Below, piece after piece: positions 1 through 37,355 of a stretch of 37,355 nt of DNA (positions within the stretch are counted from its first letter, which is position 1; each line of letters opens with the position of its first letter). The position numbers and the translations under genes were made by a program. The notes beneath the pieces are model-generated. The model saw only the letters and a program-made list of their open reading frames with translations. It was not told the origin of the DNA and did not search any database. This stretch comes from a virus: the IMG/VR virus record IMGVR_UViG_3300043119_000092, positions 1 through 37,355 of that record. One strand, 5' to 3'.

Positions 1-127
1 CATTCAAAGCCCTTCGCCCTGACAATTTCAGTCTCTGTGGCCTTGGGATTCTCTTTGAGTACTTTGAAGAAATTGAACAATCATGCGGTGAGGAGACGGA
101 GTTAGATGTTATCGCCGTCTGTTGTGA
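1..127. repeat. Terminal redundancy, left copy
   Basis: The first 127 bases are identical to bases 37229-37355. Joining the ends through this overlap restores one open reading frame without a break. A length of exactly 127 is a common assembler k-mer size, so this is most simply an assembly overlap showing a circular or circularly permuted genome, not a biological terminal repeat. The unique genome is then 37,228 bp. Confidence 0.95.
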
Positions 128-290
128 ATTCTCAGAGGGTACTTGGCAGTCTATCGCCTCTGATTACTCAATCGAGATTGACGAAAACGAGTCAGATGAT
201 GAACAAGAGGCCGCCGTATTGGATTACTTAGCAGATGAGGGCGTGCTCATTGGTAACACCACGTATTCCATCGTATACCGTCAATTCTAA
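1..290 (+). CDS. Conserved small phage protein, C-terminal part (gene spans the window ends)
   Basis: This is the 3' part of a gene whose ATG is at 37192. Codons run in frame from base 3 to the TAA at 288-290. The joined product is 108 aa, acidic, with the core GLGILFEYFEEIEQ followed by ELDVIAVCCEF. I recognise that core from small uncharacterised proteins found in many phages and some bacteria; its function is not known to me. The C-terminal third (SIEIDENESDDEQEAA) is strongly acidic. It is the fourth gene of the early cluster that starts at 36602. Confidence 0.85.
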   Translation, partial: FKALRPDNFSLCGLGILFEYFEEIEQSCGEETELDVIAVCCEFSEGTWQSIASDYSIEIDENESDDEQEAAVLDYLADEGVLIGNTTYSIVYRQF

Positions 291-300
291 GGGGCTGACA

Positions 301-510
301 ATGATGAAAACACTACACACCTCAAAGCATTATCTCGCCTACAATCACGAAAAGGCAGGGTTGATCGTTCAATCGACACGCAAGAATGGCGGGGTCAATC
401 TTAGGCCTGACCATGTGCAATATCACGCCTATGTTGACGCCTTATCAACGGCCATTGACACTCAAGAGGGTGATGCTCTTTGCCGTGCTCTCTTATCAAC
501 CACTCACTGA
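301..510 (+). CDS. Hypothetical early protein, 69 aa
   Basis: The frame is open further upstream, but I chose the ATG at 301. It lies ten bases after the previous stop, behind a GGGG-containing leader like those of the other early genes; ATG 304 is also possible. The product is small, basic and histidine-rich (HTSKHYLAYNHEK) with no recognisable domain. Position suggests an early host-interaction gene, which is inference only. Confidence 0.6.
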   Translation: MMKTLHTSKHYLAYNHEKAGLIVQSTRKNGGVNLRPDHVQYHAYVDALSTAIDTQEGDALCRALLSTTH

Positions 511-521
511 GAGGTCTAATC

Positions 522-767
522 ATGTTAAATAATCGTGAATTTCTTAACTTGGAGCGCCGATTGTGGCGAGAAGGCAATCCATTGACAGATGAGCTTCGCA
601 GCACACGGGATGAGCTGATCGGCTTACTGTCTGAGGCTAAGAAGGTAATGGAAAAGTATTCACCTATTTTAGCTAGTGAGCACAATGAGACAGACTTAGA
701 TTTTTATCTCGAATGGGATAACTTCGGGGATAAATTGGACAATTTAACTTATGACTTGGGAGAATGA
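522..767 (+). CDS. Hypothetical protein, 81 aa, helical
   Basis: The start is ATG 522, preceded by GAGAGG; a longer in-frame start at 480 would run through the previous gene. The product is charged and mostly helix-forming (LERRLWREGNPL, then SEAKKVMEKYS), with an acidic C-terminal half rich in Asp and aromatic residues. It has no membrane segment or cysteine motif. I do not recognise the family. Confidence 0.6.
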   Translation: MLNNREFLNLERRLWREGNPLTDELRSTRDELIGLLSEAKKVMEKYSPILASEHNETDLDFYLEWDNFGDKLDNLTYDLGE

Positions 768-771
768 GATA

Positions 772-942
772 ATGAAAACCTTTAAAGTTTTAGCATGTAT
801 GACAACTACATTAATATGCGAAATTGAGGCAGATAATGAAAAACAAGCATGGATGATCGCTAAAAACATGGATGGAGGCAGTTTTACCGCTTTACCCGAT
901 GTTTTGTGGGACATTGCCGATGTGTCGGAGATAGAAGAATGA
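772..942 (+). CDS. Hypothetical protein, 56 aa
   Basis: The start is ATG 772 behind a GGGAGAATGAG ribosome-binding site. The frame extends back to 751, but that start overlaps the previous gene and has no binding site. The pattern MKTFKVLACMTTTLICEIEADNEKQAW resembles small phage proteins with a beta-beta-alpha start, in which EAxNEKEA repeats are common. Function unknown. Confidence 0.6.
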   Translation: MKTFKVLACMTTTLICEIEADNEKQAWMIAKNMDGGSFTALPDVLWDIADVSEIEE

Positions 943-998
943 TAATGATTATCATTGGCTACTTTGTCGATTACATCATTGCGGAGGACTTATGGTGA
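939..998 (+). CDS. Possible 19-aa hydrophobic leader peptide
   Basis: This mini-ORF overlaps the previous stop (ATGATAATG) and reads MIMIIIGYFVDYIIAEDLW. It ends seven bases inside the next gene. It has no clear ribosome-binding site of its own, so it could be translated only by coupling. It may be a chance frame; its interest is that its stop overlaps the start of the next gene. Confidence 0.2.
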   Translation: MIMIIIGYFVDYIIAEDLW

Positions 999-1138
999 AT
1001 GTAATGAACGTTGTGAAAATACAACACTATACGTGGCCTTTTCCGACTGAGGATAACCCTTTGACACCTTGGACACCTGAGGATCATAAGAAATGGTTAG
1101 AGGATAGACTTAAGGATGTGCCTGAGAGCCCTTTGTAA
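992..1138 (+). CDS. Hypothetical protein, 48 aa
   Basis: This short gene starts at ATG 992 behind a near-perfect GGAGG (GCGGAGGACTT), which is the main support. The product is MVNVMNVVKIQHYTWPFP followed by a proline- and tryptophan-rich acidic stretch (TPWTPEDHKKWLEDRL). No family recognised. The strong binding site and tight packing make a real gene likely despite its size. Confidence 0.6.
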   Translation: MVNVMNVVKIQHYTWPFPTEDNPLTPWTPEDHKKWLEDRLKDVPESPL

Positions 1139-1166
1139 GTTTCGTGTAAGGTTCGTATGCTAAAGT

Positions 1167-1194
1167 CTTACCTTTATAGCTTTATAAGGGTAAG
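1167..1194 (+). promoter_or_regulatory. Hairpin burying the ribosome-binding site of the HNH gene
   Basis: Arms CTTACCTTTATA (1167-1178) and TATAAGGGTAAG (1183-1194) pair over 12 positions (one G-U) around a 4-nt loop. The right arm contains AAGGG, the only ribosome-binding site for the HNH start at 1197. In the transcript the site would be hidden. Hairpins that hide the binding site are well documented for T4 homing endonuclease genes; applying that here is inference. Confidence 0.7.
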
Positions 1195-1196
1195 TT

Positions 1197-1697
1197 ATGG
1201 CTACACGCAAGCACAGACAAGATTTAATAAAAATGCACCATCACAAATATACTCGACACTATACGACAGAGGGCTATTATTGCTTTTACTGCGGTGATCC
1301 TGCCGAGGGGCTAGATCATGTGCCGCCGATTAGCTTAATTGACGCTATGCCGTACAAAAAGAGGAAACAAGACAGGATTCCTGCCGTAACTGTGGCTTGC
1401 TGTCAGGAATGTAACTCTGCCTTGTCAAGTCGAAGGCTTGCAACTGTGGATGATCGTTTGATGTTTCTAGAATCGTACTATGACGCAAAGTTTAAACAAC
1501 AAAACGCCATGTGGACAGAAGAAGAAATCAACGAGTTAGGTTTTTCCCTACAAAAGAGCGTTAGAGCACGACAGGAGAAGCTTCAACGATACATCCATAA
1601 AATCCGAGCAATTCAACGCCGACACATCATGGTTGAGACACATCCGACCTTTGAAGTGAATCCGACAGAGGAAGAAAAGCTCAAAAGTAGCGTTTAA
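1197..1697 (+). CDS. HNH-type endonuclease, 166 aa
   Basis: A basic N-terminus is followed by CFYCG (about residues 29-33), then GLDHVPP with the HNH-type histidine, and CCQECN about 35 residues later. Together these form a zinc-ribbon HNH core. The C-terminal half is basic and helical, probably for DNA contact. The family cleaves DNA; free-standing phage members are usually homing endonucleases, though some act in packaging. This one lies among small accessory genes far from the terminase, which favours homing. It starts with ATG directly after a hairpin that hides its ribosome-binding site. Confidence 0.8.
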   Translation: MATRKHRQDLIKMHHHKYTRHYTTEGYYCFYCGDPAEGLDHVPPISLIDAMPYKKRKQDRIPAVTVACCQECNSALSSRRLATVDDRLMFLESYYDAKFKQQNAMWTEEEINELGFSLQKSVRARQEKLQRYIHKIRAIQRRHIMVETHPTFEVNPTEEEKLKSSV

Positions 1698-1767
1698 AAC
1701 GATTTAAACCTACCTAGAAGCGTTTTTGTACCTACCAACCAATTCCGCAACACCCTAAGGATAGAAA

Positions 1768-2055
1768 ATGCATTGTAGCTGCTGTGATCGTTTACTGACT
1801 GAGTTTGAATCTACTCGTCGTAATGCCAACACTTTTCAGTTTATTGACCTTTGCAAGGTCTGTTTTGAAGATGTTAAGCCGTATGTGCCTACCATTGACA
1901 GAAAAGACCTCATTAGCGAGGCTGATCTAGATGTTGATGATGATGAGGCTGATCTGGAAGACTTGTCGTACACAGGGGTTTCCCTAGAAGACATTGATGT
2001 ACTATATAGCTATGTAGTAGACTCTAATGACTCTAGAGATGACTATGAAGTTTAA
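1768..2055 (+). CDS. Small zinc-finger protein with acidic tail, 95 aa
   Basis: The N-terminus has two cysteine knuckles, CSCC at residues 3-6 and CKVC at about 30-33, suggesting a zinc ribbon. The next 60 residues are very acidic (DLDVDDDEADLEDL). This MHCSCCDR-type protein recurs in T7-like phages, function unknown to me. An acidic tail could mimic DNA or bind a basic partner, which is speculation. A start at ATG 1768 is supported by AAGGAT seven bases upstream. Confidence 0.75.
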   Translation: MHCSCCDRLLTEFESTRRNANTFQFIDLCKVCFEDVKPYVPTIDRKDLISEADLDVDDDEADLEDLSYTGVSLEDIDVLYSYVVDSNDSRDDYEV

Positions 2056-2084
2056 GAACTTCTATGTTAATACACTATTTATAT

Positions 2085-2110
2085 ACTACATAAGAAGAAT
2101 ACTATGTAGT
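2085..2110. promoter_or_regulatory. Inverted repeat ACTACATA / TATGTAGT
   Basis: Perfect 8-bp arms (2085-2092 and 2103-2110) lie 10 nt apart in the AT-rich 77-bp gap before the gene at 2133. The arms resemble the ACTAC/GTAGT and CTATGT elements near the leftward promoters and in the control region. It may be an operator or a weak hairpin. I do not see a convincing -35 here. Confidence 0.4.
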
Positions 2111-2132
2111 CTTAAAAGACAAAGGGGGTATT

Positions 2133-2315
2133 ATGGGAAAAATGAAAGCATTGTTAATTGACAAAGAACCAGAAGACAATCAGGAATTTGAGGAAGTCAT
2201 GGAGGAAATGCACTACTTCAACACAATGAACAACTTCATGTCTTTGATTAAAGAGCATGGATGGGATAAGGTAACGTCTGATCTAAGGGCGTTGATGGGG
2301 ACTGAAACATGGTAA
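2133..2315 (+). CDS. Hypothetical acidic protein, 60 aa
   Basis: A strong AAAGGGGG precedes ATG 2133. The product is acidic at the N-terminus (DKEPEDNQEFEEVMEEM) and helical at the C-terminus (HGWDKVTSDLRALMG). No family assigned. Its last codons overlap the start of the next gene by seven bases, so the pair is probably translated together. Confidence 0.65.
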   Translation: MGKMKALLIDKEPEDNQEFEEVMEEMHYFNTMNNFMSLIKEHGWDKVTSDLRALMGTETW

Positions 2316-2509
2316 CTTTTGGAAAACACAAGGGTAAAACGATCTACTGGTTATGCAATTACGACCCAAGTTATGCTCTATGGGCTTACGATAAGGGTTT
2401 AATTGTCTTAACTGATGATGAAAAACGTATTGCAACAGAAACAAAGTTTTATCATTATATGGAAAAGGTAGCGTTTGATCTTCGACATGAAAATTGGGGA
2501 GACAGATAA
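2309..2509 (+). CDS. Exodeoxyribonuclease X-like C-terminal domain protein, 66 aa
   Basis: The opening FGKHKGKTIYWL and the following DPSYALWAYDKG match the small module found at the C-terminus of ExoX-type nucleases and as a stand-alone phage protein (FGKxKGxxxxxL...YLxW). The exonuclease domain itself is absent, so no catalysis is expected. The module is thought to bind nucleic acid or a partner. It overlaps the preceding gene. Confidence 0.65.
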   Translation: MVTFGKHKGKTIYWLCNYDPSYALWAYDKGLIVLTDDEKRIATETKFYHYMEKVAFDLRHENWGDR

Positions 2510-2510
2510 G

Positions 2511-2567
2511 ATGGTTATATCATTATTTGTTTTTGTCTTAACTTTAATAAAAGTCTCGTTGAAATGA
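2511..2567 (+). CDS. Possible 18-aa membrane mini-protein
   Basis: ATG 2511 follows the previous stop immediately and has GGGAGAC upstream. The product, MVISLFVFVLTLIKVSLK, is a single hydrophobic stretch ending in two lysines, typical of a minimal membrane peptide. Too short for confidence without expression data. Confidence 0.3.
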   Translation: MVISLFVFVLTLIKVSLK

Positions 2568-2590
2568 GACGTAGGTGTCACTTAAGTGAC
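2553..2590. promoter_or_regulatory. Two adjacent hairpins before the gene at 2607
   Basis: The first is GTCTCGT / ATGAGAC (2553-2559, 2564-2570, loop TGAA). The second is the perfect 14-bp palindrome GTCACTTAAGTGAC (2577-2590). They lie between a possible mini-ORF and the next gene, with no U-tract after them, so they are not typical terminators. An operator, processing site or translational element is possible. Confidence 0.45.
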
Positions 2591-2606
2591 AGTAAGGTGT
2601 GTGTCC

Positions 2607-2777
2607 ATGATTTACAAAACAATTTTAGCGCCTAATGCACCGTGGCCTAGCTATGAAAAGAAGGTAGCACCGAAGCCAGAGCCAAAGGTACGGTCAAAGC
2701 CTAGTAACACTGATGCTCGGTTTGAGGCGTGGCTGTTAACAATTAAGCCAGTAGGCGTAAAGGGGGTTAAACAATGA
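2607..2777 (+). CDS. Hypothetical proline- and lysine-rich protein, 56 aa
   Basis: ATG 2607 with AAGGTG upstream is preferred over GTG 2586, which lies inside the palindrome. The product begins MIYKTILAPNAPWPSYEKK and has a low-complexity middle (APKPEPKVRSKPS), then a short helical end (DARFEAWLLTIK). Function unknown. Its stop overlaps the start of the next gene. Confidence 0.55.
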   Translation: MIYKTILAPNAPWPSYEKKVAPKPEPKVRSKPSNTDARFEAWLLTIKPVGVKGVKQ

Positions 2778-2938
2778 CTGAACAAGAACGTGAACTAGAC
2801 TTCATGGTGGGTGAATTAGAGCTTGAAAACAAGCTCATGAGGGCTCGTAATGCCCGTCTTACTGCTGAGGTGGCAGTGTTGACTGAAATGGTGGAAGTAC
2901 TGTCTGATAGGATTAATCAACTGGAGGCCAAGCAATGA
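2774..2938 (+). CDS. Coiled-coil protein, 54 aa
   Basis: ATG 2774 overlaps the previous stop (ACAATGACTG), with AGGGGG upstream. The product is one long heptad-like helix, MTEQERELDFMVGELELENK onward to INQLEAKQ, rich in Glu and Leu. It overlaps the next gene by ATGA. A dimerising coiled coil is likely; its partner is unknown. Confidence 0.65.
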   Translation: MTEQERELDFMVGELELENKLMRARNARLTAEVAVLTEMVEVLSDRINQLEAKQ

Positions 2939-3543
2939 GTAAAAACGATAGTGTAGAAGCAATGAAGCTGGCGCTTGAGGCGTTGAAAAACTCTGTTGAT
3001 TCGGTTTCAAATGAAGCCAGAGAAGCTGAGTCTTTGTACGGGAAATACCCATCAAGGCTTGCAAGGATTCACGGTCTTGTGGCATTGGAAGTGGCGCATC
3101 AAACAGCCATCAAAGCCCTAGAAGAAACCTTGTTAAAGCTAGATCGACAAGTTGTTAATCTTCAATGTGCCCACTGTCAAGTAACGATAGACACGCTAAA
3201 TGACAAAGTGATGAGTTTGTTAGCTAAGCAAAGCGGTAGCGTAGAGCAGGGTGAGCCTGTGGCGTGGTTAGAAGGTGAAACAATTTATTGGAAAGAAGAT
3301 CAAGGTTTAAATGATTGGATTCGCGCAAATGGAACGCCTCTCTACACCACACCATATGTCCCAGAGGGACGGCAACCAATAGGCTTTGCGGTAATGGAAC
3401 GACCTTGGATTGAGCTGACGGATGAAGAGGTTCTTCAAGTCCGCGATGACACGACACTTGACTTGAGGAGTCACTTGGATTTTTACAGAGCTTGTGAAGC
3501 CAAACGCAAGGCTAAGAATGAGCGATTGGAGAACAATACATGA
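2935..3543 (+). CDS. Conserved phage protein with EPVAWL...PLYTTP motif, 202 aa
   Basis: The N-terminal half is helical, with LALEALKNS near residue 12, an ALEVAHQTAIKALEE stretch and a coiled coil. The C-terminal half carries EPVAWLEG and TPLYTTP. This pair of motifs recurs in many uncharacterised phage proteins of siphoviruses and podoviruses. I know no confirmed activity. The gene sits in a run of one-to-four-base overlaps between 2774 and 4005. Confidence 0.7.
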   Translation: MSKNDSVEAMKLALEALKNSVDSVSNEAREAESLYGKYPSRLARIHGLVALEVAHQTAIKALEETLLKLDRQVVNLQCAHCQVTIDTLNDKVMSLLAKQSGSVEQGEPVAWLEGETIYWKEDQGLNDWIRANGTPLYTTPYVPEGRQPIGFAVMERPWIELTDEEVLQVRDDTTLDLRSHLDFYRACEAKRKAKNERLENNT

Positions 3544-3689
3544 TTAATGACGAAGATGAACAACATGAATGTAGCGAGGATGAATGGACTTGTGATATGT
3601 GTGGTGGCCCTATGTATCGACAAGCTCATTGGAACTACGCTCAGTGTGACGACTGTGGTGCTAGACAGGAGCTAGAAGATGACATTTAA
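3540..3689 (+). CDS. Small zinc-ribbon protein, 49 aa
   Basis: ATG 3540 overlaps the preceding stop. Two cysteine pairs, CDMCGGP and CDDCGA, are spaced 12 residues apart and form a classic zinc ribbon, with acidic flanks. Its last bases overlap the next gene. It is likely a nucleic-acid or protein-binding adaptor; function unknown. Confidence 0.7.
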   Translation: MINDEDEQHECSEDEWTCDMCGGPMYRQAHWNYAQCDDCGARQELEDDI

Positions 3690-4005
3690 GATGACACCAG
3701 AGATCATTGAGATGGCACAAGAGATTGCAGCGCAATACAGTAAATCCGAGCGTTACCAAACTTGGACACACGACTTCATGATGCAGCGTTTGATGCACTT
3801 AGTAACTGTCAGTGCAGCAGCAGAGCGTGAGGAATTTGCTGTTCATGCTGTTGACATTGCAAGACGAGCTATTGCTAAAGAGCGTGAGGCGTGTGCAAAG
3901 GTTTGTGAAGCGCAAGAAGATGACGGCGGTGAGTGGGACATTCAACAACAATGCGCCAACACAATCCGAGCACGTGGGGAACCCACATCAAGAGGTGAAG
4001 CATGA
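3679..4005 (+). CDS. Conserved phage protein with AKEREACAKVCE motif, 108 aa
   Basis: A helical protein carrying AKEREACAKVCEA and, near the end, CANTIRARGE, a pair seen in many small phage proteins of unknown function. ATG 3679 has AGGAG upstream; ATG 3691 is an alternative. The gene at 5606 is a shorter relative with the same two motifs. The two flank the primase-helicase. Confidence 0.7.
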   Translation: MTFKMTPEIIEMAQEIAAQYSKSERYQTWTHDFMMQRLMHLVTVSAAAEREEFAVHAVDIARRAIAKEREACAKVCEAQEDDGGEWDIQQQCANTIRARGEPTSRGEA

Positions 4006-5609
4006 GTAATCTCAAAGTAGCTTCTAAGTTCATTAAGCACGTACAGTGTGAGAATCCTGAGTGTGGCTCAAGTGACGCTAATTCTCTCTACGATGATGGA
4101 CACCAGTACTGCTTCGCATGTAATTCCTACGTCAATGGGTCAGGAGATGAGCCTGTGGTACAAAAACAACAAGTAAAGGTATTTCAGATGAAAACAACAG
4201 GGGAAGTTAAAGCTATCGTGGACAGAGGTATCTCACGAGAGACCTGTGAGTACTTCGGTGTCACACAGGAGACAGGTAAGCACTTCTATCCGTACTACGA
4301 TGAGACAGGTGCGAAGGTAGCTGAGAAGATCCGCTCAGTAGAGAACAAGACATTCTCCATTGCAGGGAACTTCAACAAAGCTACACTGTTTGGTCAGAAC
4401 TTGTTCCAGAAGGCAGGGAAGTACATCACCATTGTCGAGGGTGAGCTTGATGCCCTAGCTTCGTATCAGATGACAGGCAGCAAGTGGCCTACTGTGAGCA
4501 TCCGTAATGGGGCTTCAGCGGCTGTTAAAGACTGCAAGGCTCAGTATGAGTACCTAGATAGCTTCGAGTCTATCGTGATCTGTTTCGATGCCGATGAAGT
4601 TGGACAGAAGGCAGCTAAGGAAGTAGCTGAACTGTTCGGAAATAAAGTTAAGATAGTTAAACATTTAAAGGAGTGCAAAGATGCCTGTGATTACCTCATT
4701 AACGGACGAGGAAGCGATTACGTTAACCAATGGTGGAGAGCTGAGAGTTACGTACCAGATGGGATCGTCCAAGCCTCAACGCTTTGGGACAGCGTATCTA
4801 CGCCTGAGCCCGTTGCAGAAGCCTTCTACCCCTTCAAAGGACTCAACGAGCTCCTGTATGGTTTGCGACCAGCAGAGCTCATCACCGTCACAGCTGGAAG
4901 TGGTCTTGGTAAGTCCCAGTTTCTCCGTGAAATCCTCTATCGAATACTCGAAACTACAAAGTGGAATGTTGGCGGAATGTTCTTGGAGGAGTCAGTGCGA
5001 AAAACCGCAAGGTCAATTATGTCCTTACACGCAAACAAAAAACTTCATCTGCCAGACACCCCTGTTACCGAACGAGAACTGAAGGAGGCATTCGATGCTA
5101 CTCTTGGGACTAACCGTGTTTTTCTCTTTGACCATTTCGGCTCTCTTGCCATCGATAATGTTCTCAATCGAATCAGGTATATGGCGCGTGGTTGCGATTG
5201 CCGTGTGGTGTTTCTCGATCATATATCTCTCGTTGTTTCTGGTATGGACGGGAATGATGAGCGGAAGTCTATTGATGTCTTGATGACTCGTCTGCGTACA
5301 CTGGTGCAGGAGACAGGTATTACCTTGATCTGCGTATCCCACCTCAAGCGACCTAGCACTGACAAGGGACATGAAGATGGTTCATCTGTATCATTATCTC
5401 AGCTACGTGGCTCAGGTGCTATCGCTCAGTTGTCTGATGCAGTTATCACTTTGGAACGTAACTCTATGAGCACTGATCCTCTCATACGTCACACGACTAA
5501 GGTAGCAGTTGCGAAGAACAGGTACAACGGTTTAACTGGGCCAGCATGTTCTCTCGTGTACGATATGAACACAGGGCGCATGGTAGAGCTAACAGGAGTA
5601 GAAGGATGA
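4002..5609 (+). CDS. DNA primase-helicase, T7 gp4 type
   Basis: A bifunctional replisome protein of 535 aa: it makes RNA primers and unwinds the fork. The zinc-binding domain has Cys 16, 21, 37 and 40. The TOPRIM primase core shows EGELDALA (about 146-153) and FDADEVG (about 195-201). The RecA-like helicase has Walker A GSGLGKS (299-305) and Walker B VVFLDH (402-407), and a SQLRGSGAIAQLSD segment follows. T7 gp4 is 566 aa, so the length is normal. ATG 4002 overlaps the previous stop by ATGA. Two out-of-frame ORFs with good ribosome-binding sites lie inside it (4681 and 5095; see findings). Confidence 0.96.
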   Translation: MSNLKVASKFIKHVQCENPECGSSDANSLYDDGHQYCFACNSYVNGSGDEPVVQKQQVKVFQMKTTGEVKAIVDRGISRETCEYFGVTQETGKHFYPYYDETGAKVAEKIRSVENKTFSIAGNFNKATLFGQNLFQKAGKYITIVEGELDALASYQMTGSKWPTVSIRNGASAAVKDCKAQYEYLDSFESIVICFDADEVGQKAAKEVAELFGNKVKIVKHLKECKDACDYLINGRGSDYVNQWWRAESYVPDGIVQASTLWDSVSTPEPVAEAFYPFKGLNELLYGLRPAELITVTAGSGLGKSQFLREILYRILETTKWNVGGMFLEESVRKTARSIMSLHANKKLHLPDTPVTERELKEAFDATLGTNRVFLFDHFGSLAIDNVLNRIRYMARGCDCRVVFLDHISLVVSGMDGNDERKSIDVLMTRLRTLVQETGITLICVSHLKRPSTDKGHEDGSSVSLSQLRGSGAIAQLSDAVITLERNSMSTDPLIRHTTKVAVAKNRYNGLTGPACSLVYDMNTGRMVELTGVEG

Positions 5610-5857
5610 CACAAGATGAAATCATTGAGATGGCTAGACAGGCTGGTTTGACTGTCACCTATATTGGCGACCCCATTGGACTTAGCTATGCACAAATTGC
5701 TCACTTTGCCAAACTGGTGGCAGCTAAAGAACGTGAGGCGTGTGCTGTTGTCGCTGAAGACTGGTTTTGCGGTTGTGGTCGTGGGAGTTGTTCTGAAGGT
5801 GATCGAAGGGCGCATGACATTGCCGATTCAATCCGAGCAAGAGGTGAAGCATCATGA
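5606..5857 (+). CDS. Conserved phage protein, shorter relative of 3679-4005, 83 aa
   Basis: ATG 5606 overlaps the primase stop (ATGA) with GAAGGA upstream. It shares VAAKEREACAVVAED and the ending SIRARGE with the protein at 3679. It also has FCGCGRGSC, a small cysteine cluster that may bind metal. Function unknown. The next gene starts four bases before its end. Confidence 0.7.
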   Translation: MTQDEIIEMARQAGLTVTYIGDPIGLSYAQIAHFAKLVAAKEREACAVVAEDWFCGCGRGSCSEGDRRAHDIADSIRARGEAS

Positions 5858-6000
5858 TTGAGATGATCATCGTAGGTACTATCGGTATCGGCTACGCTGT
5901 TGTAGGAACGCTACAGTGGCTCAAAGGTGACATGGGTGCTGGTATCATGTGGATAGGCTATGCCTTCGCTCAAATTGGCCTCTTCCTTAACTTGAAGTGA
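5854..6000 (+). CDS. Small membrane protein with two segments, 48 aa
   Basis: ATG 5854 overlaps the previous stop, with GAGGTGAAG upstream. The product has two hydrophobic stretches, IIVGTIGIGYAVVG and IMWIGYAFAQIGLFLNL, joined by a polar turn (QWLKGDMG). It is therefore a likely inner-membrane hairpin protein. Lying within the replication genes it could be an early host-takeover or membrane-anchor factor; that is inference. Confidence 0.65.
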   Translation: MIEMIIVGTIGIGYAVVGTLQWLKGDMGAGIMWIGYAFAQIGLFLNLK

Positions 6001-6013
6001 CGCAGGAACGTAA

Positions 6014-6289
6014 ATGATCTACTATCGCTGTTACGATGCTCACGCTGAAGATAGGCGCTGGTCTGAGACAGACTACCGATGGAGAGTAGCCTTCTCTAAC
6101 GATAAGCAGAAAGTGAAGACTACAGATAAGACCTGTTATGGTTTACTGATGCGCGAAGGAAGGACTGATTGTTTGTCGTTCTATATCTATTCTTCATTGA
6201 AGCCAGTGAGAAAAGAAGATATGCCTAAGTTTTGTCGAGAAGCTTTACATGAGCATATAGCAGGTTATGAAACAGAGGAAGTAACATGA
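6014..6289 (+). CDS. Hypothetical protein, 91 aa
   Basis: Begins MIYYRCYDAHAEDRRW and is rich in Tyr, Arg and Lys, with a mixed alpha/beta look. ATG 6014 has GCAGGAACG upstream. It ends with ATGA overlapping the DNA polymerase start, so it is translationally coupled to it. No family recognised. Confidence 0.65.
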   Translation: MIYYRCYDAHAEDRRWSETDYRWRVAFSNDKQKVKTTDKTCYGLLMREGRTDCLSFYIYSSLKPVRKEDMPKFCREALHEHIAGYETEEVT

Positions 6290-8019
6290 AACGTATTGCT
6301 ATCGACATTGAGACAAACATGGCGCATGACGTCATTCATCTCGCTGTTACGCAGGACATTGACACAGGAGAAGTGAAAGTATGGAAAGCTCCAACAGGAC
6401 TTTGGGACTACTTAAAGGACGCTACGTTGATCGCAGCACACAACGGAATATCATTCGACTTTCCGATCTTAAACAGGCTATGGAAGACGAAGATTGGATT
6501 GAAGCAAGCGTACGATACATTGATAGTGTCAAGGTTGCTAGAGCCAACGAGGGACGGGGGACACAGCCTAGACGCATGGGGAAAAACTCTAGGGGTAGCG
6601 AAGCTGGACTACAAGGCAACGTGGCAATGGATGATGAACAGAAGGGAAGAATATGACGGGGAAAGCTTTGATAATTATATTGACAGTCTTCTTGAGTATT
6701 ATTGCCGTCGTGATGTGTCTGTGTTATGCGCTCTTTACAAGAGACTTTCAGATGATTGCAATAAGCTCGGGTTTTCTACTGATAGTGTCGATCTTGAGCA
6801 TAGAGTTGCCAGCATAATCAACAAGCAAGAGAAGAACGGTTTCAAACTAGACACCATTCACGCTACTTGTCTACTGGCTGAGCTCAAGGGGAAGATGAGC
6901 GCCATCAATGACAGGATGCAGGAAGAGTATCCTCCATACGAGGTTGAGCGTATCTCTGAGAAGACAGGTAAGACTCTCAAGCCTGAGCTTGTGGTGTTCA
7001 ACCCTGCCTCTAGACAACAGATAGCTGAGAAGCTTATCGCTCTAGGGTGGAAGCCTAAGAAGTTCACTGACCCTACAGCTAGTCATCCTAATGGACAGGC
7101 TATCGTAGATGAAAGTACTTTGATGGGGTTGAAGTACCCTCTAGCTCAGTTCGTAGCTGAGTACATGATGCTAGGTAAGCGCATAGCTCAGATTGAATCG
7201 TGGTTAGAGGTAGTAGGCAAGGACGGCAGGGTACACGGTAGAGTCATCACCAACGGGGCTGTAACAGGCCGTATGACTCACATGAAGCCTAACATGGCAC
7301 AGATCCCTAACTCAGGCTCACCTTACGGCCCTGAGTGTCGTCAGTGCTGGACTGTTGAGGAAGGTAACGTCCTAGTAGGATGTGACGCAAGTGGTTTGGA
7401 GCTACGTATGTTGGCTCATTACATGGAGGATGAGGGTTATGTCAAGACAGTCACCGAGGGAAGCTCTAAAGACGGCACGGATGTCCACACGGTTAATCAA
7501 AAAGCAGCCGGATTACAAACTCGTGACCAAGCGAAGACGTTCATCTACGCCTTCCTCTACGGCGCAGGGGCTTCAAAGATTGGCTCGATTGTCGGTGGTA
7601 GTAGTAATGCTGGACAGAAGCTCATCAATTCCTTTCTTGAAGGGACTCCCGCGCTGCAACGTCTACGTAGTAAAGTATCCGTGGATGCGAGCAAGGGCTC
7701 TGTACCCGGGCTTGATGGTCGTAAAATATGGGTTCGTAGTGAACATGCGGCGCTCAATAGCTTACTACAGGGCGCTGGCGCGATTGTCATGAAGAAAGCT
7801 TTAGTGATCTTCAATGATAAAATTAAGGCTAACTCTTGGGATGTTAAGCTAGTCGCTAATGTCCACGATGAGATTCAATTTGAGTGCTCACCTGAGATAG
7901 CTGAGCAAGCAGGTAAAGCTTGTGTACAATCCATCAGAGAAGCTGGTGTAGCTTTTAAGCTACAATGTCCTCTCGATGGGGAATACAAGATAGGTAGAAA
8001 CTGGAGAGAAACCCATTAA
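6286..8019 (+). CDS. DNA polymerase, family A, with 3'-5' exonuclease domain
   Basis: The replicative polymerase, 577 aa. The exonuclease domain has IDIETN (Asp 7, Glu 9), AHNGISFDFP and YYCRRDV. Polymerase motif A is CDASGLELRML (about 366-376), motif B is RDQAKTFIYAFLYG (from about 413), and motif C is HDEIQFE (about 527-533). TGRMTHMKPNMAQIPN precedes motif A. T7 gp5 is 704 aa; this one is about 125 aa shorter, with less between the exonuclease and palm. The thioredoxin-binding insertion is probably absent. ATG 6286 overlaps the previous stop. Confidence 0.96.
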   Translation: MKRIAIDIETNMAHDVIHLAVTQDIDTGEVKVWKAPTGLWDYLKDATLIAAHNGISFDFPILNRLWKTKIGLKQAYDTLIVSRLLEPTRDGGHSLDAWGKTLGVAKLDYKATWQWMMNRREEYDGESFDNYIDSLLEYYCRRDVSVLCALYKRLSDDCNKLGFSTDSVDLEHRVASIINKQEKNGFKLDTIHATCLLAELKGKMSAINDRMQEEYPPYEVERISEKTGKTLKPELVVFNPASRQQIAEKLIALGWKPKKFTDPTASHPNGQAIVDESTLMGLKYPLAQFVAEYMMLGKRIAQIESWLEVVGKDGRVHGRVITNGAVTGRMTHMKPNMAQIPNSGSPYGPECRQCWTVEEGNVLVGCDASGLELRMLAHYMEDEGYVKTVTEGSSKDGTDVHTVNQKAAGLQTRDQAKTFIYAFLYGAGASKIGSIVGGSSNAGQKLINSFLEGTPALQRLRSKVSVDASKGSVPGLDGRKIWVRSEHAALNSLLQGAGAIVMKKALVIFNDKIKANSWDVKLVANVHDEIQFECSPEIAEQAGKACVQSIREAGVAFKLQCPLDGEYKIGRNWRETH

Positions 8020-8035
8020 CTTTGAAAGGAAAATT

Positions 8036-8197
8036 ATGAACTTAAATCTCGAACCAAATGAAGTACAATTCATTCTTCAAGTACTCGGAGAGCTGCCAAC
8101 TAAGACAGGCGCTTTCGTGCTCTTGAAGAAGATTGATGAGCAAGCAGTTGCTCAAAACCCTTCCACATCCGTGGAAACCCCATCGGCTACGGCCTAA
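8036..8197 (+). CDS. Conserved small phage protein, 53 aa
   Basis: GAAAGGA precedes ATG 8036. The product opens MNLNLEPNEVQFILQVLGEL then PTKTGAFVLLKKIDEQ and ends in a polar tail. I recognise this short helical protein (LNLxxxEVxxIL...LPTKTGA) from many phages, usually near DNA polymerase or tail genes. Function unknown. It sits between polymerase and the ssDNA-binding candidate. Confidence 0.75.
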   Translation: MNLNLEPNEVQFILQVLGELPTKTGAFVLLKKIDEQAVAQNPSTSVETPSATA

Positions 8198-8214
8198 CCA
8201 AGTAAGGAAACCAG

Positions 8215-8625
8215 ATGAGCGATTTGAAACCAGTGAAGATTAGCGGTGAGTTGTTTTGGACTAAGTGGATGGCTGAGTTCAACAAAGCCTTCAACACAGA
8301 CAACGACAAGTACGAATGTACCATCGGTAACATCAGCGATGACGATGCAGCTAAGCTCACAAGCTTGGGCATCAAAGTCAAGCACAAGGATGCTATGGGT
8401 AACTTCATCGTAGCTAAGAGCAAGTACTTGTTCAAGCCAACAGATGATACCCTCAAAGAAGTGCCTATCGAATCCTTGGGTAACGGCTCTAAGTGCGTAG
8501 CTATCGTGGGTTCATACACTCACCGTATGTCAGCTAAGCATGGCAATGCACCGTCTCTGAAGACAGTCATGGTCACTGAAGTGAAGACTTACGTGCCAGA
8601 AGCTCAGACGGATGACGTCCTCTAA
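8215..8625 (+). CDS. Probable single-stranded DNA-binding protein, 136 aa
   Basis: The position (between polymerase and 5'-3' exonuclease), the size, the beta-rich pattern and the C-terminus (VTEVKTYVPEAQTDDVL, acidic end) fit the T7 gp2.5-like ssDNA-binding role. The conserved ending with an aromatic-proline pair after a beta strand is typical of phage OB-fold candidates. There is no decisive motif. It would coat displaced strand at the fork. AAGGAAACCAG precedes ATG 8215, and the end overlaps the exonuclease gene by 14 bases. Confidence 0.6.
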   Translation: MSDLKPVKISGELFWTKWMAEFNKAFNTDNDKYECTIGNISDDDAAKLTSLGIKVKHKDAMGNFIVAKSKYLFKPTDDTLKEVPIESLGNGSKCVAIVGSYTHRMSAKHGNAPSLKTVMVTEVKTYVPEAQTDDVL

Positions 8626-9346
8626 CAAGCGTCCTAAGTTAGCCATCATCGATGCCGACATTATCTGTTACCGAGTAGGTTTCGCTAGTGAAGACGTTGA
8701 TGAGGCTACTTGTTTGGCTCGTGTGACTAACTTAGTCAATGAGATCGTTTACCAGAATCTCCAATGTGATGACTACAAAGCGTACATCACAGGTAAAGGT
8801 AACTATCGAGATGCTATAGCAGTCACTGAGCCTTACAAAGGGAACAGGAAAGATGCTAAGAGGCCAATTCATTACGATGCTATCCGTACCCATCTCCAGC
8901 GCCTTGGTGCAGAACTGGTTGAAGGACAGGAAGCTGATGATGCAGTGGCTATCGAGGCAACTAAGACAGGTGGATGGATTGTCTCCATTGACAAAGACCT
9001 AGATCAAGTTGCAGGTTGGCATTACAACTTCGTGAAGCATGAAGAGTACTACGTTACCGAGGAGCAAGGTCTTCGTAACTTCTACACACAGATGCTCACA
9101 GGGGATCGTACTGACAACATCATCGGCTTGAAAGGTATCGGGCCTAAGAAGGCAGAGAAGATCTTACTTGATTGTAAAACTGAAGAGGAAATGTATGCAG
9201 CAGTTGTTAAATCATATCTTGAAGCTGGTCTTACCGAAGAACGTGTTACAGAAAACGGACACCTGCTGTGGTTAAGACGAGTTCCAAACCAAGTATTCCA
9301 ACGACCTTCTGGCTTGTCGGATGTCAGTGGACAGTCAAGTACGTAG
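8612..9346 (+). CDS. 5'-3' exonuclease, T7 gp6 / Pol I 5'-nuclease type
   Basis: A flap/5'-nuclease family protein of 244 aa, used for host DNA degradation, primer removal and recombination. Acidic residues sit in AIIDADIICYR (residues 11-21), QEADDAVA (about 106-113), SIDKDLDQ and LTGDRTDNI. A helix-hairpin-helix follows, GLKGIGPKKAEKIL. The C-terminal 26 codons overlap the next gene in another frame (79 bases). The ending LLWLRRVPNQVFQRP still looks family-like, so both frames seem to be used. Confidence 0.92.
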   Translation: MTSSNKRPKLAIIDADIICYRVGFASEDVDEATCLARVTNLVNEIVYQNLQCDDYKAYITGKGNYRDAIAVTEPYKGNRKDAKRPIHYDAIRTHLQRLGAELVEGQEADDAVAIEATKTGGWIVSIDKDLDQVAGWHYNFVKHEEYYVTEEQGLRNFYTQMLTGDRTDNIIGLKGIGPKKAEKILLDCKTEEEMYAAVVKSYLEAGLTEERVTENGHLLWLRRVPNQVFQRPSGLSDVSGQSST

Positions 9347-9552
9347 ATGACTTGAGCGAGTACGGTAAATGTGACTGTACTACTCAGATTATCTATCTAC
9401 GATCAGGGATGAACAAGAACTACACTGAGCAGACTTTCTTTCATGAGTTAGTCCATGCGATCATGTTCTCAATGGGGCAGACTGACCATAACGAGATCTT
9501 TGTCGATGCCTTCGGTTCTTTGATGCACCAATACGAAAAAACTAAGTTGTAA
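9268..9552 (+). CDS. Small zinc metallopeptidase-like protein, 94 aa
   Basis: The motif FFHELVHAIMF contains HELVH, the zinc-binding HExxH signature; IYLRSGMNKNYTEQ precedes it, as in small ImmA/SprT-like phage proteins. The start is GTG 9268, chosen because the strand TTFWLVGCQWTVKYVDD just after it looks like the family's first beta strand. No strong ribosome-binding site is visible, so expression probably depends on coupling with the overlapping exonuclease. Substrate unknown. Confidence 0.7.
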   Translation: MVKTSSKPSIPTTFWLVGCQWTVKYVDDLSEYGKCDCTTQIIYLRSGMNKNYTEQTFFHELVHAIMFSMGQTDHNEIFVDAFGSLMHQYEKTKL

Positions 9553-9562
9553 GGACTAAAAT

Positions 9563-9802
9563 ATGAACAAACCTGCTTTTCCACAATTAGTACCAACCCC
9601 TGATGAGTTTGCTCACGGCATGACATTACGTGACTACTTTGCTGCTAAGGCGATGCAGGGGATTTTTGATAGTGCAATTGAGTGGTTTCCTACTGATCAA
9701 AAGGCAGATGAAGAAAGTTTGAAATTATTTAAAGACATCGCTCAAGATTCTTATGCAATGGCAGACGCAATGCTGAAAGAACGTGAAAATGGTAACCCGT
9801 AA
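9563..9802 (+). CDS. Conserved phage protein with GMTLRDYFAAKAMQG motif, 79 aa
   Basis: The central GMTLRDYFAAKAMQGI and the terminal SYAMADAMLKERE are found together in many small, uncharacterised phage proteins. It is helical and soluble. AAGGACTAAAAT precedes ATG 9563. Its end overlaps the endonuclease I gene by 14 bases. Confidence 0.75.
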   Translation: MNKPAFPQLVPTPDEFAHGMTLRDYFAAKAMQGIFDSAIEWFPTDQKADEESLKLFKDIAQDSYAMADAMLKERENGNP

Positions 9803-10244
9803 GGCAACAAGCTCGAAGAGAGCTAATGCTTTGAAGCATGGGTGGCGTAGCGGTTTGGAGGAAGATGTCGCTAAGGCTCTCACTGAGGCAGGGGTTCCTT
9901 TCACCTACGAAGAGACTAAGATCAAGTACATCAAGCCAGCGAGTGAACATCAGTATACTCCTGACTTTGTGCTAGATAATGGTATCATCGTGGAGACTAA
10001 GGGACGATTCTTAATTGCAGACCGTAAGAAACACATGCTGATTAAAAGGCAACAACCACACTTGGACATACGTTTTGTATTCTCTAATAGCAATCAAAAG
10101 CTAAACAAGGGTTCACGTACAACGTATGCTCAGTGGTGTGTTAAAAACGGCTTTTTGTATTCAGACAAAACGATCCCTCATGATTGGATCATCGAAACAA
10201 GAAAGAGAGTATCAGATGGAAGTAAACTTACGCAAGGAACATGA
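9789..10244 (+). CDS. Endonuclease I, Holliday-junction resolvase of T7 gp3 type
   Basis: A 151-aa protein; T7 endonuclease I has 149. The catalytic set is present in the right spacing: Glu 24 (SGLEEDV), Asp 59 (YTPDF), Glu 69 and Lys 71 (VETKG). Each is four residues later than T7 Glu20, Asp55, Glu65 and Lys67. The enzyme cleaves branched DNA and helps degrade host DNA and resolve concatemers. ATG 9789 is preferred to GTG 9783, two codons upstream. Confidence 0.95.
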   Translation: MVTRKATSSKRANALKHGWRSGLEEDVAKALTEAGVPFTYEETKIKYIKPASEHQYTPDFVLDNGIIVETKGRFLIADRKKHMLIKRQQPHLDIRFVFSNSNQKLNKGSRTTYAQWCVKNGFLYSDKTIPHDWIIETRKRVSDGSKLTQGT

Positions 10245-10404
10245 AGATGGTAGCGCTACTTACACATTCGACATGAATGATGAGGAGCGTTGTTCACTTC
10301 TACGATTAGGTATCATCACTGCCTTGGAGAGAGGTATTGAAGCATCTAAGAAATACCAAGACGACACGGAGTACACAGATGAGCAATCACCAGCCGCTGA
10401 TTGA
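10216..10404 (+). CDS. Conserved small phage protein, 62 aa
   Basis: The start is ATG 10216 behind GAAAGAGAG, inside the end of the endonuclease gene (29-base overlap). The product MEVNLRKEHEDGSATYTFDM followed by LGIITALERGI resembles a widespread short phage protein with a DMxxEExxxLxxxGIxxALxxG pattern. Function unknown. Confidence 0.7.
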   Translation: MEVNLRKEHEDGSATYTFDMNDEERCSLLRLGIITALERGIEASKKYQDDTEYTDEQSPAAD

Positions 10405-10450
10405 GTATTTTGCTAGAATAATTCAACCAACAACTGTAAAAGGATTAACA

Positions 10451-10891
10451 ATGTTTGATAATGTCAAAGCTTCAATGCAAGCAGTTCGAGAGAAGTTCAC
10501 TTCTTTGTGGACACAGCCTGTTGCGTTTGTGGACAACAAAGAGCTGCTGTTGGAAGATGAGGACTACTGGGCTTTTGAGATGGTTACTCAGCCGTGGGTT
10601 AACGAGTTCGATGAAACTGTCCCATTGAAGCACACAGTTCTCATTGAGCCACAGGACGGCACTTGGATGTGTGTCTTGGATAAGATCTTAGATGCGCTTA
10701 ACGAGCACTATGGCTACAACATCAAAGAGCAGGTGTACTACTCAGTCAGCTTCCCAATAAATGAGATTTGTCAATACACAGGTAAACCTTTGGCTGGATA
10801 TGGACGTAGCTTGAACGATGAGATCCTTCAAAAGCTCTTGTTAGCTAATCCTGAGATCTACAAAGCAGTTCCTTTCGGAGCCGATGAATGA
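10451..10891 (+). CDS. Hypothetical protein, 146 aa
   Basis: The frame is open from 10337, but ATG 10451 follows AAAGGATTAACA and gives a natural start (MFDNVKASMQAVREKF). An ATG at 10379 is weaker. The protein has an acidic middle and the segments TVLIEPQDGTWMCVLDKILD and VYYSVSFPINE. Its stop overlaps the phosphoesterase start (ATGA). I do not recognise the family. Confidence 0.65.
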   Translation: MFDNVKASMQAVREKFTSLWTQPVAFVDNKELLLEDEDYWAFEMVTQPWVNEFDETVPLKHTVLIEPQDGTWMCVLDKILDALNEHYGYNIKEQVYYSVSFPINEICQYTGKPLAGYGRSLNDEILQKLLLANPEIYKAVPFGADE

Positions 10892-11664
10892 GAATCCTAG
10901 TTATTCCAGATACCCAAGCCAAACCTGATGCCCCACAAGAGCATCTAGAATGGGCTGGTAAAGCTATCTGTGAGTACCGTCCTGACGTAGTGGTTCACTT
11001 GGGAGATCACTGGGACTTCCCTAGTCTCTCAAGCCATGACAAAGCAGGTAGCAAGTACTTTGAAGGTAAGCGCTACCTAGCTGACGTTGCAGCAGGGAAC
11101 ACAGGGATGCTCTCCCTACTGAACCCTCTACACAGCCTCCAGAAGGCTCAGAAGGACGCTAAGCAGAAGGTGTACAAGCCTCGTATGGTCTTCTTGAAGG
11201 GTAATCATGAACATCGCCTCACAAGGGCTGTGAACAACAATCCCATGCTTGAAGGCCTACTGACCTACGATGACCTCAACTTGAAAGATTGGGAAGTACA
11301 TGAATTTCTTCGTCCTGTTTTTATCAACGGTGTTGGTTTTAACCACTACTGGCCTGTGGGTGCTATGGGGAGACCCGCTGCCTCTCCTGCTGCTATCATT
11401 AGCAAGCTTCATATGTCTTGTGTTGCTGGTCATCAACAAGGTAAACAGATCGCTTATGGTAAACGTGCTGATGGTAAGCCTATATGTGCTATCGTGGCTG
11501 GTAGTTATTATCTACATGATGAAGACTACATGGATCAGCTGAGTAACCGTCACTGGCGAGGCTTACTGGTCATGAACGAAGTAGAAGACGGACACTTTGA
11601 CGAGATGTTCCTCTCCATTGAATATTTACAACGAAAGTACTCAAACAATGAAACCAACAGTTAA
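10888..11664 (+). CDS. Calcineurin-like metallophosphoesterase, 258 aa
   Basis: Metal-binding motifs are in family order: IPDTQAK at the N-terminus, HLGDHWD (about 37-43), LKGNHEHR (about 107-114), and GHQQGKQ near residue 182. These define a two-metal phosphodiesterase/phosphatase. Such proteins are frequent beside replication genes in T7-like phages. The substrate is not shown; nucleotides or DNA ends are guesses. It is coupled to its neighbours by overlaps of 4 and 17 bases. A hydrophobic frame inside it (11300-11542) is rejected below. Confidence 0.9.
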   Translation: MRILVIPDTQAKPDAPQEHLEWAGKAICEYRPDVVVHLGDHWDFPSLSSHDKAGSKYFEGKRYLADVAAGNTGMLSLLNPLHSLQKAQKDAKQKVYKPRMVFLKGNHEHRLTRAVNNNPMLEGLLTYDDLNLKDWEVHEFLRPVFINGVGFNHYWPVGAMGRPAASPAAIISKLHMSCVAGHQQGKQIAYGKRADGKPICAIVAGSYYLHDEDYMDQLSNRHWRGLLVMNEVEDGHFDEMFLSIEYLQRKYSNNETNS

Positions 11665-11908
11665 AGAGATCGAAGAGTATCAAGCAGGGCTAAGTAGAGC
11701 TAATACTAAACAAGTAAGCGGAAAGCATTACAAAGAGAAAGAAATTCAGCCTTGGGACTATATTTACGCAAATAACCTTGGCTATTTTGAAGGAAACTGT
11801 GTAAAATACGTGTCCCGCTGGCGTGACAAAGGTGGCGTAGCTGATCTCCACAAAGCTATTCACTACCTTGAGAAGCTAATTGAGCTGGAAGAGGCTAAGG
11901 CATCATGA
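11648..11908 (+). CDS. DUF3310 protein (nucleotide-kinase-like), 86 aa
   Basis: The core HYKEKEIQPWDYIYANNLGY, GNCVKYVSRWRDKGG and DLHKAIHYLEKLIEL is the DUF3310 signature. T7 gp1.7, which has this domain, acts as a dTMP/dGMP kinase. This protein is only the small domain (gp1.7 is about 196 aa), so kinase activity is uncertain. ATG 11648 fits the domain start. It ends by ATGA overlap with the next gene. Confidence 0.85.
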   Translation: MKPTVKEIEEYQAGLSRANTKQVSGKHYKEKEIQPWDYIYANNLGYFEGNCVKYVSRWRDKGGVADLHKAIHYLEKLIELEEAKAS

Positions 11909-12069
11909 AAGACGATGTAACACCTTTTTGGGACGGTGTGAGGGCTAAATGGCCTAATCCTGTCCCTCCTTTAACAGGGATGACTTTGCACGATCAGCTC
12001 CAACTGATGCAAGCAATTAATTCCATTCTTTTTCTAATCTCTAAATACGAAACTAAGCAACAACAATGA
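11905..12069 (+). CDS. Hypothetical protein, 54 aa
   Basis: ATG 11905 overlaps the DUF3310 stop, behind GAGGCTAAGG. The product MKDDVTPFWDGVRAKWPNPV continues to a helical end (LHDQLQLMQAINSILFLISK). Small, soluble, no recognised family. Position suggests nucleotide metabolism. Confidence 0.6.
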   Translation: MKDDVTPFWDGVRAKWPNPVPPLTGMTLHDQLQLMQAINSILFLISKYETKQQQ

Positions 12070-12081
12070 CAGGAGTACAAT

Positions 12082-12255
12082 ATGATATATGAGCTTGATA
12101 GTCTCGACCTCAAACTTCTTAAAAAATGTAGGAAAGCAGCTAGCTTTATTGAAGACGGCATTCCTCTGAAGGATGTGCTAAATGAAGAAGATCTTAGTGA
12201 GTTAGTATATCTCTTGATAACGATAATTGATACAGAACAGAAAGAAAACAATTAA
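12082..12255 (+). CDS. Hypothetical protein, 57 aa
   Basis: ATG 12082 has a good AGGAG eight bases upstream. The product is helical and acidic (MIYELDSLDLKLLKKCRKA; then LNEEDLSELVYLLITIID). Its stop overlaps the reductase ATG as TAATG, giving tight coupling. It could be an accessory to the reductase, which is only positional inference. Confidence 0.65.
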   Translation: MIYELDSLDLKLLKKCRKAASFIEDGIPLKDVLNEEDLSELVYLLITIIDTEQKENN

Positions 12256-14174
12256 TGAACGCGCCAATGACAACTACAACAATGACCCCGTACCAGACAT
12301 ACATTGCAAAGAGCCGATACAGCCGATACCTAGACGATAAAGGTCGTCGTGAACACTGGCATGAGACAGCCTATCGCTACATGGATTTCATGAGCAAGCA
12401 TCTTCGGACTAACCATAATTACACCATTGATGGCCCTCTCTATGACCGTCTGTTCAATGCTATCGTTAACTTGGATGTGATGCCCTCGATGCGCTCAATC
12501 ATGACCTCAGGTGATGCTTTAGCTCGTCAGAACGTAGCAGGTTACAACTGTTCATATCTCCCCATTGATGACCCTAAGGCCTTCGATGAAGCTATGTACA
12601 TTCTCCTGTGTGGCACAGGTGTAGGTTTTTCCGTGGAGCAGAAGTATGTCAACCGTTTACCTGAGATTCCTGAAAAGCTGTATGAGTCTAATACTGTGGT
12701 TTACGTTAAAGACTCCAAAGAGGGATGGGCAAAGGCATTACGACAAGTTATGGCCCTCCTATGGGCAGGTGAAGTCCCTCGATGGGATGTCTCTAGTGTT
12801 CGCCCGGCAGGTACACGACTCAAGACGTTTGGTGGTCGTGCAAGTGGCCCAGAACCTCTTGTGGAATTGTTCAAATACGTTGTGGCTAAATTTAAGTCTG
12901 CCTCAGGTCGTAAGCTCTTCTCCATCGAAGCCCATGACATTCTGTGCAAAATCGGAGAGGTGGTTGTTGTCGGTGGTGTAAGACGCTCAGCAATGATTAG
13001 CTTGTCTGACTTGGGTGATGACCGTATGGCTAAGGCCAAAGCAGGAGCTTGGTGGGATGGTAACGGTCAACGAGCCTTGGCTAACAACTCAGCAGTGTAC
13101 GATGTCAAGCCTGACGTAGGCCAGTTTATGCGTGAATGGAGCAACATTTATGAAAGTCACTCAGGTGAGCGTGGAATTTTTAACCGTTACGCTTCAGAGA
13201 TTCAAGCGTCTAAGAATGGTCGTCGTGTACTCCATAAAGAGTGGGGTACTAACCCTTGTTCTGAAATTATTCTCCGCCCTTACCAGTTCTGCAACCTCAG
13301 CTCAGTTATTGTTCGTGCGGGGGATACATTGGAGTCTCTTAAAGAAAAAGTCGCTATTGCGACAATCTTGGGAACCTTCCAATCGACGTTGACCAACTTC
13401 CCGTACCTTCGTAAGGTGTGGCAGACTAACACTGAGGAAGAGCGTTTGTTGGGTGTCTCCATGACAGGTATCTTAGACAATACCTTGCTCAACAATGCCT
13501 ACGATAAAGAACTGCCAGCTCGACTTGAGGAACTAAAGAATGTTGCTGTGGATACTAATAAGCATCTTGCTGCTGAACTTGGGATCAATGTGTCTGCTGC
13601 GATCACTTGTGTCAAACCCGAAGGAACTGTTAGCCAGCTTACTGGTACTGCTAGCGGCATTCATCCTCAACATAGCGCTTATTTCATTCGTCGCGTACGC
13701 TCTGATGCCAAAGATCCAATCACTGATTTCCTGAAGTCAGCAGGTTTCCCTTGGGAGCCTTGTGTCATGAAGCCTGAGTCAACAGCTATCTTCTCATTCC
13801 CTATGAAGACACCAGAGGGTGCTCGTCTGCGTGAGGACTTGTCAGCTATTGAACACTTGGACTTGTGGTTGACATTCCAGCGCCACTGGTGTGAGCATAA
13901 ACCTTCAGTGACTATCTCAGTGAATGAGAATGAGTGGCCTAAGGTAGGCGCTTGGACATGGGAAAACTTCGATGAAATCACTGGTGTATCATATCTTCCG
14001 ATGGACGGTGGAACTTATCGCCAAGCTCCCTATGAGTCTATCAATGAGGCAGAGTATGATCGACTGGTATCTGAGATGCCTAAAGAGATTGATTGGGAAA
14101 ACATGACTGAGAAGACTGATAATGTGGAAGGAGCCCAAACCCTTGCATGTGTCGCTGGAATTTGTGACATTTAA
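12255..14174 (+). CDS. Ribonucleotide reductase, class II (adenosylcobalamin-dependent), monomeric type
   Basis: Converts ribonucleotides to deoxyribonucleotides with a cobalamin-generated thiyl radical. 639 aa; the Lactobacillus enzyme has 739. Seen: NVAGYNCSYL (first redox Cys, near residue 99), GTGVGFSVE, the active-site loop NPCSEIILRPYQFCNLSS with the radical Cys and second redox Cys, CVKPEGTVSQLTGTASG, and the C-terminal pair CVAGIC that re-reduces the site. No beta subunit gene is present, as expected for class II. The enzyme needs host cobalamin. An HNH gene starts on its stop codon. Confidence 0.95.
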   Translation: MNAPMTTTTMTPYQTYIAKSRYSRYLDDKGRREHWHETAYRYMDFMSKHLRTNHNYTIDGPLYDRLFNAIVNLDVMPSMRSIMTSGDALARQNVAGYNCSYLPIDDPKAFDEAMYILLCGTGVGFSVEQKYVNRLPEIPEKLYESNTVVYVKDSKEGWAKALRQVMALLWAGEVPRWDVSSVRPAGTRLKTFGGRASGPEPLVELFKYVVAKFKSASGRKLFSIEAHDILCKIGEVVVVGGVRRSAMISLSDLGDDRMAKAKAGAWWDGNGQRALANNSAVYDVKPDVGQFMREWSNIYESHSGERGIFNRYASEIQASKNGRRVLHKEWGTNPCSEIILRPYQFCNLSSVIVRAGDTLESLKEKVAIATILGTFQSTLTNFPYLRKVWQTNTEEERLLGVSMTGILDNTLLNNAYDKELPARLEELKNVAVDTNKHLAAELGINVSAAITCVKPEGTVSQLTGTASGIHPQHSAYFIRRVRSDAKDPITDFLKSAGFPWEPCVMKPESTAIFSFPMKTPEGARLREDLSAIEHLDLWLTFQRHWCEHKPSVTISVNENEWPKVGAWTWENFDEITGVSYLPMDGGTYRQAPYESINEAEYDRLVSEMPKEIDWENMTEKTDNVEGAQTLACVAGICDI

Positions 14175-14560
14175 TGAAAACATGCTCCACCTGTAAAGAG
14201 GAGAAGCCCTTAGGGGCTTTTCATAGTACTCCTAGAGCCAGCTGTAAAGAGTGTATAAATAAACGCTCAAGTGCTTGGCGTAACAATAATCTCGAAAAAG
14301 CAAGGGGTTATTTTACTAATGAGAGGTCTAAAATAAGTGCATGGAAAGCGGAACGAGGTTGTTTGGTTTGTGAGGAAAACGACCCTGTATGTCTTGATAT
14401 GCACCATTTAGACCCTACAACAAAAGAAGGAGATCCTAGTCGCCGAGGACGTTTTGAAAACTTCTTAAAAGAAGCTGAAAAATGTGTTGTACTTTGTCGA
14501 AACTGCCACGCTAAAGTACACGCAGGTAAAATTAAACTGGCGGGGGTATGTGAAATTTAA
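14174..14560 (+). CDS. HNH homing-type endonuclease attached to the reductase gene, 128 aa
   Basis: An N-terminal zinc ribbon (CSTCKEEK ... SCKEC, residues 4-26) is followed by the HNH core: CLVCEEN, LDMHHLDP, and VVLCRNCHAKVH. ATG 14174 shares its A with the reductase TAA. The last six residues, AGVCEI, mirror the reductase ending AGICDI with synonymous codon differences. The gene therefore seems to have landed at the end of a reductase gene and to carry a copy of that end. Mobility is inferred from family and context. Confidence 0.85.
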   Translation: MKTCSTCKEEKPLGAFHSTPRASCKECINKRSSAWRNNNLEKARGYFTNERSKISAWKAERGCLVCEENDPVCLDMHHLDPTTKEGDPSRRGRFENFLKEAEKCVVLCRNCHAKVHAGKIKLAGVCEI

Positions 14561-14635
14561 CATCAATGTTTTTATGCGGGTGGTCGAGATGATCACCTGT
14601 GTTCACATAATTGCTAACACTTGGAGACATTGGAC

Positions 14636-14788
14636 ATGATGATAGATTTTGATTGGTCAGGTGGTTTCGTCGTAGGTATCATCCATACTGACGAGGCAAT
14701 CGTAGAGAGCGAAGAAGGACAGTATCAGTTTTGCACTGCCATTGTCATCCATTTAGGATTGTTTAACATAGCTATACTGTTTAACTAA
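14636..14788 (+). CDS. Conserved small phage protein, 50 aa
   Basis: The pattern MMIDFDWSGGFVVGIIHTDE, then EGQYQFCTAIVIHLGLFNIAI, belongs to a short protein I recognise from many phages (WxGGFxxGIxHTDEA...AIVxHLGxxN), often close to nucleotide-metabolism genes. Function unknown; the hydrophobic end could touch membrane. ATG 14636 follows TTGGAGACATTGGAC. It is the last gene of the rightward block. Confidence 0.75.
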   Translation: MMIDFDWSGGFVVGIIHTDEAIVESEEGQYQFCTAIVIHLGLFNIAILFN

Positions 14789-14801
14789 TAGCAGACAACA
14801 A

Positions 14802-14840
14802 AAAGCCTCTAATGATCTCAAAAGGAACATTAGAGGCTTT
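14802..14840. terminator. Bidirectional terminator between the convergent blocks
   Basis: Perfect 13-bp arms AAAGCCTCTAATG (14802-14814) and CATTAGAGGCTTT (14828-14840) enclose a 13-nt loop. The stem is flanked by T-rich sequence on both strands: TTTATTGT rightward, and TTTTTGTTGT when read leftward. It sits exactly between the last rightward gene (14788) and the last leftward gene (14870). Confidence 0.92.
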
Positions 14841-14869
14841 ATTGTATCTGTTATCAGGCTTACGCCTTA

Positions 14870-15319
14870 TCAGGCTTTGTACTCAGCTTCCGTTAGGATA
14901 CCTGCTTTGTACTTACCTTCAGGTTTGAAGATAGTAAGCTCTTGTTGTCTCATCTCAGGGGCAAAGGAGATGTGCATCCAGCGACCAAACTCATGGATCA
15001 TCTGATCGAACTTGATACCTGCCTTCTTGACTTCCTGACACAGTTGGTAAGGAGTCATCTTAGAGCTGGAGACATCAATGGCCCAACCATCCATGTGAGA
15101 GCTGACCTTAGAGCCTCCAACAGCTACGTTCACAGCTGGTAGACGTAACCATGAATTAATGTTCAATGGGCCTGTAACTGCTCTCAGTTGCTCTAGCTTC
15201 TGTGCAGCTATCTTCATGTTCTCAAGCTGGACAGTAGACGGTTGATTGTCGATACCTTGACGGATAGCTGTGTCGCTATGTGTTGCCTCTTCAAGGCTAA
15301 AGTGCTCGGATAGTTGCAA
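14870..15319 (-). CDS. Endolysin, M15-type peptidase (D-Ala-D-Ala carboxypeptidase family)
   Basis: A 149-aa cell-wall peptidase. The zinc motif SxHxxGxAxD is present as SSHMDGWAID (His 75, Asp 82), with the third ligand in WMHISF (His 116). It resembles the Peptidase_M15_3 group used as phage endolysins in Gram-negative hosts. There is no signal peptide, so it needs a holin. The start is TTG at 15319 with GGAGAA upstream, two bases after the holin stop. The weak start may limit early lysis. Confidence 0.88.
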   Translation of the reverse strand: MQLSEHFSLEEATHSDTAIRQGIDNQPSTVQLENMKIAAQKLEQLRAVTGPLNINSWLRLPAVNVAVGGSKVSSHMDGWAIDVSSSKMTPYQLCQEVKKAGIKFDQMIHEFGRWMHISFAPEMRQQELTIFKPEGKYKAGILTEAEYKA

Positions 15320-15321
15320 GA

Positions 15322-15615
15322 TTATTCTCCTTCTTTATTTGGTGTAGGTGCAGCAGCAGAGCCTTTACGACCTGAGATAGCTCCCATAGCGCCTACGCCC
15401 ATGAAGGCAATAGCTTTAAGGATCTCAAGGAACACTGCGTCAATAGGGGCCAGAGTGTCTTTTTGTTCCTCGAAGCCAATGAGCCACAGGACACCGAAGG
15501 CGATAACCATTACCATAGTGGTGATAGACTTGACTACGAAAGCCCACACACCAGCCTCAATCTCTTCAACACTAGGCTTTGGCTTATTCAGCCACTGTTG
15601 TAACATTTCTTTCAT
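15322..15615 (-). CDS. Holin-like membrane protein, 97 aa
   Basis: Two hydrophobic segments, AFVVKSITTMVMVIAFGVLW (about residues 25-44) and ILKAIAFMGVGAMGAISG (about 65-82), follow a charged N-terminus; the C-terminal tail is charged. It lies directly before the endolysin. Its ATG overlaps the endonuclease VII stop (TAATG). Probably a class II holin, or an antiholin paired with the protein at 16030. Confidence 0.7.
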   Translation of the reverse strand: MKEMLQQWLNKPKPSVEEIEAGVWAFVVKSITTMVMVIAFGVLWLIGFEEQKDTLAPIDAVFLEILKAIAFMGVGAMGAISGRKGSAAAPTPNKEGE

Positions 15616-16040
15616 TATTTCTTTCCTACCTTAGAGTGTTTTAAAATGTATTTAATAGCGTTAGCCATTAAGTCAATATCGTCTTTAAAGTTGCCGATAC
15701 CGTGATTGCACATATTGCACAATAGTTGTCGAACTTCGCCAGTAGCGTGATCGTGATCTACTACAAGTTTCTTTTTAAACCTTGTCTCGTCCTGCCCACA
15801 GATGGCACATTTGTGTCCTTGAGCTTCAAGCATGTCGTCGTAATCTGACAACTTAATTCCATAGGTTTCTCTAAGGTATTTGCCCCGTGTGCGTTCAGGA
15901 TCCGCTAAATCCCACTCCTTGCGGTTTTTGTTTGAACAAAGCCTACAATAATGTTGTAAACCATCTTTAGATTTAGCACTTTTATTAAAATCTGTGAAAA
16001 GTTTATTTTCTTTACAAATATGGCAAACTTTACTTGTCAC
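15615..16040 (-). CDS. Recombination endonuclease VII-like protein, 141 aa
   Basis: Two zinc-ribbon pairs at the start (CHICKEN, CRLCSNKN) are followed by the endonuclease VII core: CAICGQDE, LVVDHDHATGEVRQLLCNMCN, then GIGNFKDD. T4 endonuclease VII resolves branched DNA; free-standing relatives of this His-Me fold are also frequent mobile endonucleases. The phage already has endonuclease I, so a homing role is at least as likely. GTG start at 16040 with GAGGA upstream; it overlaps the holin by 11 bases and couples into the next gene by TAATG. Confidence 0.85.
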   Translation of the reverse strand: MTSKVCHICKENKLFTDFNKSAKSKDGLQHYCRLCSNKNRKEWDLADPERTRGKYLRETYGIKLSDYDDMLEAQGHKCAICGQDETRFKKKLVVDHDHATGEVRQLLCNMCNHGIGNFKDDIDLMANAIKYILKHSKVGKK

Positions 16041-16494
16041 TCTTAGTCCTCATTTCAGTGATCTTCTCCAAGCTTCGAGATCCAAAATAGGCCCCAAATA
16101 TCAGCATACCCCAGTTACCAAGCAAGGTAACATACGATTCATTTGCATTATAACCAAAAGCTGACATCATTGCAAATACAAAATACCCACCAAGAATAGC
16201 AATAAGCGACATCGGGCGAATATTTTTAGATAACCAACTGTCTGAGTTCATGTCTGCTGTCCAACGCTCTGATACAGCTTTCTGCTCTACCTTGTAGAAT
16301 TCAAGCTCTAGCTCTTGGAGCTTCTGAGCAGCCTGAGGATCACCTGAGATAGCTTTAGCGACAGCTTCTACGCTATCTGAGACACCGAACTTAGAAGCCA
16401 ATGCGGACACAGCAGCCCCGCCTAGTGGCCCCATCACAGCAGTAGCTAGGCCGGGAGCTACGTTCTTAAGTAGGCCTGATAAGATGTCATTCAT
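16030..16494 (-). CDS. Holin, 3TM superfamily type, 154 aa
   Basis: The N-terminus (LLKNVAPGLATAVMGPLGGA) is an amphipathic or membrane segment. Middle helices carry the acidic-basic stretch QKLQELELEFYKVEQKA, and two C-terminal membrane segments follow (MSLIAILGGYFVFAMMSAFG; LLGNWGMLIFGAYFG). The pattern with RPMSLI before the first C-terminal segment is that of the Holin_3TMs group, also known from gene transfer agents. It would set lysis timing by opening the inner membrane. Confidence 0.82.
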   Translation of the reverse strand: MNDILSGLLKNVAPGLATAVMGPLGGAAVSALASKFGVSDSVEAVAKAISGDPQAAQKLQELELEFYKVEQKAVSERWTADMNSDSWLSKNIRPMSLIAILGGYFVFAMMSAFGYNANESYVTLLGNWGMLIFGAYFGSRSLEKITEMRTKSDK

Positions 16495-16503
16495 TTAGAT
16501 TCC

Positions 16504-16734
16504 TTATTTAGGACAGGTTTGTACGTGATCTTGTACGATAATATAGAGATAGAGTTCAAACGGTAAGATAATGAAGAATAGAAGGGTAAGGAGAACTAGG
16601 AAGCTTATGTAGGCGGTCTCGCTAGAACTATTGCTATTATTATTGCCCATATTTCCACCACTATTAGAGCCACTACGATTACCCACGCTATTCGTTGTCT
16701 TATTTTGGAAAGTAGATTGTTTTTGCGTTGCCAT
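16504..16734 (-). CDS. Small protein with Asn/Ser-rich head and C-terminal membrane segment, 76 aa
   Basis: The first 40 residues are almost only Asn, Ser, Gly and Thr (SGGNMGNNNSNSSSE). They are followed by one long hydrophobic segment (ISFLVLLTLLFFIILPFELY) and a short tail. ATG 16734 has AGGAAAGAGGA just upstream. It starts inside the previous gene and overlaps its 3' end by 130 bases in another frame. No lipobox is present, so it is not a normal Rz1. Possibly a lysis accessory. Confidence 0.6.
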   Translation of the reverse strand: MATQKQSTFQNKTTNSVGNRSGSNSGGNMGNNNSNSSSETAYISFLVLLTLLFFIILPFELYLYIIVQDHVQTCPK

Positions 16735-17333
16735 TCCTCTTTCCTACGCTTAACAGTTAATAGGTATGTTACTTCTTGTTTTTCCTGTACTATTCCGAAC
16801 ATCTCGATAACGTCACTGTAGAGCGATCCAAGCTCAGGAGGGCTCTGGTAAACCATAGTCTCTCTAAGCTCTTTCTGAGCCTTCTCCATCTCCTTCTTAG
16901 CTATCACTAAATCAAGGGAGACATCAAGTAGCTCATCAGACTCAATGAACTGTGTGTCTATCCTCAACTGCTGCTCAGCTATCTTCTTGTCAATGGCTAT
17001 CATTGCTTTGAAGAAGACCTTCAAGTTCTTTATTAAGTCGCCCTTGATCTGCTGCTCACTATACTGTACAGGTGGAGCTCGTTTAGTTACACTTTGTGAG
17101 ACCTTCTGAGCAGTCTCCTGCACTACAGGCTTGGGAGGTTCAGGCTCTGAAGAAGGGAAGATCTTAGACTTAATGAACTGCCACAGGCCTACTACCTCTT
17201 CAACGTGCTCCTTAGCCTCATCGAAGGTTTCTTTAGCCTTAAGTACTACACCTTTGTATTCTTTATAAAGCTCACATCCTTGCTGGATAGCCTCAACAGC
17301 CTTGAGAGCACCAGCAAGGAGGATTAGAGGCAC
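16605..17333 (-). CDS. Coiled-coil protein with C-terminal membrane anchor, 242 aa
   Basis: The N-terminus is weakly hydrophobic. Residues about 20-210 are long charged helices (VLKAKETFDEAKEHVEEV; LVIAKKEMEKAQKELRE). The end is one membrane segment (IAWVIVVALIVVEIWAIIIA). A proline-rich linker (SSEPEPPKPVV) lies near residue 60. It is a tail-anchored coiled coil, the reverse of Rz topology. It sits between the internal virion genes and the lysis genes, so virion or lysis roles are both open. Confidence 0.65.
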   Translation of the reverse strand: MPLILLAGALKAVEAIQQGCELYKEYKGVVLKAKETFDEAKEHVEEVVGLWQFIKSKIFPSSEPEPPKPVVQETAQKVSQSVTKRAPPVQYSEQQIKGDLIKNLKVFFKAMIAIDKKIAEQQLRIDTQFIESDELLDVSLDLVIAKKEMEKAQKELRETMVYQSPPELGSLYSDVIEMFGIVQEKQEVTYLLTVKRRKEEWQRKNNLLSKIRQRIAWVIVVALIVVEIWAIIIAIVLARPPT

Positions 17334-17335
17334 AA

Positions 17336-19729
17336 TTACTCGTCAAAGTTAGGGATCACTACTTGATTACTATTTGGAGCAGCTTGAGGAGCAGTAGGCA
17401 TTGTAGGCTCTTCTTCAAACGATGGAATGACCACCGCTGTAGGAGGAGCTGCTTGTTCTGGTACTGTTGGTTCCTGTAGCTGAGCACCGACTTGCTGCAC
17501 TGTTCCTGTAGCTGGCGCAGAAGGTGTAGTTACCTGAGTGAATTTATCTAATAATTGAGCAGAACCGGGAGTCAACTTCTGAGTCTTCAAAAAGTCAGCA
17601 CCTTCGGTAGACAATAAGAGCTTCATTAACTGATCATCAGTCAACTTTGTCTTATCCAGTAATTGTTTAGCAACATCGGCTGTCAACATTACGCCTTGGT
17701 GAGCGCCATAACCTAAGGTAGCACCAGCTAAACGAGCAGCTGACGGGGCCACCGCAGCAAAATCACCAGCTTCTACCGCAGGTTGTGCTACACGAATACG
17801 GTTGTTAAAAGCTGTAGCGTCACGCATACGAGCATTAAACTCACCAGCATTCACACCCAAAGCCATAGTTACGGCGTCACGATCAGCAGGTTTAGTGCTA
17901 TTCCAGAGACTCGTGAGCTTACCTAGATCAACTGCACCATCGGCATCACGAGCCTTGTCAAGGAAGTTTGTATACACTTGGCGATCAAATTGCTTCAAAA
18001 TCTCAGGATCAGTGTCGCCAACCCATTGACGCACAGAGGCACGTTGTGGAGGGGTTAACTTTTCATATTGAGCAGCAAGAGTAGGAAAATCTAAAGAAGC
18101 TGGATTAGAGTCTTTTAAGAAAGCTGGCATACCTTGAGCGACAGCGTCGTTATATCGCTTAGCAGCCTCAGAAGTTTTATCACGTGCTTCAGTTAGGATA
18201 GTAAGAGCTTTACGATCATTAGGATCAGTAACCTTGCCCAAAGAAGCACGAATATCGTCCTTCATCCCACCAAAGATGGCAGCACTGATTCGTTGCTCAG
18301 AAGAGATAGACAGATCTTGCAACAGACGGTCTTCCTTAGAAGCCTTCTTACCAAACTCAGATAAAATACCTTGTACTTGTTCAATAGTTACAGGACGCAC
18401 ATTCTGTTGAATAGTTACTGAAGGAGCTCCCGGAATAGTCCCCATAGTAGGTGCTTTACCTGCTGAGGTAACTGCTGGACTACCTGCATAAGGAACTTCG
18501 ACTTGAATCGTCTTAGTCTGAGGCATACCTACTGCATCATAGGTAGTCATGGTACGGTTCTCAATCCGAGTGCCAGCTGGAGTACCTGCTACAGTGTTTC
18601 CTTGGATGCCTTTGTCTACCGTATATTGGGTAGCTCCACGAGCTTCGGTGGTAAACGTAGGGGCAAAGCGTTCACGAACGGCCTTTAAAGCCCTGATTGA
18701 ATTCTCAGCATCAGGTGTATTCTTAGCTTCAAACTCTTTGATTAAGTTATCAATGTTTGCAACTGTTGTTTTAGGATCAACAATAGCTTTACCGCCGCCA
18801 TAGCCTTTAGCTTTATCATACAAACTCAAACGATCAGGATCAAAGATAGACTTAGCGACAGTCTCTTTAAGACCGTCAAGCTTATTTTGGATTGTCTGTA
18901 CAAAACCTGTGCCAGCTTGCTCTTTAGTTAATTTACCTTCCTTAGGACGCATACCAGACAATGTCTGCTCAGTAGCTCCTTCACGAAGCTTTTTTAACAT
19001 TTCAGCGTATTCAGGCTTAGTCTCTAACTTCTGCATAGCAGCGGCTACAATGCCATTATCTGAGCCTTGACCTGTAAGCATAAAACGCTTAAGAGCATTC
19101 TTTTCCAGCTCAGGCATATCAGGTGGCAAGTTCTTCATTAACTCGTCAAACTTACGACCTTCACGCCAGTTCTTCATACCCTGCCAGCCGCCCTTAGTTA
19201 GCAAACTGAGCAAGTAAGCGCCTGAGGCCAAAGACTGAGGGCCACCTGTGGCTTCAATGCCAATATCAGCAGCAGTAAGACCAACCGCTGTAGCTACAGA
19301 TTTTGCTGTGTTTCCCGGTGTTAGCATTCCAGAAGCAATACTGCCGACACCTTGACCTGCACGGAAAGGAACTAATTGTTCTTGGCTTTGGGGTTCATTA
19401 ACCTGACGACCAAATTTATAATTAGTTATAGCTTGGGAAACTTGCGCTGGCATAGACAATATGGGAGCAGCTGCGTTTAGACCACGACCCATAAAATCAA
19501 AGTTCTGACGTACACCTGACAATAGACCCTTACCAACGCTTCCAGCAGTCCCTAATTGAGCAACTTGTAGTTGTTTACTGAGGTCTCGAAACTGTTGTTG
19601 AAGTTGAATTTCTTTACTACGTGTAAGTGTGCCAGCCGCTTGCTCTTGAGCATATTGACGCTGTAAAGACTGTTGCTTTTGAAGGATTAACTTACGAGCT
19701 TCTTCTTGTGTTTGTGGAAGAGTTGCCAT
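17336..19729 (-). CDS. Large internal virion-type protein, 797 aa
   Basis: The N-terminus is a Gln-rich helix (TQEEARKLILQKQQSLQ). It is followed by glycine/alanine-rich, possibly membrane-active stretches (SGAYLLSLLTKGGWQGM), then long helices with a low-complexity Thr/Pro/Val segment (about residues 360-450). The end has two copies of VVIP-[SN]-F-[ED]-E about 25 residues apart. Size, composition and position after the tail genes fit an ejection protein that enters the host with the DNA. No lytic transglycosylase motif is visible. Exact role inferred. Confidence 0.6.
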   Translation of the reverse strand: MATLPQTQEEARKLILQKQQSLQRQYAQEQAAGTLTRSKEIQLQQQFRDLSKQLQVAQLGTAGSVGKGLLSGVRQNFDFMGRGLNAAAPILSMPAQVSQAITNYKFGRQVNEPQSQEQLVPFRAGQGVGSIASGMLTPGNTAKSVATAVGLTAADIGIEATGGPQSLASGAYLLSLLTKGGWQGMKNWREGRKFDELMKNLPPDMPELEKNALKRFMLTGQGSDNGIVAAAMQKLETKPEYAEMLKKLREGATEQTLSGMRPKEGKLTKEQAGTGFVQTIQNKLDGLKETVAKSIFDPDRLSLYDKAKGYGGGKAIVDPKTTVANIDNLIKEFEAKNTPDAENSIRALKAVRERFAPTFTTEARGATQYTVDKGIQGNTVAGTPAGTRIENRTMTTYDAVGMPQTKTIQVEVPYAGSPAVTSAGKAPTMGTIPGAPSVTIQQNVRPVTIEQVQGILSEFGKKASKEDRLLQDLSISSEQRISAAIFGGMKDDIRASLGKVTDPNDRKALTILTEARDKTSEAAKRYNDAVAQGMPAFLKDSNPASLDFPTLAAQYEKLTPPQRASVRQWVGDTDPEILKQFDRQVYTNFLDKARDADGAVDLGKLTSLWNSTKPADRDAVTMALGVNAGEFNARMRDATAFNNRIRVAQPAVEAGDFAAVAPSAARLAGATLGYGAHQGVMLTADVAKQLLDKTKLTDDQLMKLLLSTEGADFLKTQKLTPGSAQLLDKFTQVTTPSAPATGTVQQVGAQLQEPTVPEQAAPPTAVVIPSFEEEPTMPTAPQAAPNSNQVVIPNFDE

Positions 19730-19737
19730 TTTGTTCC

Positions 19738-20892
19738 TTAATTATGTCCAGCAGCACGTAAAGATGCTTCTACTTGAGCACGAGTTTTACCTGCGTTTGC
19801 GGGATCAGCCATAGTACGTTGGACTTTCTGTTCAAACGTAAGCTTACTAGTTGGCGCTGCGTTTGGCCCTGCGGCAGGTTTCTTCTTTTCTTCCAATGCT
19901 CTAGTTGCAGCTGTACGCCAATTAGAATAAGCTTGATACACATTGTCTAAGTTAGATTTCAGCTGCTCAGGGCTTTGAGCACGGTTCAAACTAGCACGAG
20001 CGGCTTCTAAGCGCTCAAGTTCTTTTACAGCCACTTGTCCCAATGCGCCGCCTGTCTTAGATTCGTTACGCATTTGTTGCAAGCGATCAAAACCTAGGTT
20101 AGCTTTAACTGTATTAAGAGTCTCTTCCAAGTCTGTAGCACTTGTTGTCCATCCCAACAAACGACCACCCATGCCCGCTGTAGTTCCGCTGACCTGTCCT
20201 TTGGCCTTTTCAATAGTAGTCATCACATTGGCTGTGCTATCAATCAGGTTTTCTAAACGACCTGTAGTTGCTTCAGCTGCTGATGCTTTCTTTTCTTTTT
20301 CTGTCTCCAACTTTGTTTCAAGTATTTGTCTCTTGAGATCTGTTAAACCTCCGCCCATATTAGCAACAAGCATTTTAAGTTCTTTTTGAGCGTCAATCTT
20401 CATTTGAGCTATTTCTTTATCTGACGCCCCTTTACGCTCTGCCTCATCAAGTCTAGCTTGAATCTTTTCACGAGCTATTGTCAGCTTGTCAGCACGGTCT
20501 GCTTCACGTTGCTCAGTACGTCCTGAGATCTGAGACTCAACATTACGAATCTCCAAAGCCTTCTGAGCCAACTGCATAGCACCTTGTTGATCTCCAGCTT
20601 GAGCCAACGCCTGAGCAGCTTTGGTGATAGAAGCGGAATCATTAGGGTCAAGGCCTTGCAAGACTTGCTTACGCATAGCCATGATCTTCATCTGAGGGTC
20701 TTCAGCGCCTAGCATACCAGCACCTGTCTGAGCAAGACCTTGTACACCTGTTTGGAGGTTCACACGAGCTTGTTGATAAGGGTCTAGTTTAGCTTCAGCT
20801 ACAGCTTGGTTGTAAAGAGCTTGACGCTGTTGTTCTTGGTACTGTTCAGGGGTAGTGAATAACCCTGCCACCATTGAGTCTTGTGCTGCCAT
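19738..20892 (-). CDS. Internal virion / DNA-ejection-type protein, 384 aa
   Basis: Almost wholly helical and rich in Ala, Gln, Glu and Lys, with a long coiled coil (about residues 110-220). A conserved segment, RNESKTGGALGQVAVKELE, is followed by LNRAQSPEQLKSNLDNVYQA. That TGGALGQV...QSPEQL arrangement recurs in predicted virion proteins of many podoviruses. It ends with a short helix-turn-helix-like repeat (TMADPANAGKTRAQVEAS). It probably works with the proteins on both sides during ejection. Confidence 0.65.
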   Translation of the reverse strand: MAAQDSMVAGLFTTPEQYQEQQRQALYNQAVAEAKLDPYQQARVNLQTGVQGLAQTGAGMLGAEDPQMKIMAMRKQVLQGLDPNDSASITKAAQALAQAGDQQGAMQLAQKALEIRNVESQISGRTEQREADRADKLTIAREKIQARLDEAERKGASDKEIAQMKIDAQKELKMLVANMGGGLTDLKRQILETKLETEKEKKASAAEATTGRLENLIDSTANVMTTIEKAKGQVSGTTAGMGGRLLGWTTSATDLEETLNTVKANLGFDRLQQMRNESKTGGALGQVAVKELERLEAARASLNRAQSPEQLKSNLDNVYQAYSNWRTAATRALEEKKKPAAGPNAAPTSKLTFEQKVQRTMADPANAGKTRAQVEASLRAAGHN

Positions 20893-20910
20893 ATTATGTC
20901 TTTCCTTAAC

Positions 20911-22386
20911 TTAGCTGAAGTAGTTGCTGAAGTCAAAATTACCGAAGTCAAAACCCCCAGTATCGAAACCACCATCAGTGTAGCCTCCGAAGTCCATACC
21001 GCCGTTGCCGTAATCAGTGTTCATATTGAAGGCATCTGGATTATAGACGCTAGTGCCACCTGAGCTACCAAAGAATCCGGGGTCATAAGAGCTAGAGGGC
21101 TCGTACATCAAGCCTATTCCACCACCACCGCCTTGTCCACCTGATGCGTTACCGCCGAACAAGCCGCCAATCGCACCACCAATAGCTGATGTGGCTGTAG
21201 GAGTCTTACCCAAAGCAGTCAGGATGTCCGCAAATGGGCTTACTTGGTTAGCACGGAGCATCGCATTAGCAGCCTCAGAAGCGCCTGTGTAGCCTAAGCG
21301 ACCAGCATTAGCACCTGCTTGAGAAGCTTGTTGAGCCAAAGAGGTAGATATGTCAAACGGCTGTCTAGCCAAGCTTTCCACACCCGCAGCAGTTTTAATA
21401 CCGGCGTTAAAGGGATCATAAGCACTTGTAAGCAAGCCTTGACCGAACTGAGTTTGTGCTCTACCTTCTCGCTGAGCTTGAGAAGCCAACTGAAGATCTT
21501 CCATCATACGGCGATTCTGAAGAGCTTGTTGTTCAGGGTTAGCCATGTTTAAGTTACCGCCTTGGGCAACTGAGACACCTGTGCGACCTGTCTGTTGCAA
21601 CTGGTTAGCCAATCGAGCTGACTCCATGTCACGGCTAGGTGCTAACAAAGCTAACTGATTCTCCATGTACTTCTGTGCAGCAGCTTCAGGGGATTCAGCA
21701 ACATACCCCCGACCTAATTTCTGAAGTGCTTCCGCATCGGCTAACGATTGACGGTTACCCCCCATGATCAGATCTTGGTATTGCTGCAACATTGGCGACA
21801 AACTATAATCAGCAGAGGTTAACTGACCTGTGGTAGGATCAACTTTGAAGTTAGAAGTACCGAAGGTAGTTGTAGTACCTACAGGACGGAACTGAGCAGA
21901 CTGAGAAGCGACTTGTCCAGCTGCACGAAGAGCATCAGCTTGTGTCTGAGCAGCTTCTTTGTTGACTTGCTGCTGTTGAAGACCTCCACCAGAGGCTAGC
22001 AGGAAAGGCAGCAGTTGAGAGAACATGCCTCCCTGAGACTGATCTTGTTGTGTTTGACCCGGAGTGTTGTTAATAATGATAGGCTGTGGCCCCATCATAG
22101 AACCACCAGTGCCGTAGCCACCTTGAGAAGGCATGTAGTTATTAGCGTAGTTGTAATTACTCGCCATAGAAGTAGCAGGACGGGCAGGAGCTGAGCCACC
22201 TCCTGAGCTACCCATATTTAAAGCTGCATTAGTTACCGAAGGTGGAATACCATAATAGGCTGCAACATACGGAGCTGCTACGTGTGCCGCATCATCGACA
22301 AACGAGCCTACATCACTGACTGCACCGCCAATGCTGCTGCCGATGTCGCCAATACTGTCTGTAATATTACTTACAAAATCACCCAT
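20911..22386 (-). CDS. Glycine/glutamine-rich internal virion protein, 491 aa
   Basis: The N-terminal glycine-rich helices (SIGDIGSSIGGAVSDVGSFV) lead into a low-complexity Gly/Ser/Asn/Gln region with polyglutamine (GGGLQQQQVNKE). A helical core follows, with SARLANQLQQTGRTGVSVAQ. The end is a disordered Gly/Phe/Asp-rich tail (repeats of GGFDxGGF type). Such proteins follow the tail genes in marine and freshwater podoviruses and are taken as ejection proteins. No enzymatic motif seen. Confidence 0.6.
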   Translation of the reverse strand: MGDFVSNITDSIGDIGSSIGGAVSDVGSFVDDAAHVAAPYVAAYYGIPPSVTNAALNMGSSGGGSAPARPATSMASNYNYANNYMPSQGGYGTGGSMMGPQPIIINNTPGQTQQDQSQGGMFSQLLPFLLASGGGLQQQQVNKEAAQTQADALRAAGQVASQSAQFRPVGTTTTFGTSNFKVDPTTGQLTSADYSLSPMLQQYQDLIMGGNRQSLADAEALQKLGRGYVAESPEAAAQKYMENQLALLAPSRDMESARLANQLQQTGRTGVSVAQGGNLNMANPEQQALQNRRMMEDLQLASQAQREGRAQTQFGQGLLTSAYDPFNAGIKTAAGVESLARQPFDISTSLAQQASQAGANAGRLGYTGASEAANAMLRANQVSPFADILTALGKTPTATSAIGGAIGGLFGGNASGGQGGGGGIGLMYEPSSSYDPGFFGSSGGTSVYNPDAFNMNTDYGNGGMDFGGYTDGGFDTGGFDFGNFDFSNYFS

Positions 22387-22387
22387 A

Positions 22388-22711
22388 TTAATTCTCCCCT
22401 ACTGGACGCTTAGAAGCGTAGATAAAGCCTTTAGAGCCATCGTTTAACATAATCTGTCCTTTTACTTCCCAATTAACTGTTTTAGCAAATTTAGCAAGTT
22501 TATGGTTGTCTTCAGTAATGAGGGCCATGAGCGTAACGCCAACTAAATCTTCGAGCCTACTTAAATCTTCTGTGTATCTCTTTTTTACATCCGCTGTCCA
22601 CTTTAAGATGTCTGTGTGGAACCAGAGATGGTTATCAAACAATTCCAGATACATGACATACTCGCCACGTATAACAACTGGAACCTTACATTGTGCCGTT
22701 AGAGACGACAT
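22388..22711 (-). CDS. Small conserved virion-module protein, possibly GNAT-like, 107 aa
   Basis: ATG 22711 is preferred to the TTG at 22744; it overlaps the upstream gene by 26 bases. The segments LVGVTLMALITEDNHKLAKFAKTVNWEVKG and then GSKGFIYASKR have the rhythm of the C-terminal half of an acetyltransferase fold (beta strand, then helix, then F/W-E-x-x-G). Podoviruses often carry such a small protein next to the tail genes. No acetyl-CoA-binding loop is clear, so activity is doubtful. Confidence 0.5.
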   Translation of the reverse strand: MSSLTAQCKVPVVIRGEYVMYLELFDNHLWFHTDILKWTADVKKRYTEDLSRLEDLVGVTLMALITEDNHKLAKFAKTVNWEVKGQIMLNDGSKGFIYASKRPVGEN

Positions 22712-22958
22712 TACCGATAACAGTGAAATTACCTGAGCTGTCAATTTTAGCTACGCTAGTGCCGCTCACTTGGATGTACAAGACACCAGCAGTCTCTACG
22801 AAACCGAAGACAGTGAAGTCACCATCAGCCTTAGATGCGATAGCTGTGGCGATGTTATTGAACTCAGTGTCAATCTCAGTACCACGTACAATCTTAGCTG
22901 AGTTACCAGTGGATAAGCTATCCTTAGCTGCGAAGTTAACGCTTTTCGTATAGTTCAA
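22686..22958 (-). CDS. Small fibre-like structural protein, 90 aa
   Basis: The opening YTKSVNFAAKDSLSTGNSAK and the following KIVRGTEIDTEFNNIATAI are a recognisable marker found at the start of many marine-phage fibre or tail proteins. The rest is short beta repeats (GTSVAKIDSSGNFTVIG). It ends GNVVSNGTM, close to the end of the large fibre at 29817. It may be a capped fibre stub or a minor tail protein. Confidence 0.6.
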   Translation of the reverse strand: MNYTKSVNFAAKDSLSTGNSAKIVRGTEIDTEFNNIATAIASKADGDFTVFGFVETAGVLYIQVSGTSVAKIDSSGNFTVIGNVVSNGTM

Positions 22959-22997
22959 GTCAATCTCCTTGTTTCATGAAAGCTAGAAAGAAAAGTT

Positions 22998-24554
22998 TCA
23001 TGATGATAAAATCTTTCCGTTCTTAGCTAGAATCTCTACCTTTTGGATGCTCAGGGGTGAGCCGTTAATGTACGCATCAAAACCTGTTTGCACTACCTTA
23101 CCTGAGCCTGTAGGATAAGCTTTCAAGACTGAAAGAGCTTGACCACTAGAGTATTCAAAGCCGTAATTGTATTCGCTTTGACCGTAATAAGCAATGTTAT
23201 TAGCTGGAATAGTTACGTTTTCAGGGTAGAAGTTACCTGTAAAGTCGTAAGCCCACTTGATTGTGAGCGCTTGTCCGTTACCACCGATAACAGTCACCAA
23301 GATTGACTTCAAGATTGAGGTAACAGAAGGAGCACCGAAGTCAGTATGGTTAGTGTGGTACTGCATCTGGTAAGTAGATGAGTTATCCAAATAACCAGTG
23401 TAAGAACCTATGTAACCTGCCTTACCTAACAACAGAGTACCGTCTTGCTTAGCACAGAAGCTCTTAGGCTCGATAGAGTCCCATGTTGTTACCCTTGCTG
23501 CACCATCTTGCAACTGAGCCTTAGTGTCGAAACAGTACACTTGCTTAGCGACAGGAAGAGACAGTAAGTAGAAGGCATCAAGAGGGGAGTGAACAGCTTT
23601 GATGTCAGCAGCTACCTCAGAGTTCAAGTAAGCAATCAAGTCATTACGGACGTTCTTGCTAAGCTCACGCAAAGGAGCTGACTTCTCTTGAATAGTGCGC
23701 TGTAAGCTACGGACACCAGTTTGAGACAAGAAGATGATGTCTGAGCCAGTGTTAGCAATGGAGTCCCTAGCAACACAGCCAATACCTGTGATCACATCAT
23801 GGAGCAAGAAGGTGGAAGCTGACGGGTCTGTAGCTCCTGAGTAGACAAGGATGTTGTTCTTACCGAAGACAAACAAGAAGCCGTTATGAGCACCTAAGCC
23901 CACTACGACATCACCACCTTTAGGCCACACAGTTGTAGTGTCTAAAGTACCTGCTAATCCAGCTGCCCAATCGTAAGGTTGCTTAGTATCACACCATTGG
24001 ATAGTTACTTTATCAGTAGTTGTACCTACGTTCCAAAGACGACCATAGGCACTGATAACAGCGTTAGCTTGCTGCACAGTACCTGCGTAGCCTGACATCT
24101 CAGAGATACGGCGATACTGTGTCGTGGATGTTGATGGGTTGAACTCAAGAGGTGTGTAACCTTCTTGGAACAGGTAAATACCTCCACCGAGGGAAGCCAT
24201 CTGCCAGTTACTAGCTGTGATTGTAGGAGCTGTACCGCCACCACCGTAAGTCAGTTCAGAGAGCGTAGTTCCTACTAACTTAAACAGCTTGTTGTTACCT
24301 GCACAGATAGTGTAGCTAGTACCGTCTATTGTGATCAGTTCACCGATAGCTTTAACATCAGATGATCCTAAAGCAGCTAAAGTTGAATGCGATGGAGACC
24401 ATCCCTTACGAGCACCGATACGCCCATACTGGTCAATAACGCAGTTAGTAGCTGTTAACGCGTAACCTGAGACTAAATCTAGAGACGAGTCCTGAGTATT
24501 TAATCCGAAAAATCCGGGTGCGTTAATGGAGTAAGCTTGTATTTGCTGTGACAT
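22998..24554 (-). CDS. Tail nozzle / stabilisation-type protein, 518 aa
   Basis: ATG 24554 forms TAATG with the previous stop; the longer GTG start at 24569 is less likely. The N-terminus INAPGFFGLNTQDSSLDL then ATNCVIDQYGRIGARKGW is typical of the large beta-propeller tail proteins of podoviruses (T7 gp12 or P22 gp10 position). Repeated beta blades with Gly/Trp turns fill the rest (LFVFGKNNILVYSG; DIIFLSQTGVRSL). It would form the distal tail tube. Confidence 0.75.
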   Translation of the reverse strand: MSQQIQAYSINAPGFFGLNTQDSSLDLVSGYALTATNCVIDQYGRIGARKGWSPSHSTLAALGSSDVKAIGELITIDGTSYTICAGNNKLFKLVGTTLSELTYGGGGTAPTITASNWQMASLGGGIYLFQEGYTPLEFNPSTSTTQYRRISEMSGYAGTVQQANAVISAYGRLWNVGTTTDKVTIQWCDTKQPYDWAAGLAGTLDTTTVWPKGGDVVVGLGAHNGFLFVFGKNNILVYSGATDPSASTFLLHDVITGIGCVARDSIANTGSDIIFLSQTGVRSLQRTIQEKSAPLRELSKNVRNDLIAYLNSEVAADIKAVHSPLDAFYLLSLPVAKQVYCFDTKAQLQDGAARVTTWDSIEPKSFCAKQDGTLLLGKAGYIGSYTGYLDNSSTYQMQYHTNHTDFGAPSVTSILKSILVTVIGGNGQALTIKWAYDFTGNFYPENVTIPANNIAYYGQSEYNYGFEYSSGQALSVLKAYPTGSGKVVQTGFDAYINGSPLSIQKVEILAKNGKILSS

Positions 24555-25216
24555 TATACCGGACGCCACATTTCATTTTCAGGGGAACGAGCAAGCTCAA
24601 TGGCGATAGCATCAGCCAAAGACTTCTTACCAATGGCATAGGCCTCTGAACTATTCAAGCCACCGTCTTCACCACGTTCAATTAAACCTAAAGCTTTAGC
24701 AATCAGGACAATAGGCTCTTTAGGAAGCTTAGTTGTATCACCATCATTAACGAAGTCATTTTCTGGCACAACCAAGCTAAAACGAATGTTGTTAACACCT
24801 GCTGGGATAGGGTAGAACATGACTTGTGCGTCACCATCACTGTCTACACCCTTAAAGGCGTATTCGCTAGGATCTGCATTCTGAGGGGAAGCTGTACTGA
24901 ACACACGGCGCTCAATATCGTCAACAGTGGAAGGTATCAATGAACCGTAGTCAGTGATGTCTAAGACGTTGATAACCTTGAAGCGAGTACCTGCACCAGT
25001 TAAGCTGTAACCAGTGTATTGACTAGCTACAGTAGGAACTGTGACAGAGGTTGTAAAGGCATCCCAATCGTAGGCATCAGCGATCTCACGCTTAGCGTCA
25101 TTCACGAACTTACCGACAAGGATACTCATTGTATTCTGATTAACAGAAGTGACAGTAGGCTCACGAAGACGCCCTAAGACGTCATTCACCAAGGAAAGGT
25201 AAGTAGGTAACGCCAT
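24554..25216 (-). CDS. Tail tubular / head-to-tail adaptor protein, 220 aa
   Basis: The start MALPTYLSLVNDVLGRLREP, the segment VGKFVNDAKREIADAYDWDA, and the C-terminal LIAKALGLIERGEDGG match the adaptor family placed between portal and nozzle (T7 gp11 / P22 gp4-like). It would form a ring below the portal. The gene is coupled to the nozzle gene by TAATG. Confidence 0.8.
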   Translation of the reverse strand: MALPTYLSLVNDVLGRLREPTVTSVNQNTMSILVGKFVNDAKREIADAYDWDAFTTSVTVPTVASQYTGYSLTGAGTRFKVINVLDITDYGSLIPSTVDDIERRVFSTASPQNADPSEYAFKGVDSDGDAQVMFYPIPAGVNNIRFSLVVPENDFVNDGDTTKLPKEPIVLIAKALGLIERGEDGGLNSSEAYAIGKKSLADAIAIELARSPENEMWRPV

Positions 25217-25218
25217 TA

Positions 25219-25404
25219 TTACTTCTTAGCCTTGTTTTTAGCTGTGCGCTGACCACGCATGGGCATCTTAGCCTCAGACATGCCGATAGCGATAGCTTGC
25301 TTACGGTCTTTAACTACAGGGCCACCTTTGCCGCTATGCAGAGTACCTTCTTTGTACTCACCCATAACCTTACCCATCTTAGCTGTTTGTTTCTTAGTAG
25401 CCAT
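25219..25404 (-). CDS. Small basic DUF6496-type protein, 61 aa
   Basis: The product contains MGKVMGEYKEGTLHSGKGGP followed by KDRKQAIAIGMSEA and a very basic tail (RGQRTAKNKAKK). I recognise the KVMxEYKxGxLxSG...KNRKQAIAIALSEA pattern, found in phages and bacteria. It is probably nucleic-acid-binding or structural; function unproven. Confidence 0.75.
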   Translation of the reverse strand: MATKKQTAKMGKVMGEYKEGTLHSGKGGPVVKDRKQAIAIGMSEAKMPMRGQRTAKNKAKK

Positions 25405-25413
25405 ACTATGTCC

Positions 25414-25617
25414 TTACTTAAAGATTCTATCCATGAAGAATGTGATGGCTCCACCTACGAAAGAGGCAATAGTCATACCCATCCAGAAACCACCTTTAGA
25501 CTTGTTAGCAAGCTCTAGAAGGCACTTAACGTCATCACGTAGAGTATGTACATCAGATTGAAGAGCTTCTACCTGAGCTTCTAGACGACCAAATTCACGA
25601 GCTGATACGTCATCCAT
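25414..25617 (-). CDS. Coiled coil plus single membrane segment, 67 aa
   Basis: A heptad helix (REFGRLEAQVEALQSDVHTL, on to CLLELANKSK) is followed by one membrane segment (FWMGMTIASFVGGAITFFM) and a basic end. This XhlA-like layout is common in small phage proteins near virion or lysis genes. Here it lies in the head/tail block, away from the lysis cassette. Possible accessory holin or ejection-linked membrane protein. Confidence 0.65.
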   Translation of the reverse strand: MDDVSAREFGRLEAQVEALQSDVHTLRDDVKCLLELANKSKGGFWMGMTIASFVGGAITFFMDRIFK

Positions 25618-25619
25618 GC

Positions 25620-25808
25620 TTACACCTCTTCAGATGTAATATCAACTTTCTTTGGACGACCTGCTTTCTTAGGGACTTCCTCCACCACTTCAGGAACAAC
25701 CTCTACAACAGGCGTGTAGTCAGGATGGTTCTTCATTGAGTCAATATCAACTTGATGAACAAAGGTAACGGTATTACCGCTCTGGATACAACGAAAGGTA
25801 GCTGTCAT
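25620..25808 (-). CDS. Small protein with AT-hook-like tail, 62 aa
   Basis: The N-terminus (FRCIQSGNTVTFVHQVDIDS) and the segment MKNHPDYTPV form a small beta domain seen in other phages just after the capsid gene. The tail has AGRPKKVD, a short AT-hook-like motif also present in the terminase small subunit (AGRPKKGE). No strong ribosome-binding site is seen; the structured RNA at 25827-25920 lies just upstream and may affect translation. Confidence 0.65.
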   Translation of the reverse strand: MTATFRCIQSGNTVTFVHQVDIDSMKNHPDYTPVVEVVPEVVEEVPKKAGRPKKVDITSEEV

Positions 25809-25826
25809 GGTAGTGTTAGTCCAAGT

Positions 25827-25920
25827 GTAAATAGACCAAAGGAGCCTCCCTTGTGATCGCAGCGAAGCGAGAACTTGTGATCCTCACTCCGTTGCGGGGA
25901 AGCCCCTTCAGTCTATTTAC
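25827..25920 (-). ncRNA. 94-nt fold-back RNA element after the capsid gene
   Basis: In the leftward transcript, the two outer 24-nt arms (25920-25897 and 25850-25827) pair at all 24 positions, four of them G-U. Inside is a second 13-bp stem (25895-25883 with 25871-25859; one A-C mismatch, two G-U). GATCACAA occurs twice: in the 11-nt apical loop and as the 8-nt side of an asymmetric internal loop. Wobble pairs are favoured in the leftward RNA only: the same inner stem would have two mismatches in the other strand. It starts three bases after the capsid stop. It has no U-tract, so it is not a plain terminator. Confidence 0.75.
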
Positions 25921-25922
25921 CC

Positions 25923-26861
25923 TTAAGCTGGAACTGCCAAGGCAACGCTAGAGTAGTCACGCAACTCAGCAACACCGTACAGAGTGTCAGCAGTAAACAG
26001 AGTACCGAGGTATTCTTGCTTGTACTGAGTCTGTGAACGGATACCAACTTGCTCGACCAACACGAATGCGTCCTTGTGAGCCATCAGAGCGATACGAGCT
26101 GGTTGAGCTGTACCTGAACCATCGTTGGCATCAGTAGGTGTGTCAGCGTTGGTAGACACGTACACTTTCACGCCGTACACATCACCGATTTCACCGTTAC
26201 GGATGGTGTTAGAACCACCTTGTTCACCCACGAAAGCTTGCTCAGTGAAACGAGCCAAACCCATCAAGGTGTTACGAGTCGATGGAGGAACGATGAAGAA
26301 ACGACCGTCCATAGGCACATCAGAGTCATCCAAACGCTGGATAGAACGACGAATTGCAGCGTCAGTCAGAGCAGCTTGGTTGTCAGTGGTGTAGTCATAA
26401 GCGGTAGTACCGTCAGAACCGATGAAAGCACCAGCGTAACGAGCACCAGCGCCACCTTGAGACAAACGACCCAAACGGATGATGTCTTGGTCAACTTGCT
26501 TAGCCAATGCGTAACCAGCGTCATCTGTGTAGAATGAACGCAGGCTAGACAGAGCTTGAGCTTCGACGATATCTTCGATCATGCGGCTGTATTCGTAGTG
26601 CTTGTTAATCAAAACTTGCACTTCAGTTTCAGTTGCAGCGATCAAAGTCACTTGAGTAGATGCAGCCTTGACAGAAGCAGAACCACGTGTAGGGCTAGGA
26701 ATGTGAACGGTGTCACCTTTCTTACCCTTGAAGCTCATTTTCTTGACGAGGTTAGCAGCAACCAAGTTTTTCTTGTAAGCAGCTACGATTTCATCAGACC
26801 AAATTTCTGGAATGAACGTTGCTGCGGTTGTTACGGTTACGTGTGATGTTCCGAGACCCAT
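25923..26861 (-). CDS. Major capsid protein, 312 aa
   Basis: It starts MGLGTSHVTVTTAATFIPEI, with WSDEIVAAYKKNLV then the loop KGKKGDTVHIPSPTRG. The body contains MIEDIVEAQALSSLRSFYTD and FFIVPPSTRNTLMGLARFTE, features of the podovirus coat proteins with the HK97 fold. The scaffold gene lies directly upstream in the transcript, as usual. TAGGAGTATTT gives a strong ribosome-binding site. The structured RNA begins three bases past its stop. Confidence 0.92.
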   Translation of the reverse strand: MGLGTSHVTVTTAATFIPEIWSDEIVAAYKKNLVAANLVKKMSFKGKKGDTVHIPSPTRGSASVKAASTQVTLIAATETEVQVLINKHYEYSRMIEDIVEAQALSSLRSFYTDDAGYALAKQVDQDIIRLGRLSQGGAGARYAGAFIGSDGTTAYDYTTDNQAALTDAAIRRSIQRLDDSDVPMDGRFFIVPPSTRNTLMGLARFTEQAFVGEQGGSNTIRNGEIGDVYGVKVYVSTNADTPTDANDGSGTAQPARIALMAHKDAFVLVEQVGIRSQTQYKQEYLGTLFTADTLYGVAELRDYSSVALAVPA

Positions 26862-26898
26862 TTTAAATACTCCTAGATATTACAATTAATTAAAACTC

Positions 26899-27678
26899 TT
26901 ACCGGACTCGTCCATCAGCGTAAGCAGCCCTGATTTCAGGCTCCAAAGCTTCGTAACGATCCGGATCACTCATTCGCAGCCGAATAAGGTCGGCCCTACG
27001 ATACACTCTCTTCGATGATTCACCAGTACCACCGGTATCGACTGCAACAGCTTTTAAGTTCTGCTTCAGTGTCTCTTTACCTTTGGTTGCCACCTGCTGC
27101 GTCTTAACTTGTTTAAGTTGCTTAAAGGTAGACAACAATTCGTTAGCGCTATCGTAGTCAAACTCACCATCAGCTTTAGCGTACAAACCGAGACGGACGG
27201 GTGATTGTTTTACCCACTCCGCAAACTCAGGATCTTGAACAACATTCTGAAAGTCAGGATGATTCTGGTTTAGCTTCTGTTGAATCTGCATCTTCTTAAA
27301 TTCTTGAGCACTGTGTCGTGCAGCGAGAACATCTGGATGCTTGTCAATAGAATTACGAATTGCCTTCTGTGGATCTTCAAAGAAGTCAATTTCAGGCTCT
27401 ACTTCAGTAGGTGCGGTAGGCTTATTGTTTGATAGACTTTGTTTCAGCAATTCATCGGCAAGTTTACGAACCTCACCAACTTCTTGTGCCTGTTTACCAA
27501 TGAGCTTTTCAGCCTCTTGGTGCATCTTGATAATCTCTTGTGAGGACTTCCCTTTGTATTTCTCAGGGATTGTGTCTTCACTTGCGTGATCATCTTCAAT
27601 CTTGGGCGCTGCGGTGAGTTGTTCAACTACGTCGAGTTCACCAATTAAAGTACTATCTTCATTATCATCTACTAACAT
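26899..27678 (-). CDS. Scaffolding protein, 259 aa
   Basis: An acidic, mostly helical protein with a disordered N-terminus, PEKYKGKSSQEIIKMHQEAE near residue 39, LNQNHPDFQNVVQDPEFAEW in the middle, and a basic helical C-terminus (RRADLIRLRMSDPDRYEALE). Such C-terminal helices bind coat protein in scaffolds. Position between portal-side genes and capsid, with size and composition, supports procapsid scaffolding. Confidence 0.85.
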   Translation of the reverse strand: MLVDDNEDSTLIGELDVVEQLTAAPKIEDDHASEDTIPEKYKGKSSQEIIKMHQEAEKLIGKQAQEVGEVRKLADELLKQSLSNNKPTAPTEVEPEIDFFEDPQKAIRNSIDKHPDVLAARHSAQEFKKMQIQQKLNQNHPDFQNVVQDPEFAEWVKQSPVRLGLYAKADGEFDYDSANELLSTFKQLKQVKTQQVATKGKETLKQNLKAVAVDTGGTGESSKRVYRRADLIRLRMSDPDRYEALEPEIRAAYADGRVR

Positions 27679-27758
27679 ACTAATTCCTTTTTCCTGCCAC
27701 GTATAAGATGTGGTTCTAGGATCTCTATATATTTAAAATAAACCCGGTCTATTAAGAC

Positions 27759-27998
27759 TTATGAGTCTGCGTTCTGCCTTCGTTCTTGGGCGAGCTTTTC
27801 AGATCGCTTGCGTTCCCATGCGTCATAAGCTGTTGGAAAAGAGCCTGTAAAGCCTTCTAACTTCATGGTAGGTGCGCTCACTACCCTCGTAGCCTCAGAG
27901 CCACATTCCTTACAAGGAGTTGCGTGGACTTCAGTGTCTACAAAAGCTTCAGTGCGATGGTTGTTCAAACAAACAAATTCAAAAATCCTGCGAGGCAT
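27759..27998 (-). CDS. FmdB-like zinc-ribbon protein, 79 aa
   Basis: The N-terminus MPRRIFEFVCLNNH and the second knuckle TPCKECGSEATRV form a zinc ribbon of the FmdB type. The second half, LEGFTGSFPTAYDAWERKR, is shared with small phage proteins beside head genes. Function unknown; a role in regulation or head assembly is possible. It abuts the upstream gene at 27998. Confidence 0.75.
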   Translation of the reverse strand: MPRRIFEFVCLNNHRTEAFVDTEVHATPCKECGSEATRVVSAPTMKLEGFTGSFPTAYDAWERKRSEKLAQERRQNADS

Positions 27999-28255
27999 TA
28001 CACCTCTCCAGTTTCTTGAAGGTCTTTGTAAGTACGACCATAGGCCTCCTTCAGGCCATATAACCAGTTCAAAATATCCATCTGTCCACGACGAAAGTCA
28101 ATAGGGTGTGTTTCCGTGACAGAAGATAGTTTGTCGTAGCTATCCTTTACTTTGAGGATGTCTTCCATGAGATCTTTCCACCCTTGAGTGGACATCATGT
28201 CGAAGGCATCATCGTAGAATTTACTTAAATCTTGGGTACTTGAGGATTGTTCCAT
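27998..28255 (-). CDS. Conserved head-module protein, 85 aa
   Basis: A helical acidic protein with FYDDAFDMMSTQGWKDLMED and FRRGQMDILNWLYGLKEAYG. I recognise the combination from small proteins preceding scaffolds in podoviruses. AAAGGACTCC lies before its ATG. It is the first gene after the promoter at 28288-28316. Function unproven. Confidence 0.7.
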   Translation of the reverse strand: MEQSSSTQDLSKFYDDAFDMMSTQGWKDLMEDILKVKDSYDKLSSVTETHPIDFRRGQMDILNWLYGLKEAYGRTYKDLQETGEV

Positions 28256-28287
28256 TAGATGGAGTCCTTTATAGTTAATAAGAATGT

Positions 28288-28316
28288 AATGTATACTATT
28301 TTAACTACTTTGTCAA
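28288..28316 (-). promoter_or_regulatory. Leftward sigma70-type promoter before the head genes
   Basis: Read leftward, a perfect TTGACA (28316-28311) is followed by a 17-bp spacer and TACATT (28293-28288). A hairpin dyad GATTTC/GAAATC (28319-28334) lies just upstream of the -35 box. The transcript would start near 28281 and serve 28255 onward, including scaffold and capsid, giving extra capsid mRNA beyond the long late transcript. Confidence 0.8.
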
Positions 28317-28365
28317 TAGATTTCTTACGAAATCGTAGTATTTTATAGTACTTTTTATAAATCTA

Positions 28366-28662
28366 TTACCAAGGCAAACCAGAGGCTTTAACAGGATTAC
28401 GCTGTGCTTCAATTTGAGCAGCCAATGCAGCCTCTACAGTTGCCTCGCCTAGCTTGTCTTTTACCCATGCAATCACTTGAGCTTCAGTCAAAGATGCAAA
28501 AGGTGTGTATGTCTCACCTTCTGTTTCGGTGTAGCCAATAGTGCCGTAGGTGGATGCTGTTGTGCCTGTGTCTTCAGCGCTGACCGTGTAATGAACAGTA
28601 ACGACAAAGCCGTCAGAGGTTAAGCGATCCATTTGGTTGATTTGCCAGTTGTAAGTAGTCAT
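28366..28662 (-). CDS. Conserved protein following the tail fibre, 98 aa
   Basis: The product MTTYNWQINQMDRLTSDGFV, with HYTVSAEDTGTTAS, PFASLTEAQVIAWVKDKLGE and the ending AQRNPVKASGLPW, belongs to a widespread phage family (domain of unknown function) usually encoded next to tail fibres. It may be a fibre-associated or capping protein. It is separated from the fibre gene by nine bases. Confidence 0.75.
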   Translation of the reverse strand: MTTYNWQINQMDRLTSDGFVVTVHYTVSAEDTGTTASTYGTIGYTETEGETYTPFASLTEAQVIAWVKDKLGEATVEAALAAQIEAQRNPVKASGLPW

Positions 28663-28671
28663 GATGTTTCC

Positions 28672-29772
28672 TTAGTTAGATTCAAGTTGTGCGACACGTT
28701 GACGCAGGGATTGGATTTCCTTGACCAGCATAGGTACAAGTTTGGAGTAATCAACTGCCATCATTTGTTCTGTGTCTTCAGGTTGATAAACAGCTTCAGG
28801 GGCGCTTAATAACAACTCTTGTGCCACAAAACCATAGCGTTGGTGTGAGCCGTTTGTTTTCCAATCAAATTTACGCACTTGCAAAGAATCAATTAGGTTA
28901 GAAGCAGAATCAGCATCTAAGATATTTTCTTTTAAGCGTTGGTCTGAAGTAGTGTTATACAGGGTAGTAGAACCGTTTGTTGTAATACTTCCAACACCTG
29001 CGCCACCAGAGCCTGCTGAAAAACCAATTAAAGTAGTTGAGCCTGATGTGGAGTTCCAAAGACCTAAAAGAATTGAATTCTCACCTCTAATTCCAGCACC
29101 TGTTCCTCCAGTTCCATCGGTTGTGCGAACACTTAATATTTCACCACTGCCATAAACGTTTGAAGTAGTGTTAATGCGGAAGCTACCACTGGAGTCGATA
29201 CGGGCGCGTTCTGCCGCAGCAGTAAAGTCGTAAAAGCGCATAGCGCCATCAGAGAAAATACCAAAGTCTCTGTTTCCAGAGCTGTTCATTCTGATACCAG
29301 CATTTGCTCCGTTAGTGCTAATAGCTGAAATATATTGGGTTGAAGTGCCGCTGATTTCAAAATGCTGAGTAGGACTTGTAGTACCAATACCCAAATTACC
29401 ACTAGCATCAAGCGTCATTGCTTGGGTGAAAGTAATTGCGTTTCCTGCTGTGCCTGATGAGGCTCTTTGCCAAACATGAAGACCGTCAGCAGAATAATAC
29501 TGGGCTGCTGGTGCGCTAATCTTGTAAATCCAACTTGAGCCGTTGTAGTACGCATTGCTATTAACGTAAACGCCACCACTGTCATAAGAAGAAACAGAGT
29601 TTCCCCTTGACCCAATTTCAATAGCTTTAAAGACGCCCCAAGCACTAGGAGTAACACCCACACCCACGTTCTGTGATGTATCAATAGTTACAGCAGAGGT
29701 TGTACCGTTAGTTTGGAGGACAAGTGAGCCTGAACTAGCTACGCCTGTGGAATTAAGAGAAGTTTGTGCCAT
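28672..29772 (-). CDS. Tail fibre/spike with S74 self-cleaving chaperone domain, 366 aa
   Basis: The body is built of short beta repeats (IGIGTTSPTQHFEISG; ARIDSSGSFRINTTS). The C-terminus is an intramolecular chaperone of the Peptidase_S74 (endosialidase-type) family: SDQRLKENI, LQVRKFDWKTNGSHQRYGFV, AQELL, then a trimeric coiled coil (LVKEIQSLRQRVAQLESN). The domain helps trimer folding and cuts itself off at the Ser of SDQRLK. It is a likely receptor-binding protein. Confidence 0.88.
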   Translation of the reverse strand: MAQTSLNSTGVASSGSLVLQTNGTTSAVTIDTSQNVGVGVTPSAWGVFKAIEIGSRGNSVSSYDSGGVYVNSNAYYNGSSWIYKISAPAAQYYSADGLHVWQRASSGTAGNAITFTQAMTLDASGNLGIGTTSPTQHFEISGTSTQYISAISTNGANAGIRMNSSGNRDFGIFSDGAMRFYDFTAAAERARIDSSGSFRINTTSNVYGSGEILSVRTTDGTGGTGAGIRGENSILLGLWNSTSGSTTLIGFSAGSGGAGVGSITTNGSTTLYNTTSDQRLKENILDADSASNLIDSLQVRKFDWKTNGSHQRYGFVAQELLLSAPEAVYQPEDTEQMMAVDYSKLVPMLVKEIQSLRQRVAQLESN

Positions 29773-29816
29773 GTTTTATATTACCTAGTTAAAGATTAGT
29801 TAGGGAGTTAAGCCTG

Positions 29817-31538
29817 TCAAGGCGTCCCATTAGAGACAATGTTGGTAGCAGAAGTGATAACACCTGTGGAAGACATAGAGGCAATCGTTGTAGCTCCGTA
29901 CTTGAACAACAACTTACCACCTGACTCCTCAATAGTGAAGTTAGTGGATAGTAACTTAGGTGTCGATGCTGCTGTTCCTGTTGTGTTCTGATTCAAAGTA
30001 GGGAAAGTACAGTTAGCTAAGTTACCTGAAGTAGGAGTACCTAAAAGAGGGGTAACTAAAGTAGGGCTAGTGGATAGAACATTATTACCGCTACCTGTTG
30101 AGGTTGTAACACCTGTACCGCCATTGGCTACTGGAAGCGTACCGTTAACACCTGCTGTAAGCGATACAGTGTTCTTTTCCCACAGAGAAGTAGAACCATT
30201 CCAAACAATAGTCTGACCTGTTGTGGGGCTTTGTGCGCTTACGTTATGAAGCTCATCTAGCTCGTAGCCGTTCTGAACCTTAACAAGCAACTTACCCTGA
30301 GTTGGGTGAGCGTGGGCTACAACTGCGACATACACTAGATGATCAGGTGCGTAAGGCTTTGTAGCCGTCAGAGTCCCTGCTGTGGTGGGGCTAAGATAAA
30401 GCTGAGCACCATCTGTATACGCTGAAGTATTGAGATTACTAATTAAGCCAATGATAGTTACGTAACCATTGGAATTGTTAGCTAAGTCGCTAGTAATCAA
30501 ACCCAAGGTCTGAGCTGAGGTTGAGTCCCCTGTAGCTATAGCCTTAGAGACAGTCGGTATCTGGCCTGTAGCACCTGAGATGTAGACTGCTGTACCTTTA
30601 GTTAGAGTAGCACCAGTTGTGTTACGTACTTGCTCAACTAGAACTGAAGCTGGTGAAGTCTGGGATACTGCTAAGTCTACGGCTGTACCTACAGTAGTTA
30701 CGACAATGCTTCCATCGGCAGAGGCTATTGATCCTACAGCGCCTACGCTAGAAGCAGTCAATACAACAGCGCCTGTATTGCCATTAACTGAGGTAACTAA
30801 GTTAGTTTGGTCAATCTTCTGCCAAGCTGTGCCGTTATAGATAGCCCAATCACCTGTAACCCAATCAGTGATACCGTTTAAGTCCGTAGAACCGCTAACG
30901 CTAACAACGTAGTAGTAATTAGATGTTCCAGTGCTAGAAGCTAAAGTAGGAGTGTTTGTAGAGGCATTCCAAGTACCTTGGTAGCTCAAACCACCTGAAA
31001 CAGCGTTAATCTGTGTCTGAAGACTGTCAATAGCGTCCAATACGTACTGAGAAGTACCACCACCGTTGCCGATAACCTTGATCTTCTCAGCGACATCCAT
31101 AGGGACGACTTCGCCAGCGTTGATCTCGTTACCGTTAGAGAGCGTAATGATCAAAGAGCCATCGAAGTCGATACGAGCATCGGTAACACCTGTGCCGTCT
31201 ACACCGTCAACGCCATCTTTACCGTCTAAACCGTCTCTACCGTTAGCTCCATCAAGCCCACGGAGCCCTGTATCACCTTTTTCGCCCTTAGCGCCGTTGA
31301 TACCGTCTACACCATCTCTAATCGCCGCAGATTTTACTGCGATGTCAGCGCTAATCTCCGCATAACGCTCTTCAAGGTCAGTTTTGATCTTCTTGATGGC
31401 GTCAACGACCAGCTTTGCGTACTGACCTGTCTCCAAGGATGCTTGCTTTGCCTTGGAAGATGCAACATTCTCTTGAATAGCCTTAACCAGCGCTAATTTC
31501 TCAGCGTCAGTCATGGTTTCAATGTCTTGTAGTATCAT
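29817..31538 (-). CDS. Tail fibre with collagen-like segment, 573 aa
   Basis: A helical N-terminus (about residues 1-70, probable tail attachment and coiled coil) leads into about 14 uninterrupted Gly-X-Y triplets (GVDGINGAKGEKGDTGLRG and on, about residues 75-117). Beta-rich receptor domains follow (SYQGTWNASTNTPT; WVTGDWAIYNGTAWQKI) with VTSVNGNTGAVVLTAS motifs typical of fibre shafts. The end ATNIVSNGTP resembles the end of the 90-aa protein at 22686. It overlaps the portal stop by four bases. Confidence 0.85.
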   Translation of the reverse strand: MILQDIETMTDAEKLALVKAIQENVASSKAKQASLETGQYAKLVVDAIKKIKTDLEERYAEISADIAVKSAAIRDGVDGINGAKGEKGDTGLRGLDGANGRDGLDGKDGVDGVDGTGVTDARIDFDGSLIITLSNGNEINAGEVVPMDVAEKIKVIGNGGGTSQYVLDAIDSLQTQINAVSGGLSYQGTWNASTNTPTLASSTGTSNYYYVVSVSGSTDLNGITDWVTGDWAIYNGTAWQKIDQTNLVTSVNGNTGAVVLTASSVGAVGSIASADGSIVVTTVGTAVDLAVSQTSPASVLVEQVRNTTGATLTKGTAVYISGATGQIPTVSKAIATGDSTSAQTLGLITSDLANNSNGYVTIIGLISNLNTSAYTDGAQLYLSPTTAGTLTATKPYAPDHLVYVAVVAHAHPTQGKLLVKVQNGYELDELHNVSAQSPTTGQTIVWNGSTSLWEKNTVSLTAGVNGTLPVANGGTGVTTSTGSGNNVLSTSPTLVTPLLGTPTSGNLANCTFPTLNQNTTGTAASTPKLLSTNFTIEESGGKLLFKYGATTIASMSSTGVITSATNIVSNGTP

Positions 31539-33595
31539 TTACTCAGGCTTTCAGTGAGTTGTTTTAAGAATTCAGCTTCTTTGAGCATACCGTCTTGCCT
31601 ACTTTGGCTCATTTGAAGCTCAACGATCTTCGACTTGTTCTTCATGTCAGCTTCTTTAAGCATTAAGTCCGCTATTTTAACACGTCTGTCAAACTCTCTG
31701 GTAGCTAAATCGTCGTTATTAGGCAGATTATTTGTAGATGAGGCGATAATCTTAGCTTGAACCTCTTGAGGCTTGAGCTGAGTCTCCATCATCGTGTTAG
31801 CTGCCTCAGCCTTGTTACGTTCAGCTTGGGTAGCGTTAACAGCGATCTGAGCCTGAGCTGCTTGGAGAGCCAACTGTTGTTGCATCTGAGCCATCTCTTG
31901 AGCTTTAGGATCAGGTTGAGCCATCTTATCGAGAGCATCCATCATCTCAGCACGGTTGGAGAGGCTAGAGTTAGCAATCACACCCTTCAAGATCAATGGA
32001 AGCACTGGAGTGTTAGGGCCAAGTGTCTGCAAGAGAGCGATGAACTGAGACTGTTCGTACTCACGAGCCATGATACCCAAGGTAGCTGTAGGTACGAAGT
32101 TCAAGTCAGCTGAAGGGTAACGCTCAGGATCGAACTGCATGAACCTGAATGCTGCCTTCTTGATAAATGGGGACAGGAAGTCCTCTTGGAAGTTAGTCAG
32201 GGTACGCTTGTTCTTCTTGATCAGAGAAGCTACAGCCATCGAGATACCGCCTTGGCTAGCATCACGAGAGACTTGGCTAATCATGCCGTTGGTGTCCATA
32301 GTGCCAGTAGCTTGCAAGAGCATACGCTCGAAGTTCTGAGCAGCAGCTGGAGCATTACCGTCAGTAGTACCGAACTTGAACGGCATCATGATCTCAGACG
32401 GGTTACCGTTGGTCAGGAGGGCTTTACCGGGTTTAACTTCAAACTTAGCACCGCGAGGCAGACGAGTAGCGTCCATAGCGATCATGGGCGATGTAGTCAA
32501 GGCCAATGAGTCAAGGTAGGCACGATACTGAGCATCGATAGCCTTTTGCATGTTGTAGGCCTTCTCGACCACACCACGACCAAGTAGACGGTTAGGGACT
32601 GTATCGTCCTGATACGTCATGATTGGGCGATCCTTCATCATGTAAGGATTCTCTTCAGCCTTGAGCAGGAGAGTACCGTTACCGATGACGATGATAGCCT
32701 CTACCAAGTCAGAGTAGTCATCAGCAGCTGAGTCCTCAGGGAAGAGATCCATGACCTCTTTACCGTCATTCTCTTTCTGTTCCAAGTACTCACGAGGCAC
32801 TAAGCCGTAGTACGTGAGCATGGTAGCTTTACCGTCTTGGAACTGACGCAGCTCCTGAGTAGCCTCTAGAGTGTCATTGTCAGTGTAAGGGGAGATGTCT
32901 ACCTTGCGATAGATACCTGACTCCATACCTGCTACGATCTTGTGCAAGCTCACAGGTTTCTCAATCGCTACACCCATACAGTCATCCACTGATGTACCGT
33001 TAGGGTCAAACAAGAAGTTCTTAGGGTTGATAGGGTTCAAGGAGACAGAGATACGGTCTTGCTCGATTACACCGATAGCAGCTTGCCCTGTAACGCCGGG
33101 GATAGGCTGAGTAGAAGGAATGTACTCTTTCTCAGTCTTGACAACGATCTCACCGATACCTGTACCGTAGATCTTAGCCATCAAACCAATCTGGTCGATA
33201 CTCTTACGGATCTTGTCCTTAGCGAAGTCTTCCATCATCTGAGTCTTCAGCATCGCTACGTCGATAGAAGAACCGTTTACGTCCTTGACGTCATCCTTGA
33301 TGTCGAAGTACTCGCCTTGACCGAAGATGGCTTCCATGATCTCAGCGTGAGAAGTCTCAACAGCTTGCTGAGTAGCAGGGGAGATGATACGGCTACGCTC
33401 GGACTCACGAGTGGAATCGGAGGCTTGCCACTGACCACGGAAGATGCGCTCGTACTCTTCCCAACTATCCATGTAGTTGTTATCACGGAAGTCACGCCAG
33501 CGCTCACAGTGATCCATCACCCAAGAGACTAGCTCTTTGTCGCTTTCTGACGGTTCCTCGAACTGAGCGTCATCGCTATTCATGTTTTCAGCCAT
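31535..33595 (-). CDS. Portal protein, 686 aa
   Basis: Size and features match the podovirus portal family: an N-terminal WEEYERIFRGQWQ and RSRIISPATQQAVETSHAEI, a middle PIMTYQDDTVPNRLLGRGVV, and a Gln-rich C-terminal helix (MAQMQQQLALQAAQAQIAVN). It forms the dodecameric ring for DNA packaging and tail attachment. A promoter with an internal dyad lies directly upstream (33626-33654). Confidence 0.92.
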   Translation of the reverse strand: MAENMNSDDAQFEEPSESDKELVSWVMDHCERWRDFRDNNYMDSWEEYERIFRGQWQASDSTRESERSRIISPATQQAVETSHAEIMEAIFGQGEYFDIKDDVKDVNGSSIDVAMLKTQMMEDFAKDKIRKSIDQIGLMAKIYGTGIGEIVVKTEKEYIPSTQPIPGVTGQAAIGVIEQDRISVSLNPINPKNFLFDPNGTSVDDCMGVAIEKPVSLHKIVAGMESGIYRKVDISPYTDNDTLEATQELRQFQDGKATMLTYYGLVPREYLEQKENDGKEVMDLFPEDSAADDYSDLVEAIIVIGNGTLLLKAEENPYMMKDRPIMTYQDDTVPNRLLGRGVVEKAYNMQKAIDAQYRAYLDSLALTTSPMIAMDATRLPRGAKFEVKPGKALLTNGNPSEIMMPFKFGTTDGNAPAAAQNFERMLLQATGTMDTNGMISQVSRDASQGGISMAVASLIKKNKRTLTNFQEDFLSPFIKKAAFRFMQFDPERYPSADLNFVPTATLGIMAREYEQSQFIALLQTLGPNTPVLPLILKGVIANSSLSNRAEMMDALDKMAQPDPKAQEMAQMQQQLALQAAQAQIAVNATQAERNKAEAANTMMETQLKPQEVQAKIIASSTNNLPNNDDLATREFDRRVKIADLMLKEADMKNKSKIVELQMSQSRQDGMLKEAEFLKQLTESLSK

Positions 33596-33625
33596 GTAAT
33601 GTAGCCTTGTATTTAATTAATGCGG

Positions 33626-33654
33626 ATACTACACTAAAAGTAGTATTTTGTCAA
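33626..33654 (-). promoter_or_regulatory. Leftward sigma70-type promoter before the portal gene, with dyad
   Basis: Read leftward, TTGACA (33654-33649), a 17-bp spacer and TAGTAT (33631-33626). A perfect inverted repeat ATACTAC - 7 nt - GTAGTAT (33626-33632 and 33640-33646) covers the spacer and the -10 box, as expected for an operator. The -35 box touches the stop codon of the preceding small gene. Confidence 0.8.
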
Positions 33655-33655
33655 G

Positions 33656-33826
33656 TTATTTCTTCTTGGGCTTCTTAGCTGTCTTAGCAGCATCTTTGAA
33701 GTCTTTGTCTGTAGGGGCAGCTTTGCTACCTACTTTGTTCATCTTCTCACCTGAGCCAGCTGCGATACGTTTCTTTTTAGCGTGAATGTTACTATACAAG
33801 CCTTTAGGCGTAGATCCGTTTTTCAT
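33656..33826 (-). CDS. Small basic phage protein, 56 aa
   Basis: The product MKNGSTPKGLYSNIHAKKKR then IAAGSGEKMNKVGSKAAPTD and a lysine tail match a small protein found near portal and terminase genes in many podoviruses (GLYxNIHxKKxRIAAGSGEKM). AGGATACTAAG precedes its ATG, two bases after the terminase stop. Function unknown; charge suggests nucleic-acid contact. Confidence 0.8.
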   Translation of the reverse strand: MKNGSTPKGLYSNIHAKKKRIAAGSGEKMNKVGSKAAPTDKDFKDAAKTAKKPKKK

Positions 33827-33828
33827 AC

Positions 33829-35091
33829 TTAGTATCCTGAAATAATGTCTAACACTTCGTGGTCGTCGTCTTCGTAATCAGCATTGTATGAGGTCAAAGC
33901 TAACTGGTCACAGTAAGACAAGGAGTCAACCAAGTCGTCATGGACGCCTGCTGTAGGGAACATACAGATCTGATCCCATGCTTCAGTCCAGTCTTCTTCT
34001 TCGTTAAACGAGATCCTACCGTGCTCAAATCGCCCTTGTAACGACCAAACTACACGATCTTGCTTTCGACGGTTTCCGTGAGTCAAGTCGTGAATATGCG
34101 CGTATACGTTGTTTTTACGCATCAAGTCATTGAGGTAAGGAGCTACCGCGTTCTTTAACGCGCCCTTTTCGATACCTACAGCCACTGGCTGATATTCCCT
34201 CACAGCTAAAAGGATTTTAGATGCTGTAGCTCTAATGTCCCATCGACCATGCTCAATCTTCTTAACCCACCAATCACCATTATCTAATACCTTAACGATT
34301 GAGATAGCTGTTTCGTCTAGTCTAGACTTAGTTGCATTAGGGTTTTTACCTACTTCCTCAAAACCAGCTAAGTCAATAGCGATGACGTAAGAGCCATACT
34401 GAGGCTCAGGAGCCTTTTTCAACCACGTTTCTTTGAAGACATCCTGACCAGCGTTGTCGAACGAGGCCATAAATTCTTGTTTAAAGGAGAAAGAACTTAA
34501 GCTTTTCTTAGCTGATTCAATTTCAGCGGGGTCAATGGTAGGGTTGTCAAAAGTGGTCTTATGCCAAGACTTCCAATCTTTATCCTCACCTTCTAAACCT
34601 GCCTTATAGAGATCGTAGAACCAATTCCGTCCACTAGGAGAACTGATAAACCAAGCTCCACCTTTCAAGTCAGATAAGGCAGGACGGATAATTCTAGACC
34701 AAAGGTTGTCATCCTTAATAAACGCTGCTTCGTCGATAACGGCAAAATGTAGCTTCAATCCTCGCAGGGTGTCAGGGTTCTCAGCTGACCTTAAGTGGAT
34801 CTTGACCCCTGTCACAAGGGTGATGTCCAAAGAGTTCACATGAGCAGATTTAATTACTTCTCTACCTTGCTCTAAAATAGCTTCCCAAGCAATTTGTCTA
34901 ACCTGTGACTGCGTGGGGCCAACATAAAGAACAGCAGACCCAGCAGGAGCTTCAAGACCAGCAGCAATGATTTTCTTAATTGAAAGATTAGATTTACCAC
35001 AACGGCGACCAGCTGCAATAACTTTAAAACGCTCAGGGGCTTGCCATACTTCGACTTGCCAAGGGAGCAGCGACCAGTTTAAGTTAGCCAT
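33829..35091 (-). CDS. Terminase large subunit, 420 aa
   Basis: The packaging motor and nuclease. The ATPase half shows Walker A GRRCGKS (28-34), Walker B HFAVIDEAAF and the coupling segment FISSPSGRNWF. The nuclease half has acidic residues in VIAIDLAG, VGIEKGAL and HDDLVDSLSY. The start at ATG 35091 overlaps the small-subunit stop by eight bases; an 11-codon longer frame is unlikely. It acts at the portal to pump and cut concatemeric DNA. Confidence 0.94.
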   Translation of the reverse strand: MANLNWSLLPWQVEVWQAPERFKVIAAGRRCGKSNLSIKKIIAAGLEAPAGSAVLYVGPTQSQVRQIAWEAILEQGREVIKSAHVNSLDITLVTGVKIHLRSAENPDTLRGLKLHFAVIDEAAFIKDDNLWSRIIRPALSDLKGGAWFISSPSGRNWFYDLYKAGLEGEDKDWKSWHKTTFDNPTIDPAEIESAKKSLSSFSFKQEFMASFDNAGQDVFKETWLKKAPEPQYGSYVIAIDLAGFEEVGKNPNATKSRLDETAISIVKVLDNGDWWVKKIEHGRWDIRATASKILLAVREYQPVAVGIEKGALKNAVAPYLNDLMRKNNVYAHIHDLTHGNRRKQDRVVWSLQGRFEHGRISFNEEEDWTEAWDQICMFPTAGVHDDLVDSLSYCDQLALTSYNADYEDDDHEVLDIISGY

Positions 35092-35488
35092 TAATATCCC
35101 TAAACTCTGTGTCTGAGACATCATCTAAAGTCTCAATGATAGGCTGACCTAATGAGCTGATGTTGATAGAGATGGTAGGCATACCACCGCCTTGTTTGAC
35201 TTGTTCAAATGATGAAACAGGGACAATCCTATCTACTATGAGCTTCCAAGCTGCACTCTGGGCCTTGTGATCGTTATCTAAGGCAGCATCGAAGATAGCC
35301 TCTAGTACCTTAGCTGACTTAGGGGAGTTAAGCATACGAGCTTTAAACTCATCCATGATAGCCTTGTCACCTGCTGGTCTACCTAGCGTACCCCTGTTCT
35401 TAGACTTCTTAGCTACTACTTCACCCTTCTTGGGTCTACCTGCTTTCCTACGCTGAGGTTCTACTACTTCGGTTGTTGTTGTTGTCAT
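35084..35488 (-). CDS. Terminase small subunit, 134 aa
   Basis: A basic N-terminus with two AT-hook-like motifs (AGRPKKGE; LGRPAGDK) is followed by a helical region (MLNSPKSAKVLEAIFDAALD, then HKAQSAAWKLIVDRIVP) and a C-terminal tail. This layout is that of DNA-recognition small terminases of podoviruses. AAGGACAAAG precedes its ATG. First gene of the leftward block. Confidence 0.85.
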   Translation of the reverse strand: MTTTTTEVVEPQRRKAGRPKKGEVVAKKSKNRGTLGRPAGDKAIMDEFKARMLNSPKSAKVLEAIFDAALDNDHKAQSAAWKLIVDRIVPVSSFEQVKQGGGMPTISINISSLGQPIIETLDDVSDTEFRDING

Positions 35489-35714
35489 CTTTGTCCTTGT
35501 AGGAGATAGACTGATAATGATAAGGGGTACAGTAAGTAATACAACGACTGAGGACTGACTATCTAACCCGTCTCATTCAAAGTTTCCTAGGACTGTTGAC
35601 TCTCTTTTGGCGGGGCTACCAAGTCTTGCGGACTCAGGCTTCAATCCTCATGCGTAGTACCACTTAGAGTACTCTAGAGTAACTATGACATTTACTTCAT
35701 GTCTTATAAATTCT

Positions 35715-35823
35715 TTAATACAGGAATCTTAATGAAGTAGTTATTAAATTATAGGCCTCCTGTGTTTAATAAGGAAGAACACAAGGCTAATCTAGTAACT
35801 CATTAAGAAACTTCCTGTATTAA
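35715..35823 (-). repeat. 109-nt fold-back in the late leader
   Basis: Outer arms at 35715-35735 (21 nt) and 35800-35823 (24 nt) pair throughout apart from a 3-nt bulge; the core is TTAATACAGGAA with TTCCTGTATTAA. An inner stem joins GCCT and TGTGTT (near 35754-35765) to AACACA and AGGC (35779-35787). The element lies between the leftward promoter and the terminase genes, so it would be transcribed as part of the leader. Confidence 0.7.
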
Positions 35824-35844
35824 CTAAGTAGCCTGTCTACTTAG
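35824..35844. repeat. Hairpin CTAAGTAG-5 nt-CTACTTAG
   Basis: Perfect 8-bp arms with loop CCTGT, directly adjoining the 109-nt fold-back. With it, almost the whole stretch 35715-35844 can fold. No U-tract follows, so termination is not indicated. Confidence 0.65.
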
Positions 35845-35884
35845 CTTCATTTGAGTTCCTGATAGATTTACATCTATGTAGAAT

Positions 35885-35912
35885 ATTGTACAGGCTATTT
35901 CTTAAAAGTCAA
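35885..35912 (-). promoter_or_regulatory. Main leftward (late) sigma70-type promoter
   Basis: Read leftward, TTGACT (35912-35907), a 16-bp spacer and TACAAT (35890-35885), each one mismatch from consensus. The start point would be near 35878, inside a dyad TACATCTATGTA (35869-35880). The transcript has a leader of about 390 nt before the terminase small subunit at 35488. With no phage RNA polymerase seen, host polymerase should use it. Confidence 0.75.
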
Positions 35913-35956
35913 GCATTATTTACATCTTTCTACAATTATTTATCATCTATTGTCTC

Positions 35957-36021
35957 CTATGTGACATAGCTACCTTCATAGGGCTCTTGTGTCCACATAG
36001 TAGACTCAAGTGGTCTATGTC
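35957..36021. repeat. Cluster of CTATGT / ACATAG elements
   Basis: CTATGTGACATAG (35957-35969) is a dyad around one base. A second pair, ACATAG (35995-36000) and CTATGT (36015-36020), flanks an AGAC/GTCT stem. AGGGCTCTTGTG and AGGGCTCCTGTG are near-identical 12-mers in the same stretch. The same hexamer recurs at 35875, 36182 and 36243. Confidence 0.55.
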
Positions 36022-36246
36022 AGGGCTCCTGTGAACAGATTGAGGTCTCCTTTTCTCCCATGATCTAACCTGTCCCCAATTAATTAGGTAACTTCTTTGA
36101 TTTCATTAGACTTTTTAGTCATGATGTCTTTTTTCTTTATTCTACTTTTTTGTGTACTTAGGAGGCTCCCACAAAAGTAAAACATAGTAGCTACCCCTCC
36201 CCCCCTATCAAGTACTAAGTAGAACTACGTAGGTAGTAACACCTAT

Positions 36247-36284
36247 GTGCTTAAAAAGTAAGCATAGTGCTTAAAAAGTAAGCA
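36247..36284. repeat. Two tandem 18-bp repeats, 20-bp period, each a dyad
   Basis: GTGCTTAAAAAGTAAGCA occurs perfectly at 36247-36264 and 36267-36284. Each copy holds the inverted repeat GCTTA-5 nt-TAAGC. A 20-bp period puts both on the same helix face after about two turns. This is the signature of paired binding sites for a dimeric regulator or of origin iterons. Confidence 0.75.
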
Positions 36285-36329
36285 GTGAGGGACAATGAAG
36301 CACCTATAAAGTACTACCTAGATTACAAA

Positions 36330-36350
36330 AGTATTACAGGGTTTACCCTA
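36330..36350. repeat. Direct repeat copy 1 with GGGTTTACCC dyad
   Basis: AGTATTACAGGGTTTACCCTA recurs, lacking one C, at 36458-36477. Inside is the dyad GGGT-TT-ACCC. The copies lie about 127 bp apart. Confidence 0.65.
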
Positions 36351-36415
36351 AGTGACATGGAAATACAGACAAGCAAATACTGTGCCAGCTAATGAGACCA
36401 GTTCAAATGGGTCAG

Positions 36416-36455
36416 AGTATTACTTTTAAGGGTTAAATACTTACAAAGTAATACT
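36416..36455. repeat. Inverted repeat AGTATTACTTT / AAAGTAATACT
   Basis: Perfect 11-bp arms (36416-36426 and 36445-36455) are separated by 18 nt. The left arm shares AGTATTA with the direct repeats at 36330 and 36458, so one AGTATTA element is used in both orientations. Confidence 0.7.
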
Positions 36456-36457
36456 AG

Positions 36458-36477
36458 AGTATTAAGGGTTTACCCTA
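36458..36477. repeat. Direct repeat copy 2 with GGGTTTACCC dyad
   Basis: AGTATTAAGGGTTTACCCTA matches 36330-36350 except for one missing base. TTAGGGTTTAGG follows directly. Confidence 0.65.
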
Positions 36478-36515
36478 TTAGGGTTTAGGAGGGGCCTTAT
36501 AAATCAATGACTTAC

Positions 36516-36547
36516 AAGAACTGGCACGGTTCTTCCCTGCTATATAT
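36516..36547 (+). promoter_or_regulatory. Probable early rightward promoter with operator-like dyad
   Basis: TGCTATATAT (36538-36547) fits an extended -10 box (TGn plus TATATA). No good -35 box is present; its place is taken by the perfect dyad AAGAAC-7 nt-GTTCTT (36516-36521, 36529-36534). The transcript would start near 36553 with a leader of about 50 nt before the first early gene at 36602. No other candidate in the region is better. Confidence 0.45.
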
Positions 36548-36601
36548 ATATGAGAGCCACGAATTTTTGTAACTGTAACCTAAACCTCAAAGGGAATCAC
36601 C

Positions 36602-36787
36602 ATGCCACATATTTCACATAGTCTTAATGATCAACGCAACCTCAGCGAAGCAGGGGCTGAGTTGTGGGCACTCTATAACACTCTAGCTGATGATTACTCT
36701 GACGCTGAATTACTAGGTCGTTTTGATGCCTACGTTGACGATCTCAGCCTAGAAGCCCAAGACCTGTATCGTAAATTAGCCAAGTAA
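36602..36787 (+). CDS. Hypothetical early protein, 61 aa
   Basis: Starts behind AAAGGGAATCACC. A helical, acidic protein: NLSEAGAELWALYNTLADDY followed by a second helix ending DLYRKLAK. It is the first rightward gene after the control region, the usual place for host-takeover factors. No family recognised. Confidence 0.7.
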   Translation: MPHISHSLNDQRNLSEAGAELWALYNTLADDYSDAELLGRFDAYVDDLSLEAQDLYRKLAK

Positions 36788-36801
36788 ACAAGGGAAACAC
36801 C

Positions 36802-37017
36802 ATGACACACACAGACACACTCAGTTTCACCACGTACCTGAACGACGAGGGCAACCCTGACAGCTACCTAGTTGAGGGTATGCTCACCGATGAGGATGGC
36901 CAGGTCTTCCCAGTGGGGGAGTTTTGCTTCTACTTCGACAAGGCACTTAAAAACCTTTGCTACTATGTGGACAATTTCAGCTTCGATCAGAATCGTATTC
37001 AATATCTAGTCAAATAA
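36802..37017 (+). CDS. Hypothetical early protein, 71 aa
   Basis: Starts behind AAGGGAAACACC. Acidic with a beta-rich look (SYLVEGMLTDEDGQVFPVGE; FCFYFDKALKNLCYYVDNFS). Small acidic early proteins in lytic phages often inhibit host nucleases or polymerase, but nothing here proves it. Confidence 0.7.
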   Translation: MTHTDTLSFTTYLNDEGNPDSYLVEGMLTDEDGQVFPVGEFCFYFDKALKNLCYYVDNFSFDQNRIQYLVK

Positions 37018-37027
37018 GGGGAACACC

Positions 37028-37105
37028 ATGCCAAACAAAACAATTGATAATATTATCTACATTCTCGGCTTTATCGCTATAGTCGTGGTATGGTTAACAG
37101 CGTAA
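37028..37105 (+). CDS. Membrane mini-protein, 25 aa
   Basis: ATG 37028 follows AAGGGGAACACC, the same leader as its neighbours, which supports this very short gene. The product is MPNKTIDNIIYILGFIAIVV then VWLTA: a polar start and one membrane span. Confidence 0.55.
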   Translation: MPNKTIDNIIYILGFIAIVVVWLTA

Positions 37106-37144
37106 CAGCCTAGCTTTTAGAGGCTCCTCACGGGGCTTCTACGG

Positions 37145-37157
37145 GGTACACTGTACC
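37145..37157. promoter_or_regulatory. Dyad GGTACA-C-TGTACC
   Basis: A perfect 6-bp inverted repeat around one base in the 86-bp gap between two early genes. Before it, AGCCT/AGGCT (near 37108-37125) could form a small stem. It may be an operator or a processing hairpin; no promoter is evident beside it. Confidence 0.4.
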
Positions 37158-37191
37158 GTCTATCAACTCACCAAGTATCGGAGCATTCACC

Positions 37192-37355
37192 ATGAAACAG
37201 ACAATCACAAAATCTAACTTTGCAGACGCATTCAAAGCCCTTCGCCCTGACAATTTCAGTCTCTGTGGCCTTGGGATTCTCTTTGAGTACTTTGAAGAAA
37301 TTGAACAATCATGCGGTGAGGAGACGGAGTTAGATGTTATCGCCGTCTGTTGTGA
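37192..37355 (+). CDS. Conserved small phage protein, N-terminal part (continues at base 1)
   Basis: ATG 37192 lies behind CGGAGCATTCACC. The frame runs to the window end and continues, after removing the 127-base overlap, to the stop at 290, for 108 aa in all. The start reads MKQTITKSNFADAFKALRPD. See the entry for bases 1-290. Confidence 0.85.
   Translation, partial: MKQTITKSNFADAFKALRPDNFSLCGLGILFEYFEEIEQSCGEETELDVIAVCC
37229..37355. repeat. Terminal redundancy, right copy
   Basis: Identical to bases 1-127. It shows that the window is a closed genome cut within the gene starting at 37192. Confidence 0.95.

Follow-up and report, generated by a model that had tools for sequence, protein, structure and literature searches.

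A long RNA hairpin behind the major capsid protein gene of a 37.4-kb virus record, with an inserted 41-nt tip and a lost terminator signature

The major capsid protein (MCP) gene of the window (the whole stretch of DNA analysed here, a 37.4-kb virus record) is followed by a long hairpin, which is a feature of RNA from the capsid-gene strand rather than a palindrome in DNA. The position of this hairpin behind the capsid gene is conserved among relatives, selection acts on the sense RNA, and the window's clade has lost the terminator signature carried by most relatives. We consider it somewhat better than an even bet (probability about 0.55) that the element, descended from a terminator, now serves as a 3'-end and processing barrier; its tip is an exchangeable module. 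It probably sets the amount of capsid message relative to the genes behind it. A role at the 3' end of the capsid mRNA had been proposed in a preliminary description of this DNA and is the best reading of the conserved position.

The late genes of the window are on the minus strand: terminase, portal, scaffold-position protein, capsid, and then small and tail genes. Two tail-fibre-like genes (28672-31538), one of them with collagen repeats, are located between the portal and scaffold-position genes. A B12-dependent-type ribonucleotide reductase (12255-14174) adjoins T7-like primase-helicase, DNA polymerase A and endonuclease I genes. A palindrome with 33-nt arms (14785-14857; 79% complementary) lies between the rightward early and leftward late blocks and looks like an ordinary bidirectional terminator. 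The right-end region, which has no long ORFs, contains a 23-nt inverted repeat (36230-36320; 74% complementary, 45 nt apart). No tRNA was found in the window, and an Rfam 15 search of the window gave no match above the gathering scores, placing the hairpin in no known structured RNA family. A phage RNA polymerase was not matched among the window proteins searched (small and unsearched ORFs fall outside this search); a 797-aa protein that is relevant here has no family match. A promoter scan behind the stem gave no convincing promoter. The features of the locus are as follows:

25923-26861, minus strand: MCP gene, 312 aa (phrog_267 major head protein, E 2e-52; Pfam Phage_capsid_2 and Gp10A-like)
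25897-25920, minus strand: 5' arm of the outer stem, from the fold, clade list and covariation count; its CTGAAGGGG core is common to the clade
25857-25897, minus strand: inserted inner hairpin, 41 nt, CCGCAACGGAGTGAGGATCACAAGTTCTCGCTTCGCTGCGA; L123, L137 and L138 carry the same insert
25875-25879, minus strand: apical loop CACAA of the inserted hairpin, from the fold; part of the first octamer GATCACAA (25875-25882)
25851-25856, minus strand: TCACAA, the original loop of the host hairpin and now a one-sided internal loop, from the empty-site comparison
25827-25850, minus strand: 3' arm of the outer stem, GGGAGGCTCCTTTGGTCTATTTAC, from the fold; a residual three-U run lies within the stem
25620-25808, minus strand: small downstream gene, 62 aa, kept in relatives; no family match

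The minus strand from 25920 to 25827 folds to -59 kcal/mol (z -10.0), and none of 200 shuffles was equally stable. The fold agrees with the preliminary description on the outer stem (24 bp, no mismatch, four G-U pairs) and on a single inner-stem mismatch (A/C), while the inner stem described as 13 bp is resolved into 12 bp and 4 bp flanking that mismatch. The inner-stem G-U pairs would be A-C in the opposite-strand RNA, as had been pointed out. The capsid stop codon ends at 25923 and the stem begins two bases later (given earlier as three, a trivial correction). The reported lack of a U-tract holds, in that no strong tract was found beyond a run of three. The octamer GATCACAA, said to be displayed in both loops, is indeed present twice (25882-25875 and 25858-25851); the apical loop leaves only CACAA unpaired, and the one-sided loop AUCACAA. 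As a genome-wide motif the octamer was rejected: its four copies in the window, compared with 1.5 expected, were reached in 10 of 100 shuffles, and the two further copies are unremarkable. The small gene at 25620-25808 is without a clear ribosome-binding site in the window (interval 25790-25826), as described; L099 lacks one too, and an AGGA- or GAGG-type site is located just behind the stem in most other clade members.

Capsid relatives and pattern scans yielded 185 usable loci with 158 distinct post-capsid segments, from sequence collections that may omit records very near the window. A DNA search against named phages gave no match, and a protein search returned only distant capsid relatives (below 60% identity). 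The hairpin is the first fold after the MCP stop codon in all 158 segments, with the stem starting 0-20 nt past the stop in 157 and farther away in the remaining one; z is below -2 against mononucleotide shuffles in 89% of these hairpins. A canonical terminator occupies this position in Anabaena phage A-4L, an isolated distant relative, and Phormidium phage Pf-WMP3 has a weaker hairpin at the corresponding post-capsid place. Three relatives (L001, L091 and L095) have an extra small gene between the capsid gene and the clade stem, and the stem is still ahead of the conserved small gene; because this position is kept, the element marks the border between the head genes and those that follow. In L001, a short UUCG hairpin of the capsid gene's own is found behind that gene. 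The extra gene present in some relatives (L001:6013-6336) encodes a 107-aa protein of unknown function (phrog_23388).

In most relatives, the post-capsid hairpin looks like a standard intrinsic terminator. Most of the 127 relatives outside the window's clade have a U-run of about five behind the hairpin, and 66% of the 127 have a terminator score above 0 (0/50 shuffles and 0/50 antisense sequences). The clade of the window (31 members, CTGAAGG...CCTTTG) has a stem extended to about 20-24 bp and a U-run reduced to three, and only 3% of its members score above 0 (median -10.8). Because clade members were partly gathered by patterns spanning CTGAAGGGG and CTCCTTTGG, letter conservation there is sampling-biased. 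The window has the stable GC-rich hairpin of an intrinsic terminator in the RNA of the upstream gene and lacks both the U-rich tract after the stem and a positive score (-6.2; nT 2.99, T-run of three).

Selection on the RNA was assessed by a strand test that gave G-U and A-C the same score in the search for arms, avoiding sense-strand folding bias. Non-Watson-Crick pairs in this both-strand-neutral search of the 158 distinct relatives comprised 311 G-U and 39 A-C, from which we conclude that the structure is maintained as capsid-strand RNA. Hairpins richer in G-U numbered 134 versus two richer in A-C, and the sense fold was more stable than the antisense fold in 142/157. Two-sided changes fell in 28 cells when the arms of 20 distinct clade members were compared, against 9.5 in shuffled and 0-4 in slid controls, these being kin sequences and so not independent events; the changes are mostly at the tip and base, both outside the search patterns. 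The earlier proposal of selection on the leftward transcript is thus upheld by the pair counts and the compensatory changes, and relatives contain both the element and such changes.

Comparisons among clade members show precise, repeated tip insertions and swaps. Judged from these comparisons, the hairpin of the window is an ordinary one with a 41-nt CACAA-looped second hairpin in its loop. The insertion is precise in three filled and empty pairs (L138 and L239, L137 and L231, L123 and L002, respectively): in each, a prefix of 6 and a suffix of 13 make up the entire 19-nt empty tip. The partners share the tip and are not direct ancestors of each other. The insert is 98-100% identical among carriers and at most one base different from the window's copy, although DNA identity between the MCP genes of the most distant carriers is only 74-78%. 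A tree of 28 capsid sequences shows 7 state changes for the seven carriers (four with the type 1 insert and three with type 2), a separate one for each. Other clade members have a 17-nt insert of similar design at the same loop, and CACAA is kept in both insert types. L123 and L002 come from one metagenome sample and have capsid genes that are 82% identical and the same tip alleles, with and without the 41-nt insert respectively, a pattern that suggests exchange in place.

The tip also differs between near-identical phages. Between L138 and L233, identity is 99% across the 600 nt upstream and 97% downstream, but their tip stems and inserts differ; L047 and L115 are identical at 592/600 positions upstream, with a tip that is 17 nt longer in one. 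Both arms of the tip stem change together in L233 and L239 and in L235 and L240. Tip turnover is cassette-like, through short-tract recombination, template switching (PMC8794818) or both, between which these data do not discriminate; for identical inserts to be reused in distant phages, exchange between phages is needed. An assembly chimera was judged unlikely from the records, as four separate records carry the insert at one and the same base and the stretches exchanged at the tip span just 15-20 nt, with the flanks on either side unchanged.

These comparisons also explain the doubled octamer: the second copy derives from the loop of the original hairpin and the first from that of the inserted one. 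On this evidence a conserved two-site binding motif is not needed, and the doubling is not evidence for a two-site protein-binding RNA, another copy having arrived with the inserted CACAA-looped hairpin and CACAA being the commonest loop here. Target-site duplication was rejected as the source of the octamer: filled and empty sites differ by exactly 41 nt, with no duplicated target bases.

The preliminary description had offered a miniature mobile element as an alternative, and part of that suggestion stands, as the 41-nt inner hairpin moves between phages; scattering through the viral and prokaryotic genomes searched was not seen. Among 2.9 million viral contigs the insert was found in only three further contigs, all in this same loop, and a search of 84,980 prokaryote genomes did not find its 22-mer core. 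A REP, MITE or other dispersed palindrome would be expected in numerous copies at unrelated sites, and no such scatter was found in these collections. A host repeat was rejected as the source of the insert, with a loose palindrome pattern giving 41 scattered, unrelated matches (about chance level). The shorter insert core gave six extra matches in viral contigs, without the palindrome or a capsid match, and the type-2 pattern matches in L284 and L285 are unrelated. We regard as rather unlikely a reading in which the outer hairpin keeps its own function and the inner one, a miniature palindrome that is selfish or spreads passively, uses this loop as a place to land. Near-identical inserts on four separate branches with exact empty-site counterparts, the divergence of the carriers' MCP genes, a state change for every carrier and the 17-nt inserts of similar design would all be accounted for, but short-tip swapping between related phages gives the same pattern without a mobile element, and the insert is confined to this loop. 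A more elaborate and quite unlikely proposal is that terminator-type hairpins behind phage capsid genes are docking sites for 17- and 41-nt hairpin modules that enter the CACAA-type loop precisely and each bring a new CACAA loop, leaving the site receptive; such a loop-specific module would be self-regenerating, exchanged among phages and able to tune capsid expression. A translational operator or protein-binding RNA that shows CACAA loops to a phage or host protein is improbable. CACAA is the commonest apical loop (38/158) and survives in both insert types, but the site may instead carry a UUCG (25), CAAAA (16), GAAA or GCAA loop, CACAA also caps other terminator-like hairpins 400-445 nt downstream, and the hairpin is behind the capsid gene, not over a start. 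Most improbable is tip diversification as escape from a host sensor of structured phage RNA, comparable to CBASS cyclases, which sense a structured phage RNA; such RNAs can trigger CBASS (PMC10686824). The tips do vary between flanks that stay 97-99% identical, but simple mutational or recombinational turnover suffices.

Termination and processing are weighed here from sequence. It is possible, though unlikely, that the hairpin is a partial intrinsic terminator in which the GC-rich upper stem and UUUGGUCU halt some polymerases, the lower stem being extra. The UUU directly behind the GC core in 29/31 clade members, an exact conservation that runs counter to the processing reading, also fits weak termination, as do the nT value of the window and the canonical terminators of most relatives. 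The scores of the window and its clade are against this, as is the pairing of the U-run within a longer stem that is kept through the clade. A processing site and 3' barrier is preferred because the clade has lost the terminator signature. In this preferred reading, a long double-stranded stem would stand in place of the intrinsic terminator, with the U-tract reduced to three U inside the stem. Polymerase would mostly read through the stem; RNase III or an enzyme like it would probably cut the stem, which would afterwards block 3'-5' exonucleases, leaving a stable, abundant capsid message set apart from the low-copy tail genes behind. The 24-bp outer stem and the inner stem appear long enough for a putative RNase III site. 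Upstream mRNA can gain stability from a terminator hairpin, and stems of excessive length have been discussed as recruiting RNase III (PMC11696848). The 41-nt CACAA-looped hairpin entered the original TCACAA loop, most likely via recombination with, or copying from, related phages. We infer processing, stabilisation and the manner of insert movement alike.

A single polycistronic message must yield far more capsid protein than tail proteins, and one small RNA element may set the capsid/tail ratio in many uncultured phages that lack a detectable phage RNA polymerase. The filled and empty pairs and the tip swaps, in phages 97-99% identical nearby, provide a natural series on the origin and turnover of long stems (by template switching or recombination), which are poorly explained by point mutation.

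The PeSL cassettes of T4-type phages are small stem-loop regulatory modules that are swapped between related phages, as the tips described here appear to be; PeSLs carry a promoter and occupy many loci, whereas the insert is 41 nt long, with no promoter seen, and is found at a single locus. Template-switch evolution of hairpins (PMC8794818) similarly changes both stem arms together and creates new perfect hairpins in one step. It was inferred there from rRNA and microRNA histories, whereas here the same insert recurs in distant phages, so exchange between phages is needed besides template switching. The RNase III stems of T7-like phages also span about two helical turns, include an internal loop and lie on a polycistronic late transcript, although cleavage is putative here and the sequences are unrelated as far as known. 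Intrinsic (rho-independent) terminators are matched by most relatives, with a GC hairpin, a U-tract and UUCG or CACAA loops at this place, whereas the window's clade departs from them in U-tract and score. In T7, one terminator (T-phi) is located directly behind capsid gene 10 and is read through to express genes 11 and 12 (PMC5592923). The hairpin of the window is likewise a single strong one directly behind the capsid gene, ahead of co-oriented, low-copy genes that have no convincing promoter of their own (gene map and promoter scan) and need read-through. It differs in its weak U-run, longer stem and variable nested tip, and has no phage-encoded RNA polymerase to stop among the window proteins searched. 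By analogy with the read-through of T-phi, setting the capsid-to-tail mRNA ratio would be the simplest role for the element.
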